64,000 bases of DNA from Levilactobacillus acidifarinae DSM 19394 = JCM 15949 (GTDB lineage Bacteria > Bacillota > Bacilli > Lactobacillales > Lactobacillaceae), in contig NZ_AZDV01000005.1 of assembly GCF_001434835.1 (NCBI RefSeq), positions 391,178-455,177 on the forward strand. Reading direction: 5' to 3'. Position 1 is the first letter of the stretch. Each line of letters opens with the position of its first letter. Positions 1 through 64,000 of this stretch are shown here, piece after piece. Under the pieces are notes generated by a model. The model saw only the letters and a program-made list of their open reading frames with translations. It did no database searches and was not told the DNA's origin. The position numbers and the translations under genes are program-made.

Positions 1-13
1 CATAATGAAGGTG

Positions 14-27
14 TGAAAGCGCTACGA
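14..27 (+). promoter_or_regulatory. cre-like site upstream of oleate hydratase
   Basis: TGAAAGCGCTACGA matches 12 of 14 positions of the CcpA consensus TGWAANCGNTNWCA. It lies just ahead of the ribosome binding site, so CcpA binding here would probably repress the gene. The promoter itself is outside the window. Confidence 0.4.
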
Positions 28-48
28 TCTATACGGAGGTGTTTTTTG

Positions 49-1743
49 ATGGTTAAGACAAAAGCAGTAATGATCGGTGCGGGGCTTGCTAACATGGCCG
101 CGGCCGTTTACCTGATTCAAGAAGGTCACTGGCGTGGGGATCAGATCACGTTCTACGGTGCCGACATGCACGGTGCCAACGACGGGGGACCCACCACGGA
201 CTTCACCAGTGAATATTGGAACGAAAACCACCCGATGGAAAATACGACGGGTTACGTCGCTCGGGGTGGCCGGATGCTTAATTATCGGACCTATGTTGAT
301 CTCATGGACTTGTTGGACCGGATTCCGTCAGCCACGGAACCCGGGATGACCGCGGCCGAGGATACGCACGATTTCGATGCGCACCATCGGACCTACGATA
401 AGGCCCGCTTGTTACAAGGTGGCAAAGGCATTATCGACGGTGGAAAGTTAGGCTTGAACAATAAGGATCGGGTTTTGTTATCGAAGTTAGTGATGATGCC
501 CGACGACGATGAAACCAAGTTGGACAACGTTTCGATCGCGGAATATTTCAAGGATGATCCGCACATGTTCCAGACGAATTTCTGGTACATGTGGGAAACC
601 ACCTTTGCCTTTCGGACCCAAAGTTCTGCGCAAGAACTACGGCGCTACATGCACCAAATGATTTATGAATTTACGCAAATTGAACATTTAGTCGGGGTCA
701 ACCGGACCCGGTATAACCAATTCGAGAGTATCATGTTACCGCTGATTAAGTACCTCGAAGATCAAGGGGTCACCTTTATCGATAACCGGATCGTGACGGA
801 TTGGGACTTCGCGGACAGTGAACTTCAAGACGACATTACGGTTACCGGCATCCACGTTAAGAACGTAGACAGCGGCGAAGAAGAAGTCGTCGCTATCGAT
901 GACGACACGGCCGTAATCTTCACCAACGGGTCCATCACCGACTCGGCGACGATGGGTGATTACGACACGCCGGCTCCCGAAAATATGGAATACGGGATTT
1001 CCGCGGCGCTGTGGAAGAAAGCCACGGAACGCTTCTACAACTTGGGAACGCCGGATAAGTTCTTCAACGACCGGAAGAGTTCCGAATGGCTCAGCTTCAC
1101 GTTGACCACCAAGGACCACTTACTGTTGAACGAAATTACCCGGATTACGACTCAGGTGCCCGGGAACGCGTTGAATTCCTTCTTGTCCACCACGCCAATC
1201 ACGCCGTTGGGCCAAAAGGACGTCAACATGTCCATCGTGGTGCACCATCAACCCCACTTTACCACCCAGAAACCGAACGAATCGGTTATTTGGGGCTACT
1301 TCTTGTACCCACGGCGGACCGGTGAGTTCGTCCACAAGCAATACATCAAGATGACCGGGAAGGAAATGGCCCAAGAATTGATTGGGCAACTCTCCAAGGT
1401 TGACCCCGGTCCAAACAACATCAAGAACAAGGAAGCCGAGATTATGGACAGCATCATTAACAACATTCCGGTGTACATGCCATACGCTTCCGCGTTGTTC
1501 AACAACCGGGCCAAGACCGACCGGCCAGAGGTCCTGCCAGAACATTCGACCAACTTAGCCTTCACGGGTGAATTCGCCGAACAACCGTACCAGATGATCT
1601 TTACCGAACAAAGTGCCGTACGTTCCGGCGAAATTGCGGCGTACCACTTTGCCGGGGTTTCGATGGATAACTTAGTCGATACACCGCGGTATGACAAGGA
1701 CCCCAAGACGTTATTGCGGGCCACCAAGAAGATGTTTAGTTAA
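49..1743 (+). CDS. oleate hydratase (MCRA family)
   Basis: FAD-dependent fatty acid hydratase of the myosin-cross-reactive antigen family, which hydrates oleic acid at C10 to 10-hydroxystearic acid and is linked to detoxifying unsaturated fatty acids. The N-terminus carries a Rossmann FAD motif (MIGAGLANMAAAVYL, about residues 8-22). The ARGGRML segment and the long conserved body fit the family, and 564 residues is the usual length. I chose the ATG at 49 because GGAGG lies at 35-40 with ideal spacing; the upstream in-frame GTG at 13 has no ribosome binding site and sits in a cre-like sequence. It appears monocistronic, with a terminator at 1836-1884. Confidence 0.93.
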   Translation: MVKTKAVMIGAGLANMAAAVYLIQEGHWRGDQITFYGADMHGANDGGPTTDFTSEYWNENHPMENTTGYVARGGRMLNYRTYVDLMDLLDRIPSATEPGMTAAEDTHDFDAHHRTYDKARLLQGGKGIIDGGKLGLNNKDRVLLSKLVMMPDDDETKLDNVSIAEYFKDDPHMFQTNFWYMWETTFAFRTQSSAQELRRYMHQMIYEFTQIEHLVGVNRTRYNQFESIMLPLIKYLEDQGVTFIDNRIVTDWDFADSELQDDITVTGIHVKNVDSGEEEVVAIDDDTAVIFTNGSITDSATMGDYDTPAPENMEYGISAALWKKATERFYNLGTPDKFFNDRKSSEWLSFTLTTKDHLLLNEITRITTQVPGNALNSFLSTTPITPLGQKDVNMSIVVHHQPHFTTQKPNESVIWGYFLYPRRTGEFVHKQYIKMTGKEMAQELIGQLSKVDPGPNNIKNKEAEIMDSIINNIPVYMPYASALFNNRAKTDRPEVLPEHSTNLAFTGEFAEQPYQMIFTEQSAVRSGEIAAYHFAGVSMDNLVDTPRYDKDPKTLLRATKKMFS

Positions 1744-1835
1744 TCTGTGAAGTTCAGCGGTTCTGAGCTGATGCACCAAAGCTGGGTTGCCCTCGGGCGA
1801 CGGTCAGTTCGGAACTCTGTTAACTTGTTTAACCA

Positions 1836-1884
1836 AAAAGCGCAGGTCGACGACCCATGGAAACGGTCGTGGAACTGTGCTTTT
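1836..1884 (+). terminator. Terminator after oleate hydratase
   Basis: AAAAGCGCAG pairs with CTGTGCTTTT, with a second internal stem ACGACC/GGTCGT. The right arm supplies a short T run. Confidence 0.6.
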
Positions 1885-1958
1885 CTGGTGCTTTAAATAG
1901 ATTAGATTTAGCTTGGCGAGATCTCAAGTCGTCCTCACGTTTTATGTCACGAAATGAC

Positions 1959-2543
1959 TTACTGTGCTAGGGCGTTGACGTTGTGCCGGTACGTAACCGT
2001 TGTTTGCCAGAACGGAATTTTGACGACCCCCATGACTTTATTGGCGTCGACGTAGCCCCAAGCGCGGCTATCCTCGGACACGCTCCGGTGATCACCCAAG
2101 ACGAAGTAGTGCCCCTTAGGTACCGCGTTCCCCCGATACTTCCAGTGGTGTTCCTTAGCTAATTCGCTTAGCGTCCAGTCGCCAGTCCCCGCCGTACGTT
2201 CCGTGGAACTGATAAACGATTGATTAATCTTACGGTTATTCACGTAAATGTAGCCGTTCTTGCTGACGACCTTATCGCCGGGCAACCCAATCACCCGTTT
2301 GACGTAGTTGGTGCCGGGCGTGGCGTTGGGGTCCTCACCGTAAGCATCGAACACGATGACGCTGAGTTGTTTGACGGTCAACGGTTTGACCACAATCATC
2401 CGTTCCTTATCGGCCAGATTAGGCGTCATGGAATCGCCCGAAACCCGCACGACTTCGAAGAGGTAGGTGCGGACTAAAACTACCAGGATCACGGCGACAA
2501 CAATCGGCACCACCCAGCTGAGGATACTTCGCAATAATTTCAT
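1959..2543 (-). CDS. lepB: signal peptidase I
   Basis: Membrane serine protease that removes signal peptides from secreted preproteins on the outer face of the membrane. It has a single N-terminal transmembrane helix (about residues 8-27), the catalytic serine in GDSMTPN (Ser38) and the general-base lysine in YVKRVIGLPGD (Lys82). The box E motif GHYFVLGDHR..SEDSR also fits, and 194 residues is typical for Gram-positive enzymes. I chose the start at 2543 because GGGAG precedes it at suitable spacing; 12 further upstream codons are open but lack a binding site. The adjacent genes on either side read in the opposite direction. Confidence 0.93.
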   Translation of the reverse strand: MKLLRSILSWVVPIVVAVILVVLVRTYLFEVVRVSGDSMTPNLADKERMIVVKPLTVKQLSVIVFDAYGEDPNATPGTNYVKRVIGLPGDKVVSKNGYIYVNNRKINQSFISSTERTAGTGDWTLSELAKEHHWKYRGNAVPKGHYFVLGDHRSVSEDSRAWGYVDANKVMGVVKIPFWQTTVTYRHNVNALAQ

Positions 2544-2705
2544 GATTCGATAGGACTCCCATTTGATAAAAGATGTCATTATTTTAGCATAGGCGGAGAA
2601 AACCGCGTTGTTTTTCGCAGAATCTTAAGGCTTTCACTAGTTTACGGGACGTTGCGGATAATTTAAGGCAAAAACTTTACAAATTCAAGAGAAATTTTGT
2701 TCAAG

Positions 2706-2719
2706 TGGTAGCGCTTTCA
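2706..2719 (-). promoter_or_regulatory. cre site upstream of cdd
   Basis: Read on the minus strand, TGAAAGCGCTACCA matches the CcpA consensus at 13 of 14 positions. It lies about 57 bases before the cdd start, so carbon catabolite repression of nucleoside use is likely. Confidence 0.65.
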
Positions 2720-2775
2720 ATGAAATTATGACACAATAATAGTGTTAACCGGTTTTAGACTAAGGAGGAAATACC

Positions 2776-3168
2776 ATGGCAGATCAAAAAGAACTTTTGA
2801 AAGTGGCAACGGCAATGCTTGACCGAGCATACACCCCTTATTCTCATTTCCACGTGGGAGCGGCAGTGGTCGGCGATAGCGGCAAAGTTTATGGTGGCTG
2901 TAACATTGAAAACGCGTCGTACGGGGCAACGAACTGTGCGGAACGAACGGCCATTTTCTCAGGAGTTGCAGCGGGGGAGACCCATTTCAAGGCAATCCTG
3001 ATTACGGGGAATACGGATGGCCCCATCGCACCTTGCGGAATTTGTCGGCAGGTCATCGCCGAATTCTTCGACCAAGACGCCCCAGTTTACCTGACCAACC
3101 AGAAAGGGGCCTTCGCGGAAACCACAGTGGCGGGAATCTTACCAGGCGCCTTCGTGGAATTAAAGTAG
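2776..3168 (+). CDS. cdd: cytidine deaminase
   Basis: Deaminates cytidine and deoxycytidine to uridine and deoxyuridine in pyrimidine salvage, in the cytosol. The small tetrameric zinc form is evident from CAE (Cys54, catalytic Glu56) and PCGICRQ (Cys87 and Cys90), the three zinc cysteines; 130 residues is the normal length. TAAGGAGG precedes the ATG by about 8 bases. It is a single gene with its own cre site upstream and a terminator at 3190-3217. In many Firmicutes cdd sits near other nucleoside genes, but none are adjacent here. Confidence 0.95.
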   Translation: MADQKELLKVATAMLDRAYTPYSHFHVGAAVVGDSGKVYGGCNIENASYGATNCAERTAIFSGVAAGETHFKAILITGNTDGPIAPCGICRQVIAEFFDQDAPVYLTNQKGAFAETTVAGILPGAFVELK

Positions 3169-3189
3169 TACATATACAAAACGCACCTC

Positions 3190-3217
3190 AGCCTAGGCGA
3201 CCTGCCTAGGCTTTTTA
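3190..3217 (+). terminator. Terminator after cdd
   Basis: Perfect 9-base stem AGCCTAGGC/GCCTAGGCT with a 5-base loop, ending in TTTTT. Confidence 0.85.
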
Positions 3218-3219
3218 AG

Positions 3220-3898
3220 TGCGCGAGGATTAAAGGGAGAGGACTTTACACAAGTCACGGAAACCGTTACGGTCGGTGACGGATTAAGCAGGGGACGGCT
3301 GTGGTGGGGGAAACGAAAGTGTAAGCGATACCGGGAACTTGAAGTTTTGATCAATTAATTGAGGCCAATTGTGAAGTTATCGGCTGATTAGCAATCAAAT
3401 AAGTGGTGAAAGTAACGTAACGGTCTAGTCTATTTGCCGTAACGGCTAAACTTACAGTTGAGCTGAAAGAGTATTCTGACTTATATTGGCCTGGTTGGTC
3501 ATCTGGTGTCCGTTGTCAAGCGGGGCCCCGGTTAACGGGGGTGTTTAGAGCAATGATTATAAAAAAACGACTATTGGTCTAAACCAATGATCGATTATTA
3601 AAAAAATATAAGGCCAGAAAGGTTAGTAGTCAGGAACTAGTTATCCTGTACAAGGTTTGGATTGTTACCATATGAGCCAAATTGGGGTCACCTTTCACAA
3701 GTCGTTGGCGTTATAATTAAAATCAGGTTACTAGGTAAATTGGGCTAGTTGGACCGTGGTTCGGTCCAAACCGTGGTGGGGAAATAATGTGCTATAGAAT
3801 GCTTTTATAGCGTAAATTGTAAAGAAAGTTCAGACAATATTTAAAAAAGGGTTTATTTTTTACGACTGAGAGGAGATACTATGAGGGGGATATTGTCG
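3220..3898. other. AT-rich intergenic stretch without a convincing gene
   Basis: About 680 bases with base composition unlike the neighbours and no recognisable coding sequence. It contains a 16-base palindrome ATTGGT-CTAA-ACCAAT at 3573-3588. Near its end, a good ribosome binding site (GAGAGGAG) precedes an ATG at 3881 that opens only 23 codons, stopping at 3952. That mini-ORF overlaps the 3' end of the minus-strand gene at 3900. This could be a decayed gene start, a leader peptide or a scar of an old insertion. Confidence 0.5.
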
Positions 3899-3899
3899 A

Positions 3900-4208
3900 T
3901 CAATCGTAAAGGTACCACCAGGGTTGAGATTGGTGTAATTGAACCTGGCTAATCTGCATGAGCGGTAACTGACAGGAACGCCCTGCCCGGAGACCAAGAT
4001 AGACGGTCTTAGGGGTGAGAAAATCCACAGTTCCCGTGTATATTGTGCCATTAAATATGAGTGAGGTTACTTGGTTATTTTGGTATGCCGTTTGGAGTAA
4101 TGCTCGCATTTGCTGATAAAGTTGCATTGGATCCGTCACGTCCTTGGTTACAAGATTAACGTCTATTATAGAACATATGTTCTGGACAGGAAACCATTTA
4201 TTTTGCAT
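3900..4208 (-). CDS. small hypothetical protein, possibly YolD-like
   Basis: A 102-codon frame that I do not recognise with certainty. The C-terminal half alternates hydrophobic and polar residues in a beta-like pattern (SLIFNGTIYTGTVDFL, then LPLMQISQVQL), as small YolD-like or SH3-like domains do. Charged and aromatic residues are not distributed as in a random shadow frame. The start is uncertain: no clear ribosome binding site precedes 4208, and an internal ATG at 4127 has a distant AAGGAC. Local AT content is higher than in the flanking genes, which hints at transfer or decay. It could be non-coding. Confidence 0.35.
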   Translation of the reverse strand: MQNKWFPVQNICSIIDVNLVTKDVTDPMQLYQQMRALLQTAYQNNQVTSLIFNGTIYTGTVDFLTPKTVYLGLRAGRSCQLPLMQISQVQLHQSQPWWYLYD

Positions 4209-4377
4209 CTTAGGGGATAAGCTAGTTCACAGATTAACTGTCCGTTAGTTGATATATACTTAGCCACATGGATCATCGGCGTGAGGTGACAACAGCAATC
4301 CGCAACACCACTGGGGTGGCGCGTAGGACCAGTAACGGCGACGGGTAGAAGCTATTAGAAGGAGTAATGGAAAGATA

Positions 4378-4923
4378 ATGACTGAAACGACGAACGAGGC
4401 ATTAACTGAAGAACAACTGAAGCAGGAGTTTGACGACCTGTACATGCATATTTTCAAGTATATTGGTGATTTTGTGTCCATTCCAACGCAGAAGTATAAC
4501 CTGACGTTTGAGGCTTACATGGTGATGGAAAACGTCGCTCGTAGCAAGAACGGCCAAACCTTAGTGGAATTGGCTAAACTTGAAGGTGTCTCCAAGAGTG
4601 CCATTGCCCGGCAGGTTAACGTTTTGCTGAAGGAAAACTACGTGATGCAAAAGGTTGACCCTAACGACCGGCGGGGGAAGTACATCACGTTGACGGCGGC
4701 GGGAAGCCGGGTTCAACGGAACTTAGCTCAGGCCACGGCGGAACGCTTCCACCGCTGGTTAGGTTTCTTCGGTCGTGACGAAGCGGAACACTTCATTGAC
4801 GTGCTCCACAAGGCCAATGAACGGGCGATTGCCGCCGGTTTCGTTGGGTTCGATAGTTTACATGACAAACGGCGGAATTCGAACCGCAACAGCGAAAATC
4901 ACGGTCGTTTGGGTAACCTTTAA
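4378..4923 (+). CDS. MarR family transcriptional regulator
   Basis: Winged-helix DNA-binding repressor of the MarR type, expected to act as a dimer. The recognition region is visible in LVELAKLEGVSKSAIARQVNVLLKENYVMQKVDPNDRRGKYITLT, where helix-turn-helix is followed by the wing with the typical DxRxK/G motif. At 181 residues it is longer than the usual 140-150 because of extra N- and C-terminal tails; the C-terminus is Asn/Arg-rich. AGAAGGAG lies 13 bases before the ATG. It has no partner gene: a terminator follows directly and the next genes converge. Its ligand and target cannot be told from the sequence. Confidence 0.85.
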   Translation: MTETTNEALTEEQLKQEFDDLYMHIFKYIGDFVSIPTQKYNLTFEAYMVMENVARSKNGQTLVELAKLEGVSKSAIARQVNVLLKENYVMQKVDPNDRRGKYITLTAAGSRVQRNLAQATAERFHRWLGFFGRDEAEHFIDVLHKANERAIAAGFVGFDSLHDKRRNSNRNSENHGRLGNL

Positions 4924-4940
4924 AGTTAAATTGGCTTGTA

Positions 4941-4973
4941 ACCTCAGTTCTTCAGGTGGACTGGGGTTTTTTT
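4941..4973 (+). terminator. Terminator after MarR regulator
   Basis: ACCTCAGT pairs with ACTGGGGT (one G-U pair), followed by seven T residues. Confidence 0.75.
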
Positions 4974-5042
4974 GCATCATCAATCCCTAACGGTTTGGTT
5001 GTTGACCGAACAAACTAAATGACAAAACAAAATGATCGTTTC

Positions 5043-5088
5043 ACGTCTAAAGGGACCTCACAACTTTTCGTGAGGTCCCTTTAGGCGT
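5043..5088. terminator. Long perfect hairpin between convergent genes
   Basis: A 15-base perfect stem CTAAAGGGACCTCAC/GTGAGGTCCCTTTAG around an 8-base loop, extended by about 4 more pairs with one G-U. There is no clear T run on either strand. Its position between convergent MarR and TetR genes suggests a bidirectional terminator or RNA-stabilising hairpin. Confidence 0.5.
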
Positions 5089-5196
5089 TGATGTTATGGG
5101 TGAAGTCAGTAGCTCAATCATCGCCAAAATAGTGATGACCGCCGTTGGATAATCCAGCTGATGGGGGGATTAGCGATGAACTAGGTTCCGTGAAAG

Positions 5197-5742
5197 CTAG
5201 AACGTTTGGAGCTGGTGGGCCAGGGTTTGATCAAAGTTGGCCAGATCTTGCGTACTGCGGGTGAGCAATTGTGCCCCCTGCAAAGTCGTGAAGAAGGCCT
5301 GTGCCTGGGTCGCTGCTGCGGAGATTTGATGGGCCTGAAGTTGGGCCGTTAACCAGGTGACGTTGTCGCGAAAGAAGCCATTGACCTTGGTGCGAATGGT
5401 GGGAGAAGTGGCCGGGGTTTCGAGAGCGAGCATGGAACACAAACAAATCTTTTGATGATCGACCAAGTTACGACGGTACAGTTGGGCGTACGCCGTTAAG
5501 AGGTCCGGCAGTGGGGGTGTCAGATCTAGAGCGTGCAGATCGGTCATAAAGTGCTGAATGTAAGCGTCCAAAACGCCCTCGACCAGCGATAACTTATTAG
5601 GGAAATAATAATAGATGCTGGCCTTGCGGATGTTGACGGCCTGGGCCACGTCGGCGAAGCTAAAGCCGGTAACCCCACGTTGTTGAATCAAGGCTTGACT
5701 AACGGTTAGAATTTCTGTTTCAGTTTGCCGTTTTTGCGGCAT
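5197..5742 (-). CDS. TetR/AcrR family transcriptional regulator
   Basis: DNA-binding repressor with the standard TetR N-terminus: ILTVSQALIQQRGVTGFSF, then FADVAQAVNIRKASIYYYFPNK as helix-turn-helix (about residues 27-50). The remaining helical ligand-binding domain has no recognised specificity, and 181 residues is ordinary. The gene lies 14 bases downstream of, and in the same direction as, the damaged dehydrogenase gene 5757-6311. They probably formed an operon in which the regulator controlled its own dehydrogenase target. With the enzyme gene broken, the regulator may now be an orphan. Confidence 0.88.
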   Translation of the reverse strand: MPQKRQTETEILTVSQALIQQRGVTGFSFADVAQAVNIRKASIYYYFPNKLSLVEGVLDAYIQHFMTDLHALDLTPPLPDLLTAYAQLYRRNLVDHQKICLCSMLALETPATSPTIRTKVNGFFRDNVTWLTAQLQAHQISAAATQAQAFFTTLQGAQLLTRSTQDLANFDQTLAHQLQTF

Positions 5743-5756
5743 GCAATCACCTCATT

Positions 5757-6311
5757 TTAGGTTAGCGCAGACGAGATGTGGCCCCATCGTTGACCGGTAA
5801 TCCAGCTAGCACGTTCGCTGGCCAAAAAGAGAATGGCTTGTGCGATATCTGCCAGTTGGCCGTTACGGTTCAGGGGGTGAAAGTCGTGAAAGGAAGCCGA
5901 GACTTTAGGCACTTCATCGTCCGCTAAGAAATTATTGTAGATGGGTGCCCCGACGACGGCCGAGGCCACCGCGTTGACCCGAATATGGTCCGCTGCAAAT
6001 TCAACGGCCAAATTCTTAGTCAACGTGTGACGCCCCGCCATTGCTACGGAGTAGACGGCAGAAGACGTTGCTTCGACCGGGGTTAACGCCCAAATGGATT
6101 CTGTGTTAATGATAGCACCCTTGCCCCGCTTTTTCATGACCGGAATGGCGGCTTGGGACGCAAAAAACGTGCCCTGCACAATCGGGTCTAGGTAGGATCA
6201 ATGGTCTGGGCAGTTGTCTGTAATTTGGCTTCGTGGCGCCCTGAACGTAGAAAAGTTCGGTGGTCTTACGTCGATACCACTGCCATCACCCGTTTATTGA
6301 GAAAATTCCAT
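5757..6311 (-). pseudogene. short-chain dehydrogenase/reductase, degraded
   Basis: Remnant of a classical NAD(P)-dependent SDR. From a ribosome binding site (AAGGCGAGG) and ATG at 6311, pieces of the family appear in different frames. MEFSQ is followed at once by a stop codon, then TGDGSGID (the TGxxxGIG cofactor motif), and in another frame RHEAKLQTTAQTID (the strand-2/helix region). A stop and frame change near 6198 follow, then a 140-codon open stretch starting QGTFFASQAAIPVM. About 60 residues between strand 2 and strand 4 are missing. The active site reads YSVAM where the family has YxxxK, so the catalytic lysine is replaced by Met. The C-terminus is also atypical. A functional enzyme is very unlikely. 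Confidence 0.8.
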
Positions 6312-6403
6312 GAGAGATAACCTCGCCTTCAATAATTTTGTTCACGTTTAGTCTGTCTACTGGTAGGTAAAACGCCAAGCCGACAATACTATTACGGGGG
6401 AAA

Positions 6404-6440
6404 CCAAACAAAAAGCCCACAATCGTGCGGACTGTGAGCT
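6404..6440 (-). terminator. Terminator after GPH transporter
   Basis: On the minus strand AGCTCACA pairs with TGTGGGCT and is followed by TTTTTG. Confidence 0.6.
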
Positions 6441-6444
6441 TAGT

Positions 6445-7764
6445 TCACTTAGATTGTAGGGCGGTTTGAATCCGTTGTTCGTCGTAAAACCAGAGAATGA
6501 CCAACATGAGGGCGTACAAGACTAACGGTAACCACGCGTAGTTGAGAATAATCATGTGTTGCGTGGCAAGGTTTTGGGACCGGTTAGCAACGTAGCCGGA
6601 AAGGTGAAGGAGTTCGGCGGTGACCAGACCACCGACCCCTAGGCCAACGTTGACCCCAAAGTCATCGGTCGATGCTAGAATTCCTTCAGCCTGAATACCA
6701 AGCGCAGCCCCGTAGCGAATGGTGTCGGCAATCATGATGGACACTAACCCAATGATTAACCCGTTGCCAATCGCATTGACGAACGTTCCGCCAAAGATTA
6801 GACCGAGTCGGTTGACCGTGACCCCTAAGGAAAGGATGGCTTGGCCAATCAGGGCTAAAACGATGCCGCTCAACATGGTCCGTTTCTTGCCCCAGTGACT
6901 GGCGGCTCGAATGATCAGTACAACGCCGATGAGGGCCGCGAAGGTAAAACTATTGGCCCAAGGGACCAGATTCTCGTTGTGTTGAAGGTACTTAAAGTAG
7001 TAGATGGTGGTTTGATTTTTGATGGCCGTGGTTAACCAGTATAAGAGAATCACCACGGAAATGACCAACCACGGTTGATTTCGACGTAGCATGGCCCCCA
7101 CGGCCCGCCAGGACTGGTGGGCGTGTTCGGGATTGCTGAACCGTTCACGAACCTGGAAGAAGGCGTTCCAAATCAGGATTAACGAAATCCCCCCAAAGAC
7201 GGCGATGGTTAGTAAAAAGCCCCGTTGCTGGTTGCCGTGGCCAAAGTAGGCCACCAACGGCAGCGTAAAAATGGCAACGATAATTTGAACCGCGCTCCCG
7301 CCAAACTGCCGAATAACGCCTAACAGGGTCAATTCTCGGTCATTTTGACTAAGCGTGGGGAGAATCGACGTAATGGGAAGGTTAACGGCCGTGTAGAAGA
7401 AGCCCAAGCCCAAGTAAGTCACATAGGCCCAAATTAATTTGCCGGTAGCCCCGAACGGTGGGGTGACGAAAGTTAAAACCGCAAAGGCAACGTAAGGTAA
7501 GGCGTACCACAGGAAGAATGGTCGACTCTTGCCCCAGCGCGAGTGGGTGTGGTCGATCATGATCCCAATCACTAAACTTTCGACCACGTCGGCTAACCGG
7601 GCGACGATGAAGAGAATGGCAGCGCTACTGGCAGAGAGCCCGTAAACGTCGGTGTAAAAGAACAACAGATAGGTGGTCATCATTTGAAAGACCAGATTAT
7701 CCGCAGCATCGCTCATACCGTAGCTAATCCGTTCCGGCCACTTGGTCTGCCAAGGTGCTTGCAT
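6445..7764 (-). CDS. GPH-family sugar:cation symporter
   Basis: Twelve-helix transporter of the glycoside-pentoside-hexuronide:cation family within the major facilitator superfamily. Typical GPH features are the N-terminus ERISYGMSDAADNLVFQMMTTYLLFFYTDVYGL, the first cytoplasmic loop with GIMIDHTHSRWGKSRPFFLW (the D-x4-RWGK.RP signature) and a 439-residue length. Substrate cannot be read from sequence; no glycosidase is adjacent, and GPH members of lactobacilli move pentosides, galactosides or glucuronides. GGGGGAG precedes the ATG closely. It probably shares a transcript with the YagU-like gene, which lies 31 bases upstream on the same strand. Confidence 0.85.
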   Translation of the reverse strand: MQAPWQTKWPERISYGMSDAADNLVFQMMTTYLLFFYTDVYGLSASSAAILFIVARLADVVESLVIGIMIDHTHSRWGKSRPFFLWYALPYVAFAVLTFVTPPFGATGKLIWAYVTYLGLGFFYTAVNLPITSILPTLSQNDRELTLLGVIRQFGGSAVQIIVAIFTLPLVAYFGHGNQQRGFLLTIAVFGGISLILIWNAFFQVRERFSNPEHAHQSWRAVGAMLRRNQPWLVISVVILLYWLTTAIKNQTTIYYFKYLQHNENLVPWANSFTFAALIGVVLIIRAASHWGKKRTMLSGIVLALIGQAILSLGVTVNRLGLIFGGTFVNAIGNGLIIGLVSIMIADTIRYGAALGIQAEGILASTDDFGVNVGLGVGGLVTAELLHLSGYVANRSQNLATQHMIILNYAWLPLVLYALMLVILWFYDEQRIQTALQSK

Positions 7765-7795
7765 GCAACTCCCCCTTTATAAAAGAAGCTAAATT

Positions 7796-8317
7796 TTATC
7801 GATGATGACTTTGGGCGACTAAGCGTTGGTAGACTTCCGCGCCCACCAAGTCGTTAGTGACCATCCAAATCACGTGACCTAAAGCTTCGGAGACGTGTTC
7901 ACTGGCGGGTTGATCCTTGGCGGCCGGGACGGTCCCCATGGCCGGCATGATGCCGAGATGAAAGGCCACCCAGATAGCTAGGCCGAACCAGGTGCCGGCG
8001 TCTTTTTTAATGAATGGTAATTTTTCGCCGATGATTTGGTACAGGACGGCAAAGGTCGTCGAGAACCCAAAATGAATCACGTAACTGACCCAGGGAAGGG
8101 TGTGGCCAGAATAGTGGTAAGTGGCGTGAGTGACCTTAGCGGGGACCCCAAATTGTTGTAACAACGTCTGGGGTGGATTCGTGGCGTCTCGTTCCTCAGT
8201 TCGGGGTGGGAGGACGTTTTCCCAGCCGAGTTTGACTAGCCCGGAAACCAGCCCCGCGGCGCCACCAGCGAGGATGGCGGCGGATAAATTGAGTGAATGA
8301 TGGTTAAAGATTGGCAT
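7796..8317 (-). CDS. YagU/DUF1440 family inner membrane protein
   Basis: Small integral membrane protein with about four hydrophobic segments. The family signature near the N-terminus is clear: GGAAGLVSGLVKLGWENVLPPRTEERDATNPPQ. E. coli YagU contributes to acid resistance, but no biochemical activity is established, so a role in acid or envelope stress is inference. At 173 residues it is slightly shorter than YagU. AAGGGAG precedes the ATG. It is the first gene of a likely two-gene transcript with the GPH symporter; the 330-base upstream gap separates it from a divergent small gene. Confidence 0.8.
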   Translation of the reverse strand: MPIFNHHSLNLSAAILAGGAAGLVSGLVKLGWENVLPPRTEERDATNPPQTLLQQFGVPAKVTHATYHYSGHTLPWVSYVIHFGFSTTFAVLYQIIGEKLPFIKKDAGTWFGLAIWVAFHLGIMPAMGTVPAAKDQPASEHVSEALGHVIWMVTNDLVGAEVYQRLVAQSHHR

Positions 8318-8319
8318 AC

Positions 8320-8651
8320 ATAAAAACTCCCTTCAATCAAACTAATTTGAGTATAAGCGTTTTAGCGGTGGGGTTGCCAGATTTTGCTTGTTAGACGACT
8401 AACGAATTGGTCTCCTGTACGCCCAGCCCGAGAGGCGACAGGTACTGAAAGTATAGGGGTAGTCCGCGTTGTTCCCAGTCGGCGTCGGGGCCCACTGGAA
8501 CAACGTTGGTAATATGGTTTAAACAATTGAATAGATTAATCGGGGGCATCACTGTTCCTATTTATCAGAAACGGCCAACAAGTTTTATTAAATTATTAAT
8601 TAAGGGAAGGTGTAAAATGCTAAACTGGTAATTATCGAGGAGGAAACACAC
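8320..8651. other. Divergent intergenic region
   Basis: About 330 bases between divergent genes. I see no coding sequence. The right part (8570-8640) is AT-rich and likely holds the promoter of the gene at 8652, but no -35/-10 pair stands out clearly. Confidence 0.4.
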
Positions 8652-8969
8652 ATGAAAAAATGGGGAACGCGGCTAGGCTTGTTATTGCTAGCCATTGTAG
8701 CGGCGTACGTGTTATGTACACCGGAGGGGAGTATTCGTTTGACGTTACTTTACCGGTTTCGGGGAAGTCAGCCCGTGCGAACGGCGCTCCACGCTAAAAT
8801 TTGGCGTAAAGCGGTCACTAAACCCGGCTTATTGGTGGCAAAGTATAAGTATCGTTCCAACGATTTGTACAATGCGCGGCGGCCGGAATTTGTGGCTCAC
8901 TACCGGGTTCACCGCTACGGGATGATTTACGTCAGTCGTGCGTTAAGCAACAATCCTAAGGCCCGCTAA
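8652..8969 (+). CDS. small membrane-anchored hypothetical protein
   Basis: A 105-residue protein that I do not recognise. Lysines and an arginine are followed by one hydrophobic helix (about residues 9-22), which looks like an uncleaved signal anchor, then a strongly basic soluble tail (RFRGSQPVRTALHAKIWRK, then YRVHRYGMIYVS), probably outside the membrane. An excellent ribosome binding site (GAGGAGG) precedes the ATG by 8 bases, which supports translation. The basic tail could bind anionic polymers or phospholipid, but that is inference. It stands alone, 80 bases before the UvrA-like gene. Confidence 0.6.
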   Translation: MKKWGTRLGLLLLAIVAAYVLCTPEGSIRLTLLYRFRGSQPVRTALHAKIWRKAVTKPGLLVAKYKYRSNDLYNARRPEFVAHYRVHRYGMIYVSRALSNNPKAR

Positions 8970-9049
8970 GTCGTCAACAGGACAATCTATTTTAGCCCGT
9001 GCTACACTGAATTGGTAATGTTTTTCGGGAGCACGGAGAGGAGATTGTC

Positions 9050-11317
9050 ATGGTAACTCAAGAATTTGAACGCGGATTTATCGACGTCCAGGACGCCACG
9101 CAGAATAATTTACAACACGTGAATTTACGGATTCCGAAGTACCGCACGACGGTATTCGTGGGACTATCGGGATCGGGGAAGTCGTCGCTCGTGTTCGACA
9201 CGATTGCGGCGGCTTCGCGGCGAGAACTCAACGAAACGTTTCCGAGTTTTACGCAACAATACCTACCTAAATACGGCCAACCGCACGTTGCGAACATCGA
9301 CCACTTACCCGTGGCGATTGTGATTGCACAACAGCGGTTAGGCAAAAATGCCCGGTCGACGCTTGCCACGTACACCGGGATTTATTCGTTGCTACGATTA
9401 TTATTTTCCCGGATCGGTCAGCCGTTTATCGGGTACTCCGATACCTTTTCGTTCAACCTGCCACAGGGAATGTGCCCGGCCTGTCAGGGCCTGGGCTACG
9501 TCGACGATATTGATGAAAGTCAATTGATTGATCCCGACAAGTCCCTGAACCAAGGAGCAATTACCTTTGTCAGTTTTGCCCCAGACACCTGGCGTTGGCG
9601 GCGATACGCAACGAGTGGCTTGTTTGACGATGACAAGCCGATTAAGGATTACACGCCAGCGGAATACGAATTGCTGATGCACGCACCGCAACAGAAACTC
9701 GCCCATCCCGGTGAGGGGTTTCCGCGTACCGCGCTCTACGAGGGACTGGTGCCGCGGATTCGGCGGTCAATTATTGGTAAACGGGAGGCGGCACACCATC
9801 GGGAGGCCATTGCGGCCATCGTGACGCGCAAGCCGTGCCCGGTCTGTCACGGCACTCGGTTGCGACCAGAGGTGTTGACCAACCACATCAACGGGCAAAA
9901 CATCGCGGAAGTGGCGGCCATGGATTTGAATCACGTGCTGACCTTCTTAAAGGCCATCACCGTGCCGTTAGCGACCGATGTGGTCCGGGAGTTGACCACC
10001 AAGATTCAGTCGTTGGTCGATATTGGGTTGGGGTACCTGACCCTTGATCGCGGCACCAGCTCGTTATCGGGTGGGGAAGCCCAACGCATTAAGATCGCCA
10101 AGTACCTGACCAGTGCGTTGGTCGATATGGTCTACATCTTAGATGAACCCAGTGTGGGCTTACACCCACACGATATTCAGTTGATTAAACAAGCGTTAAC
10201 CCGGTTAAAGGAAAAGGGCAACACGATTCTGGTGGTCGAGCATAACCCGGCCATGTTTTCGCTGGCCGATTATGTCGTGGAGATGGGACCGCAGGCCGGT
10301 CAGGGCGGGGGTCGGGTGACCTTTACCGGCACCTACCCGGAATTACTGGCGTCGGACACGTTGACCGGAAAATGGTTGCGGCGACCACACACCTGGGGCC
10401 CGGAACGACCGGCTAAGGGGCACCTAGTCCTGAACCACGTCACGGAGAATAACTTACGGGACGTTTCCGTGAAGATCCCGTTGGGTGTGATGAGCGTTAT
10501 TTCGGGAGTGGCTGGATCTGGTAAGAGTTCATTGGTGACTGCCATTAAGCAGCAGTTAACGACCGATTACATTGATCTGGCCCAAACACCAGTGGGGATT
10601 AATATTCGCTCGACGCCGGCCACCTATCTGGGCATCTTAGATGATGTGCGGCAATTGTTTGGCAAGGCTAACGGCGTTGCGGCCGGTTGGTTTAGTTATA
10701 ATGGCAAGGGGGCTTGTCCGCGGTGTAAGGGTAAGGGCGTGACCATCACCAACATGGCCTTTATGGATCCGGTGGTGCAGGTCTGCGAACGCTGCCACGG
10801 GCAACGCTATAGCCCAGAGGCCCTACAGTATCATTATCATGGCAAAACGATTGCCGAGGTACTCCAACTTTCGGTGACGGCGGCGAGTGCCTTCTTTGCT
10901 GACACCCCCAAGGTGGCCACGAAGCTAGCCAACTTGGACCGCGTGGGGTTAGGTTATCTGACGTTGATCCAACCGTTGACCACCCTGTCCGGTGGGAAAC
11001 TGCAACGGCTAAAATTAGCGGTTGAATTAGGCAAACAGGGAACGGTTTATCTGTTGGACGAACCCACGGCCGGGTTACATTTACAGGATACCGAACGCTT
11101 GCTCAAGTTATTTAACGAGCTAGTGGCGGCCGGCAACTCGCTGATTATCATCGAACACAATTTGGCGGTGATCAGTCAGGCCGACTGGTTGATCGACGTG
11201 GGGCCCGACGCCGGGCGTTACGGTGGTCAGATCCAGTATAGCGGCGTGCCGCGTCAAGCGGTGACCGTTCCGACCTCGCGCACCGGGGTCGCGTTAAACC
11301 AGTGGATTTCAGAGTAA
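9050..11317 (+). CDS. UvrA-like ABC ATPase (excinuclease subunit A paralogue)
   Basis: Soluble double ABC ATPase of the UvrA superfamily. Half one has Walker A GLSGSGKSS (about residue 40), zinc cysteines CPACQG (141) and CPVCHG (262), signature LSGGEAQR (340) and Walker B ILDEPSVGLH (362). Half two has Walker A GVAGSGKSS (487), CPRCKG/CERCHG (555-578), signature LSGGKLQR (645) and LLDEPTAGLH (667). At 755 residues it is about 190 shorter than canonical UvrA. The first half lacks room for the full UvrB-binding insertion, as in UvrA2 and antibiotic-resistance paralogues. It probably does not replace housekeeping UvrA. Ends at a bidirectional terminator shared with the nitroreductase gene. Confidence 0.85.
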   Translation: MVTQEFERGFIDVQDATQNNLQHVNLRIPKYRTTVFVGLSGSGKSSLVFDTIAAASRRELNETFPSFTQQYLPKYGQPHVANIDHLPVAIVIAQQRLGKNARSTLATYTGIYSLLRLLFSRIGQPFIGYSDTFSFNLPQGMCPACQGLGYVDDIDESQLIDPDKSLNQGAITFVSFAPDTWRWRRYATSGLFDDDKPIKDYTPAEYELLMHAPQQKLAHPGEGFPRTALYEGLVPRIRRSIIGKREAAHHREAIAAIVTRKPCPVCHGTRLRPEVLTNHINGQNIAEVAAMDLNHVLTFLKAITVPLATDVVRELTTKIQSLVDIGLGYLTLDRGTSSLSGGEAQRIKIAKYLTSALVDMVYILDEPSVGLHPHDIQLIKQALTRLKEKGNTILVVEHNPAMFSLADYVVEMGPQAGQGGGRVTFTGTYPELLASDTLTGKWLRRPHTWGPERPAKGHLVLNHVTENNLRDVSVKIPLGVMSVISGVAGSGKSSLVTAIKQQLTTDYIDLAQTPVGINIRSTPATYLGILDDVRQLFGKANGVAAGWFSYNGKGACPRCKGKGVTITNMAFMDPVVQVCERCHGQRYSPEALQYHYHGKTIAEVLQLSVTAASAFFADTPKVATKLANLDRVGLGYLTLIQPLTTLSGGKLQRLKLAVELGKQGTVYLLDEPTAGLHLQDTERLLKLFNELVAAGNSLIIIEHNLAVISQADWLIDVGPDAGRYGGQIQYSGVPRQAVTVPTSRTGVALNQWISE

Positions 11318-11318
11318 G

Positions 11319-11367
11319 TTAAAACGTGAGACCACATGCCGTTAGGGGCTGTGGGCCTCACGTTTTT
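11319..11367. terminator. Bidirectional terminator
   Basis: AAAACGTGAG plus CCACA pairs with TGTGG plus CTCACGTTTT around a small bulge. T runs exist on both strands, so it serves the UvrA-like gene (+) and the nitroreductase gene (-). It touches the latter's stop codon. Confidence 0.8.
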
Positions 11368-12011
11368 TAGTCTTTAATGGTTAAAATTTGGTGGGTGTCG
11401 GTGCGACCGGCGGGGTAATCGTTAAGCCGATCGGCCTGCCGGTGGCCTAGGGCGATGCCCATGACCAATAATTGGTCGGCCGGGAGTTCGGTGAACTGAC
11501 GGACAATGTCAGGATACTTCACCAGCTCGTAGGCCGGCATTGAGTCTACGCCGTAGTCGGCGGCCGCTAACATTAGTGTCTGACCAAAAGCGCCCAGATC
11601 GTAAACGGACCAAACCGGTGAGCCCTGGGGAATGGTCAGATAGACCAGGACGGGCGCGTTAAATAAAGTGGCTTGGCTGGCGTCCAAGTGGTCGGCCTGC
11701 GCGCCCAAAAAGTGGTGAATCCCGGTTGACCACTCCTGGGTATTATGCCGGGAAGCGGCTGGCCAGACGGGATTAGTGGGGGCTAGTTCGGCGTTCCCCG
11801 TGACGCCAGCTTGGGCCCGTTTTTGATGAGCGGCTTTGATTCGGACCAAGGTGTCCCCGGTGGCAATGGTCACCCGCCATGGTTGCGAATCCCCCCAGGA
11901 CGGGGCTTGTTGAGCCGCCGCCACGATGGAGTGCAAGGTGTTAACGCTGATGGGATCGGCGTTAAAGTGGCGGATTGCCCGCCGATGTTGTAAAACTTTA
12001 GCAAATTCCAT
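11367..12011 (-). CDS. nitroreductase family protein
   Basis: FMN-dependent NAD(P)H oxidoreductase of the nitroreductase fold. Family features are the N-terminus FAKVLQHRRAIRHFNADPIS with the FMN-phosphate-binding RR.IR.F motif, AQQAPSWGDSQPWRV, and DLGAFGQTLMLAAADYGVDSMP near the second FMN contact. The length of 214 residues is typical. Likely substrates are nitroaromatics, quinones or flavins; the sequence does not decide. A ribosome binding site (GAGGAG) precedes the ATG at 12011. It is a single gene that converges on the UvrA-like ATPase gene. Confidence 0.88.
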   Translation of the reverse strand: MEFAKVLQHRRAIRHFNADPISVNTLHSIVAAAQQAPSWGDSQPWRVTIATGDTLVRIKAAHQKRAQAGVTGNAELAPTNPVWPAASRHNTQEWSTGIHHFLGAQADHLDASQATLFNAPVLVYLTIPQGSPVWSVYDLGAFGQTLMLAAADYGVDSMPAYELVKYPDIVRQFTELPADQLLVMGIALGHRQADRLNDYPAGRTDTHQILTIKD

Positions 12012-12118
12012 GTTTAAGTCTCCTCCTCAATGATTCTGACTATTAAACAGTTTATAGTTTACGAGTCGGGTCGACTGAATGCAATAACTTTGTGTAACCA
12101 TCACTTAAAAATAATAAG

Positions 12119-12130
12119 AAACGTATGTTC
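12119..12130 (+). promoter_or_regulatory. Possible LexA (SOS) box
   Basis: AAAC-GTAT-GTTC differs at one base from the Firmicutes LexA core GAAC-N4-GTTC. It overlaps the -35 region of a plausible promoter (TTCTTT, 17 bases, TATGCT with TG extension) for the gene at 12189. Weak evidence from a single site. Confidence 0.25.
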
Positions 12131-12188
12131 TTTTTGCGGTTGAACTATGCTATGCTTAGAACATTCTGCCACGAAAGGACGTTATCGG

Positions 12189-13721
12189 ATGGCCCCCACA
12201 ATTTTGACCCCCGCTGAAAACCGCTTCTTACAATTAAGTTATCCCGCGCTATCGTTGCCGGAGTTGACGCGCTTGATGCCACGGCTTCGAGAGCATCCGA
12301 CCGTTAAAACGACCAGTGATTTTTTGACGCGGGGCGCCAAGCAGGACCTAACGGCTAACCGGATAGAGTGGTTAGTGGCGGCCAGTGCCGCCTGGAAATT
12401 GCTGGCCCGCTTACCATATAAGATTAATACCAGTGAGCAACGGCGGGATTGGCGGCACTGTGCGTTGTGCCACTTACCAGTGCGTTACGAATATCACGTC
12501 GTTTTGCGCTTGAACGGTCGTGAGATTGTGGTGGGGTCCGAGTGTGTTAAAAAGTTCATGAGTGACGAAATGCAGTACCTCATGACGATTACCACCGAAA
12601 ATAATTTTCACGCGGTGGCCCAGTACGACACGTTAACGGCGAAGTATCCGCAGGTTCCGGATATCTTGTGGACGAAGGACGCCCTGCCCCATTTATCACA
12701 GCCGCAACGTCACGAGCAAACCCGGGTCCGGCGGGGAACGCAGGCGACCGTAACGGGGTATTTGAAACGACGCACGACGGTCTTACCAGAGCCCCAATTA
12801 GCGCCGGATTTACAAGCCTATACGCGGTTACAAAAGCTAGATCGTGCGGCGCAACAAAGGCAGCTTGCTCGGCAACAAACCCAGGTCGCTCAAACCCAAC
12901 GGGCTACCGAACAGGCACAACAGCGGGCTTGGCAGGTGGCAACTCAAACTAAGGAAACGGCGCAATTGCAATTGCGGCAGTCGACCGAGTACCAGCGGTG
13001 GTTGGCGCAGGTGGCGGCGTTAATGGTGGAGCGCTTAACGTTGAGGGAGTTTAAAACGCAGCTGGCAACCCTTGACGTCCCCCAAGCCGTGACCCGCTTG
13101 GTTAACGCCTATCAGTTAGGGGTAATGGCGACTGAGTTTACGCGTCAGGGTCAAATTAAGGCCCAACGTTTACAGATTGTTCCACGTGATTTGGTGGCGG
13201 ATCTGGATCAACGAACGCGCGCGTTGGCGGTCCAGCGGCAACGGGACTGGAACGATGACGTCTTCAACGCAACGTTAGGAAGTGACTTAACGCCGGTCCA
13301 ACGGGTGAGCCGGTTGACAGCATTACAGCACATCTGGGAAGGACGGCAGATTCCGGCAGCAATTTACGAAGAATTGGCGCACTTTAAAGCGACCGTGACG
13401 CGCCCTGTCAGTGTGCCAGTTGATTGGCCGGAACCGTTACGCCGGGCCTTTCAACAACGCTTGGCGCGACAACCCGCAGATCAGTGGGTGCCCGCCAAGA
13501 AGAATCACGTGACCCCACAACAACTCCGACAATTGGGACGGCAGTCGGCGGATTGGCCAACCATCAAGACGGCTTTTCAACGGTTGTACGCGTTACCCGC
13601 TCCTGAAGAGGCCGTCACGTTGTCGGCGTTAGAACAGTATTATTTACGCCAACGGGATCGCCGCCGTCAGCAAGCCACGCAAACGCAACGGTTATTACAA
13701 TCGTTATTAGAAGAAAAATGA
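12189..13721 (+). CDS. hypothetical protein with zinc-finger-like motif and Gln-rich coiled coil
   Basis: A 510-residue soluble protein of unknown function. About residues 90-120 hold a candidate metal site: CALCH (Cys91, Cys94) followed by NGREIVVGSECVKKF (Cys119), a treble-clef-like arrangement. Residues 190-275 are very rich in Gln, Arg and Ala (RAAQQRQLARQQTQVAQTQR) and should form a long coiled coil. The rest is helical and basic, which suggests nucleic-acid or cytoskeletal contact, but this is inference. I chose the ATG at 12189 because GAAAGGA precedes it by 10 bases; an upstream in-frame ATG at 12147 lies in the promoter region. Terminator at 13726. Confidence 0.7.
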   Translation: MAPTILTPAENRFLQLSYPALSLPELTRLMPRLREHPTVKTTSDFLTRGAKQDLTANRIEWLVAASAAWKLLARLPYKINTSEQRRDWRHCALCHLPVRYEYHVVLRLNGREIVVGSECVKKFMSDEMQYLMTITTENNFHAVAQYDTLTAKYPQVPDILWTKDALPHLSQPQRHEQTRVRRGTQATVTGYLKRRTTVLPEPQLAPDLQAYTRLQKLDRAAQQRQLARQQTQVAQTQRATEQAQQRAWQVATQTKETAQLQLRQSTEYQRWLAQVAALMVERLTLREFKTQLATLDVPQAVTRLVNAYQLGVMATEFTRQGQIKAQRLQIVPRDLVADLDQRTRALAVQRQRDWNDDVFNATLGSDLTPVQRVSRLTALQHIWEGRQIPAAIYEELAHFKATVTRPVSVPVDWPEPLRRAFQQRLARQPADQWVPAKKNHVTPQQLRQLGRQSADWPTIKTAFQRLYALPAPEEAVTLSALEQYYLRQRDRRRQQATQTQRLLQSLLEEK

Positions 13722-13725
13722 GGTT

Positions 13726-13754
13726 AGCCGCGTTGATTACGACGCGGCTTTTTT
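13726..13754 (+). terminator. Terminator
   Basis: AGCCGCGT/ACGCGGCT stem with an 8-base loop and TTTTT. Confidence 0.85.
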
Positions 13755-13936
13755 GCGGCAATCCGGCAGTCGTGAGGGAGTTAAAACCGTGTAATATCAA
13801 AATAGTTGTGGGGACGTAAAGATTTGGTTGAGGACCTGTACAGACTCCGTAAAGTGCCCCAAATTAACGGCTAAAGCGGGTACACTAGTTTCAGGTTAGC
13901 GCGATAACCAAACGGAGTAGGGAGGAATTTGATACT

Positions 13937-15679
13937 ATGATGATGCGTAAGAAACAACGGTTCGGTGCGGCATTAGCCACGGTACTGGTGTTGTTACCAA
14001 TGATGACCCCGGTGGCTCAGGCCAAAGCAATCAATCCAGCCGACCAATTAATTGCCCCACACGAGGCTAGTTATGGCTTCTACGTGGATAGCTATAAAGC
14101 CAATACCAAGAAGAACACGACCCCTAGCACGAATCCGGCTTACGGGTTACTGAACAACTTCTCTAAGTATTGGTCACCTACTAAGGGACAATTGGATCCC
14201 GCTTTTCTGAACGAAAACACGGCGATTGCGGCCAAGATTACCCAGAATCGGACTAGCGCCGAGGTCACCCGGTCATTCTTGACGGACCGGCGCTCGTTGT
14301 CCTACAGCATAATTTCTGGCTTGGGCCCGTTCGCTAACGCGTTCATCAAGAATGCCAATGCACAGACCGACTACACGACCGTTCCCACGGAACCCCAACC
14401 AGCCACGACCCCTTATTCGAAGGTTAAGTGGGCCGACCCAACTTCCAAGTTAGGGGACATGGTTAAGCTAGTGGAACTCACACGGGGCTCTTACGGCAGT
14501 ACCGGGGTACCGAAAAATACCTTCAAGTACAAGCGGCCATATAAGCTGAGTAAGGACGTCTTACCCAACCCTTACCTAGTTAACGTGATGGCGGCCTCCC
14601 CGAAGGATGGTGACTTCGACTTCCCAAGTGGTCACACGACGGCCGGATTTGAAACCGGGGAAATGTTAGCTTACGCCTTCCCAGAACGATTCCAAGAACT
14701 GGTTACTCGTTCGTCGGAAATGGGCTATGACCGAATCTTAGCCGGACGGCACTCTCCATTAGCCGTCATGGGTGGTCGGATGTTTGGGACGGCGGTGACG
14801 GCCAGTGTGCTGAACGATCCCGCTAACCAAGAAACGATGAAGAAGGCGTATCAAGAAGCCCATTCTAACTTGTTACAAAGTAGTCCGTTGGTTAACGCGC
14901 AAGACGACTATAGTAATTACCAAGAAAACCAAAAGAATTACCGTTACCGCATGACTTACGGGTTACCACAAGACGGCGATCCCAACCAAGCCATGCGCGT
15001 CCCTAAGGGCGCCGAAGTGCTCTTAGCAACGCGGTTACCTTATCTAAGCGCCAACCAACGGCGGGCCGTTTTAGCAACGACGGGGCTGTCTTCTGGGTAC
15101 CATCTGTTGGACGATGCCGAAGGGTGGGGGCGTTTAGACCTCTTCTCCGCTGCTAACGGTTACGGTCAACTTTGGGACACCACCAAGGTGAACATGGACG
15201 CCGATAAGGGGAGCTTTAACGCGCACGATACTTGGCGCAACAACATCGGCGGGACGGGCCAACTGGTCAAGCAAGGTTCCGGTGACCTTTCCCTGAACGG
15301 CAACAACACCTTCAAGGGTGGAATTCAAGTTACGAAGGGTCAATTAGACCTGAACTCGACGAACGCTGCGGGTCAAGGGGACGTTACCGTTAAGGGCGGG
15401 ACTTTGACCACCAACACGGCCGCTAAGTTGCAAAAGGGTTACCAACAAAGTAAGCGCGGGACGTTGGCTTTGACGGTGACGAAGGCCACGGCCATGAAGA
15501 TTCACGGCCAAGCTAAGTTAGCGGGAACGCTGACCGTGACCAACGCTAAGAGCTTGAAGTCCCACCAAGTGCTCTTGAAGTTTGGGAGCGTTAAAGGGAA
15601 GTTCGCTCACGTGAAGGGCTTGCCACAAGGCTGGCACGTGAAGTACCACACCCACAGTTTAGAGTTAGTCCGGGGCTAA
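13937..15679 (+). CDS. secreted PAP2-type acid phosphatase with autotransporter-like beta repeat
   Basis: Exported phosphatase with a signal peptide (MMMRKKQRF, a hydrophobic core, cut near VAQAKA, about residue 30). The vanadium-haloperoxidase/PAP2 active site is complete: KYKRPY (about residue 197), FPSGHTTAGFE (228) and ILAGRHSPLAVMGG (270). Residues 438-490 match the autotransporter-associated beta-strand repeat, for example GTGQLVKQGSGDLSLNG then NTFKGGIQVTKGQLDLN. That repeat was first described in Gram-negative autotransporters. No LPXTG anchor or transmembrane tail is visible, so surface attachment, if any, is non-covalent. Likely substrates are organic phosphomonoesters. GGAGG precedes the ATG by about 11 bases. 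Confidence 0.85.
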   Translation: MMMRKKQRFGAALATVLVLLPMMTPVAQAKAINPADQLIAPHEASYGFYVDSYKANTKKNTTPSTNPAYGLLNNFSKYWSPTKGQLDPAFLNENTAIAAKITQNRTSAEVTRSFLTDRRSLSYSIISGLGPFANAFIKNANAQTDYTTVPTEPQPATTPYSKVKWADPTSKLGDMVKLVELTRGSYGSTGVPKNTFKYKRPYKLSKDVLPNPYLVNVMAASPKDGDFDFPSGHTTAGFETGEMLAYAFPERFQELVTRSSEMGYDRILAGRHSPLAVMGGRMFGTAVTASVLNDPANQETMKKAYQEAHSNLLQSSPLVNAQDDYSNYQENQKNYRYRMTYGLPQDGDPNQAMRVPKGAEVLLATRLPYLSANQRRAVLATTGLSSGYHLLDDAEGWGRLDLFSAANGYGQLWDTTKVNMDADKGSFNAHDTWRNNIGGTGQLVKQGSGDLSLNGNNTFKGGIQVTKGQLDLNSTNAAGQGDVTVKGGTLTTNTAAKLQKGYQQSKRGTLALTVTKATAMKIHGQAKLAGTLTVTNAKSLKSHQVLLKFGSVKGKFAHVKGLPQGWHVKYHTHSLELVRG

Positions 15680-15702
15680 GCCCAAGGTTACTAAGCGTTA
15701 TT

Positions 15703-15750
15703 AAAAAGCGTTCCGCCAACGACCGGTGAGTCGGTGGCGGAACGCTTTTT
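15703..15750. terminator. Bidirectional terminator
   Basis: Perfect 16-base stem AAAAAGCGTTCCGCCA/TGGCGGAACGCTTTTT with a 16-base loop. Serves the phosphatase gene (+) and the membrane protein gene at 15764 (-). Confidence 0.9.
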
Positions 15751-15763
15751 GGTGGGTGGTGAA

Positions 15764-17095
15764 TTAAGCGCGGTGGGAGCGGAGATTGGCAACGGAAAGG
15801 GCCAACGACGTGAGGACGAGAGGCCAGTTGACCGCCCAAGTGTAGAGAAACCAGTTGGTAGCATCCGTGGGCTTGAAGAAGCTGAGAATTGGGACTTGTC
15901 CCAACCAGCCAACCAGGGCCAACAGACCGAACAGGCAAAGCTGACAAATCAGTCCACCGGCAGTGGAGAAGCGGTATTTATCGATGATGGCCGTATCGTC
16001 GTCCACCACCTGGGACTCGTACAGGTCGTGGTTGATGGTGGGGTTGTCATACCCGATGTATAACGCCATGAGCAATAATCCCAGCAGGTACGGGTATTTC
16101 CAAGGAATCAAGACGAGTAAGTGGCCCAGAATGAGGAGGGCGCCACTGAGACGTTGTTTCCGGGCGGGATCGTGGTGGGCCAACGCGTTGATGATGCCGG
16201 CACCACCTTCGAACCCAATCAGGTAAACCACGAAAATCAGGTACATCCCCAGCTTGCCCCAGTAGAAGTAAGCCATGAAACTACTAAAGAGCAACACGAA
16301 GCTGAGCAGAAATCCCCGGTTCAACAACCGTAGTTTAAATTCCCGTAGTTTGCGCCGATCGGCATAGAGTTCAATCAACGCAATCACCAAGGCCACCAAG
16401 ATAATCCCGAGGGTCAGCCAGGCGGGTAACGCCAGATTAGCTTTCCGTAACGTGGTCAAAACGGCGATGGCGGCAAAGAAGACCACCGATAACCACCAGC
16501 GCCAGAATTGTTTGAGGCCGTGGCGCTGGTTGGGTTGGCCCCGGTAGAAGTCGTGGGTGAACTCGTTGAGGAGTAGCCCACCTGGTAACGCGGCTAAGTT
16601 GAGGACCGCCAATAACGCGAAAGTCAACGAGAAACTGAGTTTAAGCACGAAGTCTAGTTCCAGCAAGACGATGAGACCCAGGAAGACTAACCAGTACACG
16701 CGTTTCATCTTAAATGACGTGGTGTGGGCCAGGTGAAGCTTAACGGTCAAGAAGTACGGCCAGATGGTGGCCGCACTGTACCCCCACAGGATACTCCCGA
16801 AAATCAGCCACCCTAGCGACTGGGTCAGCGCGAAGGGGAGACTCCCCAGGGCCCCGAAGACCAACGTGAGAATCAGGTAGGTGCTCGAACGCAGGTTGAA
16901 GCGCTTGGTGTAGAAGATGCTGGCGGCTCGGGAGATGTAGACGGTCACCAGGGCGATCAGGTAGGTGGTACTCTGTGTTTTCTGGTACTGAAATAAAATC
17001 AAAATGTAGGGCAACATGATCCCGGTGTTGGCTAAAAAGTTTAGGGTCCCCACCGAAAAATCAATGCCCGTTTGTTTGAGGCGTTTCACGGCCAC
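15764..17095 (-). CDS. MFS-like multi-pass membrane protein
   Basis: A 443-residue hydrophobic protein with about 12 predicted membrane spans in two halves separated by a basic cytoplasmic loop (YADRRKLREFKLRLLNRG), the layout of the major facilitator superfamily. No well-known substrate signature is visible. LDFSVGTLNFLANTGIMLPYILILFQYQKT at the start and PTINHDLYESQVVDDDTAIIDKYRF in a loop may be subfamily marks. The conserved acidic loop could be a regulatory contact. It is a single gene transcribed convergently with the phosphatase. Function is unknown; transport is inferred only from topology. Confidence 0.65.
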   Translation of the reverse strand: MAVKRLKQTGIDFSVGTLNFLANTGIMLPYILILFQYQKTQSTTYLIALVTVYISRAASIFYTKRFNLRSSTYLILTLVFGALGSLPFALTQSLGWLIFGSILWGYSAATIWPYFLTVKLHLAHTTSFKMKRVYWLVFLGLIVLLELDFVLKLSFSLTFALLAVLNLAALPGGLLLNEFTHDFYRGQPNQRHGLKQFWRWWLSVVFFAAIAVLTTLRKANLALPAWLTLGIILVALVIALIELYADRRKLREFKLRLLNRGFLLSFVLLFSSFMAYFYWGKLGMYLIFVVYLIGFEGGAGIINALAHHDPARKQRLSGALLILGHLLVLIPWKYPYLLGLLLMALYIGYDNPTINHDLYESQVVDDDTAIIDKYRFSTAGGLICQLCLFGLLALVGWLGQVPILSFFKPTDATNWFLYTWAVNWPLVLTSLALSVANLRSHRA

Positions 17096-17182
17096 AGCCT
17101 CCTTTAGGCAAGTTCAGATATAGCTTAAGTATAGCAAGTCCACTCGCTAAACGCTTAGCGGGGGGCTTATAAATTTTTTCGC

Positions 17183-17219
17183 AAAAAAACACGTCGCTAA
17201 CGAATAAGCGACGTGTTTT
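17183..17219 (-). terminator. Terminator after opuC operon
   Basis: AAAACACGTCGCT/AGCGACGTGTTTT stem. On the minus strand it ends in a run of seven T residues, just after opuCD. Confidence 0.9.
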
Positions 17220-17222
17220 ACC

Positions 17223-17885
17223 CTAAGCCTCCGAGGAAGTTTTAGGCGTTAAGCGTTTTTCAACAAAGGATAGGACCACGTCGGTGATGATGGCCATCAA
17301 CGCGGTGGGTAAGGCCCCAGCGAGGATAATGGCCCCACCGTTCGTGGCGTTAGTCCCCCGGACGATGATGTCACCCAGGCCACCGGACCCAATGAACGAC
17401 CCAATCACGGTGATTCCAATTCCTAAGACCAGGGCGTTGCGAATTCCGGCGATAATCACGGATAATGACAGGGGAATCCGAATCGTGGTCATGATTTGTA
17501 GGCGCGTCATGCCCATTCCCTTCCCGGCATCCAGGACGTCGGCGTCGACGCTCAACATTCCGGTGTAGGTGTTTTTAATGATGGGGAGCAGGGAGTAGAG
17601 GAAGACCGTGGCAATCACGGTGTTTTGGCCTAAACCCAAACCCAGCATTAAGATCGATAACATCGCGAGTGAGGGGATGGTCTGAATCACGTTGGCAATC
17701 CCGATAATGACCGGGGAAAGTCGCCGGTGTTGTGACACCCAGATCCCAATCGGAATCCCCACGATGGCCCCGAAGAGGACCCCGTAGATGGAGACCAGAA
17801 AAGTTTGGTTAAATTGACTGAGCACGTACATCCCGTTATGGGTGAAGTAGTAAATCAGTTGGCTCCAAAGTCCCATGTCTTTCAT
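17223..17885 (-). CDS. opuCD: osmoprotectant ABC transporter permease OpuCD
   Basis: Second permease of a glycine betaine/carnitine/choline-type importer. It has about six membrane spans and the binding-protein-dependent permease motif near DAGKGMGMTRLQIMTTIRIPLSLSVIIAGIR, which contacts the ATPase. N-terminal QLIYYFTHNGMYVLSQFNQTFLVSIYGV is typical of OpuC permeases. It is the last gene of the opuCA-CB-CC-CD operon, one base after opuCC, with AAGGGGGG as its ribosome binding site inside the end of opuCC. 220 residues is the usual length. Terminator at 17183. Confidence 0.9.
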   Translation of the reverse strand: MKDMGLWSQLIYYFTHNGMYVLSQFNQTFLVSIYGVLFGAIVGIPIGIWVSQHRRLSPVIIGIANVIQTIPSLAMLSILMLGLGLGQNTVIATVFLYSLLPIIKNTYTGMLSVDADVLDAGKGMGMTRLQIMTTIRIPLSLSVIIAGIRNALVLGIGITVIGSFIGSGGLGDIIVRGTNATNGGAIILAGALPTALMAIITDVVLSFVEKRLTPKTSSEA

Positions 17886-17886
17886 C

Positions 17887-18816
17887 TTATTGCCCCCCTT
17901 CGAAATAGTGATGATCTTTCAAGAATTGTTTGGCGACGGTTTGGGGTTCCTGGAGTTCGTCATCGACCTGGTAATTCAACGTTTGCATGGTCTTTAACGA
18001 AATCTTGCCGGACAACCGGTTCAAGACGCCTCGGAGTTCGGGGTGTTGCTTGAGGATCTTATTGGTGGTCACGGCACTAGCGTTGTACGGCGGGAAGAAG
18101 TTCCTATCGTCCTTGAGCAGTTTTAAGTGGTAACTGGCGACCCGCCCGTCGGTGGAGTAACCTAAAACGGCATCCATCTTGTTGGCGGCTAACGCGTCGT
18201 AGAGTAATCCGGTCTGCATGGGTTTAACCGTTCCAAAGCTGTAGCCGTAAGTCTTCTGGAAGGCCGGGTAACCGTCACCCTGCCGGTTCTGCCAGATTTG
18301 GTCGATTCCGACCGTCATCTTGGGTGCCAGCTTCTGTAAGTCGCTGACGGTCTTTAGGTGGTATTTTTTAGCGTAAGCCGGTTTGACCATCCACGCGTAG
18401 GTGTCGGCGAACCCGTAAGTCTTGAAGTAGGTCATCTGGTAACGGTCCTGGAAATCTTTGGTGACCGTGGAAACGACCTTTTGCGGGTCCCGCTCGAACT
18501 TTTCGTTCAGGATGGTGGTCAAATCGGTCCCGTAGAACCGGATCGAGGAAATGTCGGCGTTACCGTTCTTAAGGGCGTTAAAGCTGACGTTCCCGGATCC
18601 TAGGTTGTTAATAATGGACGTGTTTAAATTCGTGTAGTGTTCGATCATGCCCTGAATCACGTAGGCCATGATTTGTTGTTCGGTGGTGTTTTGTGCGGCG
18701 ATGCGGACCGTATTTTTCCCGGATCCGCCCAAGCCGGGCAACGCACAACCGCCCAGTGGCAAGAGTAAAATGACGACCAGGAGTCCGGCCAGCCATTGAC
18801 GTAACCATTTTTGCAT
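17887..18816 (-). CDS. opuCC: osmoprotectant-binding lipoprotein OpuCC
   Basis: Extracytoplasmic substrate-binding protein of the OpuC importer, anchored as a lipoprotein: the signal sequence ends in the lipobox LGGC (Cys about 28). The body NTVRIAAQNTTEQQIMAYVIQGMIEHYTN and YGFADTYAWMVKPAYAKKYHLKTVSDL matches the family that binds glycine betaine, choline and carnitine in an aromatic cage. The 309-residue length is normal. It lies between the two permease genes, as in Bacillus and Listeria opuC operons. Confidence 0.92.
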   Translation of the reverse strand: MQKWLRQWLAGLLVVILLLPLGGCALPGLGGSGKNTVRIAAQNTTEQQIMAYVIQGMIEHYTNLNTSIINNLGSGNVSFNALKNGNADISSIRFYGTDLTTILNEKFERDPQKVVSTVTKDFQDRYQMTYFKTYGFADTYAWMVKPAYAKKYHLKTVSDLQKLAPKMTVGIDQIWQNRQGDGYPAFQKTYGYSFGTVKPMQTGLLYDALAANKMDAVLGYSTDGRVASYHLKLLKDDRNFFPPYNASAVTTNKILKQHPELRGVLNRLSGKISLKTMQTLNYQVDDELQEPQTVAKQFLKDHHYFEGGQ

Positions 18817-18829
18817 AAAGACGGACCTC

Positions 18830-19456
18830 CTATTTAAGTTGTTTGGGGGTGACGGCGAACTCGACCTTACCTAACAGGTAGTCGACTAGTAAGGCCAACA
18901 AGATGACCGGAATCGATCCGCCTAAGATCAGGTCGGAACGGTAGAGGTTCAACCCGTTAAAGATAAAGTCACCGAGCCCCCCAGCGCCGATATAGGACGC
19001 CAGCGTCGCCCAGGCAATCACGTAGGTCGCTGACAGCCGAATCCCGGACATGATGACCGGGGCGGCCAGGGGGATTTCGGCCTGGAGCATCGATTGCCAC
19101 CAGGTCATCCCCATGCCCTTAGCGGCGTCGCGAACGGTCGGGGAGACCCCCTGCATACCTAAGTAAGTGTTCCGGAGAATCGGTAATAGTGAGTAGATAA
19201 ATAGCGCCACGATCGCGGGAGTGGAGCCAATCCCGAAGATGGGAATCATCATGGCCAGTAACGCCATGGCGGGGATGGTTTGTAACACCCCGGCGAGCGT
19301 AATCACCAGGTTGGCGCCGCGTTTCATCCGGGTCAGTAGGATTCCTAAGGGCACCGCAACGATCACCCCTAAGGCCAGCGCAAACGCTGAAATGTAGAGG
19401 TGTTGACCGGTCTTGGCGATGAGCTGAGTGCCGTAAGTCGCTAAGAAGTGCATCAT
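18830..19456 (-). CDS. opuCB: osmoprotectant ABC transporter permease OpuCB
   Basis: First permease of the OpuC importer, 208 residues with about six membrane spans. The conserved ATPase-coupling region [32 protein letters not shown] parallels that of OpuCD. It starts 2 bases after the opuCA stop; the ribosome binding site GGGAGG lies within the end of opuCA, indicating translational coupling. Two adjacent ATGs make the exact start uncertain by one codon. Confidence 0.9.
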
Positions 19457-19458
19457 GA

Positions 19459-20658
19459 CTACGCGTCACCTCCCTCACGGGTGGCCGCCGCGTGAATGTC
19501 GGCGTTGATCGGGGAAGCGGGTTGTTCATCGGTGGCCGGAGCCCCCCGTAAGGCATCGTACACGATGTCGACCAGCGAGGTCCGGGTGACGATACCGACT
19601 AAGCGGTGGTCGTCGTCCACGACCGGCACGTTCTTTACGCCCAGCTTCAAGATCCGCTGGACGGTGTCCCCAATCAAGGCCTTGTCTTGAACGAAGAAGA
19701 CTTTATGGTTCATCAATTGACTGACCGGCGTGGCCGTATCGGTGTTGCGGCTCACGTCGTCTAAGTCGATGTAACCAATCAATTTATCTTGATCATCGGT
19801 GACCAGCAGGGTATCGACTCGTTTTTCGTGCATTAAATCGATGGTGTCGGACAGCGTCTTGTCCGGTGAAATGGCGACCGGGTTCTTGCGCATGATTTGG
19901 TTGATGTTTAAGATGTTCGGTTGCGCTCTGATCAGGCGTTCTTCCCCAATCAGGTTAGTGACAAATTCGTTAGCCGGGTGCCGTAAGATGTTTTCTGGCG
20001 TGTCGACTTGGACCTGCTTACCCTGGCTCATGATGACCACGCGGGTCGCCAGATGTAAGGCTTCGTCCATGTCGTGGGTCACGAAGATGAAGGTCTTGCC
20101 CAGGTCTTCTTGTAAATGCTTGACCAGGTCCTGGAGCGATTCACGGGTGATCGGGTCCAGAGCACCGAAGGGTTCGTCCATTAGAATGATTTCCTGATCG
20201 GCGGCTAAGGCCCGCACGACCCCGATCCGTTGTTGTTGCCCTCCGGAAAGCTCGCCGGGATAACGCTGGAGCATTTCGTCGGGCAACTGAGCGAGTTCGA
20301 TCATCTTGTGGGCTTGTTGGGCCCGCTTTTCCTTGGACCAGCCCAGTAATTTAGGGACCAGTTCGATGTTTTCTTGAATGGTCATATGGGGCATTAACCC
20401 GATGTTTTGAATCACGTAGCCGATGGAGCGGCGTAACTTGACCGGGTCCATCTTGGCGATGTCTTGGTCGTTGATCTTGATGGTTCCGGAGGTTTGACTG
20501 AGCATGCGGTTGATCATCCGCATGGTCGTGGTCTTTCCTGAGCCAGACGTGCCGATAAAGCAGATGAACTCGCCCTTACCAACTTCGAGGTTGAAGTCGT
20601 CGACGGCGATTTTACCGTTGGGATATTCCTTACGTAAGTGTTCCATTGAAAGTAGCAT
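19459..20658 (-). CDS. opuCA: osmoprotectant ABC transporter ATP-binding protein OpuCA with tandem CBS domains
   Basis: ATPase of the betaine/carnitine-type importer. The ABC domain shows Walker [10 protein letters not shown], signature LSGGQQQR, Walker [13 protein letters not shown] and the H-loop FVTHD. A pair of CBS domains follows (about residues 255-370: [16 protein letters not shown] and [16 protein letters not shown]), which in OpuCA homologues gate transport by ionic strength or cyclic di-AMP. First gene of the four-gene operon, with AGGAGG five bases before the ATG and a promoter at 20795-20823. Confidence 0.93.
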
Positions 20659-20794
20659 AAATTGGCCTCCTGAGTTGAATTTCCCCGCAGATTGGCCGGG
20701 GTATAAAAAGAACGATCGGTGGATCGGCTTCCGTCAAACGGTGGCCAGATGACCGGTCGTATTTGATTGTTCGTTGACAAGCTTAACTGGGTCT

Positions 20795-20823
20795 ATTGTA
20801 CATGACTAAGGAACGATTACCAA
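20795..20823 (-). promoter_or_regulatory. Promoter of the opuC operon
   Basis: On the minus strand TTGGTA, a 17-base spacer and TACAAT lie about 137 bases upstream of opuCA. Confidence 0.6.
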
Positions 20824-20987
20824 GAAAAGACAATTCCTGGTGTTGATAATTGGCAGGAATGAACGACCGTTGATGGGCGTCCTTAAGCCGATGAAAGGGT
20901 TTTGTGAAAAAAATTAAAACACCACCCTATAACCATAACAAAATTAAATGAGCTTTTAATAAGTAATGCCTTATAAAGTCGTGAGCA

Positions 20988-21003
20988 GCGAGTGAACACT
21001 CGC
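20988..21003. promoter_or_regulatory. Perfect 16-base palindrome, possible operator
   Basis: GCGAGTG-AA-CACTCGC lies in the intergenic region between divergent opuCA and the NAD(P)-binding gene, about 25 bases before the MerR-type promoter. There is no T run, so a protein-binding site is more likely than a terminator. Confidence 0.35.
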
Positions 21004-21026
21004 CGATAAATAAATTAAAAATGGGG

Positions 21027-21057
21027 TTGCCTTCGAGTGACTCGAACCTAGTATACT
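21027..21057 (+). promoter_or_regulatory. MerR-type promoter (19-base spacer with palindrome)
   Basis: TTGCCT (-35) and TATACT (-10) are separated by 19 bases, too far for normal RNA polymerase contact. Between them, overlapping the -35, is the palindrome TTCGAGT-G-ACTCGAA (21032-21046). This is the architecture activated by MerR-family regulators. A near-identical site exists at 27119-27149. Confidence 0.6.
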
Positions 21058-21079
21058 GGTGATTATTGTGATGAGTAGA

Positions 21080-21196
21080 GCCGCTTTAAGTGGGCCGGCA
21101 TCCCTGATTTTAGAAAAGCTTAACCCCCAACTTGGGTTAGGTTAAGGCCATGCGGGTAGGATTTAACCCATTAAGTTCATGCTTCAGCGGCCTTTT
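21080..21196 (+). ncRNA. Structured leader upstream of NAD(P)-binding gene
   Basis: The outer stem GCCGCT (21080)/AGCGGC (21186) closes a region holding TTAA-TGGG/CCCATTAA. A strong internal hairpin CTTAACC-CCCAA/TTGGG-GGTTAAG spans 21119-21146. The last arm is followed by TTTT, so it could act as an attenuator before the gene at 21226. It matches no riboswitch class I recognise. Confidence 0.35.
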
Positions 21197-21225
21197 CCAT
21201 AACCTCCCCCGAAAGGAAGATTGGT

Positions 21226-21684
21226 ATGCAACAGATTCTAGTCGTCGGCGCCCTAGACCGCGCCGCATTAACCTTAATTGATCACTTACGGCAGGCGGAG
21301 CACGTCGCTTTGACCGTATATTCACCTAGTCAAGTCACCTTACCGCAAGATGTTTTGGCGTTAACTGGCCAACCCCTAGACGAAGGTGGCCTGACCGCCG
21401 CCATGATCGGGCAGGACCGGGTCATTGCCTTGGTACCCACGATTGGCTTGACCCAGACCGTGCCCACGTTGATTACGGCGTCTCAGGCTGCGGGTTTGCC
21501 CCAACTTGTTTTGAGTCGGACGGACGACGTGGTGGAAATGCCCCGACAACTTCGCGCCGCGCGGCAGGCCCTGATGCAATCCCAGATCCCATTTGACTTT
21601 GTTGACGGGATGGGCGCCATCTTAGCCCTGACCGCCAACGCGGCCGTGGTCCCCCTAACCGAACCCATTAAAAAATCCGTTTGA
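21226..21684 (+). CDS. NAD(P)-binding Rossmann-fold protein (NmrA-like)
   Basis: A short 152-residue atypical SDR. It starts QILVVGALDRAALTLIDHL, where the usual GxxGxxG glycines are partly replaced (VGALDRA), then shows VIALVPTIGLTQTVPTLITASQAAGLPQLVLSRTDD, the strand-4/5 pattern of NmrA-like sugar or redox sensors. It is about 60 residues shorter than typical family members and lacks a C-terminal substrate domain, so a sensor role or decay is possible. AAAGGAAG precedes the ATG. Upstream are a MerR-type promoter and a structured leader. The terminator stem starts within its last codons. Confidence 0.65.
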   Translation: MQQILVVGALDRAALTLIDHLRQAEHVALTVYSPSQVTLPQDVLALTGQPLDEGGLTAAMIGQDRVIALVPTIGLTQTVPTLITASQAAGLPQLVLSRTDDVVEMPRQLRAARQALMQSQIPFDFVDGMGAILALTANAAVVPLTEPIKKSV

Positions 21685-21713
21685 CCTGGAATTGTCCGGT
21701 CAAACGGATTTTT
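21671..21713. terminator. Bidirectional terminator overlapping the stop codon
   Basis: AAAAATCCGTTTGACC/GGTCAAACGGATTTTT, a perfect 16-base stem. The stop codon of the gene at 21226 lies in the left arm. It also ends the convergent MFS gene. Confidence 0.9.
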
Positions 21714-21724
21714 AGTGTGCGTGA

Positions 21725-22954
21725 TTAAGCGGCTTGGGTGTGCCGTTGTCGAATTTCTGGGACTAGCCACCAGACCAATGCGAGGTTGATCAACATCAAG
21801 GCGGCCGTGGAAATAAAGACGGCGTTGTAGTTGAAGACCCCGGCGATCCAGCCCCCAATCAGGGAACCCAGCATGTTGCCGACGGCCTGGAAGGACTGGT
21901 TCCAACTAAAGACCGTGGAGGTGAGTTCAACTGGTGTGTTCTTAGTCAGCAAGGTCTGAATCTCGGGGTACAGGGCCCCGTCGGAGATCCCAATCATGAA
22001 CCGTAAGAGCCCCAGCATCCAAACGCTGGTGACGAACCCTTGGGGCAGGTACATCAGCGTTGCGAAGATGTAGCCGAACAACAACACTCGTCCGGAGCCG
22101 TGCTGGTCGCCGTAGCGGCCCAGGCGGGGGGAGGCGATGATGTTAGAGATCCCGGGTAACGCCGCGATGATCCCGGCGACCACGGTAATTGGCCCGACGT
22201 TATGCATCAATTCCTTGACGTACAAACTGATAATGGGGGAAATCGAAATGTTCCCGAATTGGACGATCAACGTCGAGGAGAGCAGGACCAGAATCAATTT
22301 AGGCTTAGGGAAGGCGGCTAACGGATTGAGACTCCGCTCACCCTTGGGCTTGGGGGCTACCGGCTTGAACTTCTCTTGCACCATGCCCCAACTCATGAAG
22401 AAGGTAATCAGGAGTAAGAACCCGGTGATAAAGAAGGTCAGTCGAATGGTGAAGACTTGTGCCAAGACCCCACCCACGACTGGTCCCAACAACATCCCAC
22501 TGGTTGGACCGGTCATCAAGGTGCTTAACGCCGCACCGCTGTGTTTCCGGGGTGTTTGGGAGGCGACTAACGCCTGGGCGTTAGAGATGTAGCCGGCGAA
22601 GACCCCTTGTAAGGCCCGTAGCGCGACCATCTGCCAAACACTAGTGGCAAAGCCCATCAAGGCCAGAGAAATCCCCATCCCGAGCGACGACCGTAACAAC
22701 ATGATCTTGCGGCCTTTCCGGTCGGCTAGGATGCCCCACAGCGGGGAGGCAATCGCGGAGACGAAGAAGTCGGCCGCGTAGACCAGCCCACTATACATGG
22801 TTACCTGAGCCTTGGTGTAGTCCCCTAAACTACTGATATATAACGATAAAAAGGGCATGATTTCGCTGAACGCCATGCCGGCGACAAAGGTACAGAACCA
22901 CAGCACGTGCAAGTTTTTTTGCCACGGGCTGCGCGCCCTTTCAGCTTCATCCAA
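21725..22954 (-). CDS. MFS transporter, DHA1-type exporter (paralogue 1)
   Basis: A 409-residue, 12-span proton-driven exporter. Motif A is visible as GILADRKGRKIMLLRSSLG, preceded by FLSLYISSLGDYTKAQVTMYSGLVYAADFF; GPTSGMLLGPVVGGVLAQ is motif C (antiporter signature). Multidrug or lipid efflux is likely. The start is TTG: AAGGAG lies about 10 bases upstream, and the frame aligns exactly with the GTG start of its neighbour (DEAERARSPWQKN against DETTKANGPWRRN). Its promoter is at 23050-23078. Very similar along its whole length to the gene at 23156. Confidence 0.85.
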   Translation of the reverse strand: MDEAERARSPWQKNLHVLWFCTFVAGMAFSEIMPFLSLYISSLGDYTKAQVTMYSGLVYAADFFVSAIASPLWGILADRKGRKIMLLRSSLGMGISLALMGFATSVWQMVALRALQGVFAGYISNAQALVASQTPRKHSGAALSTLMTGPTSGMLLGPVVGGVLAQVFTIRLTFFITGFLLLITFFMSWGMVQEKFKPVAPKPKGERSLNPLAAFPKPKLILVLLSSTLIVQFGNISISPIISLYVKELMHNVGPITVVAGIIAALPGISNIIASPRLGRYGDQHGSGRVLLFGYIFATLMYLPQGFVTSVWMLGLLRFMIGISDGALYPEIQTLLTKNTPVELTSTVFSWNQSFQAVGNMLGSLIGGWIAGVFNYNAVFISTAALMLINLALVWWLVPEIRQRHTQAA

Positions 22955-23049
22955 AGTGCGTCAACTCCTTATGATTAGATTGAAAATGAGCCTCACCCCG
23001 AGGGTGACGACCCATCCCGAAACGATTTATTCTATTAGACATCTCTACT

Positions 23050-23078
23050 AAAATACGCCCATAGCCCCGAAAAATCAA
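23050..23078 (-). promoter_or_regulatory. Promoter of MFS paralogue 1
   Basis: TTGATT, a 17-base spacer and TATTTT on the minus strand, leaving a leader of roughly 90 bases. Confidence 0.45.
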
Positions 23079-23155
23079 TGATTTATGGCTAGTTGTATGC
23101 GCTCGCAATAATTAAATTTATTTAGAAACCGGTCCCATTTCCGGTGGACCGGTGG

Positions 23156-24394
23156 TTAATTCTTAGCCGTGGGGGTTGCGGGTGCTCGCCGAATCTGCGG
23201 GGCGCCCCACCAAATCAACGCGAGGTTGAGCAACATTAAGGCCGCCGTGGAGAAGAAGACGGCGTTGTAGTCGAAGATCCCGGCGATCCAGCCGCCAATT
23301 AACGCCCCCAGCATGTTACCGATCGATTGAAACGACTGGTTCCAGCTAAAGACGGTTGAGGTCAGGTCGTTAGGCGTGTTCTTGGTCAGTAGCGTTTGAA
23401 TTTCGGGGAACAGGGCCCCGTCGGCAAACCCGACCATAAACCGTAGAATCCCCAGCATCCAGACGCCGGTCACCAGGCCTTGCGGGAGGTAAACGATGGC
23501 CGCGAAGATGTAGCCGAAAATCAGGACCTTCCCGGAACCGTGGCGGTCACCGTAGCGACCCAACCGTGGGGCGGCGAAGATGTTGGAGATTCCGGGCAGA
23601 GCCGCTAAAATTCCGGCGACCACGGTAATCGGGCCGACGTTATGCATCAGTTCCTTGACGTACAGACTGATGATCGGGGAGATCGAGGTGTTGCCGAACT
23701 GAACGATCATGGTCGACGACAACAGAATGAAGATCAGGCGGGAGCTGGTGAGGACCTTTAACGGATTATGGTCGTTGGCCGTGGTCGTACTTTTGGTAAC
23801 GGGCACGAATTGTTCGCGCACGCAAAATAGACTTAAGAAAAAGGTGATGAGTAGGAGGGTCGCGGTCACGAAGAAGGTCACCCGAATGGAAAAGATTTGG
23901 GCTAAAACGCCGCCCAAAACGGGACCTAAGAGGTTGCCGCTGGTCCCGCCGGTCATCAGGGTACTGAGTGCGGCGCCGCTATGTTCCTGCGGAGCTTGTG
24001 AAGCAATCAAGGCTTGGGCGTTGGGAATGTAACCGGCAAAGACCCCCTGAAGTGAGCGTAAGGCGACCAGTTGCCAGACGTTGGTGGCCAGTCCCATGAG
24101 ACCCATCGCCACGGCGATTCCCAGTGAGGTCCGCAATAACATCACCTTACGGCCGGTCCGGTCGGCCAGCATGCCCCAGAGTGGCGCGGCAATCGCGCCA
24201 ACAAAGAAGTCGGCAGCGTAGACCAACCCGCTGTACATGGTCACTTGGGCCTTGGTGAAATCACCCATTCCGCTGACGTACAGCGACAGGAAGGGCATGA
24301 TTTCGCTAAAGGCCATGCCCACAATAAAGGAGCAGAACCATAAAATATGTAAATTACGGCGCCACGGACCGTTCGCTTTGGTGGTTTCATCCAC
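23156..24394 (-). CDS. MFS transporter, DHA1-type exporter (paralogue 2)
   Basis: A 412-residue sister of the preceding exporter, with motif A GMLADRTGRKVMLLRTSLG and motif C GGTSGNLLGPVLGGVLAQ. I place the start at a GTG (24394). GAAGAGGG lies 8 bases upstream, the N-terminus then aligns with the paralogue, and a promoter plus palindromic operator occupies 24416-24468, inside the longer open frame that reaches 24493. The tandem arrangement of two separate promoters suggests duplication followed by independent regulation, perhaps for different substrates. Confidence 0.85.
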   Translation of the reverse strand: MDETTKANGPWRRNLHILWFCSFIVGMAFSEIMPFLSLYVSGMGDFTKAQVTMYSGLVYAADFFVGAIAAPLWGMLADRTGRKVMLLRTSLGIAVAMGLMGLATNVWQLVALRSLQGVFAGYIPNAQALIASQAPQEHSGAALSTLMTGGTSGNLLGPVLGGVLAQIFSIRVTFFVTATLLLITFFLSLFCVREQFVPVTKSTTTANDHNPLKVLTSSRLIFILLSSTMIVQFGNTSISPIISLYVKELMHNVGPITVVAGILAALPGISNIFAAPRLGRYGDRHGSGKVLIFGYIFAAIVYLPQGLVTGVWMLGILRFMVGFADGALFPEIQTLLTKNTPNDLTSTVFSWNQSFQSIGNMLGALIGGWIAGIFDYNAVFFSTAALMLLNLALIWWGAPQIRRAPATPTAKN

Positions 24395-24415
24395 GTTAAA
24401 GACCCTCTTCACTAA

Positions 24416-24433
24416 AATGTTAACGGTAACATT
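24416..24433. promoter_or_regulatory. Palindromic operator at MFS paralogue 2
   Basis: AATGTTA-ACGG-TAACATT is a perfect 18-base inverted repeat just downstream of the -10 box, where a repressor would block transcription. The regulator is not evident in the window. Confidence 0.5.
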
Positions 24434-24439
24434 ATTTCT

Positions 24440-24468
24440 ATTAAACGCCCAAGTTCTCCAAAGGTCAA
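24440..24468 (-). promoter_or_regulatory. Promoter of MFS paralogue 2
   Basis: TTGACC, exactly 17 bases, TTTAAT on the minus strand. It places the transcript start next to the palindrome at 24416-24433. Confidence 0.65.
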
Positions 24469-24667
24469 CGGGGGCGTCGGCAAAGGCGAACAACGACCGC
24501 CAGGGAATATTTAATATTCTATATGGTAAATCGCTTAATCATTTGAAAATCGGCATAAATCCCGAATTGACGGCGACCGAAGCGAAAAGGGCTAAGAATA
24601 TTGAAAATTGCGAATAATTTATCGCGGAATATTCCCGGCTAGGCATGGCTAAACTGGGAATACCAAA

Positions 24668-24695
24668 AGGCCCACGACGAGATTGTCGTGGGCCT
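24668..24695. terminator. Terminator after MalY-type gene
   Basis: AGGCCCACGAC/GTCGTGGGCCT, an 11-base stem with a 6-base loop. On the minus strand TTTT follows. Confidence 0.75.
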
Positions 24696-24765
24696 AAGCA
24701 ACGTTAAGTTGAGTCTAAGCTGACTGATTGTCGTTTCTCTACTGAGGCTGGCAGTGTTTCAGCGT

Positions 24766-25947
24766 TTAGTTCGCTTTCGCTTGAGCTTTAAACGCGTCAA
24801 TGCCCTTTTCTAAGCGGTGCAGGCCGTCCTTGAGCCGTTCGGCCGGACAAGCCACGTTGATCCGAACGAAGTCGTGCCCGTCACCGCCGTAGACCGCCCC
24901 GGCCGTGATGAACAAACCGGTCTGAGCGCGGATAAAGTCACAGAGTGCGGTGGTGTCGTGCGTGACGTTGCGACAATCGATCCAGACCAGGTAGGTGGCG
25001 TGGCCTTCGATGACCTGGAGATCGGGCAGGTGTTTATTGATGAATTTAGTCAGCGTCTGTTTATTGGCGGTCACCTGAGCGTTCATACCGTGAACCCAGT
25101 CGGCTCCGGTGGTGTAGGCGGCGATGACGGCGGGGACGGCAAACGAATTGGGTTCGGCCAGTTCGTCGGTGTTGAGACCCCGGTCGACCACCTGGCGTAA
25201 AGCCTCGTTAGGAATGATGACCGTGGCAGCGTGTAAGGCCGCCACGTTGAAGGTCTTACTGGTGGACACGCAGGTGATGCTGTTTTGGGCGTTGACGTCG
25301 TTGACCGACGCGAACGGCGTGTAGGGATGGTCGGCGTCGGTGATGTCTCCGTGAATTTCATCGGAGAGGACCGTGACGTGGTTCGCCGCGGCTAATTCAC
25401 CGATCTTAGCCAGTTCGTCTGCCGTCCAAACCTTGCCCACCGGGTTATGCGGATTACAGAGAATCATCATGGTGGTCAACGGCTCGGCCATTTTAGCGTT
25501 GAGGTCGTCCCAGTCGATGGCGTAGGTGCCATCCTGGTCGATCAGGTCGCTAGACAGAATGTGTCGGCCGTTATTCACGATGGAATTATAGAAGATGTTA
25601 TAAACGGGCGCCTGAATCAGGACGTTGTCGCCAACGTTGCTGACGCGCCGGACCGCCGAAGAGATGGTGGGCACCACGCCGGTGGCAAAGCGCATCCAAG
25701 CGGTGTTGGGTGCCCAATTGTGTTCCGTGGCGTACCAGTGTTGCACGGCTTCAAAGTAGGCTTCGGGGACCTCTTCGTAACCGAAAATCCCCGTAGTGGC
25801 TTTGTCCTGAATGGCTTTGACGATGCCGGGAGCCGTTCGGAAATCCATATCGGCGACCCACATCGGGAGTTCGTTATCTTTGACGTCCCACTTGACGGAG
25901 TTGGTGTGGCGCCGGTCGATCATTTCGGAAAAATCAAAGTTAGTCAT
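24766..25947 (-). CDS. MalY/PatB-type PLP aminotransferase (likely cystathionine beta-lyase)
   Basis: Fold type I PLP enzyme of the MalY/PatB family. These cleave cystathionine or related C-S substrates to a thiol, pyruvate and ammonia. Visible marks are DFSEMIDRRHTNSVKWD, NELPMWVADMDFRTAP, LCNPHNPVGKVW, SDEIHGDI (cofactor Asp) and the Schiff-base lysine in CVSTSKTFN; 393 residues is normal. AGGAGG precedes the ATG at 25947, 6 bases away. The start overlaps the stop of the DUF3737 gene by 8 bases, so the two are translationally coupled. An open N-terminal extension to 26067 is only overlap with that gene. Confidence 0.9.
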   Translation of the reverse strand: MTNFDFSEMIDRRHTNSVKWDVKDNELPMWVADMDFRTAPGIVKAIQDKATTGIFGYEEVPEAYFEAVQHWYATEHNWAPNTAWMRFATGVVPTISSAVRRVSNVGDNVLIQAPVYNIFYNSIVNNGRHILSSDLIDQDGTYAIDWDDLNAKMAEPLTTMMILCNPHNPVGKVWTADELAKIGELAAANHVTVLSDEIHGDITDADHPYTPFASVNDVNAQNSITCVSTSKTFNVAALHAATVIIPNEALRQVVDRGLNTDELAEPNSFAVPAVIAAYTTGADWVHGMNAQVTANKQTLTKFINKHLPDLQVIEGHATYLVWIDCRNVTHDTTALCDFIRAQTGLFITAGAVYGGDGHDFVRINVACPAERLKDGLHRLEKGIDAFKAQAKAN

Positions 25948-26794
25948 GGTTAGCCTCCTGGGTGGTAATGGTGGTTTTGGCGGGATCGATGGCCGGGTCG
26001 TCAAAGATGACTTGGCCAATGCTTGGCGCCGTGATGTGCCCGTTGACGGGATTCTTGACGCTATCAATCTGAGTGGTGATGGTGGCGTCGATATCCTTAC
26101 AGTATTCGAAGGATAAGTCGGTGTTGATCAAGGCACTGTTGCGCATGGTCAACCCGTCGACGTAACACAGACCTTGGTCACTTTCCAACCAACAGTTGAC
26201 GAAGGTGATGTTCTTGGTGTTCCAGGACAGGTATTCGCCGATGATGGTCGAATCGTAAATGGTCACGTTGTCACAGTTCCAAAAGGCATCGTGGGTGATA
26301 AACGTTGAGTTGTGGACTTCGATGTTCTTGCCCCCGTCAAAGGCGTAGTTCCCGGTGATTTTCAAGTCGTGGGCGACCACGTTATTGGTGTTCATCCCGA
26401 AGTAATCGCCGTTAGCGGTGACGTGGTCGAGCTGGACGTCGTCACACCACCAAAGGGTTTCGCCGGCGTCGGCGAAGTCCACGTTTTGAAGCTTCAGGTG
26501 TTGGGCGTGTCGGAAAGTTTTGGTTGCGCGCACCGTGGTGTTTTGCATGGTCAGGTTCTGGCTGTACCAGATCCCGGCATGGGCGTCGGGTTGCCAAGTG
26601 GTCTGGTCGACCGTGACGTGATGGGCGTACCATAACGGATACTTCCATTTAAAGATGGTGTGGTCGATGGCGAGATCGTGGGCGTGCTTGAGCGGGGACT
26701 CGCCGTCGTGAAACGTACTGTTGGTGATGTGGAGATCGTGTGCTTGAAATAAGGCGCGTTCTCCGGTAAATGACTGTTGGTTAAGTTCTTTCAA
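25940..26794 (-). CDS. DUF3737 family right-handed beta-helix-like protein
   Basis: A 284-residue protein built from repeats of about 20 residues in the pattern hydrophobic-Asp/His-x-hydrophobic (LHITNSTFHDGESPL, LAIDHTIFKWKYPLW, VTVDQTTWQPDAH, LTMQNTTVRA). These should stack into a parallel beta helix like pectate-lyase or pentapeptide folds. There is no signal peptide, so it is cytosolic. DUF3737 has no known activity. Translational coupling to the MalY-type enzyme suggests a joint role, perhaps in sulphur metabolism, but that is inference. A repeat element and a MerR-type promoter lie upstream. Confidence 0.8.
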   Translation of the reverse strand: MKELNQQSFTGERALFQAHDLHITNSTFHDGESPLKHAHDLAIDHTIFKWKYPLWYAHHVTVDQTTWQPDAHAGIWYSQNLTMQNTTVRATKTFRHAQHLKLQNVDFADAGETLWWCDDVQLDHVTANGDYFGMNTNNVVAHDLKITGNYAFDGGKNIEVHNSTFITHDAFWNCDNVTIYDSTIIGEYLSWNTKNITFVNCWLESDQGLCYVDGLTMRNSALINTDLSFEYCKDIDATITTQIDSVKNPVNGHITAPSIGQVIFDDPAIDPAKTTITTQEANHD

Positions 26795-26822
26795 TTAGGT
26801 TCGACTCCTTTGTCTGACTAGA

Positions 26823-27106
26823 ATCTGCCTTAAAATACTGATCTGGAGGATTCAGCGCTTCCGGACCACTCAGAAATGGGCTGGAACGGAGTGGGTACGG
26901 CTTCAAGCCCCCAGATCAGGTCTTGAAGACCGACCTTTGTCTAGGCTGACGAAGAACGCCAGCCAACACTAGCCCGTTTCCCTCCTGAGCCCATTTCTGA
27001 CTAGTCCTCCAGCTCATACGAGTTATAACCGCAACTAAACTGGATTCTGCTCAATTAAGAGGTATTGACTGGCTATTCAAATCAGTACTTGGATCTTAAG
27101 CCAGCT
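26823..27106 (+). repeat. Structured intergenic repeat, copy 1
   Basis: About 284 bases, closely similar to 45563-45840 and partly to 51141-51320. The outer stem is 26863-26882/26988-27007 (AGAAATGGGCT/AGCCCATTTCT core). Inside are hairpins GGCTTCAAGCC, GGTCTTGAAGACC and GGCTG/CAGCC. The ends CTGCCTTAAAA and CTTAAGCCAGC are roughly inverted. It sits between a MerR-type promoter and the DUF3737 gene. No coding frame is credible within it. Confidence 0.85.
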
Positions 27107-27118
27107 CTTGATAAATTC

Positions 27119-27149
27119 ATTCTAAGCCCTTCGAGCGACTCGAAGGCAA
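27119..27149 (-). promoter_or_regulatory. MerR-type promoter upstream of DUF3737/MalY operon
   Basis: On the minus strand TTGCCT and TAGAAT are 19 bases apart, with the perfect palindrome CCTTCGAG-CGA-CTCGAAGG (27128-27146) between and overlapping the -35. It shares GGTTGCCTTCGAGT and CTCGAA with the site at 21027-21057. Repeat copy 1 lies between it and the gene. Confidence 0.55.
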
Positions 27150-27207
27150 CCAATTTGTTTGCGGCGGTCATTATTTACCAGGACGCTATTTTTCAGCGGT
27201 CAACGAG

Positions 27208-29256
27208 TCAGGGCCACCAGAGCCGCCGGTAAACGGTGCCCACGCCTAGCGTCAACAGGGTGAGTCCCCCGGCAAAGAGGCCAAATTGGGGCCAGGAGAG
27301 GCCGGGCGCCGTGACGGACCGGGTAACGATGAATCGCAGGTAGTGGTCGGACTCACCGGTCAGGGGCTGAGCGATCAACGGAAAGTTAGCCGGTGCAACG
27401 ACCAGGTGCAAGACGTGGTGGGCGTAGCGGTTGGTGACCGTGAGTTGGTAGGTGCCCGCCGGTTGTTGCGGTAACGTGACCCGTTTGAGGTCAGTCAAGG
27501 GCGTCGATTGCCAGACAGTGCGGCCGTGCTGGCGCAGGGTGGCCTGACCAATCCGCGTGCCGTTGGGGTCGATGAGGAGTCGGTTAAAGGCCACCGGGGC
27601 GGTGAAGGATTGAGTCAGGTGTTGGCCGGGATGGAGCGTGCGGCGGCTATCTTGGTAATAGCGGCCCTCATTTTGACTGACGACCTGGACCGTCTTGTCC
27701 AGTGGGCGCGTTAACGACCAACCACCGGTACCTAGCGCGGCAACTAATAAGAGCACCAGGCCGCCGGTCAACCGGCGCTGAACCACGGTGGGACGCGCGA
27801 CCGGTAGGCGGTCCGGAACTCGCAAACCGACCGCCGTTCCCGCAAGGAGCAGTGGGAGGAGTGGCAGGGCGTAGCGTTCCTCGGTCTCCCAGAAGAGCAC
27901 GTGAAAGGCCGTCAGTCCTAGGGCAAATAGTCCGCCGAGTAAAAAGCCGGGATGGAAGGTCTTTCGGCGCCACTGTTGCAAGCCCCATAGGAGGTTGACC
28001 AACAGTAACGCACAGTAACTGAGCTGAGCCCAGTTGGCCAGGAGCCATTCGGCGGTGGCACGGTGTTGGCGGTACCAGGTGGGCATCCGGGTGAAACTAG
28101 AATTGACCTGAAACGCGTCGAAGGTCCCGGTCGCTAAGAAGAGGCGGGCCTTTTTCCCCAGATGGTTTAGAATTCCCAGGGGGCCCAGTTGGTGCAGATA
28201 GGATTTAAGGTGGGCCGTTGCGAGGCGTTTTTTGGCCTGCGCGGTCGGGGCCTGGATCACGGGTTCGGCGTCGTAGCGGTTATAGTCCCCGTGAAAGGCG
28301 GGGTTGGCCCCCATGGCGATCCAACTGACGGCCGGTAAGGCTTTTTGCGGATCGCTGGTATACCCGGCGGCACGTTGGGCGACGTGGCTCCCGGCACTAC
28401 CACCAATAAGGCAGAGCCCCAGCAAGGCGGTTAGGCCCAATTTAGCCCAGCCGGCGTGTGACCGAGCCACGGGGAGCAACCAGAGAATCAGGATCACCGC
28501 AATGACTAACACGATAAAGTTGGCTTTAAATAGGTAGGCCAATGTGAGGGGCAGACCTAACAGGACCCCGGTGCCCCACCACCGTTGCGGCGAGGTCGCG
28601 TGGCGTAAGCGGTCCATTAAGACCACCGTGAACAGGCCGGCCGGTAAGACCAGAATATCACTGTAGGTGTTGAGTCCGTAAGCGTAAAAGGGGACACAGG
28701 TTAGGGCCAAACCCAAAAAAGTGTTGGCCGCCCCGGGCCGCGTCTTGCGCAAATGGTGGGCCATTACGGCGAGGCCACAGTCCAACCAGGCAAATTGAAT
28801 CAGGTTGAGCCAAACACCACTATCGATGCCAACCCACCGGCCGAGCCGGAGAAGTCCCGCTAATAAGAGGGTCAGGCTGACGTTGTTGGGGTAGGTTTGA
28901 AAGTAGGCGTTCCAGGTGGTGTCGTGGTGGAGTAAGTCGAGCGCCTGCTGGTGTACGAAATACAGATCGGCATGCGGGGTAGCGACCCAGTTGAGCGCCA
29001 CGATCACTTGCAAGCCGATGAGCAGGCCCCATAAAAGCACGGTCTGCCACCGGGTTGACCGTTTCGTCCAGCGGCGCCAGAACCAACCGGCAATCCCCAG
29101 CGCGACCAAACTGGTGAGGACCAACAAGAGTGGTGGCCACCAGTTTTGATCAGCCCGATAGCCCACGGGAGCGAGGATCGCGAGGCCCCAAACGATGGCG
29201 AGACCTAGGGTGATCAAGCGCCCCAGACTAGTTGTTAAATGTTGCCGTAATTCCAT
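27208..29256 (-). CDS. polytopic membrane glycosyltransferase (GT-C type)
   Basis: A 682-residue protein with roughly 12 membrane spans. An early loop NWVATPHADLYFVHQQALDLL carries acidic residues where GT-C enzymes bind the lipid-phosphate sugar, and the C-terminal part (about residues 520-650) is a soluble beta-rich domain followed by one last span. Such proteins transfer sugars from undecaprenyl-phosphate donors to surface polymers or proteins outside the cell. It lies 11 bases downstream of a GtrB/CsbB-like enzyme that would make that donor. The acceptor is unknown. Confidence 0.7.
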   Translation of the reverse strand: MELRQHLTTSLGRLITLGLAIVWGLAILAPVGYRADQNWWPPLLLVLTSLVALGIAGWFWRRWTKRSTRWQTVLLWGLLIGLQVIVALNWVATPHADLYFVHQQALDLLHHDTTWNAYFQTYPNNVSLTLLLAGLLRLGRWVGIDSGVWLNLIQFAWLDCGLAVMAHHLRKTRPGAANTFLGLALTCVPFYAYGLNTYSDILVLPAGLFTVVLMDRLRHATSPQRWWGTGVLLGLPLTLAYLFKANFIVLVIAVILILWLLPVARSHAGWAKLGLTALLGLCLIGGSAGSHVAQRAAGYTSDPQKALPAVSWIAMGANPAFHGDYNRYDAEPVIQAPTAQAKKRLATAHLKSYLHQLGPLGILNHLGKKARLFLATGTFDAFQVNSSFTRMPTWYRQHRATAEWLLANWAQLSYCALLLVNLLWGLQQWRRKTFHPGFLLGGLFALGLTAFHVLFWETEERYALPLLPLLLAGTAVGLRVPDRLPVARPTVVQRRLTGGLVLLLVAALGTGGWSLTRPLDKTVQVVSQNEGRYYQDSRRTLHPGQHLTQSFTAPVAFNRLLIDPNGTRIGQATLRQHGRTVWQSTPLTDLKRVTLPQQPAGTYQLTVTNRYAHHVLHLVVAPANFPLIAQPLTGESDHYLRFIVTRSVTAPGLSWPQFGLFAGGLTLLTLGVGTVYRRLWWP

Positions 29257-29267
29257 GGCAAAGCTCC

Positions 29268-30287
29268 TTAATCCGACAAGGTGTGATCCAAGGACTGGGC
29301 GGCCGGTGTGGTGGCTGCCGCAAAGGCGTGCGAATAGGTGTCGGTTTGAATAATGAACCGGGGACGACGCTTGGTCTGGGTAAACGTCCGGCCCACGTAT
29401 TCTCCGATGATGCTAATGGCAATGAGCTGGCAACCACCCAGGAACCATAATGAGGTCATGATGGACGACCAGCCGGTCACCACGGCCCCCCGAAGATGTT
29501 GGCTGACGATCCAAATAAACATGGCGATGGCGCCCACGCAAATGGCCGCCCCGGCCCACAATACGGCACGAATCGGGGCGATGGAGAACGAAAAAATACC
29601 GTCGAGCGCGAGTTTTAGCATCTTCTTTAAGGAATATTTGGATTGCCCGGCGAGTCGTGGTCGGCGTTTGTAATATAACTTGGTTGACGCAAAGCCAAGT
29701 TGGGGCACGATGCCCCGTAAGAAGGGATCATTTTCATGATACTCCAGTAGGGCGCTTAGTGCGCGGTGACTGAGTAGCCGAAAGTCGGCGTGATTGGGAA
29801 TCAGGTGGACGCCCAGTTTGTTCATTAACCAGTAGAAACGTTCGGCGGTGGTGCGTTTAAACCAGGTGTCACTCGACCGGTCGTTCCGGACGCCGTAGAC
29901 GACATCGAAGCCGTCGGCGGCTTGCTGGACCATGTTAGGAATCAAAAACGGGTTGTCCTGGAGATCTGCGTCGATGGTGATGGTCAGATCCGAATAGGGT
30001 GCGGCCGTCTGTAGACCGGCCATTAGCGCGGCTTCTTGGCCGAAGTTACGGCTAAATTGCAGGCCGGTAAAGTGATCACTGGTCGTTTGTAACTGACGAA
30101 TGAGGTCCCATGTTTTGTCGTGACTGCCGTCGTCGACGAATAGAATTTTACTATCGGCCGTCACTTGTTGTTCGGTCATGAGTTGCGTCAGGATGGCGTC
30201 TAAAGTTTGGGCGCTGCTGGGTAAAACGGCTTCCTCGTTAAAGCACGGCACCACAAGGGTTAACCGTGGTAGTTTTTTATCAGACAT
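29268..30287 (-). CDS. GT2 family undecaprenyl-phosphate glycosyltransferase (GtrB/CsbB-like)
   Basis: A 339-residue family 2 glycosyltransferase. The N-terminal GT-A domain has LVVPCFNEEAVL, the DDGSHDKTW loop and a DADLQDNP metal motif. VYGVRNDRSSD and FRLLSHRAL follow, then two C-terminal membrane helices (about residues 230-250 and 265-290). This is the architecture of enzymes that make undecaprenyl-phosphate-glucose or related donors on the inner membrane face. It is the first gene of a pair with the GT-C protein. No GtrA-type flippase gene is adjacent. Confidence 0.88.
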   Translation of the reverse strand: MSDKKLPRLTLVVPCFNEEAVLPSSAQTLDAILTQLMTEQQVTADSKILFVDDGSHDKTWDLIRQLQTTSDHFTGLQFSRNFGQEAALMAGLQTAAPYSDLTITIDADLQDNPFLIPNMVQQAADGFDVVYGVRNDRSSDTWFKRTTAERFYWLMNKLGVHLIPNHADFRLLSHRALSALLEYHENDPFLRGIVPQLGFASTKLYYKRRPRLAGQSKYSLKKMLKLALDGIFSFSIAPIRAVLWAGAAICVGAIAMFIWIVSQHLRGAVVTGWSSIMTSLWFLGGCQLIAISIIGEYVGRTFTQTKRRPRFIIQTDTYSHAFAAATTPAAQSLDHTLSD

Positions 30288-30674
30288 AGTATTCCTCCCC
30301 TAAAAATAACCCTGGACCTTAGCAAGTTTCCCCCACAAGCTAAGGATACGCCTAAAGCATAAGCCGATTGATGAAAAATTGGGTGAGATTAGGCTTGAAT
30401 TTTACTGTATCTTAGCGAAATTAACCTTCATAACTGCCCCCGTTAATCATGAGGACCCGATGATTTCTCAAAAGAAACGGGGACACCAAGCAACGATACT
30501 TACGCCGCTAAACCGTGTGAGGCCGGGGATGAAGCGTAACTAAACTGCAACGTTTTTGTCACCAAAGTCACATCTAAGGGACTACAGTGGACCATGAAAC
30601 GGTCTGTCCGTGGAGTGGTGACGACCCCACCGGCAGTCATGAGAAGACTCAAAAGAATTTGGGGAGGCCTTTTG
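30288..30674 (+). other. Divergent intergenic region before lysozyme cassette 1
   Basis: About 390 bases between the GT2 gene (-) and the first lysozyme (+). It contains a possible WalR-type site at 30535-30551 and no convincing gene. An open frame from 30594 merges into the lysozyme frame, but no ribosome binding site supports starting there. Confidence 0.5.
30535..30551 (+). promoter_or_regulatory. Possible WalR box upstream of lysozyme 1
   Basis: CGTAAC-TAAAC-TGCAAC resembles the WalR consensus TGTWAH-N5-TGTWAH with one mismatch per half. Almost the same sequence occurs before lysozyme 2 (32730-32746). Confidence 0.4.
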
Positions 30675-31883
30675 ATGAGAAAAGTTTGGCATCAGACTTG
30701 GCAGAAACGCACCGCACAATTGGTAGCTTTACTCGGAGTTGCCGCAGGATTAGTCGGTGGTGGTCAAGTCGTCGCTCATGCCAGTTCGTTAGCGGTACCT
30801 GATATTTCCGAATGGCAAGGAAAGTTGCCAGCCGGGCAGGTCGCTAACCTGAAGAATCAGGTATCCTTCGTGATCAACCGACGGCAATACGGGGCCGGTT
30901 ATCAGGACAAGGATGCGACTAATAACACGAATTTATACACGCAGTACGGCATTCCGTTTGGCGAATACGACTACGCGCGGTTTACCAGCGCGGCTAGTGC
31001 CAAACGAGAAGCCCAGACCTTTTATGCGCGGTCCAATAAAAACGCGCAGTTCTACGTTTTAGACTTTGAGGAAAACGATGTGACCGCGGGGAGTCCCAAT
31101 AGCGCCGTACAGGCCTGGCTCAATGAGATGCGGTCGTTGACTAATAAGCACGTCATTTTTTATTCCTATCAGAGTTTTGCCACGACTTACGCGAATACGG
31201 CGCGGCAAAACTTCGACGCACAGTGGATTGCTAACTATTCGTACCAGCCGACGATTCCCATGGCGTTATGGCAATATACCGATCACAATTATCTAGCGGC
31301 GTTAAACGAATATACGGATAACAGTCGGGTGATCACGTCGGTTCATCCGGTCACCTGGTGGGCGGATGATAGCGTGGCGGCCGCGTTGACGCATGAGTCC
31401 ACGCCGACGCCCAACCCAGCGCCGACCAATTCGACAACGGGGGCTGGTGCCACCAGTTCCACCACGCCAACGACCCCAACGACGCCTGTACGGGTAAGCT
31501 TTCAGAAGGGACAACGTGCTTATCTGCATCGAACCGCGGTTACCCTGACGGGGACGGCTATCGCTAAGCGGCATACTCAAAAACTGTATACGATCAGTCG
31601 GGTCAAGGCGAACGGCACGGCGGTCTACCTAAAGGGCTTAGGCCAGTGGGTCAAGACCAGTAGCGTGACCGGGTACTGGTCCGGCAGTCACCGCACCTTT
31701 AAGTTGACGCATAAACTCAACGTCTATGCCAACGCCAGCTTGACTCGCCGCACGGGAAGTTACTACGTGGCTGGCGATACGGTCACGGGTAAACTGGTCA
31801 AGGCGCCAAACGGGCGGTCTTACCGGCTCAAGACGAAGTTGGGTTACCTGACGGCTAACGTGAAAGATTTAACGGTCGCCTAA
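30675..31883 (+). CDS. secreted GH25 lysozyme (cassette 1)
   Basis: Exported N-acetylmuramidase cutting peptidoglycan. A signal peptide ends near VVAHASS (about residue 37). The GH25 domain begins with the catalytic-pocket DISEWQG (Asp43) and contains FYVLDFEEND, with the catalytic Asp/Glu pair, and ALWQYTDH. A Pro/Thr-rich linker (about residues 245-275) leads to two SLAP/SH3-like wall-binding repeats (YLHRTAVTLTGT, then KLNVYANASLT). I chose ATG 30675 because GGGGAGG lies 7 bases before it and the signal peptide then has normal length. It is followed 21 bases later by a small secreted protein gene; the pair recurs at 32898. Confidence 0.9.
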   Translation: MRKVWHQTWQKRTAQLVALLGVAAGLVGGGQVVAHASSLAVPDISEWQGKLPAGQVANLKNQVSFVINRRQYGAGYQDKDATNNTNLYTQYGIPFGEYDYARFTSAASAKREAQTFYARSNKNAQFYVLDFEENDVTAGSPNSAVQAWLNEMRSLTNKHVIFYSYQSFATTYANTARQNFDAQWIANYSYQPTIPMALWQYTDHNYLAALNEYTDNSRVITSVHPVTWWADDSVAAALTHESTPTPNPAPTNSTTGAGATSSTTPTTPTTPVRVSFQKGQRAYLHRTAVTLTGTAIAKRHTQKLYTISRVKANGTAVYLKGLGQWVKTSSVTGYWSGSHRTFKLTHKLNVYANASLTRRTGSYYVAGDTVTGKLVKAPNGRSYRLKTKLGYLTANVKDLTVA

Positions 31884-31904
31884 GCGGACGAGAGGAGTTT
31901 TATG

Positions 31905-32561
31905 ATGTTCAATCAGTCTAAAAAAATTCTAGTTACGGCTGCGGCTAGCCTAGCGGTTCTAGCCACCTTAGGCTCGGGGACGCTACTGACCATGCACGCG
32001 GCTAACGGCGTCAGTGCGGTCAGCCAGACGGCTGCTCCCACTACGGCGACGGCGAACAGCACCCACCTGACGGCCACTAACGCGAGTGGGACCAAGCAGA
32101 ATTACACGGTCAAGTACCACAATCAGGCCGGTCACACCGCGGCAACGTTTCAGAAGAAAACGCTGGGCAGTGCGACCGCGGCGGCCAATCAGGTTGCTTA
32201 CTTCGGTCGGGGGACGGCCGGGCCTAGCGTCAAGTTGACGCACGGGACCCAGGCGGTGGTCCAGGGCACTATGGGCCACACCTACGTGCACTGGAACACG
32301 GGTCATTGGTCGGTCACGGCGGTTACCAGTAACGCCGACCAGTCGGGCACGCCAACCCAGTTCGCCAATCAGGTCAACGATCAACTGCAACAGCAGCATT
32401 TGCCGACGGCCGCTACGACCGGCGCGGTGACGGTCTACAGTCAAGCCAACGGCAGTTCGGCCCAAGCCGATACGGTCAAGTGGCAGACGGGTGACCAACT
32501 GTATGCAGTTAGTGGTCAAACCGTGGCCGGAACGGTTAAATTGGCGCAGGCTAGTGATTAG
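31905..32561 (+). CDS. small secreted protein of lysozyme cassette 1
   Basis: A 218-residue protein of unknown function, with signal peptide MFNQSKKILVTAAASLAVLATLGSG and possible cleavage after MHAA. The mature part is Thr/Ala/Gln-rich and without Cys. It shares QGTMGHTYVHW, TGAVTVYS and TVKWQ with its paralogue at 34266. The start at 31905 gives the same signal length as the paralogue and better spacing to GAGGAG than the ATG at 31902. Position directly behind a lysozyme, twice, suggests a partner such as an activity modulator, chaperone or wall anchor. Confidence 0.8.
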   Translation: MFNQSKKILVTAAASLAVLATLGSGTLLTMHAANGVSAVSQTAAPTTATANSTHLTATNASGTKQNYTVKYHNQAGHTAATFQKKTLGSATAAANQVAYFGRGTAGPSVKLTHGTQAVVQGTMGHTYVHWNTGHWSVTAVTSNADQSGTPTQFANQVNDQLQQQHLPTAATTGAVTVYSQANGSSAQADTVKWQTGDQLYAVSGQTVAGTVKLAQASD

Positions 32562-32593
32562 TCGGTACCAGTATGATAAATAATAGGGTGTTT

Positions 32594-32640
32594 AAACGGG
32601 CGTCAACGGGCAAATTATTGCCGGTTGACGCCCGTTTTTT
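32594..32640 (+). terminator. Terminator after cassette 1
   Basis: AAACGGGCGTCAAC/GTTGACGCCCGTTT perfect 14-base stem, with T run. Confidence 0.9.
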
Positions 32641-32719
32641 TGCCCATACGCCGACTGGTTGAATCACCGAATTGTCCGGCAACTCGGCGGTTAAGACCCT
32701 AGCCGGTGGTCAATCAAAC

Positions 32720-32746
32720 TGTAACGTTTGGTAACTGAACTGCAAC
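32720..32746 (+). promoter_or_regulatory. Possible WalR boxes upstream of lysozyme 2
   Basis: TGTAAC at 32720, then GGTAAC-TGAAC-TGCAAC at 32730-32746. The latter matches the site before lysozyme 1 almost exactly (GTAACTRAACTGCAAC), suggesting shared cell-wall-stress control. Confidence 0.4.
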
Positions 32747-32897
32747 TACCTTGTTACGACTTGCACACCTAACTTCGGTACAGTGAAGAAGATGAATCGT
32801 TGGGAGGTGAATCGGCGGGAGGAGCCGGTCGCAACGGGGAGTTTAGACCGTGACAATGTAGGAGTAGGGACCAAATACTTAGTAGGGAAGTGCCAAC

Positions 32898-34250
32898 ATG
32901 ATTTTACAGCAGCAGGTTAGACGGCGATTGACGCAGGTGATAGCCTTATTCGGTGCCCTCACTGGGTTTGCGTGGAGCGGTCAGACGGTCGCCCACGCGA
33001 GCACCTTAGCGATTCCGGATATTTCGGAGTGGCAGGGAAATTTATCCGCCAGTCAGGTGGCTAATTTGAAGAGTCAAGTTTCCTTTGTTATCAATCGGCG
33101 GCAGTACGGATCTTCGTACCAAGATCTCTACGCGACCAATAACACAGCCTTGTACGTGAAGTACGGGATTCCGTTTGGCGAGTACGATTACGCGCGGTTC
33201 ACCAGCGCCGCTAGCGCCAAGCAAGAGGCCAAGGATTTTTATAACCGGTCCAACAAAAACGCTAAGTTCTACGTGCTAGATTTTGAAGAAAACGACGTCA
33301 CGTCGGGGACCACCAACGCCGCGGTTAAGGCCTGGTACGACGAGATGAGTGCGTTGACCAACAAGAAGCTGGTCTTCTATTCGTACCAATCGTTTGCGAC
33401 GAGTTACGCCAACAGTGCGCGGCAGAACTTTGACGCGCAGTGGATCGCCAACTATTCATCGCAACCCACGATTTCTCTGGCGTTGTGGCAGTACACCGAT
33501 CACAATTACCTGTCCGCGCTAAACGAATACACGGATAACAGCAAGGCCATTACCGCGGTTCACCCGGTTTCCTGGTGGACGGACGGGGTGACCACGGCAT
33601 TGAGCCACACCACGACCTACGCTTACAGCAGTTATAAAAAGGGCCAGCATATTTATTTACATAACAATGCCACCCAATATGTCGACGGCACGGCGATTCC
33701 GGCGTCCGCACGACAGAAGTTTTATCAGATTAGTCAGGTCAAGAGTCTGACCCAGTCAAAGTCCAAACAGGCCCTGTACATTAGTGAGCTAGGAAAATGG
33801 GTGCTCGCGCAAGACGGGACCGGGTACTGGTTCGGTCAGCACGGGTTGTTTAAACTGAAACACAAACTCTACATTTACTCGGACGCGGCCCTGACCAAAA
33901 AGACCGGGAGTTACTACGTTTCCGGCGATCAGGTTGCCGGGAAGGTCGTTTCGGCCCCGAGCGGTAAGTCGTATCGGATCAAGACTAAGCTGGGCTACAT
34001 CTCGGGTAACACGCAATATTCCGATCACGCTTACTACGAATCGTTGAACGCTAGCAAGCAACTGACCACCAAGAAAACGTTGTACGAATATACCGGTAGT
34101 GGGTTTAAGAAATCGCAACGGTCGACCAAGGTCGCTAAGGGGACCACGCTGACGGTCACGGCGGTCAAGAAACGCTCGACGGGCTCACGCTACTTTGTCT
34201 TAAGTAACGGACGCTACGTCACGGCGCTTCAAAACTACGTGCAAGAGTAA
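32898..34250 (+). CDS. secreted GH25 lysozyme (cassette 2)
   Basis: Close paralogue of the lysozyme at 30675: a signal peptide to about AHAS (residue 35), DISEWQG, FYVLDFEEND and ALWQYTDHNYL all conserved. It lacks the Pro/Thr linker and instead carries three C-terminal SLAP/SH3-like repeats (IYLHNNATQYVDG, KLYIYSDAALT and LYEYTGSGFKKSQ), for 450 residues. The extra wall-binding repeat and different linker suggest divergence in wall targeting after duplication. GGGAAG precedes the ATG by about 9 bases. It is followed 15 bases later by the paralogous small secreted protein. Confidence 0.9.
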   Translation: MILQQQVRRRLTQVIALFGALTGFAWSGQTVAHASTLAIPDISEWQGNLSASQVANLKSQVSFVINRRQYGSSYQDLYATNNTALYVKYGIPFGEYDYARFTSAASAKQEAKDFYNRSNKNAKFYVLDFEENDVTSGTTNAAVKAWYDEMSALTNKKLVFYSYQSFATSYANSARQNFDAQWIANYSSQPTISLALWQYTDHNYLSALNEYTDNSKAITAVHPVSWWTDGVTTALSHTTTYAYSSYKKGQHIYLHNNATQYVDGTAIPASARQKFYQISQVKSLTQSKSKQALYISELGKWVLAQDGTGYWFGQHGLFKLKHKLYIYSDAALTKKTGSYYVSGDQVAGKVVSAPSGKSYRIKTKLGYISGNTQYSDHAYYESLNASKQLTTKKTLYEYTGSGFKKSQRSTKVAKGTTLTVTAVKKRSTGSRYFVLSNGRYVTALQNYVQE

Positions 34251-34265
34251 GGGGGTAATTTTGAA

Positions 34266-34916
34266 ATGAATTCACGGACTAAAAAATTGATTTTAACGGC
34301 GGCCACCAGTTTGGCGGTGCTGGCGACGTTAGGGTCGGGGACTTACCTGACCATGCACGCGGCCAACGATGTTAGTACGGTCAGCCAGACGGCAGCGCCG
34401 AAGACGGCCACGGCGGATAGCGCCAAGCTCACGGCGACTAGTACCAGCGGCACGAAAAATAATTACAAGGTGACCTATACGGATCAGGGTGGCGACCAAA
34501 GTGCGACCTTCCAGAAGAAAACGCTGGGGAATTCGCAGACGGCCACGGATGAAGTGGACTACGTGGGCCAGGCCAACGGGGCCAACGTGAAGCTGACTAA
34601 GCACACGACGGCGGTGGCTCAGGGCACCATGGGGCACACCTACGTGCACTGGACGACGGGCAAGTGGTCGGTGACGGCGGTCACGGATAACGCTGATACC
34701 AGTGGGACCCCCGCCCAATTTGCCAAACAGGTTAATGCGCAACTGAAGCAGGCGAGTCTCCCAGACACGACCAAGACGGGGGCGGTGACGGTGTACAGTG
34801 GTACGGAAAATGCGCAGGCTAACACGGTCAAGTGGCAATCCGGTAAGCACCTGTACGCGGTCAACGGTACCACGGCGGCCGAGACGGTTAAGTTGGCGCA
34901 GAAGAGCGCACAATAG
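34266..34916 (+). CDS. small secreted protein of lysozyme cassette 2
   Basis: A 216-residue paralogue of the gene at 31905, sharing signal peptide style (LAVLATLGSGTYLTMHAAN), FQKKTLG, QGTMGHTYVHWTTG.WSVTAVT and TGAVTVYS. No catalytic motif or cysteine. GGGGG precedes the ATG by about 10 bases. Retention of both members of the pair in two cassettes argues for a functional link to the lysozyme. A weak GC-rich hairpin with TTTTTT near 35024-35060 may terminate transcription. Confidence 0.8.
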   Translation: MNSRTKKLILTAATSLAVLATLGSGTYLTMHAANDVSTVSQTAAPKTATADSAKLTATSTSGTKNNYKVTYTDQGGDQSATFQKKTLGNSQTATDEVDYVGQANGANVKLTKHTTAVAQGTMGHTYVHWTTGKWSVTAVTDNADTSGTPAQFAKQVNAQLKQASLPDTTKTGAVTVYSGTENAQANTVKWQSGKHLYAVNGTTAAETVKLAQKSAQ

Positions 34917-35144
34917 TCGGGATTTAAGGCATCAGTTAGTGAACTAAGCGCTCCTGAATCAGTTGGCAATGGACTGAAATAAAGGGTAATCCGGGCAACT
35001 GAGTTTCCAGGAAGAATCAGGTCGATCACCGCGAGCAACCAGTGCGGCGACCGGCTTTTTTCGTGTTTTGGAGGTTTAAGACTAGTCAAGCCTAGGCTCA
35101 GGCCGTAAACTAGGGGTATTGAAATTTAGCAGGGGGAATGACCT

Positions 35145-36374
35145 TTGAATAAATGGCGCCAACCCGAATCGGGCTTTTCCTGGTTCTACCAACGATTTTT
35201 AAATAACCACATTACCATTTTATTGTTGAACATCTTTCTTTTCTTATTGGTGGTCCACGAAGTCGTCCAAAACGGGAGTTTGTTGAATCCGGTTTGGCGG
35301 TTCATCGGCATCGCCGCCCCCGCAATCATTGTGGCGGGAATCTTGTTCTACGTGTTGGACCCGTTCGTCCACCTGATGGAACGACGACTACATATCAAAG
35401 AGGGACTAGCCATCACGATTGCGTTAGTCCTCACCATTGCGGTCCTGGTCTTGATCTTCTTAAACCTGATTCCGTTTCTGACCCGCCAGACCGCCAGCAT
35501 GATTGGCTCGTTACCCCAATTTGCCAACGATATTATGCATCAGCTCAACCACGCTAACCAGCAACATCACTGGTTGACTAACGCCAACTTAGACGAGATC
35601 AACCAGCGGGTCACCACCTACTTCTCTAAGCGTGGCTGGAACCTGTTGACCGGAACGTTAAGCTCGCTGGGCAACGTGGTGACCACGGTCAGTGACTGGA
35701 TCATCACGCTGATTACCGCGCCACTGGTCCTGTTCTTCATGTTAAAGGACGGGAGCCACTTTCCGAAATTTATCAGTCGGGTGGTGCCAACGGCCTACCG
35801 TGACCGGTTTATCGTGATGCTCGACCAGATGAACGTCAAGGTTAGCTCCTACATTCGCGGTCAACTGACCGTGGCGCTGTGCGTGTTGATCATCTTCACC
35901 ACCGGTTATTCGATTATCGGTCTGAAGTACGCGCTGTTACTAGGGGTCATTGCCGGACCGTTGAACCTGATCCCGTACTTTGGGTCGGCCATTGCCTTAC
36001 TGCCTGCCCTGATCATCGGGGCGATTACCAGCCCATCGATGTTACTGGGGGTCGTGATCGTTTACCTGGTCGAATGGGTCTTGGAGACGCAGGTCCTGTC
36101 ACCACTGATTATGGGGAACAGCCTGGAAATGCACCCGATCACCATCGTCTTTGTTTTGTTGGCGGCTGGTAAAATGTTCGGGCTGACCGGGGTGATCTTA
36201 GGGGTGCCCGGATTCGCCGTGCTGAAGGTCTTCGTCATCACCACCTTCCATTGGTACCAGGAATATTCTGCGTTGTACCCGGACGTCTTGCCGGACGATG
36301 AGGCGCTCACCACGCCCGTGACGCCAACCGCGGCGACTGTCAAGGAAACCCCACCCACTAAGCCTTCGAAATAA
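35145..36374 (+). CDS. AI-2E family transporter (PerM/YdiK-like)
   Basis: A 409-residue polytopic membrane protein of the AI-2 exporter-like family. It has about eight spans, with the family hallmarks LNLIPYFGSAIALLPALIIG and LVEWVLETQVLSPLIMG.SLEMHP near the C-terminus. The family includes exporters of autoinducer-2 and Na+/H+ antiporters, so substrate is open. The start is TTG at 35145, preceded by AGGGGG; no ATG or GTG alternative has a site. The tail is Thr/Pro-rich. Monocistronic with a terminator at 36384. Confidence 0.85.
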   Translation: MNKWRQPESGFSWFYQRFLNNHITILLLNIFLFLLVVHEVVQNGSLLNPVWRFIGIAAPAIIVAGILFYVLDPFVHLMERRLHIKEGLAITIALVLTIAVLVLIFLNLIPFLTRQTASMIGSLPQFANDIMHQLNHANQQHHWLTNANLDEINQRVTTYFSKRGWNLLTGTLSSLGNVVTTVSDWIITLITAPLVLFFMLKDGSHFPKFISRVVPTAYRDRFIVMLDQMNVKVSSYIRGQLTVALCVLIIFTTGYSIIGLKYALLLGVIAGPLNLIPYFGSAIALLPALIIGAITSPSMLLGVVIVYLVEWVLETQVLSPLIMGNSLEMHPITIVFVLLAAGKMFGLTGVILGVPGFAVLKVFVITTFHWYQEYSALYPDVLPDDEALTTPVTPTAATVKETPPTKPSK

Positions 36375-36383
36375 CTTAAACTT

Positions 36384-36414
36384 GCTCATCGTTGTTGTGA
36401 CGGTGAGCTTTTTT
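36384..36414 (+). terminator. Terminator after AI-2E transporter
   Basis: GCTCATCG/CGGTGAGC stem (one G-U) followed by TTTTTT. Confidence 0.8.
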
Positions 36415-36524
36415 AGTACCTTAGGGGCTGGTCGATTGGATTGCCAAACCACTTAGTCTCATAATTGCACGCTGAAACGGGCCGCCGTGCTATCCTGAAG
36501 AAAAAGTTGTGGAGGGAAATGATG

Positions 36525-36749
36525 ATGGGACAGATGATGGTGATTTGGCGGTGGTTAGGGGGCCTTTTGTTATTGGCTTCCGGCGTCTTAGGGGTGTTGG
36601 TCAAACCGGCGTTTGTGACTTTTTCTGTGGGTCCACGGGGCATCTTCATTGACGGGTCGACGGCAACCCTTTGCCTGGTTTTGGGCGGCGGGGCGTTGGG
36701 GTACTCGATTTACCTGGGGCACCAACTGAAGCGAAAAACGAGAAAGTAG
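36525..36749 (+). CDS. small two-helix membrane protein
   Basis: About 74 residues: hydrophobic helix VIWRWLGGLLLLASGVLGVL, a short extracellular loop (FSVGPRGIFIDGST), a second helix and a basic tail HQLKRKTRK. Three consecutive ATGs follow GGAGGG (36511-36516); 36525 gives 8-base spacing, although 36522 is also possible. The stop codon overlaps the ribosome binding site of the next small gene, so they are co-translated. Not a family I recognise. Confidence 0.65.
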   Translation: MGQMMVIWRWLGGLLLLASGVLGVLVKPAFVTFSVGPRGIFIDGSTATLCLVLGGGALGYSIYLGHQLKRKTRK

Positions 36750-36760
36750 GAGGCAGACTT

Positions 36761-36973
36761 ATGCGACAAGCACTTCATTGGTTAACGGTCATCTGGTTGT
36801 TGGACGCGTTAGTCCTGTGGTGGTTTAGCGACCAGCCGTTCTTTCGGGTGGTGACAACGACACAAGGTCGGCAGTTATCCGGGTCCGTGGCGACGTTTTT
36901 TCTCGGCCTCAGCTTGATTTGTCTGATTTGGTCGGGGTGGCTGCACTGGCATCATCCGGTGTCCAAGTCTTAA
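36761..36973 (+). CDS. small two-helix membrane protein
   Basis: A 70-residue protein with two hydrophobic helices (WLTVIWLLDALVLWWF and FFLGLSLICLIWSGWLHW) joined by a polar loop. GGAGG at 36749-36753 overlaps the stop of the upstream small gene, and the ATG follows 7 bases later. Unknown function. The pair lies 110 bases upstream of the ABC permease gene on the same strand and may belong to that unit. Confidence 0.65.
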   Translation: MRQALHWLTVIWLLDALVLWWFSDQPFFRVVTTTQGRQLSGSVATFFLGLSLICLIWSGWLHWHHPVSKS

Positions 36974-37082
36974 CCCTTTATTAACGGTCACAATCATTTT
37001 TAGTTAGTGATAAGCCCCATTTGCTATAACCGTAACATGGCTTTTGACGACTCCTGTCAAAAAGTGAATGGAGGCGACCCAA

Positions 37083-38555
37083 GTGAATTTTTGTAAACGA
37101 GCCTGGCTAAATGTCTGGGCTAAGAAGGGCCGCTCGGTACTCTTGATTCTGGTATCGGCGGCCATCCTGATGTTCGTGCTAGCCGGGTTATTGATCCGCA
37201 GCGCGGCCATTAAGGCGACCAATCAGGCGAAGGCCGATGTGGGGGCCACAGTGACGTTGTCGGCCAACCGGCAAGCGGCGTTTAAACAAATGCGCCAGAG
37301 CAGCAGTTCGTCGAGTTCCAAGAGCAGTCGCCCGAAATTGACGTTAACGCCCGTGAAGTTGAGCGACGCGACCAAAATTGCGCAGCTCAGCAACGTCGGG
37401 AGTTATAACGTTACCAGTACCACCTCGGCTAACGCGAAATCCTACGATACGGTCTCAACCAGTACCGGGATGGGCGGCAGTAGCAGTGGCGGTCCCGGGG
37501 GAATGAAGTCCGGCAGTAGTAGTTCCGGTGATACCCAGATCGACGGGGTCACGGCCACGAGCCTGACCAGCGATTTTAGCGACAAGCAAAGTAAAATCGT
37601 AAAGGGTCGGGGCATCACCACCAGTGATAAGAATACCAACCACGTGGTGATCGAAAAGGAACTGGCTAGCCAGAACAACTTAAGCGTGGGCGATACCATG
37701 ACCTTTAAACAGACTACGGGCAGTAAAACCACGGTCAAGGTCAAGGTTGTCGGCATTTACAAGGCCAGTTCCAGCAGCTCCAGTACGGCTGGGCCGATGA
37801 GTACCGACCCGTCGAACACGGTCTACACGTCTTATACCTTGGCCAACAGCATTAAGGGCAGTAAGTACGCGGGTACGGCGGATTCCGTGACCTTTAACGT
37901 TACCAACCCCAGCAAGGTCAGTAGTGTGAAGACGGCCGGCAACAAGTTGATCAGTTCTAGCAAGTATTCGTTGAGTACCGACGATGCTAGTTACCAGACG
38001 GTCAAGGCCTCCATGAGTAGTGTGGAAAGTTTCGCCAACAAGATTGTTTGGTTGGTGGCGATTGCCGGGACCATCATCTTAGCGCTGATTGTGATTCTGA
38101 TGATTCGCGAACGGCGCTTTGAAATTGGCGTCTTACTCTCCTTGGGTGAGGCCCGGTGGAAGATTGTGGCGCAGTTCTTCACCGAAATGGTGATGGTCTT
38201 AGTCGTTGCCTTAGCCATTGCGGGCGTTGGGGGCAAGTTTGTTGGGAACCAGTTGGGCAGTCAGTTGGTCTCACAAACGGCCACGACCACGCAAACCACC
38301 AGTAGTACCACGTCTAATCAACCGGGTGGCAGTAGTCAAGGTGGCGGCGGTCAGCCGGGTGGTCAGGGCCAAAATGGTGGTCCGGGTCGCACGACGAACA
38401 GCACGAAACAGGCCAACACCAAGCTGGCGATTACCGTGAGCGCGGTAGACTTAGCCGAATTAGGTGGGTTTGGGTTAGCGATTACCTTCCTATCGATTAT
38501 GATTGCGTCGGGCGGGATTCTACGACTTGAACCACGGAAAGTACTGATTTCCTAA
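37083..38555 (+). CDS. FtsX/MacB-type ABC transporter permease
   Basis: A 490-residue permease with the FtsX-like layout: an N-terminal span after WLNVWAKKGRSVLLILVS, a large extracellular domain (about residues 45-315), then three spans. The outside domain is very Ser-rich (SSSSSSKSS, SSSGGPGGMKSGSSSSGD). A second low-complexity loop after about residue 400 (GGSSQGGGGQPGGQGQNGG) lies between spans 3 and 4. Start is GTG at 37083 with GGAGG 8 bases before; the upstream ATG at 37068 precedes the site. With the ATPase 11 bases downstream it likely forms an exporter or envelope-sensing ABC system. Confidence 0.85.
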   Translation: MNFCKRAWLNVWAKKGRSVLLILVSAAILMFVLAGLLIRSAAIKATNQAKADVGATVTLSANRQAAFKQMRQSSSSSSSKSSRPKLTLTPVKLSDATKIAQLSNVGSYNVTSTTSANAKSYDTVSTSTGMGGSSSGGPGGMKSGSSSSGDTQIDGVTATSLTSDFSDKQSKIVKGRGITTSDKNTNHVVIEKELASQNNLSVGDTMTFKQTTGSKTTVKVKVVGIYKASSSSSSTAGPMSTDPSNTVYTSYTLANSIKGSKYAGTADSVTFNVTNPSKVSSVKTAGNKLISSSKYSLSTDDASYQTVKASMSSVESFANKIVWLVAIAGTIILALIVILMIRERRFEIGVLLSLGEARWKIVAQFFTEMVMVLVVALAIAGVGGKFVGNQLGSQLVSQTATTTQTTSSTTSNQPGGSSQGGGGQPGGQGQNGGPGRTTNSTKQANTKLAITVSAVDLAELGGFGLAITFLSIMIASGGILRLEPRKVLIS

Positions 38556-38566
38556 GGAGGCAGACC

Positions 38567-39226
38567 ATGTTAAAAACCAAAGATTTAAGCTACTGGTATC
38601 AGGATGCCAGCCAACCCCTGTTTAAAGAGGTAAACCTCGAGTTCGAGGCGGGTCAGTCCTACGCCATCCTGGGCCACAGTGGGACCGGGAAGACGACCTT
38701 TCTCTCGTTGATCGCCGGGCTGGATCACCCCAAGGACGGTGAAATTCTGTTAGGGGACCGGTCCCTAAAGCAGATTGGCTTGACCAACTACCGCCGCCAT
38801 GACGTGGCGATTGTCTTTCAGGCCTACAACCTGTTTGCCTACATGTCCCCGTTGGATAACTTGCTAACGGCCATGGCGATTACCGGTGCCGAGCACGCGG
38901 GCGACAAGGCCTATGCCAGCCAGATTCTCCGGGACCTAGGCATTGGCGACGACCTCATCACGCGCAACGTGCAACACCTCTCCGGGGGCCAGCAACAACG
39001 GGTGGCGATTGCCCGCACCATGGCGTGTGACGCCAAACTGGTGGTGGCCGATGAACCCACCGGAAACCTGGACGAAGACAACACCCATGCGGTGATCGCC
39101 CAGTTCCAAAAAATCGCCCACGAGCAGCAGAAATGCGTCATCATCGTGACGCACGAACCGGACGTGGCCGCGCAGTGTGACCATCAGTACCGGTTGGAAA
39201 ATAAACAATTTACGCAATTAGCTTAA
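38567..39226 (+). CDS. ABC transporter ATP-binding protein (MacB/LolD-like)
   Basis: Cytosolic ATPase partner of the preceding permease. Walker A GHSGTGKTT, Q-loop VFQAYNLF, signature LSGGQQQR, Walker B LVVADEPTGNLD and H-loop VTHEPD are all intact. The DEPTGNLD form and 219-residue length are typical of the MacB/LolD/BceA group that powers mechanotransmission rather than import. AAGGAGG precedes the ATG. No two-component genes are adjacent, unlike classical Bce modules. Strong terminator at 39234. Confidence 0.92.
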   Translation: MLKTKDLSYWYQDASQPLFKEVNLEFEAGQSYAILGHSGTGKTTFLSLIAGLDHPKDGEILLGDRSLKQIGLTNYRRHDVAIVFQAYNLFAYMSPLDNLLTAMAITGAEHAGDKAYASQILRDLGIGDDLITRNVQHLSGGQQQRVAIARTMACDAKLVVADEPTGNLDEDNTHAVIAQFQKIAHEQQKCVIIVTHEPDVAAQCDHQYRLENKQFTQLA

Positions 39227-39233
39227 GGTTAAG

Positions 39234-39262
39234 GGACGTCCTCGATGTGAGGACGTCCTTTT
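39234..39262 (+). terminator. Terminator after ABC operon
   Basis: GGACGTCCTC/GAGGACGTCC perfect 10-base stem with TTTT. Confidence 0.85.
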
Positions 39263-39317
39263 CGGCTACTAAGCCTGTAACCGCAAGCTTTCAATTGGTC
39301 TGACCCAAAGATAAAAA

Positions 39318-39349
39318 TTCTAGCGCTTACAAAAGATTAGCTCTATAAT
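39318..39349 (+). promoter_or_regulatory. cre-like site and promoter of the FAD oxidase gene
   Basis: Minus-strand TGTAAGCGCTAGAA at 39318-39331 matches the cre consensus at 12 of 14 positions. A perfect TATAAT lies at 39344-39349. The cre overlaps the expected -35 region, consistent with CcpA control. Confidence 0.5.
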
Positions 39350-39389
39350 AACCGCAAGTTTAAATTTAATCTAAATGAAGAAGGCAGAT

Positions 39390-40787
39390 ATGATGACAGT
39401 TTTTAGTGCGTATTCTGATGACGACATCTTGGCCGACTTAACCGCGCAGGTCAAGGATGGCACCGTCTCAACGGATGCTCAAACGTTGAAAAAGCAATCC
39501 TTTAACCCCAACGCGTCCGGGGGCGAAAGCGGATTAGCCCGGGCGTTCGTCGAGGTGCAAAGCGTCGCGGACATTCAGGGCGTCTTGGCCGTGGCGCGTA
39601 AGTACCACATCCCGGTGGTGCCGCAAACAACGGCCACCAGTACCGTGGTCGGTTCCGACGGGATCGCCGGGGCCATCATTCTGTCGACGCGAAAGCTGAA
39701 CCAGATTCTGGAAATCAGCAAGGAAGATTCCGTGGCCGTGGTTCAACCCGGCGTGATTAATGGTGATTTGGACCAGGAAGCCCGCAAACAAGGTTTATTC
39801 TACGCACCAGATCCCGGTTCCAAACTATTCTCCTCAATTGGGGGCAACGTATCGACCAACGCCGGTGGGATGAGTACTGTGCGCTACGGGGCCACCAAGG
39901 ATAACGTGCTGGGGCTAAAGGCCGTCTTAGCGGACGGTCGCACCGTCACGTTGGGTGGACGCACCCTGAAGCAGGCCTTTGGGTACGATTTGACCCAGTT
40001 GTTTGTCGGCTCCGAAGGCACCTTGGGCATCGTCTACGAAGTGACGGTCAAGTTAATGCCGATTCCCTTGGGTAAATCGATCATGGGGCTGGCCTTCTTC
40101 GAGGACATGGCGGCGCTAGCTAAGGGCGTCACCGCGATTCGCATGTCCGGAGTTTACCCGACCATGCTAGAAGCCTTGGATGGCAATACCGTGATTGCCC
40201 TGGATAAGTACGAGAAGACCCACTACGCCGAGAATAGTGGTGCCATGTTGATCTTCCGGTTGGACGGCAGTAGCGACGAGAACGTCCAAGTGTTGGAAGA
40301 CCTGTTGGCTAAATATCACGGTCAGCACGTTCAAGTGACGGCTGACGCCGACGAACAGGCCAAGCTAGAACAACTGCGTCGCGACATGTTACCGGCCGTC
40401 TTTGCGGGCCAAAACCACCTCATGGAAGACATGGCCATGCCGTTATCCCAGTTAGCGCCGATGATGGACTACATCCAAGCCGTGGGGCGGGACTTAGGGA
40501 TTAAGATCTACACCGCCGGGCATGCGGGTGACGGCAACGTTCACCCGAGCTTCGTGTGGCCGGAAGACCAGCCCGAGGTGCCGGCGGCCGTACTGGAAGC
40601 TTTACGGCGGGTCTTCCGCAAGACCCTGGAACTGGGCGGCACCATCTCCGGCGAGCACGCCGTGGGGATGATGAAGAACCAGTGGAACAATCCCGAATTG
40701 GGTGAAAACGTGGACTACCTGCAACACCAGATTAAGACGTTGTTCGACCCGATGAATCTCTTGAATCCGAAGCGTAAGATTAACTAA
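39390..40787 (+). CDS. FAD-linked oxidase of the GlcD/D-lactate dehydrogenase type
   Basis: A 465-residue flavoprotein of the VAO/PCMH family. It carries the FAD pyrophosphate-binding segment PVVPQTTATSTVVGSDGIAGAI and VVQPGVINGDLDQEARKQGLFYAPDPGS, then SIGGNVSTNAGGMSTVRYGATKDNVLGL and YDLTQLFVGSEGTLGIV. The C-terminal metal-binding-like region has TAGHAGDGNVHPSF and GGTISGEHAVGMMKN. Likely oxidises D-lactate or another 2-hydroxy acid. AAGAAGG precedes ATGs at 39390 and 39393; either may be used. Single gene. Confidence 0.9.
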   Translation: MMTVFSAYSDDDILADLTAQVKDGTVSTDAQTLKKQSFNPNASGGESGLARAFVEVQSVADIQGVLAVARKYHIPVVPQTTATSTVVGSDGIAGAIILSTRKLNQILEISKEDSVAVVQPGVINGDLDQEARKQGLFYAPDPGSKLFSSIGGNVSTNAGGMSTVRYGATKDNVLGLKAVLADGRTVTLGGRTLKQAFGYDLTQLFVGSEGTLGIVYEVTVKLMPIPLGKSIMGLAFFEDMAALAKGVTAIRMSGVYPTMLEALDGNTVIALDKYEKTHYAENSGAMLIFRLDGSSDENVQVLEDLLAKYHGQHVQVTADADEQAKLEQLRRDMLPAVFAGQNHLMEDMAMPLSQLAPMMDYIQAVGRDLGIKIYTAGHAGDGNVHPSFVWPEDQPEVPAAVLEALRRVFRKTLELGGTISGEHAVGMMKNQWNNPELGENVDYLQHQIKTLFDPMNLLNPKRKIN

Positions 40788-40803
40788 TCTTAGTCAGCGA
40801 AAG

Positions 40804-40839
40804 CCCGTTAGCCGTGGTGTCACGGTTAACGGGTTTTTT
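40804..40839 (+). terminator. Terminator after FAD oxidase
   Basis: CCCGTTAGCCGTG/CACGGTTAACGGG (one G-U) followed by TTTTTT. Confidence 0.9.
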
Positions 40840-41091
40840 CATGGCTGAGTGGTATAACTAATTATTCCGATGATATAAGATAAATAATTCTGATTTTTAA
40901 TAATTTTCCCTAAAAACCCTAGACGGACAGAATTGGGTGGCGTATTATCAAAAATTGAAGGCCCACCATAAAATCGGACAATCCAGCGGACAAACGTGGC
41001 GATTAAAGTTACAATTGAAAGCAAATGCAACTGAACGCAAACGGCGAAACAACCGGTTGCGAATCCAACAGTCCACGAAAGGAAGATGGCC

Positions 41092-42732
41092 ATGACCGAT
41101 GCGCAACAATGGTGGCGCCAAGCCGTAGGATATCAGATTTACCCGCAAAGTTTTTTTGATAGTAATCACGACGGCGTGGGGGACCTCCCCGGCGTCCAAG
41201 CTAAGATTAACTATCTTAAAGATTTGGGGGTTGATTTCGTCTGGTTGGCGTCCTTTTATCCGTCCGGTCACGTGGATAGTGGTTACGACGTCACGGATTA
41301 TTGTGGCGTTGACCCGCAGTTTGGAACGTTGGCCGACTTTGAGGCGTTGGTGGCGGCTTTGCACGCCGCCGATATTAAGGTGGTAATCGACCTAGCCTTA
41401 AATCATACGTCGGATCAACACCCGTGGTTTCAGGCCGCGCAAAAGAGTCGGACCAACCCGTACCACGATTATTACATTTGGCAACCCGCCGATGGCCAAA
41501 CGCCGCCGAATAATTGGCAATCCGTGTTTGGCGACTCGGCCTGGCAGTACAATCCGGCGACCCACGAAGCCTACCTTCACTCGTTCGCCACGGCCCAACC
41601 AGATTTGAATTGGGATAACCCGCAGGTTCAACGAGAAATGGCCCGGGTAATCCAGTGGTGGGCCGACCGCCACGTGGACGGGTTTCGGTTAGACGGCGTG
41701 ACGCATTTGAAGAAACGGGCCGACTTTGCCGACGTGACGGCTCCTCGCACGGGTTATTATCAGGACCTGGCGGGCGTGGCCCCCTACTTAGCGGCTTTAC
41801 GGCCGACCCTGACGAAAAATCACCTCTTAACGATTGGGGAGGCCGGGGGCGTCGATATGGCGACGGCCGAACAGTGGTTAGATTCGGAAACGGGATTTTT
41901 CGACCTGCTACTCGAATTTGACCACGTACATTTCTGGGAGATGGCGGAACCCAAGCTACCGGTGGCCGCGTTACGGGCGAACCTGACCAAGTGGCAGGTC
42001 GCCTTGGAAGGCCACGGGTGGAGTGCGTTATTCATTGAAAATCACGATTTACCCCGGGCCGTTTCTTATTACGGTGACGCGACCGACTACCCCCGGCGAT
42101 CCGCGCAGGCCCTGGGCATGTGGTACATGTTGATGAAGGGGACCCCGTTTATCTACCAGGGGCAGGAGTTGGGCCTAACCAACGCCGAATTCACCAGGAT
42201 CGAGCAATATCGCGATTTGGATAGCTGTAACTATTACCACCGGCAACTCGCCGCCGGGATGCCGGTTGCTCGGACGCTGCAACAACTGGCGGCCAAGAGT
42301 CGGGATAACGCCCGAACGCCGATTCCGTGGACCGGTAAGACGTACGGGGGCTTCTCGACGACCAGTCCGTGGATTGACATGGGACCGGACGTGGCGCACC
42401 GTAACGTGGAACGGGAAAGTCACGATCCACTTTCGGTCTTAACGTTCTACCAGCAACTGATTCGGGTGAAAAAGACCGTGCCCGCGTTACAAATCGGCCG
42501 GTATGAATTAATCGATACTTACGATGATCAATTATACGTTTATCGCCGAACATACAATGGTGACAACTGGCTGGTAATGGTCAATATGAGCAGTCAGATT
42601 GCGACGACTCAGGAATTTGATTTGACCGCCAGCGAATTAATTTTAACTAATTTATTGGTTGATTCGGACTCAGATGCCCAGCAGATACAGCCGTGGGAAG
42701 CACGCCTGTATCACTTGCGGCAATTAGAATAG
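41092..42732 (+). CDS. GH13 alpha-glucosidase (oligo-1,6-glucosidase-like)
   Basis: Cytosolic 546-residue family GH13 enzyme hydrolysing alpha-glucosidic ends of small oligosaccharides (isomaltose, trehalose or similar; specificity not decided). Barrel motifs are present: DLALNHTSDQHPWF (region I), GFRLDGV with nucleophile Asp about 201, IGEAGG with acid/base Glu about 250, and IENHDLPRA with His-Asp about 317-318. Region II reads GFRLDGVTHL instead of the common GFRMDVI, which may mark a different subsite. AAAGGA fits the ATG at 41092 better than the ATG at 41086. No transporter is adjacent. Confidence 0.9.
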   Translation: MTDAQQWWRQAVGYQIYPQSFFDSNHDGVGDLPGVQAKINYLKDLGVDFVWLASFYPSGHVDSGYDVTDYCGVDPQFGTLADFEALVAALHAADIKVVIDLALNHTSDQHPWFQAAQKSRTNPYHDYYIWQPADGQTPPNNWQSVFGDSAWQYNPATHEAYLHSFATAQPDLNWDNPQVQREMARVIQWWADRHVDGFRLDGVTHLKKRADFADVTAPRTGYYQDLAGVAPYLAALRPTLTKNHLLTIGEAGGVDMATAEQWLDSETGFFDLLLEFDHVHFWEMAEPKLPVAALRANLTKWQVALEGHGWSALFIENHDLPRAVSYYGDATDYPRRSAQALGMWYMLMKGTPFIYQGQELGLTNAEFTRIEQYRDLDSCNYYHRQLAAGMPVARTLQQLAAKSRDNARTPIPWTGKTYGGFSTTSPWIDMGPDVAHRNVERESHDPLSVLTFYQQLIRVKKTVPALQIGRYELIDTYDDQLYVYRRTYNGDNWLVMVNMSSQIATTQEFDLTASELILTNLLVDSDSDAQQIQPWEARLYHLRQLE

Positions 42733-42740
42733 GCTTAAAT

Positions 42741-42780
42741 CGGGAAAATCCGCCGTTCGGGTGAATTTTCCCGTTTCTTA
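42741..42780 (+). terminator. Terminator after GH13 gene
   Basis: CGGGAAAAT/ATTTTCCCG stem with an inner CGCC/GGGTG pairing, followed by a TTTCTT tract. Confidence 0.7.
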
Positions 42781-42845
42781 CGGGTGAAAAAGGTTTACGA
42801 TATCACTTTTATACGGAATTTAAGGGTCTGACCCTTGCTTTTTAC

Positions 42846-42879
42846 TTGAATGTTCTTTATTATCAATTGTATAGATAAT
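42846..42879 (+). promoter_or_regulatory. Promoter with palindromic operator of MarR gene
   Basis: TTGAAT, an 18-base spacer and TATAGA. The inverted repeat ATTATC-N9-GATAAT (42859-42879) overlaps the -10, which suggests autorepression by the MarR protein encoded downstream. Confidence 0.5.
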
Positions 42880-42967
42880 TTTATGGGGTTGTAAATTATT
42901 TAATCATTAATCGGCCATGTTCATCGTTGGACCCCTGACCGATACGTGGAGATAAGGATCTGATACA

Positions 42968-43438
42968 ATGGCAGAGAGTAAGACTGTACATGCAGAAAGT
43001 TTTTTTGAAGCCTACATGGCTTTGAAGCGTGAGCTGGAAAAGTCAGCCACGCGGTTCCAACGAATGACGGGGATTTCGGTGGACCAATTCGCAATACTAC
43101 ACCAAATTTTAGAACAACCGGGTAAACTGACCTCCGCTACGGTAGCGGATAGCCGGGGAATCTCGCGGGCGGCCGTTTCACGGGGAATTTCCCAACTGAT
43201 TCGGCGCGGTTACGTGGTGCAAAGTTACGAATCGACCGACCGTCGCGTGCGGCCCTTATCGTTAACGGCGAGTGGCGAACAGCTGGAAATCGATTGTTAC
43301 AAGGTGTTACAATCGGCGACTAAGTTGATGAGCAGCGTGCCGTTAAATGATAGTGGCAGCCCGTTAACCATGGGTCAATTGACGCAAATGCTGGCGGCCG
43401 TGACGGCACGGGGCGCAGCGGATGCCCAACAAAAGTAA
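42968..43438 (+). CDS. MarR family transcriptional regulator
   Basis: A 156-residue winged-helix regulator. Helix-turn-helix is in ATVADSRGISRAAVSRGISQLIRRGYVVQ and the wing DRRVRPLSLTASGEQ is typical of MarR. An AT-rich palindrome covering the promoter -10 supports self-regulation. A weak ribosome binding site (GGAGATAAGGATC) precedes the ATG. It is not co-transcribed with the next gene, since a GC-rich hairpin and T run lie at 43468-43501. The target is unknown. Confidence 0.85.
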   Translation: MAESKTVHAESFFEAYMALKRELEKSATRFQRMTGISVDQFAILHQILEQPGKLTSATVADSRGISRAAVSRGISQLIRRGYVVQSYESTDRRVRPLSLTASGEQLEIDCYKVLQSATKLMSSVPLNDSGSPLTMGQLTQMLAAVTARGAADAQQK

Positions 43439-43467
43439 CTTCGTATAAGTAAAACGTTATACACAAA

Positions 43468-43501
43468 TTAGTAGTCTTCCTTATGGGGGGCTATTTTTTT
43501 A
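43468..43501 (+). terminator. Terminator after MarR gene
   Basis: TAGTCTTCC pairs with GGGGGGCTA through several G-U pairs, followed by TTTTTTT. Confidence 0.5.
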
Positions 43502-43632
43502 TCGCGTGAACACCCCACATCGCTGATTATGTGAGATTGTTTAACCATTAAGAAGTGTGTTTCACGGCGGACAACGGGATATGGCAGCGTTTTCTGAGAA
43601 AATTGTGGCATGAAACAATTTTCAAAACGGTC

Positions 43633-43700
43633 TGGTCAGCGTAAATTTTCATGCTATAATCATAAACGTTGTCCAAAACACAGCACACAACATATTGTGT
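43633..43700 (+). promoter_or_regulatory. Promoter and operator of pnuC-like gene
   Basis: TGGTCA, 16 bases, and an extended TGC-TATAAT (43655-43660). Downstream lies the palindrome ACACAA-CATA-TTGTGT (43685-43700), positioned to block elongation when a repressor is bound. An NAD-responsive repressor would fit the gene, but the site was not matched to a known consensus. Confidence 0.5.
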
Positions 43701-43768
43701 TTATTTCTAAATTCATCCGGATGAAATACCACATGTGGCGAACTAAACGATGAGGGAGCGTTTTTCGC

Positions 43769-44524
43769 ATGCAACATTATTTTCAATTTTTGGCCCACCA
43801 ATTAAAGGGTTGGCCCCAACAGAACTATTACTTATTCTTCTTTAGCCTGGGTTGCCAGGTCATGACGCTAGTCGGGCAGGCCATCACGCCGCTGACCATC
43901 TTGACCTTTATCGGGACCACGCTAGGCGTCTTGTGTGTCTTGGCCATTAACGCGGCCAAGTCCGTTAACGGCGTCCTGGGGGTCCTGTCGGCAATTTGTT
44001 TTATCATTACCGGCTACGCAGCGAAAAACTATCTCAGTATCTTTGAACAACTGGCCTACGTGGCGACGTTAGATATCCCCGTCTTGATCAGTGCCAATTG
44101 GAACGTCAATATGGCCGCTAAGATTCGCCGGTTTACCGGGCGGAGTTGGGTGATTGCCCTGACCGCCACGCTGGTGATCTATTTGATTTCCGGTTGGGGC
44201 ATCGGGGCCTTTACCGATGATCCGCGGCCGTGGGTCGATGCCATCAGTTTTGCCATCAGCCTGACCGCCGGCGTCATCTGCTTCTTGCGGTTTAACAACC
44301 AGTACGTCTGGTGGATTGCCTCGGGCCTCGCGCAAATGGTCCTGTGGTTTATCTCCTTCCGGCAAGGTTCGGCCACCCTGGCCATGTTCATCAACAGTTC
44401 CATCTACTTGATCAACGACGTCTTGGCCTTCACGGTCTCACCGTGGTACAACGAAAAGGAACGTCACCGCGTCATGGCGCAAGAAGCGGCCTACGCGGGG
44501 CAGCTTACCCAAGAAACCAATTAA
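43769..44524 (+). CDS. pnuC: PnuC-family nicotinamide riboside transporter
   Basis: A 251-residue, seven-span membrane protein of the PnuC (SWEET-like fold) family, which takes up nicotinamide riboside for NAD synthesis. Family marks are LCVLAINAAKSVNGVLGVLSAICF, the YLSIFEQLAYV segment and the late NQYVWWIASGL with aromatic residues lining the substrate site. Phosphorylation of the riboside by a kinase elsewhere would trap it. GAGGGAG precedes the ATG. Monocistronic with its own palindromic operator and terminator. Confidence 0.85.
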   Translation: MQHYFQFLAHQLKGWPQQNYYLFFFSLGCQVMTLVGQAITPLTILTFIGTTLGVLCVLAINAAKSVNGVLGVLSAICFIITGYAAKNYLSIFEQLAYVATLDIPVLISANWNVNMAAKIRRFTGRSWVIALTATLVIYLISGWGIGAFTDDPRPWVDAISFAISLTAGVICFLRFNNQYVWWIASGLAQMVLWFISFRQGSATLAMFINSSIYLINDVLAFTVSPWYNEKERHRVMAQEAAYAGQLTQETN

Positions 44525-44533
44525 ATTTTGGCG

Positions 44534-44570
44534 AAAGTGGTGCGGTTTTAGTGACCGGCACCACTTTTTT
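44534..44570 (+). terminator. Terminator after pnuC
   Basis: AAAGTGGTGC/GCACCACTTT stem with T run. Confidence 0.85.
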
Positions 44571-44625
44571 GATGCGCGCGTGGTACACTAAAAACATTAT
44601 GATGGAAAAAAAGGGGGACGCGGGC

Positions 44626-45543
44626 ATGATTGTCGAACGTCAATTGGGGACCGATGACCAGGAGCTGGTCTGGGTCGAATCACTAGTGGAAGCGGATAAC
44701 GATCGGCAAAAGCTGCAACAATCTTACGGGCTAACCGAAGAGATTTTGACCTACGTGACCGATGAAAACGAACGGTCCCACTATGACCGAGACGAGTACT
44801 TAAACACCCAATTGTTCGTCTTACACGTGCCCGTGGTGATCGATGAGGTCGCCCAGCGGTCGATTACCCGACCGATTACGTTGTTGCTGAAGGGCAACCG
44901 GGTCTTTACGTTTACCACTAAGCGGACGCAGTGGGTCAACGAATTATTGGAGGATAAGCTGAAACGCGAGACCATCACGGATACCAACCAGTTCGTGTTG
45001 ATCAGTTTCTTCATTCTGTTTGATCAGTTCATCGGTCCGATTCGCCGGATCAACGCGGAGCAGAACCGCTTGGACCGCCAACTGAACCAGTCCCCCGACA
45101 ATAAGGACCTGATTGCGTTGTCCAACCTGCAACAGAGCCTGGCGTATTTCGTCAGCGCCACGCGGAACAACACCATGATGGTGATCAACCTGGACAACAC
45201 GCCGTTTGGCAAACAGCTCTCGGATAAGAACCGCGAGCTCCTGATGGATGCCGTGATCGAAGCCCGGCAGACCTCCGAAATGACGGCCACCGAGGCCGAC
45301 GTCGTGGACCGCATCTCGAGTACCTTTAACAACGTCTTGAACAATAACCTGAACGACACCATGAAGTTCTTAACCATTTGGTCGTTGGTGCTGACGATCC
45401 CCACAATTGTGACCGGCTTTTACGGCATGAACGTCAAGTTGCCGATTGCCAACAGTCCCATTTCGTGGATCTTTACGATTGCGATTACTGTGGGGTTCAT
45501 GGTGGGAATTGCCCAGTATCTGCGCCACCGGCACTTCTGGTAA
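44626..45543 (+). CDS. corA: CorA family divalent cation transporter
   Basis: A 305-residue pentameric Mg2+ (Co2+) channel. A long soluble N-terminal domain rich in helices is followed by two C-terminal membrane spans, with the signature YGMN between them (TGFYGMNVKLPIANS). I chose ATG 44626 because AAGGGGG lies 8-9 bases upstream. The open frame extends far upstream across the pnuC end and terminator, which cannot be coding. Repeat copy 2 begins 20 bases after the stop. Confidence 0.9.
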   Translation: MIVERQLGTDDQELVWVESLVEADNDRQKLQQSYGLTEEILTYVTDENERSHYDRDEYLNTQLFVLHVPVVIDEVAQRSITRPITLLLKGNRVFTFTTKRTQWVNELLEDKLKRETITDTNQFVLISFFILFDQFIGPIRRINAEQNRLDRQLNQSPDNKDLIALSNLQQSLAYFVSATRNNTMMVINLDNTPFGKQLSDKNRELLMDAVIEARQTSEMTATEADVVDRISSTFNNVLNNNLNDTMKFLTIWSLVLTIPTIVTGFYGMNVKLPIANSPISWIFTIAITVGFMVGIAQYLRHRHFW

Positions 45544-45562
45544 AACGGATGGTCCATCTAAA

Positions 45563-45840
45563 GCTTGTCTTAAAAGACTAATCTGGAGGATTCAGCGCTT
45601 CCAGGCCAGTCAGAAATGGGCTGGAACGGAGTGGGCACGGCTTCAAGCCCCCAGAGCAGGTCTTGAAGACCGACCTTTGTCTAGGCCGGCAAAGAACGTC
45701 GGCCTAGACAAATCTCACTCCTGAGCTCATTTCTGACTGGCCCTCCAGCTTATACGAAACTACAACAATCAAACTAAATTCTTTTCAACTAAGAGGTAAT
45801 AAATGGTTATTTAAATTAGTGTTTGGGTTTTAAGGCAGGC
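45563..45840 (+). repeat. Structured intergenic repeat, copy 2 (best preserved)
   Basis: 278 bases. Ends GCTTGTCTTAAAA and TTTTAAGGCAGGC are inverted repeats with 2 mismatches in 13. The outer stem GGCCAGTCAGAAATGGGCT (45604-45622) pairs with 45724-45742. An inner stem GGAGTG (45628)/CACTCC (45716) encloses hairpins GGCTTCAAGCC, GGTCTTGAAGACC and TTTGTCTAGGCCG (45676)/CGGCCTAGACAAA (45700). The family also occurs at 26823 and 51141. An open frame across it is not conserved between copies. Confidence 0.88.
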
Positions 45841-45854
45841 CCTAATTTCTTTAG

Positions 45855-45886
45855 AATTGCTGGTACAACTACCAGCAATTTTTTTA
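45855..45886 (+). terminator. Terminator upstream of MarR/efflux operon
   Basis: AATTGCTGGT/ACCAGCAATT perfect stem with a 6-base loop and a T run. It ends the corA-repeat transcript, so the repeat would be part of the corA 3' untranslated region. Confidence 0.85.
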
Positions 45887-45908
45887 TGGAATCTTTGGGT
45901 AATTCCCG

Positions 45909-45953
45909 TTGTATTTTCAGTAAATTGGCCTATAATTGTTAGTCGACTAACAA
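45909..45953 (+). promoter_or_regulatory. Promoter and palindromic operator of the MarR-EmrB operon
   Basis: TTGTAT, 16 bases, TATAAT (45931-45936), immediately followed by the perfect 18-base palindrome TTGTTAG-TCGA-CTAACAA (45936-45953). This is a typical autorepressor site for MarR proteins that control drug pumps. Confidence 0.75.
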
Positions 45954-45971
45954 AATAAGGAGATGGGCAGC

Positions 45972-46385
45972 ATGGACCCTCGATTGGGTGGCCTCTTGCG
46001 GGATGCGACGAATCAGATGACGCAAGAGCTCAATAATTTCGCCCGCCCGTACGGGTTGACCGGCATGCAAATGTCGGTGATCGATTACCTGGCGCGGCGG
46101 GGGGCGACCACGACTTATCAGGTCGACGTCGAACACGAATTTGAAATTCAGCGCTCGACGGCGTCCTTATTGGTCCGGCGGATGGTTGACCGGGAGCTGG
46201 TGACGCGGGTGGTCGCAGCCAGCGATAGTCGTAAACGGCAACTGCAACTCACAACAAAGGGGCGAAAATTGGTACCCGTGATTACGGCGCACTTAGACCA
46301 GCAGGACCAAAAGATGGTCGCCGGGTTATCCCCGGAAGTGGCCGCCGGTTTTCGCCAAGCACTCCAAAAGATTAAGCAGTGGTAA
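45972..46385 (+). CDS. MarR family repressor of drug efflux
   Basis: A 137-residue MarR protein. Helix-turn-helix is in TYQVDVEHEFEIQRSTASLLVRRMVDRELVTR and the wing DSRKRQLQLTTKG is typical. It probably binds the palindrome overlapping its own -10 box and releases it when a toxic ligand binds. ATG 45972 has AAGGAG at 10 bases; the ATG at 45963 is too close. The MFS pump starts 19 bases downstream, forming the classic repressor-pump operon. Confidence 0.88.
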   Translation: MDPRLGGLLRDATNQMTQELNNFARPYGLTGMQMSVIDYLARRGATTTYQVDVEHEFEIQRSTASLLVRRMVDRELVTRVVAASDSRKRQLQLTTKGRKLVPVITAHLDQQDQKMVAGLSPEVAAGFRQALQKIKQW

Positions 46386-46404
46386 TTCAGAAAGGACGTC
46401 TTTC

Positions 46405-47820
46405 ATGGCAACATCGCAAGTAAAATCTGATCATATCGAGCCCCGCGTCATCGGGGCGGTTTTGGCAACCGGCCTGATGTCGTTAAGCGGGGTCATCGTG
46501 GAAACGGCAATGAACATTACGTTTCCGACCTTAATGGCCCAATTTCACATCACCACCGGCACGGTCCAGTGGATGACCACCCTCTACTTATTAATCGTGG
46601 CCTGCATCGTACCAATTTCTTCCTATCTCAAACGCCGGTTTCCCATGAAGCGGCTCTTCATCACGGCCAACCTACTCTTTATTACCGGTATCGTCATTGA
46701 CGGGGTAGCGCCGACCTTCCCCATCTTATTAGCCGGTCGGGCGATTCAAGGGTTTGGGACCGGGATCGCGTTGCCCTTGATGTTTAACATCATCTTAGAA
46801 CAGGTCCCGTTGAGCCGCATCGGTCTCATGACCGGGATCGGCACGCTGGTCACCGCCATTGGTCCGGCAATTGGGCCGACCTACGGGGGAATTCTGGTGA
46901 CCGCGCTGAACTGGCGCTATATCTTCTGGATTCTAGTCCCGTTTTTGGTGGCGTCGTTTTTCGTGGGGATTAAAACCATTCGCCAAGTGACGCCGACCGC
47001 CCCGGAAACCTTTGATTGGCCCAGCATGGTGGGCATCATCGTGACCTTTGGCGGTCTGATCTACGGGTTTAGCGCCGTTGGCCAGCACGCCTGGTTCAGT
47101 CTTTCCGTGACGGGCTCGCTGGTCTTGGGGCTGGTGGGGCTGATCTACTTCAGTCACCGCTCGCTGCACCTAGAGACGCCATTGATTCACCTGCAATCCC
47201 TACAAAACAAGGCCTTTAGCGGTCACCTTTTAGCGTTTTTCCTGATTCAAATTGCGTCGTTAGGTCTGTCGTTCATCCTGCCGAACTACCTGCAATTGGT
47301 CGACCAGCGCACGGCCTTTCTGGCGGGCTTGATCGTGCTACCGGGAGCCGTGGTGGGCGCCTGTTTTGCCCCGGTTGGGGGTCAGATTCTGGATCACTTC
47401 GGGGCTAAACGCCCGATTCTCTTGGGGCTAGGGTTAGCGGTACTGGCGTTACTCAGCATGACGCTGTTGGCCCGTCACCTGAGTGCCTGGATGATTCTCA
47501 GCCTGTACGTCGTCTACATGGTGGGGATCGGTCTGGGCTTTGGCAACATGATGACCAGTGGTCTCAAACACCTGTCAGCGGACCTCAAGGCCGACGGCAA
47601 CGCCTTGATGAACTCGCTGCAACAGTTTTCCGGGGCCGTGGGGACGGCGCTAGTCTCGGCCATTATTGCGGCCAGCCAGGCCGTTGCTGGGTCGACCACA
47701 GCCATCAAGACGGCCAGCGGGTCCCAAGTGGCCCTCTTGGTACTGGTGGTGACCAGCGCGGTTGCCTGGGTTACCATGCTGTGGGCGTTACCCCAGCACG
47801 GGAACTTTACGAAAAAATAA
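46405..47820 (+). CDS. DHA2-type MFS drug efflux transporter (EmrB/QacA-like)
   Basis: A 471-residue proton-driven exporter with about 14 membrane spans. The family features are TTGTVQWMTTLYLLIVACIVPISSYLKRRFPMKRLF (motif D and loop), the antiporter motif GPAIGPTYGGILV and GRAIQGFGTGIALPLMFNIIL. Multidrug or toxin efflux is expected; LmrB-type proteins of lactic bacteria are close in design. It is controlled by the adjacent MarR repressor. No clear terminator is seen directly after it. Confidence 0.9.
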   Translation: MATSQVKSDHIEPRVIGAVLATGLMSLSGVIVETAMNITFPTLMAQFHITTGTVQWMTTLYLLIVACIVPISSYLKRRFPMKRLFITANLLFITGIVIDGVAPTFPILLAGRAIQGFGTGIALPLMFNIILEQVPLSRIGLMTGIGTLVTAIGPAIGPTYGGILVTALNWRYIFWILVPFLVASFFVGIKTIRQVTPTAPETFDWPSMVGIIVTFGGLIYGFSAVGQHAWFSLSVTGSLVLGLVGLIYFSHRSLHLETPLIHLQSLQNKAFSGHLLAFFLIQIASLGLSFILPNYLQLVDQRTAFLAGLIVLPGAVVGACFAPVGGQILDHFGAKRPILLGLGLAVLALLSMTLLARHLSAWMILSLYVVYMVGIGLGFGNMMTSGLKHLSADLKADGNALMNSLQQFSGAVGTALVSAIIAASQAVAGSTTAIKTASGSQVALLVLVVTSAVAWVTMLWALPQHGNFTKK

Positions 47821-48017
47821 TCTGGTCATTTAGGTTAAATTTGGTAATGGTTTTCATTGTTGATGAAACGATAAAGAAACCCGTTACAGCCCGGTGGGTT
47901 AGTACTGCCGGTGTCTTAACCATAGGAGGGCCGGTGGTGTTCAGGAAAGGCTTTCACGTGCTAAACTTACACTCAATTTAGAGGGACTAACTTCCCCCAT
48001 AAATCGAGGTGATCACG

Positions 48018-48440
48018 ATGAAATTTGATTGGCGGTATGCATTTCACGCTTTCTGGCTCTATTTGACCTTCATGATCCTGTTTAGCACAGCCTACTACTT
48101 CAACCAGGGGCATTCCTTACGAATGGCCTTGGGGACCATCGTGGCCCTCTTGGTTGTGGACGGTTTGTTCACGCGGAACTACCCGTACTTCAACCGAGTT
48201 AACCGCCAGGGGGCACTGGCATTGATTGACATCGCCTTTTTTGCCCTATTAGGGTTATTGGCGATGAACTTTAATCCGGATTGGCCGCAAGCCATCTGGA
48301 ACGCCATGAGTTTCTTTCTGGCCGGCATGGGCGGCACCGTTGACGGGTGCATGGCTCATCACACCAGGATCTTACCTTACCAGACCCGCCGCGACTTGAT
48401 TCGCAAGGCGGAGATCCAAGGTAAGCCCATCGAACGGTAG
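48018..48440 (+). CDS. four-span membrane protein of unknown function
   Basis: A 140-residue hydrophobic protein with four predicted helices and a basic C-terminus (YQTRRDLIRKAEIQGKPIER). I do not recognise the family. GAGGTG precedes ATG 48018 by 6 bases; a GTG at 48009 lies within that site and is unlikely. The preceding 200 bases hold no other gene. It converges on the AraC gene through a shared terminator. Confidence 0.7.
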   Translation: MKFDWRYAFHAFWLYLTFMILFSTAYYFNQGHSLRMALGTIVALLVVDGLFTRNYPYFNRVNRQGALALIDIAFFALLGLLAMNFNPDWPQAIWNAMSFFLAGMGGTVDGCMAHHTRILPYQTRRDLIRKAEIQGKPIER

Positions 48441-48472
48441 AGGACCGAATGTGGCCTGTCTGACATGTCTTA

Positions 48473-48504
48473 AAAAGCGGCAACCCTTAGTGGTTGCCGC
48501 TTTT
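48473..48504. terminator. Bidirectional terminator
   Basis: AAAAGCGGCAACC/GGTTGCCGCTTTT perfect 13-base stem between convergent genes. Confidence 0.9.
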
Positions 48505-49380
48505 ATTGACTGGTTGTAAATAGTCGGCCGTGGCCGGGTCACGGTGCGTGGTTCGGCGAAAGGTGCTGGGCGTCATCCCGGCCCACTGCTTAAACTGCTT
48601 ACTGAAGCTGGCCTGACTACTAAAATGAGTTTGTTGGGCGACGTCCGCAATCGAGTTTTCCCCAATTTCTAGCAGGCCCTTGGCTTGGCTAAACCGTCGC
48701 TCACTGGCGTAGGTCTTGGGGGTGACACCGTATACGCGTTTAAAGATGCGGTGGCCGTAGGTGGAACTGATGTTGAGCAGAGCGCAGACCTGCAGAAAAG
48801 TCGGGGGCTGCGGCCCGGTCTCGTCGGTCAACCGGCTGGCCAGCTTTTGGGCCAAGACCACGTCACGTTCGGGGTATTCGTGTTGACCGGTCAGGACCGA
48901 CTTATTGTGGGCGAGAGCGACCATGAAGTGCAGAAAGGCGATTTCCGTGCGGAGTTTTCGTTCGGTGGTCGCGAGGTGACCAGCATCTAGGGCCACGACG
49001 TCTTGGGCGAAGCGTTGCGCCGCTTGGGCTACGGCGGTGTCCTTGGGCAACACGGTGTTACCTAAGTTTTGAATGATCCGGGTCTTTAGGGCTAAGTCAC
49101 CCACGTTAAAATGCACACAGAAGAATTGCAGTTGCGCGCCGTAAAAGTTAAAACTCTCGTGCCAGGTTTCCGGCGTGATGATGATGGCGTCCCCGGGCAG
49201 CAGGACTCGTTTGCGCGGCCCCATGAACTGGGTGACCTGGCCCTGCATCACGGCAATCAGCTCGAATAACTGATGCTTTTCGCGCGGGTAGTGCCAGCTG
49301 GGAAATTGGTTGCGTTGGAGGTGACCCCCGTGGAGGTAGATGTTGGATTCGATGGTTTGAAAGAGCGGTTGTTGGGCCAT
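48487..49380 (-). CDS. AraC family regulator with cupin sensor domain
   Basis: A 297-residue activator-type regulator. The N-terminal cupin-like ligand domain reads HYPREKHQLFELIAVMQGQVTQFMGPRKRVLLPGDAIIITPETWHES; the C-terminal double helix-turn-helix ends in the family pattern VAQQTHFSSQASFSKQFKQWAGMTPSTFRR. AAAGGAAG precedes the ATG. It is divergent from the GH30 gene, across 217 bases with a perfect cre site, so it probably senses a sugar or glycoside released by GH30 and activates that promoter. Confidence 0.88.
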   Translation of the reverse strand: MAQQPLFQTIESNIYLHGGHLQRNQFPSWHYPREKHQLFELIAVMQGQVTQFMGPRKRVLLPGDAIIITPETWHESFNFYGAQLQFFCVHFNVGDLALKTRIIQNLGNTVLPKDTAVAQAAQRFAQDVVALDAGHLATTERKLRTEIAFLHFMVALAHNKSVLTGQHEYPERDVVLAQKLASRLTDETGPQPPTFLQVCALLNISSTYGHRIFKRVYGVTPKTYASERRFSQAKGLLEIGENSIADVAQQTHFSSQASFSKQFKQWAGMTPSTFRRTTHRDPATADYLQPVNKSGNH

Positions 49381-49474
49381 TGCACGACACTTCCTTTGTC
49401 TTCAGCCTAGCAGGTCGTTTCGGCCAATACAATAAGAAGTTTCCATTTGGACAAATTCAGGGTAGCGATGGCTA

Positions 49475-49503
49475 TGGACGATGACTGTGAAAACGATTAC
49501 AAT
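49475..49503 (+). promoter_or_regulatory. GH30 promoter with perfect cre site
   Basis: TGGACG, a 17-base spacer and TACAAT. TGAAAACGATTACA (49488-49501) matches TGWAANCGNTNWCA at every position and overlaps the -10, which predicts strong CcpA repression. The weak -35 agrees with a need for an activator such as the divergent AraC protein. Confidence 0.75.
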
Positions 49504-49597
49504 TAAAGCTGTAAATCAATGAAAACGCACAGTTGGCCGGCTGTTAAGACTAAAGGATTCCTTTCGGCCGGATGGAATCCAATGGAGGAATATGGGT

Positions 49598-51130
49598 ATG
49601 CAAAAGTTTAAAAATGAATTTTGGACGGCAACCGCGGGTGATTTGACCCAACGTCGTGATCACGTGGCCACGCCAACTTATCAGGACGCTGCGGCGGACG
49701 CCAAAAAGATCATTATCGATCCCACCGACAAGCACCAGGATTGGTTAGGGGCCGGGGCGGCCATCACCGATTCGGCGGCCTACTTGATCTGGGACGTCAT
49801 GGACGCGCAACAACGCGACACGTTACTCCACGAACTCTTCGATCCCGAACAAGGGGGCTTTTCCAGCGTCCGGGTACCGTTAGGCTCGTGTGACTTCCAG
49901 AGCCAAGACTTTTACACCTACGACGACGTTCCTGCCGGGGAACACGACGCCAACCTGGAAAAGTTTTCGATTGGCGAGGGTCAACCGGGGGCCAAGGACG
50001 CCACTAAGGACTTGAAGCACATTGTGCCGGTCTTACAAGAGATCTTAAAGATCAACCCAGCCGTGAAGGTGATTGCGTCGCCGTGGTCCGCACCCGCTTG
50101 GATGAAGGACACCCAGCACCTGACGCACGGGGGCCGGTTACGTTTCGGTCAATTCACCGGTAACGGGTTTACCGAAGAAAACCGTTTCGAATACATCTAC
50201 GCCCAATACTTTATTCGCTACATCGACGCTTACCGCAAGTTGGGCATTCCGATTTACGGCTTGACGATCCAAAACGAACCGTCCAACGCCGCCCACTGGC
50301 CAGCCATGATCTGGACGGTGCCCGAACTGGCGAAGTTTGGCTACGACTACTTACGGCCAGCCTTGAACCGGGCTTACCCGGACACGAAACTCTACTTATT
50401 AGATGACAGTTTCCACGCCATCACCAAGCCGATTACCGACGAAGTGACGCCAGCCCAAGCGGCCGCCTTTGATGGCATCGCCGTGCACACTTACTCTGGG
50501 CCGTACGACAACTTCTACAAGGCCAGTCGCGCCTTTCCAAACTGGCAGGTCGTGATGACCGAACGGCGCTGCATGATGACCGATCCCGTCAAGGAAGCCG
50601 CCAACATCATGTTTGGCGTCATCGGTAACTGGCTGGTCCACAACGGGCTGAACATGATTACCCTGTGGAATCTGGCCTTAGACGAACGGGGCTTGCCAAA
50701 CGCCGCCGATTCGACCGGGCGTGAAGGGGTCGTGACCATCGATCACACCACCGGGAAAGTGCAACGGAACTTGGAATACTTCATGTTGCGCAATTTCGGT
50801 CAAGACGTACCGGTCGGCTCTAAGGTGATTGGTTCGACCAACTACACCAAGGACGGGTACTCCGGTAGCTTGGGTTCCGTGGCCTTCTTGAGCCCGACCG
50901 GTGACATCACGGCGCACCTGTACAACCCGACCGACCAACCCTTGACGGCGGCGGTCACGGTCAACGGGGACGGCGCTAACTGGCAAAACGTCACGGTCCC
51001 GGCTTACGGGACGGTCACGCTGCACAAATCCAACGGCGAGTTGAACGACGCGGGTATTCCGGCGGACGATGAATTCAAGTTGAACCCGTCACCATTCAAC
51101 GCTTCCGACAAGGCACCGGACGAATACTAG
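49598..51130 (+). CDS. GH30 family glycosidase (glucosylceramidase-like)
   Basis: A 510-residue retaining beta-glycosidase of family GH30: a TIM barrel with a small beta sandwich at the C-terminus (about residues 420-490). Acid/base Glu is in TIQNEPSN (about 227) and the nucleophile Glu in VMTERRC (about 322). There is no signal peptide, so it acts inside the cell on an imported beta-glucoside or xyloside; ceramide is an unlikely substrate. GGAGG gives ATG 49598 ideal spacing; ATG 49592 is too close. Repeat copy 3 follows within about 10 bases. Confidence 0.88.
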   Translation: MQKFKNEFWTATAGDLTQRRDHVATPTYQDAAADAKKIIIDPTDKHQDWLGAGAAITDSAAYLIWDVMDAQQRDTLLHELFDPEQGGFSSVRVPLGSCDFQSQDFYTYDDVPAGEHDANLEKFSIGEGQPGAKDATKDLKHIVPVLQEILKINPAVKVIASPWSAPAWMKDTQHLTHGGRLRFGQFTGNGFTEENRFEYIYAQYFIRYIDAYRKLGIPIYGLTIQNEPSNAAHWPAMIWTVPELAKFGYDYLRPALNRAYPDTKLYLLDDSFHAITKPITDEVTPAQAAAFDGIAVHTYSGPYDNFYKASRAFPNWQVVMTERRCMMTDPVKEAANIMFGVIGNWLVHNGLNMITLWNLALDERGLPNAADSTGREGVVTIDHTTGKVQRNLEYFMLRNFGQDVPVGSKVIGSTNYTKDGYSGSLGSVAFLSPTGDITAHLYNPTDQPLTAAVTVNGDGANWQNVTVPAYGTVTLHKSNGELNDAGIPADDEFKLNPSPFNASDKAPDEY

Positions 51131-51140
51131 CCATTCATTG

Positions 51141-51320
51141 GGAGGGAGAAATTCGCTTCCGGACCAGTCAGAAACGGGCTGGAACGGGGTGGGCACGGCT
51201 TCAAGCCCGTGAATCAGGTCTTGAAGATCGGCCTGTGTCTGAGGTTCGAGCCGGCTAGAAACGCCGACTAAGACAAATTTCACCCCTGAGCCCATTTTTG
51301 ACTGGCCCTCCAGCTTACAC
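51141..51320 (+). repeat. Structured intergenic repeat, copy 3 (diverged, truncated)
   Basis: Matches the central part of copies 1 and 2. It includes GGACCAGTCAGAAACGGGCT pairing with GAGCCCATTTTTGACTGG, inner stem GGGGTG (51186)/CACCCC (51281), GGCTTCAAGCC, and CGGC (51252)/GCCG (51263). The right-hand 100-base flank and the terminal inverted repeats of the other copies are not recognisable. The inner stem differs from copy 2 by a paired A-T to G-C change. Confidence 0.75.
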
Positions 51321-51609
51321 TAGCGTGAGTCTTTACTTAGGCGAGAACCCTTCAATGAACGAGACGAGTTGGTTTGGCACTATTTATCGGTGTATTTGAT
51401 TAAAATTAAACATTTAAAACGGGTTTTCAGTTATTTCTGGGCTGGAGACTCGTTTTTGTATGGCGACGATAGCGTTGGTGAGAAATCCATCACCCGTTAA
51501 GTTAAGCAGCGGCATGATTGACCGACCGTTCAAACCGGGTAAGTCTAGGTCCCTCAGGCGACCTTGATGGTGCAGACTGACTACACTGCTCAGTGAAGGG
51601 AGTCTTAGA

Positions 51610-52569
51610 ATGAATAAAGTCATGCAATTAGGATTAGCCGGTTTAGCTGGTGTTGGCCTGTGGGCGGGCGCGACGGTTCCAGCTTCGGCCAATGGTCGTA
51701 ATTATTCGGCGGCCCGGTCCGCGAGCGTGCGCTTAATTTGGCGTGCTCGGATGGGCACTCACGTCTACCACAACCGGGCGACCGGGGCGCGGTACTCCGA
51801 ACACCTAGGCGTGCGGTATGGGTTAAACCAGGCGACGACCGGGGTGACCTGGATCACGGACGCCCACGAAAAGCTGTACAACCGTGACACCAAGACAGAA
51901 GACATCTACTATCACGTCCACAACCAAAACGAGACCACGGCCGGCTGGATTTGGCGGGGGTACTTGGTTCCCGGAGAGCCCAGCGGTGCCACCCGATCGA
52001 CTCCGTCTAGCACCACCCAAGGGCTCACGTTAGCCGACTTTACCCACCAGACGCCGTTGCCTGATTCGCCCGCCCAACAGGCGGTCGCCGAGTTGGGGCA
52101 CGGGGCCACGCTTGATCCGCAGTACACGGCCTTCGCCCAATACCTGATGAAAAACGTCCTGCTGCCCGCGCCCTTTGCGAACCCAAATGCCGTCTCGGCC
52201 TGGATGGCTGAAGATGACGATCCGGGTGATCGCCCGGATAACGTTTTACTGCAAAAGTTGTTGCGCCAACACGGCATCGTCCACTTTGGGTACGGACCGA
52301 ACCGCTATCAGGTCATGTATATGCGGGAAACGAATCAGGGGTGGTCGTCGTACATGAACTTGGAATACCATAATGGTCCCGATGAAGGCGCCTATGGCAT
52401 CGACGGCATCACGTCGGCCAACTACTTCACGCCGGTCAAGATTGGCTACACGGTAGAGTTTCTGCCGAATCACAAAGTGGCCACGTTAATCATTATGAAT
52501 TATCCAGCCAAGTACGGTCAGGTTCATGAGATGGAAAATAACGAGGATATTCCGGATAGTGATGATTAA
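51610..52569 (+). CDS. secreted protein of unknown function with SH3/SLAP-like N-terminal repeats
   Basis: A 319-residue exported protein with a signal peptide cut after VPASA (about residue 28). The first third (RMGTHVYHNRATGARYSEHLG, then HEKLYNRDTKTEDIYYHVHN.GWIWRGYL) resembles wall-binding SLAP or SH3 repeats of lactobacilli. The remainder, rich in His, Asp and aromatic residues and ending ENNEDIPDSDD, is a domain I do not recognise. GAAGGGAG precedes the ATG by 8 bases. Likely surface-associated. Confidence 0.7.
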   Translation: MNKVMQLGLAGLAGVGLWAGATVPASANGRNYSAARSASVRLIWRARMGTHVYHNRATGARYSEHLGVRYGLNQATTGVTWITDAHEKLYNRDTKTEDIYYHVHNQNETTAGWIWRGYLVPGEPSGATRSTPSSTTQGLTLADFTHQTPLPDSPAQQAVAELGHGATLDPQYTAFAQYLMKNVLLPAPFANPNAVSAWMAEDDDPGDRPDNVLLQKLLRQHGIVHFGYGPNRYQVMYMRETNQGWSSYMNLEYHNGPDEGAYGIDGITSANYFTPVKIGYTVEFLPNHKVATLIIMNYPAKYGQVHEMENNEDIPDSDD

Positions 52570-52594
52570 AGAAAATTAGCTTGTCTGACAGAAA

Positions 52595-52625
52595 AAACGC
52601 CGCCCGGTGATGCCGAGCGGCGTTT
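52595..52625. terminator. Bidirectional terminator
   Basis: AAACGCCGCCCGG/CCGAGCGGCGTTT stem between convergent genes. Confidence 0.8.
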
Positions 52626-52643
52626 GTGGTTTCGATTTAAATT

Positions 52644-52886
52644 TTAGACCAACATCCAGTCGTACGATAAGAGTTGGTGGAACCGTTCGCCCACCGGGAC
52701 CCATAACTTGGCCTTGGCGATGTTGGAGATGGATTCCCAAAACAGGGGGTCCCGCCGTTCCTTATCGCTCAGGTTAATGTTGACGTAACGCCCAGCTTCC
52801 GTCTTCGCAATCACGTATGGGTAGAACACCTTGGTAATCTGGGCGGGGGTAATGGTGTGGATGTGCGGGTTGTTATCAATCAGCAT
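52644..52886 (-). CDS. small conserved-looking cytosolic protein
   Basis: An 80-residue protein with no signal peptide or membrane helix, and no family I recognise. Sequence composition (ITKVFYPYVIAKTEAGRYVNINLSDKERRDPLFWESI) looks like a real folded domain. GAAAGGAAG precedes the ATG by about 10 bases. It lies downstream of, and in the same direction as, the histidine kinase gene but is transcribed first, so it may have its own promoter in 52890-52930. Confidence 0.6.
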   Translation of the reverse strand: MLIDNNPHIHTITPAQITKVFYPYVIAKTEAGRYVNINLSDKERRDPLFWESISNIAKAKLWVPVGERFHQLLSYDWMLV

Positions 52887-52978
52887 ATTAAGACGCTTCC
52901 TTTCAGTTGATAGATTCAGTATAGCGGAAAAATCAGCTGAGAGTTATCGCTTTTCGTTAAGGATTTCCTGAGAATTTC

Positions 52979-54346
52979 TTAGGATTGGGGAGCAGCTTGG
53001 AGGGTCACGGTGAAAATGGTGCCCTGAGGGGAATTGTCGGTGACGACAATCTTCCCCTGATTGAGTTGGACCAGTTGAGCGACGATCGATAGGCCCAGAC
53101 CGCTACCTTCCACTTGGTTAGAACGAGAGGTATCAACACGGTAGAACCGTTCGAAGATGTGTTGCCGGTCTTCGGCGGAAATGCCCCGGCCCAGGTCGGC
53201 AACGGCTAACGTGACGGCGTTGGTGGTTTGAGCGACGGTGACCGTGATGGCTTGATCGGTTGGTGAATATTTATGGGCGTTGTCCAGCAGGGCGGTTAAA
53301 ATCTGGTGGAGCATGTCGTTATCCCCCAGCGCCATGGCGGGTTGATCCGGGCCACGAAAGGTTAACGGTTGCGGCACTAGCGGCTGGTAATGGTTGACCA
53401 CGCCTTGGGCTAAGGCCGCCACGTCCAGGGCTTCCAGGGCAACGTCGGCGCGGTCGGCGCGTGACAGGTGGAGCAAGTTTTCAATCAGGTGTTGCATTCG
53501 TAGGGACTCCTGGTCGATGAACCCCAACGATTCGGGGATGACCTCGGGATGCTTGTCGCTGTGCCGTTCAATTAATTTAATATTGCCCCGAATCGTCGCA
53601 ATGGGTGTCCGAAGTTCGTGCGAGGCGTCGGAAATAAATTGGCGTTCGCGGCGTAAGCGGTCGTTTTGGGCGGCCAAAAGTTGGTTGAAATCTTTCGCGA
53701 GTTGGCCAATTTCCACCGGTTCGGTGGGTTGGGGCAACTTGGGTTGGGTAACCTCGGGATTGGCCGCTGCTTGCTGGGCCGCGTGGGCTAGTTCGATGGT
53801 GGGTTTGCTGATCCGGTTGGCCAAGCGGCGCACGAAGAGGAGACCAATTAATAAGCTGAGACCGATGGCGATGATTAAGACGGCGATCAGGACGTGCAGG
53901 TTGCCCAGTAAAACGTGCATGCCGATGTAGAGTAGGTAAGATTTATTACCCGCGGTCAACGTTTCCGAGAAGTATAACCCCATCTTCTTGATGTAAATGA
54001 GGTGGGTGAACGGCACCTGCCAGCTGCCGGTCAGCGTCGGATTTTTCCCATTGGGGAGTAGCGACGTGGTGGAACCGTCGGTATTTTTGATCAGAATAAA
54101 GGTGTTGTGGGAGTTCAGCCCACTCCCCCGGTTAACGGTCAGCCAATCCTGAAAGTTGCTGACCTGGGTGATCTTAAGGTTAGCACTTAACCGGGCCGCC
54201 TGTTCTTGCGCCCGGACCAGCTGATCGACCGTTAAGGTGACGGAGACGGTCAACACGATAATTAAGCCGATGGTCAACAAAAGACTGGTAAATGACCGTC
54301 GGATGATGTCCGCATAGGAACGTGGTGGTTGGGTCACTTTTTTCAT
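52979..54346 (-). CDS. sensor histidine kinase (ArlS-like)
   Basis: A 455-residue membrane kinase. It has spans at about 19-40 and 150-172 with an extracellular sensor loop of about 110 residues, then a HAMP linker (VRRLANRISKPTIELAHAAQ). Dimerisation/phospho-acceptor SDASHELRTP carries His243; the ATPase domain has the N box LDNAHKYSP and the G boxes DLGRGISAED and GSGLGLSIV. The ATG shares one base with the stop of the response regulator gene, so translation is coupled. Signal unknown. Confidence 0.92.
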   Translation of the reverse strand: MKKVTQPPRSYADIIRRSFTSLLLTIGLIIVLTVSVTLTVDQLVRAQEQAARLSANLKITQVSNFQDWLTVNRGSGLNSHNTFILIKNTDGSTTSLLPNGKNPTLTGSWQVPFTHLIYIKKMGLYFSETLTAGNKSYLLYIGMHVLLGNLHVLIAVLIIAIGLSLLIGLLFVRRLANRISKPTIELAHAAQQAAANPEVTQPKLPQPTEPVEIGQLAKDFNQLLAAQNDRLRRERQFISDASHELRTPIATIRGNIKLIERHSDKHPEVIPESLGFIDQESLRMQHLIENLLHLSRADRADVALEALDVAALAQGVVNHYQPLVPQPLTFRGPDQPAMALGDNDMLHQILTALLDNAHKYSPTDQAITVTVAQTTNAVTLAVADLGRGISAEDRQHIFERFYRVDTSRSNQVEGSGLGLSIVAQLVQLNQGKIVVTDNSPQGTIFTVTLQAAPQS

Positions 54347-55038
54347 TAGTCATCCGCTTCCTTTAAACTGTAACCGACCCCGCGAATCGTATGAAAGAGG
54401 GGCGGGAGATCGGCCACGTCGATTTTGTTACGCAGGTAGCCGATGTACACGTCGACCACGTTTTGTTGCCCCAGAAAGTCGACGCCCCAGACGTTATCGA
54501 GCAGTTCGTCACGGGTGAAGACCTGCCCGGGATGGCGCATTAAGAAGAGCAGTAGATCGTATTCTCGCTGGGTGAGTTGTAAGGTCTCATCGCCACGGGT
54601 GACTTGCCGGGTCTTGGTGACTAGGGTCAGGTCGCCCACGCGGTAGGTCTGATCCAGGCCGCTTTGGTGGGCGGTGCGCCGTTGAATGACCCGGATGCGG
54701 GCTAGCAGTTCTTCGATTTCAAACGGCTTGGTGATGTAGTCGTCGGCGCCGTTGTCTAAGCCGGTGACCTTGTCGCCCAGATAATCGCGGGCGGTCATCA
54801 TGATGACGGGCAGGTCGTCGTGCTTGCGGATGCGACGCAGGACTTCCATCCCGTCCATCTTGGGGAGCATCCAATCGAGCAACACTAATAGAAGTTCGTC
54901 TTTATGTTGCTGGTAGGTGTCCCAGGCGGCTTCCCCGTCGGCGGCGGTGAGGACCTGGAAATCTTCAAACGTTAATTCTTTGGCCACGTAACTGGCGAGG
55001 CCTTCTTCATCTTCAACTAATAAAATGGTATTTTTCAT
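54346..55038 (-). CDS. OmpR family response regulator (ArlR-like)
   Basis: A 230-residue regulator with receiver domain (VEDEEG acidic pocket, phospho-acceptor Asp55 in LLDWMLPKMDG, and Thr and Lys in MMTARD and ITKPFE). An OmpR-type winged helix follows, from about 130 to 228 (LTQREYDLLLFLMRHPGQVFTRDELLDNVWG). It precedes its kinase in a one-base-overlap operon. A small secreted protein gene is divergently placed 324 bases away and may be a target. Confidence 0.93.
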   Translation of the reverse strand: MKNTILLVEDEEGLASYVAKELTFEDFQVLTAADGEAAWDTYQQHKDELLLVLLDWMLPKMDGMEVLRRIRKHDDLPVIMMTARDYLGDKVTGLDNGADDYITKPFEIEELLARIRVIQRRTAHQSGLDQTYRVGDLTLVTKTRQVTRGDETLQLTQREYDLLLFLMRHPGQVFTRDELLDNVWGVDFLGQQNVVDVYIGYLRNKIDVADLPPLFHTIRGVGYSLKEADD

Positions 55039-55362
55039 TGGGAAAAACTCCTTTAGTGACGAGAATAGTGACGGGGCATTGGACCCCTTAATAGATAAAG
55101 CTTACCTCGAAGAGCTTAACAAATACTAGTAAGTTAGGGATTTTAGCCGTTAAACTTAAAAATAAACAGCCGACTTAGGGAGATAAATCCGTTGCTATGA
55201 GTGGGTTTAGCCGTATTTTAGCATGTTTGCCTAAGTCGAAAATAAGAAATTCATATTTTAAGCTTAAAGAAGCTTCAAGATTTGGTGGGGCGTCCGATGG
55301 TATAACTAATACATCGAAAGCGAACAGCTCGACACTAACAAATCCATTGAGGAGTGGTAAAT
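55039..55362. other. Regulatory-looking intergenic region
   Basis: No gene. It holds a long-range inverted repeat CGACTTAGG (55171-55179)/CCTAAGTCG (55230-55238), and a direct repeat TTTAGCCGT at 55142-55150 and 55206-55214, 64 bases apart, close to six helical turns. These are candidates for binding of the adjacent response regulator. Confidence 0.4.
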
Positions 55363-55650
55363 ATGAAAAAATTAACGTCAATGATCAAAAAGGTAATGCT
55401 CGGGACGATGACGGCAACGATGCTGCTGGCAACTTCCGCGGGGGCTTCCGCCGCCACTAAGACTACGGTCACGGCGGAACCCGTCCAAGCGACGATCACG
55501 TTAAACGATCGGCCCGCAGCAACCATTGAAATGACGAAAATCCACCTCAAGCGGACCAGTGCCAAGCAACTTTCGACGCAGGTTCAAACGGCGGTTGATG
55601 CCAGTGCACTGAATCTGGATCAGCAGCACCGCGACAGCCAACTGAAATAA
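55363..55650 (+). CDS. small secreted protein
   Basis: A 95-residue exported protein. The basic start MKKLTSMIKK is followed by a hydrophobic stretch and probable cleavage near AGASA (about residue 30), leaving a mature peptide of about 65 residues without cysteines. GAGGAG precedes the ATG by 8-9 bases; an in-frame GTG at 55354 is upstream but too near. It is divergent from the two-component operon, where exported ligands or stress markers often lie. Function unknown. Confidence 0.7.
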   Translation: MKKLTSMIKKVMLGTMTATMLLATSAGASAATKTTVTAEPVQATITLNDRPAATIEMTKIHLKRTSAKQLSTQVQTAVDASALNLDQQHRDSQLK

Positions 55651-55738
55651 CCCCCAGTTCTTCCCCTCTAAAGTTTCCCTAGTTTCTCCCCCTCAAGTTT
55701 CTCCTCCAAACCAAACAGCAGACTAGTCCATTAAGAAC

Positions 55739-55769
55739 CAGTAGCGGCGGGACCGTTACTGATTTTTTG
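55739..55769 (+). terminator. Terminator after small secreted protein
   Basis: CAGTAGCGG/CCGTTACTG (one G-U) with TTTTTT. Confidence 0.75.
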
Positions 55770-55779
55770 TTGGCCATTA

Positions 55780-55814
55780 AAAAAATCCGCAGCGAATGAG
55801 CATGCGGATTTTTT
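55780..55814. terminator. Terminator after NAD(P)-binding gene
   Basis: AAAAAATCCGCA/TGCGGATTTTTT perfect 12-base stem, usable on both strands. Confidence 0.85.
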
Positions 55815-55823
55815 CGTCTAGAT

Positions 55824-56471
55824 TTAAAGGGTTTTAATCGCATCGCTGACCGGGGTATCGCCGTTGACGATGGTGACGATTTGCTTCGGTAGGGGATGCT
55901 TGACGATGGCCGCCACGGTCGCCGCCACGTCGGCTCTGGTGATTTGCCGGGTGCCGTCGTTAGCCGGGTTCGTGGTGATCTTACCGGTGGCGGCGTCGTT
56001 GGTCAGCAGGCCCGGCCGCACAATCGTGTAATCCAAGTTGGTGCGGTGCTGGAGCCATTCGTCGGCGTAGAACTTTGCCACGTAATAGGGACGAATACTC
56101 GACTTGGCCCAGAAGGTCCGATCGCCGGTCCCCAGCGCACTCACGATGATGAAGCGGTTGATGTGGGCTAACTCGGTGGCTTGCATAGCCTTGATGGCGC
56201 CGTCCAAATCAATGTTTAGGGTCATGTCGTCGCCGGTGCTACCGCCGGAACCGGCGGAGAAAACAACTGTGTCCACGCCTTGCATGGCGGGAACCAGGGC
56301 TTCAGCGGTGCCCAGTAAATCAACCGTCCGCGCCTGACCACCGAGTTGTTGAATCGTCGCGGCCTGTTCAGCGTTGCGAATCCCGCCGTAAACGGTCTCC
56401 CCCGTAGCGGCGAGTTGCTGGACGATTTGTTGCCCGACGTGCCCGTGCGCGCCGATGACTAAAGTTGTCAT
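55824..56471 (-). CDS. NAD(P)H-binding atypical SDR (YwnB/NmrA-like)
   Basis: A 215-residue Rossmann protein: TTLVIGAHGHVGQQIVQQLAATGETVYGGIR gives the GxxGxxG nucleotide site; VDTVVFSAGSGGSTGDD and YADEWLQHRTNLDYTIVRPGLLT fit the atypical SDR group that includes YwnB and related putative quinone or sugar-nucleotide reductases. The normal YxxxK triad is not in place, so catalysis is uncertain. Single gene, convergent with the small secreted protein. Confidence 0.82.
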   Translation of the reverse strand: MTTLVIGAHGHVGQQIVQQLAATGETVYGGIRNAEQAATIQQLGGQARTVDLLGTAEALVPAMQGVDTVVFSAGSGGSTGDDMTLNIDLDGAIKAMQATELAHINRFIIVSALGTGDRTFWAKSSIRPYYVAKFYADEWLQHRTNLDYTIVRPGLLTNDAATGKITTNPANDGTRQITRADVAATVAAIVKHPLPKQIVTIVNGDTPVSDAIKTL

Positions 56472-56773
56472 AATAAAAAGCCTCCTATATTTAGGTAACT
56501 TAACTAATGCCTACCTTATCGGTTACCAACGCATTTGTCAGCTAAAACGACTTCACTTTTTGCACTGAAGTCCGGCAAATGAATTGCGCACAACTTTTTT
56601 CGCCAATTGGAGCCATTTTGAATGGTTTTTCACGTGATAAGCCGTATAATAGATTTAAACATCCCGAGATGGTGAGGTCGTCGTTCCAATGGGGGGACGT
56701 GGCGATTGGGTTTAAAATGTAACCGGTTTAGTTTTGTGACGTATCACGGACCGACCGTCTTGAGGAGAACTTA

Positions 56774-57997
56774 ATGACAAAGGAGTCGTTTAATATGGCA
56801 ACGATTTTAGTTCTGGGTGGCGGCTACGCAGGGATGCGCGCCGTGAAGTTTCTACAACGCGAGGTACCCAATGATAATCAGATTATCTTGGTGGATAAGT
56901 CGGGGACGCACACCGAAAAGACGAACCTACACGAGGTCGCAGCGGGGACCATTGCTTCAGACAAGATCACGTACGAAATCAACGACGTGATTGGCAACCG
57001 AATCGACTTTGTCCGGGACACGGTCACCAACATTGATGTGGATCATAAGCAGGTCACTTTAGCGGAACACGACCCAATTACTTATGATTACCTGATTGTT
57101 GGGTTGGGCTTTCAGTCCGAGACGTTTGGCCTGAAGGGCGCGGCGGAAAACGCCTTACCGATGGATGACTTGGCCACCGCCGAAGCCGTGTACCAACACA
57201 TTCAAAACAAGGTCAAGGGCTACGGTGAGAGCCAGGATCCGAATGATTTGGTCGTGGCGGTCTGCGGGGCCGGATTTACCGGGATTGAATTACTGGGTGA
57301 GCTGACCCAATCCCTCCCGAAACTCCAAACGCGTTACAACACGCCGGCCATCAAGCTGGTTTGTCTGGAACGGTCCAAGAGTATCTTACCGATGTTTGAT
57401 AAGTCGTTAGGCGATTACGCGATGCGGTTCATGGCCAAGCACAACGTCGAAATGAAGCTGGGGTCGTCCATTAGCGAAATCAAGGCGGGCGCGGTAGTGT
57501 ACACCGATGAAGATGACCAGGAACACGAATTAGCGGCCAACACCATCGTGTGGACCGTCGGGGTGAGTGGCTCGCAGGTCATTGCTGATTCCGGTTTCGA
57601 TCAACGGCGTAACCGGGTCGTGGTTGAACCTGATCTTTCTTTAAAGGATCATCCGGAAGTCTACATCGTCGGCGACGTTTCCGCGGTCATGGACCCGGAT
57701 AGCGACCGTCCATACCCGACGACGGCCCAAATCGCGTTAGCCGCTGGTGGTCAAGCCGCTAAGAACGTGGCCCTACAATTGCGGGGAAGTGGCACCCAAA
57801 AGTTTACTTACAAGTCTAGTGGGACCGTTGCGTCGTTGAGTGACCGGGACGGAATCGGCGAGATTGGCGGCAGTAACCGTAAAGTCAAGGGTTACCCAGC
57901 TTCGGCGCTGAAGAAGATCATTACGGACCGCTCCTTGCTCGAGAGTGCGCACCTGAGTACCGTGTTTGCTAAGGGTCGTTTCGATCTGTATCACTAA
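56774..57997 (+). CDS. ndh: type II NADH dehydrogenase
   Basis: A 407-residue single-subunit membrane-associated flavoenzyme passing electrons from NADH to quinone without proton pumping. FAD-binding VLGGGYAGMRAVKFL is N-terminal; the NADH site VAVCGAGFTGIELLGEL lies near residue 160; VYIVGDVSAVMD and PTTAQIALAAGGQAAKN are the second FAD contacts. Two starts each have a good ribosome binding site: ATG 56774 (GAGGAG) and ATG 56795 (AAAGGAG inside the first codons). The second gives the usual N-terminus. A leader of about 120 bases follows a TATAAT at 56645. Confidence 0.9.
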   Translation: MTKESFNMATILVLGGGYAGMRAVKFLQREVPNDNQIILVDKSGTHTEKTNLHEVAAGTIASDKITYEINDVIGNRIDFVRDTVTNIDVDHKQVTLAEHDPITYDYLIVGLGFQSETFGLKGAAENALPMDDLATAEAVYQHIQNKVKGYGESQDPNDLVVAVCGAGFTGIELLGELTQSLPKLQTRYNTPAIKLVCLERSKSILPMFDKSLGDYAMRFMAKHNVEMKLGSSISEIKAGAVVYTDEDDQEHELAANTIVWTVGVSGSQVIADSGFDQRRNRVVVEPDLSLKDHPEVYIVGDVSAVMDPDSDRPYPTTAQIALAAGGQAAKNVALQLRGSGTQKFTYKSSGTVASLSDRDGIGEIGGSNRKVKGYPASALKKIITDRSLLESAHLSTVFAKGRFDLYH

Positions 57998-58015
57998 AAA
58001 TTACAAAATAAACGT

Positions 58016-58051
58016 AAAAAGCGGGCGGGCTGGGTAGCCTACCCGCTTTTT
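58016..58051 (+). terminator. Terminator after ndh
   Basis: AAAAAGCGGG..CCCGCTTTTT with an additional inner GGGCT/AGCC pairing and T run. Confidence 0.85.
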
Positions 58052-58054
58052 GCA

Positions 58055-58533
58055 TGCTAAAATGGGGAAAAGGTTCCGTTTCGGGGTACCGCACTTCCTC
58101 GGAACAGTTACAACAGCGGGCTAATTTGACTGGCCACCTGATAAGTGAATGGTGGCCACGATTGTTGGGATTGACCGAGCAATGTAGAAACAAGCGGAAC
58201 GTTATGGATAAAAGGCGTCCGGGAGTTTCACGGCGGTAGAAACGACCCACCTAACTTTTCGGGAATAATTCCGGTTTAACTATTCGTTGTACACAAAAGT
58301 GTCGTACAATAGAACAGTAGTTATGCTATAATTAGGCCTATTCAATGGGTAAGGCATGTCATTTATATACATAACGAGTTAACAGCTAACTAATCTGTGA
58401 ATTTTAAATTTTAGCGGTTGAGTGGCCAACATTCAATACGCAACGCGATTGGCTAGATCAACTAATTCCCGGGGAATGGTTGGGAAATTACCCTGGCCGA
58501 AAAACCAGAGTACGGATGATTGGAGGTATCACG
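58055..58533. other. Long intergenic leader before TetR gene
   Basis: About 480 bases without a convincing gene. It holds the inverted repeat TGGCCACC (58131)/GGTGGCCA (58151), the TetR-type operator at 58287 and a long leader after TATAAT at 58327-58332. A 61-codon open frame here lacks a ribosome binding site. Confidence 0.45.
58287..58332 (+). promoter_or_regulatory. Operator and promoter of TetR gene
   Basis: TTGTACAC-AAAA-GTGT then GTACAA (58287-58309) forms a nearly perfect 23-base inverted repeat. It is followed by TATAAT with an upstream TG (58327-58332). It is well placed for autorepression by the TetR protein. Confidence 0.55.
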
Positions 58534-59100
58534 ATGGCTGCATCAGAGACTAAGGAACGAATTGCGGAGTCCTTGGCTTCGTTGTTAAACCACAATACGT
58601 TTGACAAAATTACGGTCCGCGAGATTGCGGACGAAGCGGAAGTACACCGGAAGACGTTCTATTACTACTTTGCGGACAAGTACGAGCTCCTCGCGTTTGT
58701 CTATCAACGCTTCATTGTTGAGGCGCCGCGCCGTGAAAAACCGTTAACCATTACCTTGGAAAATTGGCGACCGGAAACGATTCAATTGTTTGAACGCATT
58801 GCTGATCACTCGAAGCTATTTTTGAACGCCTACCCTTATGATGATGGGGTGTGGCGGCAATCGACGAACGAATTCGTGGCAGCGCGATTATCCATTTTAT
58901 TGCACGCCATGCCGGAATACCGCTATTTAAAAGAAGACGTGATTGACACGTCGGCTGAATTTATTGCGGCCGGGGCCATTGGTATCATTAATAAATGGGC
59001 CAACGACGGGTTTAAGGCCAGTCCCCGGACGGTTTTAGATCAGATTACGACGGCCAACCGCTTATTTAACGGGATTTTGGATCGTTGGAAGTTAAGCTAA
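58534..59100 (+). CDS. TetR family transcriptional regulator
   Basis: A 188-residue regulator with the TetR N-terminus ERIAESLASLLNHNTFDKITVREIADEAEVHRKTFYYYFADK (helix-turn-helix about residues 25-47). The C-terminal domain resembles the DhaS-type group common in lactobacilli. I chose ATG 58534 because GGAGGT lies 6 bases before; upstream frames to 58480 lack a site. It may regulate itself through the inverted repeat at 58287 and perhaps the adjacent aldehyde dehydrogenase gene. Confidence 0.88.
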   Translation: MAASETKERIAESLASLLNHNTFDKITVREIADEAEVHRKTFYYYFADKYELLAFVYQRFIVEAPRREKPLTITLENWRPETIQLFERIADHSKLFLNAYPYDDGVWRQSTNEFVAARLSILLHAMPEYRYLKEDVIDTSAEFIAAGAIGIINKWANDGFKASPRTVLDQITTANRLFNGILDRWKLS

Positions 59101-59207
59101 ACGGGTAAAGCAGGTCCGTGGGGGACTTGCTTTTTTTGTGGCCATAATTCATGGTGGAATTAGTGAAGAGCCGTTTTGCTTTTTGAAATTAAAATCACAA
59201 GTATAAA

Positions 59208-59221
59208 TGATAGCGCTTTCT
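59208..59221 (-). promoter_or_regulatory. cre-like site upstream of aldehyde dehydrogenase
   Basis: Minus-strand AGAAAGCGCTATCA matches 13 of 14 consensus positions, about 80 bases before the start and next to a TATAGT -10 candidate. Confidence 0.6.
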
Positions 59222-59300
59222 ATCGCCTGGGTGTATAGTGATTTCAAGCTAATGAACACATTGTGAAAAAACACAGCGTTCCGATAAGGAGGAACCACAA

Positions 59301-60719
59301 ATGGCTTATCAAACCACGAATCCGTATACCAATGAAGTTGTGAAAACCTATCCCGAAGCAACCGATGCTGAAGTTGAAGCGGCCTTGGTTCAGGCCCAAG
59401 CCCTCTATAAGCAGTGGCGCAACGATCCCGTTTCGACGCGCACGCCCGTGTTACATAAGCTCGCGCAGATTTTTAGAGATGAGACCGATAGTCTGGCGAA
59501 GGTTCTGACCACCGAGATGGGAAAACTTTTTGTCGAAGCTCAGGGTGAAGTGATTCTGTGTGCCGAGATTGCGGAGTACTACGCTGATCACGCCGAAGAA
59601 TTCTTACAACCGCGGCAGATTGCTTCAATCGCCGGGGACGCCCAGTTAGAGAATCATCCCTTAGGGGTGTTGATGGCCGTGGAACCCTGGAACTTCCCGT
59701 ACTACCAAATCATGCGGATCTTCGCACCCAACTTTGCGATTGGGGACCCAATTGTCCTGAAGCACGCGGCCATCACGCCGGCCTCGGCGTTAGCCTTTGA
59801 AGACGCCGTTCGCCGGGCCGGGGCACCAGCCGGCTCGTTGACCAACTTGTTCTTGTCTTACGATCAAGTTTCCCAAGTGGTCGCCGACGACCGGGTTCAG
59901 GGGGTCGCGTTGACCGGTTCCGAACGGGGCGGGACTGCCGTGGCCGAAGTGGCCGGCAAGTACCTGAAGAAGACCACCATGGAACTTGGCGGGACCGACG
60001 CCTTTATCGTGGCCCACGACGCCGATATGGCGATGGTCAACAGCATTGCCCCGCGGGCGCGGTTGTACAACGCCGGTCAGGTCTGCACCTCGTCTAAGCG
60101 GTTTATTGTTACCGAAAACCATTACGACGAATTCTTGGCTTCCTTAAAAAAGGCCTTTGCCGCCGTTAAGCTGGGTGACCCGATGGATCCGACCACTTCG
60201 TTAGCGCCGATGAACTCCAAGAAGGCTAAGGAAAAGTTACAAGCCCAAGTGGACGCTGCGGTGGCCGGTGGCGCTACGTTGGCCTTCGTGCACGATCCGG
60301 TAGCCAGTGACGGGCAGTTCTTCTTGCCCACCATCCTGACGGATATCACCAAGGACAACCCGGCGTACGGCAAGGAAATGTTTGGTCCGGTAGCCCAGGT
60401 TTACAAGGTGAAGGATGACGATGAAGCCGTTGAAGTAGCCAACGATACCAACTACGGGTTAGGCGGCATTGTCTTTGCCGGCACCGGGGACTACGGTGCC
60501 CAGTTGGCTTCCCGGATTGAAACCGGACAGGTCTACGTCAACACCTTCTTCAGCTCCCTACCCGAACTCGAATTCGGGGGCGTGAAGAAGTCTGGTTACG
60601 GCCGTGAATTGGGACGCGAAGGAATTTCCAGTTTCGTTAACCAGGAATTAGTGGTTAAGCGCGACCGGCCGAACGAAAACGAATTTGGTGGGTTGGTCTT
60701 ACCGTTTCATTTAAACTAA
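59301..60719 (+). CDS. gabD: NAD(P)-dependent aldehyde dehydrogenase, succinate-semialdehyde type
   Basis: A 472-residue ALDH oxidising a semialdehyde to the acid. The active site shows general-base Glu in TTMELGGTDAF (about 228) and the nucleophile Cys in NAGQVCTSSKRF (about 262); AVEPWNFPYYQIMR and LTGSERGG bind the cofactor. The overall sequence (YQTTNPYTNEVVKTYPEATD at the start) is like succinate-semialdehyde dehydrogenases of lactobacilli. AAGGAGG precedes the ATG. Single gene with strong terminator; a cre site suggests catabolite control. The GabD specificity is inferred. Confidence 0.85.
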   Translation: MAYQTTNPYTNEVVKTYPEATDAEVEAALVQAQALYKQWRNDPVSTRTPVLHKLAQIFRDETDSLAKVLTTEMGKLFVEAQGEVILCAEIAEYYADHAEEFLQPRQIASIAGDAQLENHPLGVLMAVEPWNFPYYQIMRIFAPNFAIGDPIVLKHAAITPASALAFEDAVRRAGAPAGSLTNLFLSYDQVSQVVADDRVQGVALTGSERGGTAVAEVAGKYLKKTTMELGGTDAFIVAHDADMAMVNSIAPRARLYNAGQVCTSSKRFIVTENHYDEFLASLKKAFAAVKLGDPMDPTTSLAPMNSKKAKEKLQAQVDAAVAGGATLAFVHDPVASDGQFFLPTILTDITKDNPAYGKEMFGPVAQVYKVKDDDEAVEVANDTNYGLGGIVFAGTGDYGAQLASRIETGQVYVNTFFSSLPELEFGGVKKSGYGRELGREGISSFVNQELVVKRDRPNENEFGGLVLPFHLN

Positions 60720-60730
60720 GCTGTTTCACG

Positions 60731-60762
60731 AGCCGGGGGTTTTCGGTTACCCCCGGCTTTTT
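60731..60762 (+). terminator. Terminator after aldehyde dehydrogenase
   Basis: AGCCGGGGGT/ACCCCCGGCT perfect 10-base stem, TTTT. Confidence 0.9.
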
Positions 60763-60871
60763 GGCGCAATCATGGTGGCCATTAATCTGTAAGCGGTGCC
60801 AATTATTTTAAATTTACCCCCGAGTATGCTAATCTGAGACGTAAGCACTTCAAGAAAGGGTGAGTTTGAAA

Positions 60872-61621
60872 ATGACAGATCGGTTAAACGGAAAAGTGGC
60901 CATCATCACGGGTGGCGTGGCTGGTATCGGCTTAGGCATTGCGGAATGTTACGTGCGCGAAGGCGCTAAAGTGGTCATGACTGCTAACCATAACGTGGAT
61001 GGTGGGAAGGCCGCCGTGGCCAAGTTTGGCGACGACGTGAGTCTGTTCGTCCAACAAGACGTAGCCAAGGAAGCTGACTGGCAGAAGGTGATTGATGCGA
61101 CACTAGCGAAGTTTGGCAAGCTCGATATTCTGGTGAACAATGCCGGTATCGGGGGCATGAGTCCCATCATTGAAGACCTGTCATTAGCCGATTGGCAGAA
61201 GGTCATCGACATTAACCTGACCGCCAATTTCTTGGGTGAAAAGTACGGCATCAAGGCGATGCAAAAGACCAACGACGCCAAGGGCTCCATCATCAACGTG
61301 TCTTCTGTGGCGGGCTTGGTGGGACTGCCAACCGCGCCCGCTTACTCCGCCAGCAAGGGGGGCACCCGGATGCTGACGCACGCCACGGCGTTGAACTTAG
61401 CGCACCGGGGCATTGATATCCGCGTGAACTCCGTGCACCCTGGTTGGATTGACACCGCCATCGTACCAGCGGCGGCTAAGGAACAGTTGATCAAGACCAT
61501 TCCGGTGGGCCACATGGGTGAACCCAAGGATATTGGGGAAGTCTGTGTCTACTTAGGGAGTGACGAATCTAAGTTTGCCAACGGGGCCGAATTCACGGTC
61601 GACGGGGCTCAACGCGCCTAG
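60872..61621 (+). CDS. short-chain dehydrogenase, R-specific alcohol dehydrogenase-like
   Basis: A 249-residue classical SDR. Cofactor motif [15 protein letters not shown], catalytic Ser in INVSSVAG, Tyr157 and Lys161 in YSASKGG. The plan ([13 protein letters not shown] at the start, [31 protein letters not shown] at the end) closely parallels the Mg-dependent, NADP-linked R-ADH of Levilactobacillus brevis, although clearly a different protein. Carbonyl reduction is expected. ATG 60872 is preferred over a GTG at 60860 that lies inside the ribosome binding region. Confidence 0.88.
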
Positions 61622-61650
61622 TTGCTTCTTTTAAATTTGCGAATCAGGCC

Positions 61651-61683
61651 AAAAGCAGCGTCTTCACGGACGGTGCTTTTTAT
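61651..61683 (+). terminator. Terminator after SDR gene
   Basis: AAAAGCAGCGTC pairs imperfectly with GACGGTGCTTTT, then T-rich. Confidence 0.6.
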
Positions 61684-61697
61684 TTGATTTAACGGTA

Positions 61698-61726
61698 TTG
61701 CAAGCGTTTGCACGAACTGCTAAGAT
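61698..61726 (+). promoter_or_regulatory. GH31 promoter overlapped by cre-like site
   Basis: TTGCAA, 17 bases, TAAGAT. TGCAAGCGTTTGCA (61699-61712), a perfect palindrome matching the cre consensus at 12 of 14, covers the -35, predicting CcpA repression. Confidence 0.65.
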
Positions 61727-61774
61727 GGGGGCAGGACAACCAACTTAACATTGTGTTGAAGGGATCCAACTAAC

Positions 61775-64000
61775 ATGACTACTTTACCAACTTACACGCA
61801 AACCGGGCAGACCGTGACCTTTAATTTTGCCACCAACTTACAACTCACGGTCCTGACCGCTAGTATCATTCATCTCTTTAGCGACCGGGGCGAACCCGGC
61901 ACTTCCTACGCCGTTGAGGGCGATAAACAACAACCGACCGCCTTTACGGTGACCAATCAGGGCGACCATTACGACCTCACGACCGCCGCTTTGACCGTGC
62001 ACCTGGATGCGACGGGACACGTGGACGTCGACGATGCGGCGGGTCACCCGCTCATCACTGATTATCGCGGGAAACGGCAATTACTCGACAAGGGCGTCGA
62101 CAAGGTGCACCAACGCTTGGTTGAAGCCGAAGGGCACAGCATTAACGGCGCCACCGTCCAGGGCGACCAAGGGTATCAGGTCATCAAAGCCTTAGCCGCC
62201 GATGAACACCTGTACGGCCTGGGTGATAAACCCGGCTACCTGGATAAACGGGGCTACGAATACGACAACTGGAACAGTGACAACCCGGACGCACACCTGG
62301 AAACCTTTACTAAGCTCTACAAGTCGATTCCGGTGTTGTTGGGGTTGAAGAACGGTCATCCGTACGGCCTGTTCTTCGATAATCCCTACCGGAGTCATTT
62401 TGACTTGGGAAAGGAAAGTCCGCACTACTATTTCTATTCGGTGGTCGCGGGCAACTTGGATTACTACATTTTAGGTGGGGCTAGCTTAAAGGCCGTTGTG
62501 ACCAACTACACCTACCTGACCGGTCGAACGCCGTTACCGCAGAAGTGGACGCTGGGTTACCAGCAGTCCCGGTGGGGGTATAGCGCCAGTCAAAAAGAAG
62601 TTCAGGCGATTGCCGACGATCTCGAACAAAACGACCTACCCTGCGATGCGATTCACTTCGACGTCGACTACATGCGCGGCTACCGGGTCTTTACCTGGGA
62701 TACTGACAAGTACCCGGCTGGTCCCGGCGAGTTTATCGCCCAACTTAAGCAGCGCGGCATTCGGGTGATTCCCATCATCGATCCGGGCGTCAAGCAGGAT
62801 CCGGACTATGCCGTTTACGCGACGGGCCTCAAAAACGATTATTTCGTCAAATCCCCCAACGGACAGGTCTACATTAACCAGGTCTGGCCGGGAAACGCAG
62901 CCTTTCCGGACTTTGGCCGCCCAGCGGTACGGGATTGGTGGGCCCACAACGTTAAATTTTTGACCGACTTGGGCGTTGCCGGCGTTTGGAACGACATGAA
63001 CGAACCGGCGTCGTTTCAGGGACCGATTCCCAACGACGTGGTCTTCTCCGATCAGGATCGTCCGGCCACGCATAAGAAGATGCACAACGTTTACGGCCAC
63101 AACATGGCCCAAGCGACCTACGCCGGGCTAAAGGCTCAGCAACATCGGCGACCGTTCGTGATTACCCGGGCGGCCTACGCGGGAACGCAGAAGTACGCGA
63201 CCGTGTGGACCGGCGATAATCAGAGTATCTGGCCGCACGTGCAACTGTTGATTCCCCAATTGTGCACGTTGGGGTTGAGCGGGTTTAGTTTCGTGGGCAC
63301 GGATATCGGGGGGTTCGGAGCCGATACCACGCCGGAACTGCTGACGCGCTGGATCGAAGCGGGCCTGTTTAGCCCACTGTTCCGCAATCACGCGGCGATG
63401 GGCACGCGCCACCAGGAACCCTGGGTTTTCGGGGAACCCACGTTAAGTATTTATCGGAAATATTTGAAGTTACGTTACCGGTTTGTGCCGTACCTCTACG
63501 ACCTCTTTGCCCAAGAAACCCAGACTGGGCTGCCAATTATGCGGCCGTTGGTTTTAAACGACGACCAGGATCCCCGGAACCGGGAGATTAACGACGAGTA
63601 CATGGTGGGTGATACCGTCTTGGTTGCACCGGTGGTTCAACAGGGGCAAACGAAGCGGTTGGTTTACCTGCCACGTGGCGAGTGGGTCGACTTCTGGAAT
63701 AACCGGGAATACGCCGGACAACAAGACATCGTGGTAGATGCGCCACTGGATAAGTTACCGTTGTTCGTGCGGAAGAACACCTTGTTACCGTGGGGGCCCG
63801 CGGTTAGCCATATCGGTGACCAACCGGATACCGCGATGACGTTTCGGTTATTCGGCGACCACGGGACTTACGACCATTACCAGGATAACGGCACGGATTT
63901 CAAATACCAGACCGGGGAATGGAACGGTTATCGGGTGGCTGTGTCTCACAATCAGGTGACGGTCACCCTGACCCATCACGGTTATGCGGCGGTCTACCAG
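61775..64000 (+). CDS. GH31 alpha-glucosidase/xylosidase, 3' end outside window
   Basis: First 742 residues of a family 31 glycosidase whose stop lies beyond the window. An N-terminal beta-sandwich domain is followed by a barrel: LYGLGDKPGYLDKRGYEYDNWNSD, GYQQSRWGYSA, HFDVDYMRGYRVFTWD, and GVWNDMNEP with the nucleophile Asp about 407. ATVWTGDNQS carries the acid/base Asp, then LSGFSFVGTDIGGF and FSPLFRNHAAMGTRHQEPW. There is no signal peptide, so it is cytosolic and probably acts on maltose-type oligosaccharides. GAAGGGATC precedes ATG 61775. Its own cre-covered promoter suggests catabolite repression. Confidence 0.9.
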   Translation, partial: MTTLPTYTQTGQTVTFNFATNLQLTVLTASIIHLFSDRGEPGTSYAVEGDKQQPTAFTVTNQGDHYDLTTAALTVHLDATGHVDVDDAAGHPLITDYRGKRQLLDKGVDKVHQRLVEAEGHSINGATVQGDQGYQVIKALAADEHLYGLGDKPGYLDKRGYEYDNWNSDNPDAHLETFTKLYKSIPVLLGLKNGHPYGLFFDNPYRSHFDLGKESPHYYFYSVVAGNLDYYILGGASLKAVVTNYTYLTGRTPLPQKWTLGYQQSRWGYSASQKEVQAIADDLEQNDLPCDAIHFDVDYMRGYRVFTWDTDKYPAGPGEFIAQLKQRGIRVIPIIDPGVKQDPDYAVYATGLKNDYFVKSPNGQVYINQVWPGNAAFPDFGRPAVRDWWAHNVKFLTDLGVAGVWNDMNEPASFQGPIPNDVVFSDQDRPATHKKMHNVYGHNMAQATYAGLKAQQHRRPFVITRAAYAGTQKYATVWTGDNQSIWPHVQLLIPQLCTLGLSGFSFVGTDIGGFGADTTPELLTRWIEAGLFSPLFRNHAAMGTRHQEPWVFGEPTLSIYRKYLKLRYRFVPYLYDLFAQETQTGLPIMRPLVLNDDQDPRNREINDEYMVGDTVLVAPVVQQGQTKRLVYLPRGEWVDFWNNREYAGQQDIVVDAPLDKLPLFVRKNTLLPWGPAVSHIGDQPDTAMTFRLFGDHGTYDHYQDNGTDFKYQTGEWNGYRVAVSHNQVTVTLTHHGYAAVYQ

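Follow-up and report, generated by a model that had tools for sequence, protein, structure and literature searches.

Two promoters with an odd dyad in a 19-base spacer, predicted to be of MerR type, and their candidate regulator in Levilactobacillus acidifarinae

Genes and promoters at the locus

The window, by which we mean the whole stretch of 64,000 nucleotides of Levilactobacillus acidifarinae DSM 19394 that was analysed, holds two similar promoter/operator sequences and the genes behind them:

21027..21057, plus strand: promoter/operator 1, TTGCCT-TCGAGTGACTCGAACCTAG-TATACT, an odd dyad in a 19-base spacer
21226..21684, plus strand: open reading frame for an NmrA-like or NAD(P)-binding-like protein, 152 aa, putative target of promoter 1 (PF13460, E 1.4e-4, below the curated cut-off)
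24668..24695, minus strand: terminator-like hairpin of 11 pairs 3' of the C-S lyase gene, from a consensus scan and by itself no proof of function
24766..25947, minus strand: PatB-family C-S lyase (TIGR04350, 390 bits against a cut-off of 340), with AGGAGG before its start
25940..26794, minus strand: open reading frame for a DUF3737 protein, 284 aa, the first gene behind promoter 2 (PF12541, E 6.3e-119)
26855..26998, no strand assigned: copy of a dispersed repeat in the leader from promoter 2 to DUF3737 (one of 38 matches in the genome)
27119..27149, minus strand: promoter/operator 2, TTGCCT-TCGAGTCGCTCGAAGGGCT-TAGAAT, a 19-bp odd dyad CCTTCGAGTCGCTCGAAGG in a 19-base spacer

Both promoters can be read directly in the sequence as the original prediction described them, with TTGCCT, 19 bases, a TATACT or TAGAAT hexamer and a shared palindrome in the spacer; its naming of the downstream units, an NmrA-like protein in one case and DUF3737 with a C-S lyase in the other, agrees with the three profile matches listed above, that to PF13460 being below cut-off. 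The C-S lyase gene overlaps the end of the DUF3737 gene by 8 bases. The leader between promoter 2 and DUF3737 is 324 nt long and folds well (z -6.0); at gathering scores Rfam gave no match anywhere in the window, and thus no known riboswitch or T-box in the long leaders.

The two sites have GGTTGCCTTCGAGT-N2-CTCGAA in common and carry the palindrome CTTCGAG-N3-CTCGAA inside the spacer. Their dyads are odd, TTCGAGT-G-ACTCGAA at site 1 and CCTTCGAG-TCG-CTCGAAGG at site 2. In these respects they resemble MerR-type promoters generally, such as those of MerR, CueR, SoxR and BmrR, for which passages of PMC9909328 describe a dyad within a 19-20-base spacer between the -35 and -10 elements. Neither site was listed by a sigma-70 scan that allowed spacers of 16-18 bases, as expected because theirs are 19 bases long.

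Within the window the 20-base pattern has two exact matches and three at up to three mismatches, the third being site 2 on the opposite strand. The exact core CTTCGAG-N3-CTCGAA occurs in the 2.9-Mb genome at these two sites only (in three rows, since site 2 is read on both strands), and so does TTGCCTTCGAGNNNCTCGAA at up to two mismatches; among near matches of the core with one or two mismatches, those also fitting a -10 were examined. Just two exact copies in a genome is what one might see from two chance promoter-like sequences, or from a duplicated stretch, without any regulation. Against this, 100 shuffles of the window gave a mean of 0.11 matches (maximum 2) even at up to three mismatches, and orthologous promoters in several genera keep the site, so we hold chance or duplication to be extremely improbable.

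Conservation of the site and its spacing

Of 80 DUF3737 loci from several genera, 36 have the site upstream of the gene and 44 lack it; among Levilactobacillus-type loci it is found at 23 of 24. It also precedes all 15 of the linked NmrA-like genes, and in Levilactobacillus brevis (L208) both target sites are present. Shuffled controls for the DUF3737 and NmrA-like loci (20 per region) never came below five mismatches. Because the site is kept before DUF3737 in the Levilactobacillus-type loci and before the linked NmrA-like genes, its recurrence, judged by this comparison of sequences, is not chance.

The distance to the -10 is equally regular. When sites were picked by their -35 and dyad alone, TANNNT stood at exactly 19 bases in 63 of 71, a count that leaves out loci fetched by a query containing the -10 (65 of 73 with them); none had a spacing of 17 or 18 bases and one had 16. 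Collapsing identical 31-mers left 50 of 58 at 19 bases. TetR- or MarR-type repressors, too, commonly have a palindrome over the promoter, and on that ground the dyad might belong to a regulator from another family, its site overlapping a weak promoter. Such a repressor would leave the 19-base spacing unexplained, however, and the dyad lies beside MerR genes of one group far more often than elsewhere (see below); we regard this reading as very unlikely. The original prediction that these are MerR-type promoters is thus upheld by conserved orthologous promoters, strict spacing and the company of one MerR orthologous group, and we consider that both sites are, with little doubt, to be predicted as such.

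To describe the wider set of sites we used a motif model, R1, trained on 42 sites from genomes other than that of the window. In the window R1 places site 1 first (30.5 bits) and site 2 second (28.0 bits), and the same two rank first in the whole genome (site 1, E 1.1e-6). Across the genus there are two to seven matches in 34 of 35 genomes, counts that partly reflect selection because the training sites were chosen from 94 candidates by consensus likeness (up to four mismatches) and promoter look, and that include a few dyads read again on the opposite strand. The further sites foreseen by the original prediction are therefore found across the genus and only in part in the genome itself, where they are few. 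The genes behind R1 sites across the genus encode aldo/keto reductases, dehydrogenases (short-chain ones included), a DJ-1/PfpI protein and others. Four sites were seen in the genome of the window, with no zinc-type alcohol dehydrogenase behind any of them; in other genomes, genes for that enzyme belong to the merR-A cluster and follow dyads of even length. The whole set seems to be a small regulon for detoxification; its kind is known, and as a regulon it is new and apparently undescribed.

The candidate regulator

As originally predicted, the window contains no MerR gene: none of the 18 MerR_1 matches in the genome falls within it. Two genes elsewhere on the same contig (C28; strands not given) come into question:

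C28:51035-51424: MerR-B, an NmlR/AdhR-like MerR protein, some 340 kb left of the window
C28:312773-313180: MerR-A, a paralogue with no cysteine

MerR-A was initially taken as the regulator because merR-A was the sole MerR gene found in this genome with a matching promoter (TTGCCTTGAAGTAACTAGAAGGCTGTAGGAT; R1 E 0.026); it would then activate its own promoter and both window units from the same kind of promoter. In other genomes, too, the merR-A cluster contains odd sites, upstream of a flavodoxin-like gene. However, the promoters of that cluster in other genomes carry mostly even dyads, an odd dyad lies near the start of merR-A in only 1 of 26 genes, which is that of the present genome, and 9 of 35 genus genomes lack a close MerR-A orthologue (at least 67% identity), although odd sites are present in 8 of these 9. 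On these grounds MerR-A was demoted, and we now think it an unlikely regulator of the window units.

MerR-B is the better candidate. Orthologues at 63% identity or more are present in 33 of 35 genus genomes, and an odd dyad (up to four mismatches) lies near 23 of 30 merR-B genes (with the genes of genomes G010, G012 and G020 left out), whereas the figure for other MerR genes, taken from the genome of the window and nine others, is 2 of 57. The dyad sits either in a divergent promoter or in the merR-B leader, and in Lacticaseibacillus songhuajiangensis the site separates DUF3737 from a divergently oriented MerR gene of the MerR-B clade. This association with merR-B orthologues is, like the sites, their spacing and their conservation, established by comparison of sequences across genomes. 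A MerR gene carrying the same site, which the original prediction asked for as a check, is thus found across the genus; in the genome of the window the gene that carries one is the paralogue merR-A, and merR-B has no dyad nearby, as is also the case in six relatives (G017, G018, G023, G024, G033 and G034), so that its link to the window sites there rests on orthology. All considered, MerR-B is probably the regulator of both sites.

Other MerR genes also occur beside sites. G002 has sites and no MerR-B match, with another MerR gene (L344) just before one of the sites, and in other genera two further MerR genes are divergent to a site, one of them (L364) lacking the cysteine. Three Secundilactobacillus MerR genes near DUF3737 (L223, L224 and L230) were not counted as support because they group with another paralogue from the genome of the window (L075) instead of MerR-B. 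That the flavoprotein beside merR-B in the genome of the window might be a HOSCN reductase finds no support in NCBIfam scores from a query that was truncated at the end of the locus (MerA/HOSCN, 189.5 bits against a cut-off of 650; RclA, 153 against 740).

Comparison with known regulons

Passages of PMC4776306 and PMC10151825 describe AdhR (YraB) of Bacillus subtilis and NmlR of Haemophilus, Neisseria and Streptococcus as small regulators of the MerR family, each with a single conserved cysteine (Cys52/Cys54), which turn on genes for detoxifying aldehydes or oxidants, yraA being among the targets of AdhR. MerR-B aligns with Haemophilus NmlR structures over at least 121 residues, and its single cysteine, at the Cys54/Cys52 place within that alignment, is kept in all 30 orthologues fetched. 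Some of its predicted targets, the DJ-1/PfpI protein and the dehydrogenases, are also of similar kind. By contrast, MerR-B scores 91.9 bits against a cut-off of 175 for NmlR (NCBIfam NF041849), because of which we file it as NmlR-like and not as NmlR; the main targets here are DUF3737-PatB, the NmrA-like protein, aldo/keto reductases and short-chain dehydrogenases; and the window units are not linked to the regulator gene. A comparative study of Lactobacillales regulons includes an NmlR regulon, which passages of it list for Streptococcaceae, with none for Lactobacillaceae (PMC3616900), and a passage of PMC4776306 mentions NmlR homologues in Lactobacillus sp. In the literature searched we found no mention of DUF3737.

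The odd and even dyads allow a reading in which both paralogues have a place. MerR-B and MerR-A would be NmlR-like regulators whose half-sites are nearly identical and whose promoters share a 19-base spacer, kept distinct by a single base pair of dyad length: an odd 19-bp dyad for MerR-B (CTTCGAG-N3-CTCGAAG) and an even 20-bp one for MerR-A (CTTGAAG-N4-CTTCAAG). The centre of the odd dyad lies one base nearer the -35 than in the CueR operator. For 21-bp CueR-type sites, a passage of PMC5045206 places the centre 7 bp from the -35 by its own counting. The odd site before merR-A in the present genome would then form a cascade, and DUF3737 would be a new electrophile-stress protein. We offer this combined reading tentatively, as a possibility on the weaker side.

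Proposed mechanism and significance

We consider it moderately likely that MerR-B runs a single regulon to which both sites belong as sigma-70-type promoters, activated by distortion in response to an electrophile, aldehyde or oxidant. A MerR-B dimer of the NmlR/AdhR kind would bind within the 19-base spacer, at the odd 19-bp dyad, and without a signal the over-long spacer would keep the promoter weak. Reaction of an electrophile, aldehyde or oxidant with the single conserved cysteine might then lead the dimer to kink and untwist the DNA, realigning the -35 and -10 elements, so that promoter 1 would switch on the NmrA-like gene and promoter 2 the DUF3737-PatB operon at the same time, along with a small number of reductase genes at other places. 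We infer that MerR-B is what binds here, that distortion is the means of activation, and what the inducer is. The thiol, aldehyde or electrophile theme fits the targets and the NmlR/AdhR-type cysteine, and on balance an electrophile or redox signal seems a reasonable expectation for the regulon.

Odd and even operators beside two paralogous regulators would allow one to examine, in a natural setting, how a MerR protein gauges the length of its dyad. For DUF3737, whose function is unknown, there is now a candidate regulator that can be tested and a probable class of signal; the family would be tied, along with a C-S lyase of PatB type and a small protein resembling NmrA, to a redox- or electrophile-responsive regulon common to food lactobacilli.

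Two promoters with a common putative operator

Re-reading the sequence at both places bore out the original prediction of two promoters with a 19-base spacer and a common palindrome, which takes the form CTTCGAG-N3-CTCGAA inside each spacer.

Site 1: 21027-21057, + strand, TTGCCT, 19 bases, TATACT, before the NmrA-like gene
Site 2: 27149-27119, - strand, TTGCCT, 19 bases, TAGAAT, before the DUF3737-PatB operon

The exact core is found in the 2.9-Mb genome at these two sites only. A 20-base pattern allowing up to 3 mismatches matches the window three times, at sites 1 and 2 and at site 2 read backwards, against a chance expectation from shuffling of 0.11 per window. Scanning the window with R1, a site model trained on 42 sites from other genomes, recovered sites 1 and 2 and no further full-length match.

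Profile matches agree with the target units first proposed, an NmrA-like protein and DUF3737 with a C-S lyase. Promoter 1 lies 168 bases ahead of the gene for the 152-aa NmrA-like protein (PF13460, below cut-off), and promoter 2 lies 324 bases ahead of the DUF3737 gene, whose 3' end overlaps the start of the PatB-family C-S lyase gene by 8 bases; a terminator-like hairpin follows the lyase gene, and two MFS genes lie between the two units. The 168-base leader is longer than in relatives, where site and gene are some 30-70 bases apart; its stretch 21060-21225 is unique within the window and folds no better than shuffles. In many relatives about 90-140 bases separate the site from the DUF3737 gene, versus the 324-nt leader here, which owes its length to a dispersed-repeat copy within it (26855-26998). 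This repeat of ~144 bases also occurs at 45595-45734 and 51154-51240, and has 38 matches in the genome.

Conservation of sites and spacing

In 80 DUF3737 loci from named genomes, we searched the region from 350 bases before the ORF to 40 bases into it for the closest match to TTGNCTTCGAGNNNCTCGAANNNNNTANNNT. A match with at most 4 mismatches is present in 36 of them; shuffled controls, 20 per region, never had fewer than 5. Levilactobacillus-type loci (22 so named and 2 labelled Lactobacillus sp. or uncultured) carry the site in 23 of 24 cases, the exception being L196 of L. namurensis. Elsewhere it occurs in 9/12 Lactiplantibacillus, 2/11 Secundilactobacillus and 1/3 Lacticaseibacillus loci and in one more from an uncultured Lactobacillus, and at the same threshold in none of the surveyed loci of Companilactobacillus, Pediococcus, Lentilactobacillus and others. 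The NmrA-like gene was observed in 15 of the 80 loci, each time (15/15) behind a site with at most 3 mismatches.

The spacing was assessed on sites picked by -35 and dyad alone (at most 2 mismatches), from loci fetched without using the -10. TANNNT follows a 19-base spacer in 63 of 71 distinct sites, which come from related species and are partly non-independent (50/58 when identical 31-mers are collapsed); spacers of 16, 17, 18 and 21 bases give 1, 0, 0 and 10. Four of the eight sites lacking the 19-base arrangement are dyads of two leaders of merR-B, a regulator gene discussed below, each counted on both strands.

Upstream of DUF3737 in two Lactiplantibacillus loci (L. herbarum, L. plantarum EGD-AQ4) and two Secundilactobacillus loci (S. 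paracollinoides, S. collinoides), designated L231, L234, L216 and L218, an even-type dyad (TTGACTTAAAGTxxACTT), with a 19-base spacer, replaces the 19-bp odd dyad. Because it sits in the odd dyad's place, the regulator of the DUF3737 promoter may have been exchanged during evolution.

Extent of the proposed regulon

The genome scan for further sites proposed with the original prediction found them across the genus, where R1 gives 2-7 matches (E <=0.05) in 34 of 35 genomes, the single genome without a match being 72% complete. In L. acidifarinae itself there are 7 matches: the window sites (E 1.1e-6 and 7.0e-6), the promoter of merR-A, which encodes a paralogue of MerR-B (E 0.026), an aldo/keto reductase promoter at C28:365762 (E 0.058), and three that are reverse readings or partial. 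Under stricter filters, a match at E 0.001 occurs in 47 of 301 genomes of the family, in 10 of 40 genera. Genes behind the inspected sites encode DUF3737, NmrA-like proteins, short-chain dehydrogenases, aldo/keto reductases, a DJ-1/PfpI protein, a flavodoxin-like protein and a DUF915 hydrolase. A weaker site, TTGACTTCGAGTGGCCTTTAAGGCGTAAGCT, absent from the R1 matches of this genome, precedes a DUF915 hydrolase lipoprotein gene (L082, C2:95070); this gene may be a further target, since strong sites precede its relatives L317, from G028, and L349, from another genus.

A candidate regulator

As predicted, the window lacks a MerR gene: none of the genome's 18 MerR_1 matches falls inside it. Our favoured regulator is encoded elsewhere.

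merR-B: C28:51035-51424, gene for the NmlR/AdhR-like MerR-B, 141 aa

Orthologues with at least 63% identity occur in 33 of 35 genus genomes, with none in G002 or the incomplete G007. Among these orthologues are MerR genes that carry the same site, as anticipated by the original prediction: the odd dyad is present in 23 of 30 distinct merR-B upstream regions at up to 4 mismatches (20/30 at up to 3), compared with 2 of 57 for other MerR genes (0/57 at up to 3) and 1 of 26 for merR-A. It lies either in a divergent promoter with a 19-base spacer or in the leader immediately 3' of what is probably the core promoter of merR-B, a position that could allow autorepression. No dyad was found near merR-B in L. 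acidifarinae, where the neighbours encode a glutathione-reductase-like flavoprotein and an aldo/keto reductase, nor in G017, G018, G023, G024, G033 and G034. G002 has sites and no MerR-B match; one of its other 13 MerR matches lies directly before a site (L344).

In Lacticaseibacillus songhuajiangensis, a MerR gene of the MerR-B clade (tree support 95/93) and DUF3737 are transcribed in opposite directions from a shared intergenic region that holds the site. Among 18 additional non-genus loci, one per genome, two (L364, L366) have an odd site between a MerR gene, its product 42-45% identical to MerR-B, and a divergent aldo/keto reductase or dehydrogenase-like gene. Haemophilus NmlR structures align with MerR-B at E 5e-24 to 1e-23, the single cysteine of MerR-B included, and MerR-B scores below the NCBIfam cut-off for NmlR. 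The cysteine is kept in 30 of 30 fetched orthologues and in L264 and L366, and is absent from the L364 MerR.

That the merR-A promoter of L. acidifarinae bears an odd site would suit MerR-A, the paralogue without cysteine, as the regulator instead. However, merR-A clusters of other genomes have mostly even dyads, such as TTGCCTTGAAGTGAACTTCAAGG, likewise with a 19-base spacer, and of the 9 genus genomes (of 35) that lack a close MerR-A orthologue, 8 have odd sites. We favour MerR-B.

The merR-A clusters L095-L123 of other genus genomes hold genes for an NmrA-like reductase, MerR-A, a flavodoxin-like protein and a zinc-type alcohol dehydrogenase, with even-dyad promoters of the form TTGCCTTGAAGT-N2-ACxTxAAGG and a 19-base spacer; these look like a second MerR regulon. 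Two further MerR genes of L. acidifarinae, L075 (C2:331568) and L069 (C28:174237), have their own palindromic 19-base-spacer promoters in divergent direction.

Relation to known systems and mechanism

NmlR and AdhR are small MerR regulators of aldehyde and oxidant defence; according to excerpts of PMC4776306, their formaldehyde response depends on the cysteine, and AdhR upregulates adhA, yraC and yraA. The accessible part of PMC3616900 lists NmlR for Streptococcaceae, not Lactobacillaceae. Among the matches listed for literature on NmlR, AdhR and MerR in Lactobacillus and lactic acid bacteria this regulon is undescribed, and a search on DUF3737 found no paper, subscription papers being mostly outside the scope of both searches.

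In the established MerR model, as outlined in the available portion of PMC9909328, promoters with 19-20-base spacers are weak until a signal-bound dimer kinks the DNA. Following that model, both window units would be kept low until a presumed signal induced them jointly.
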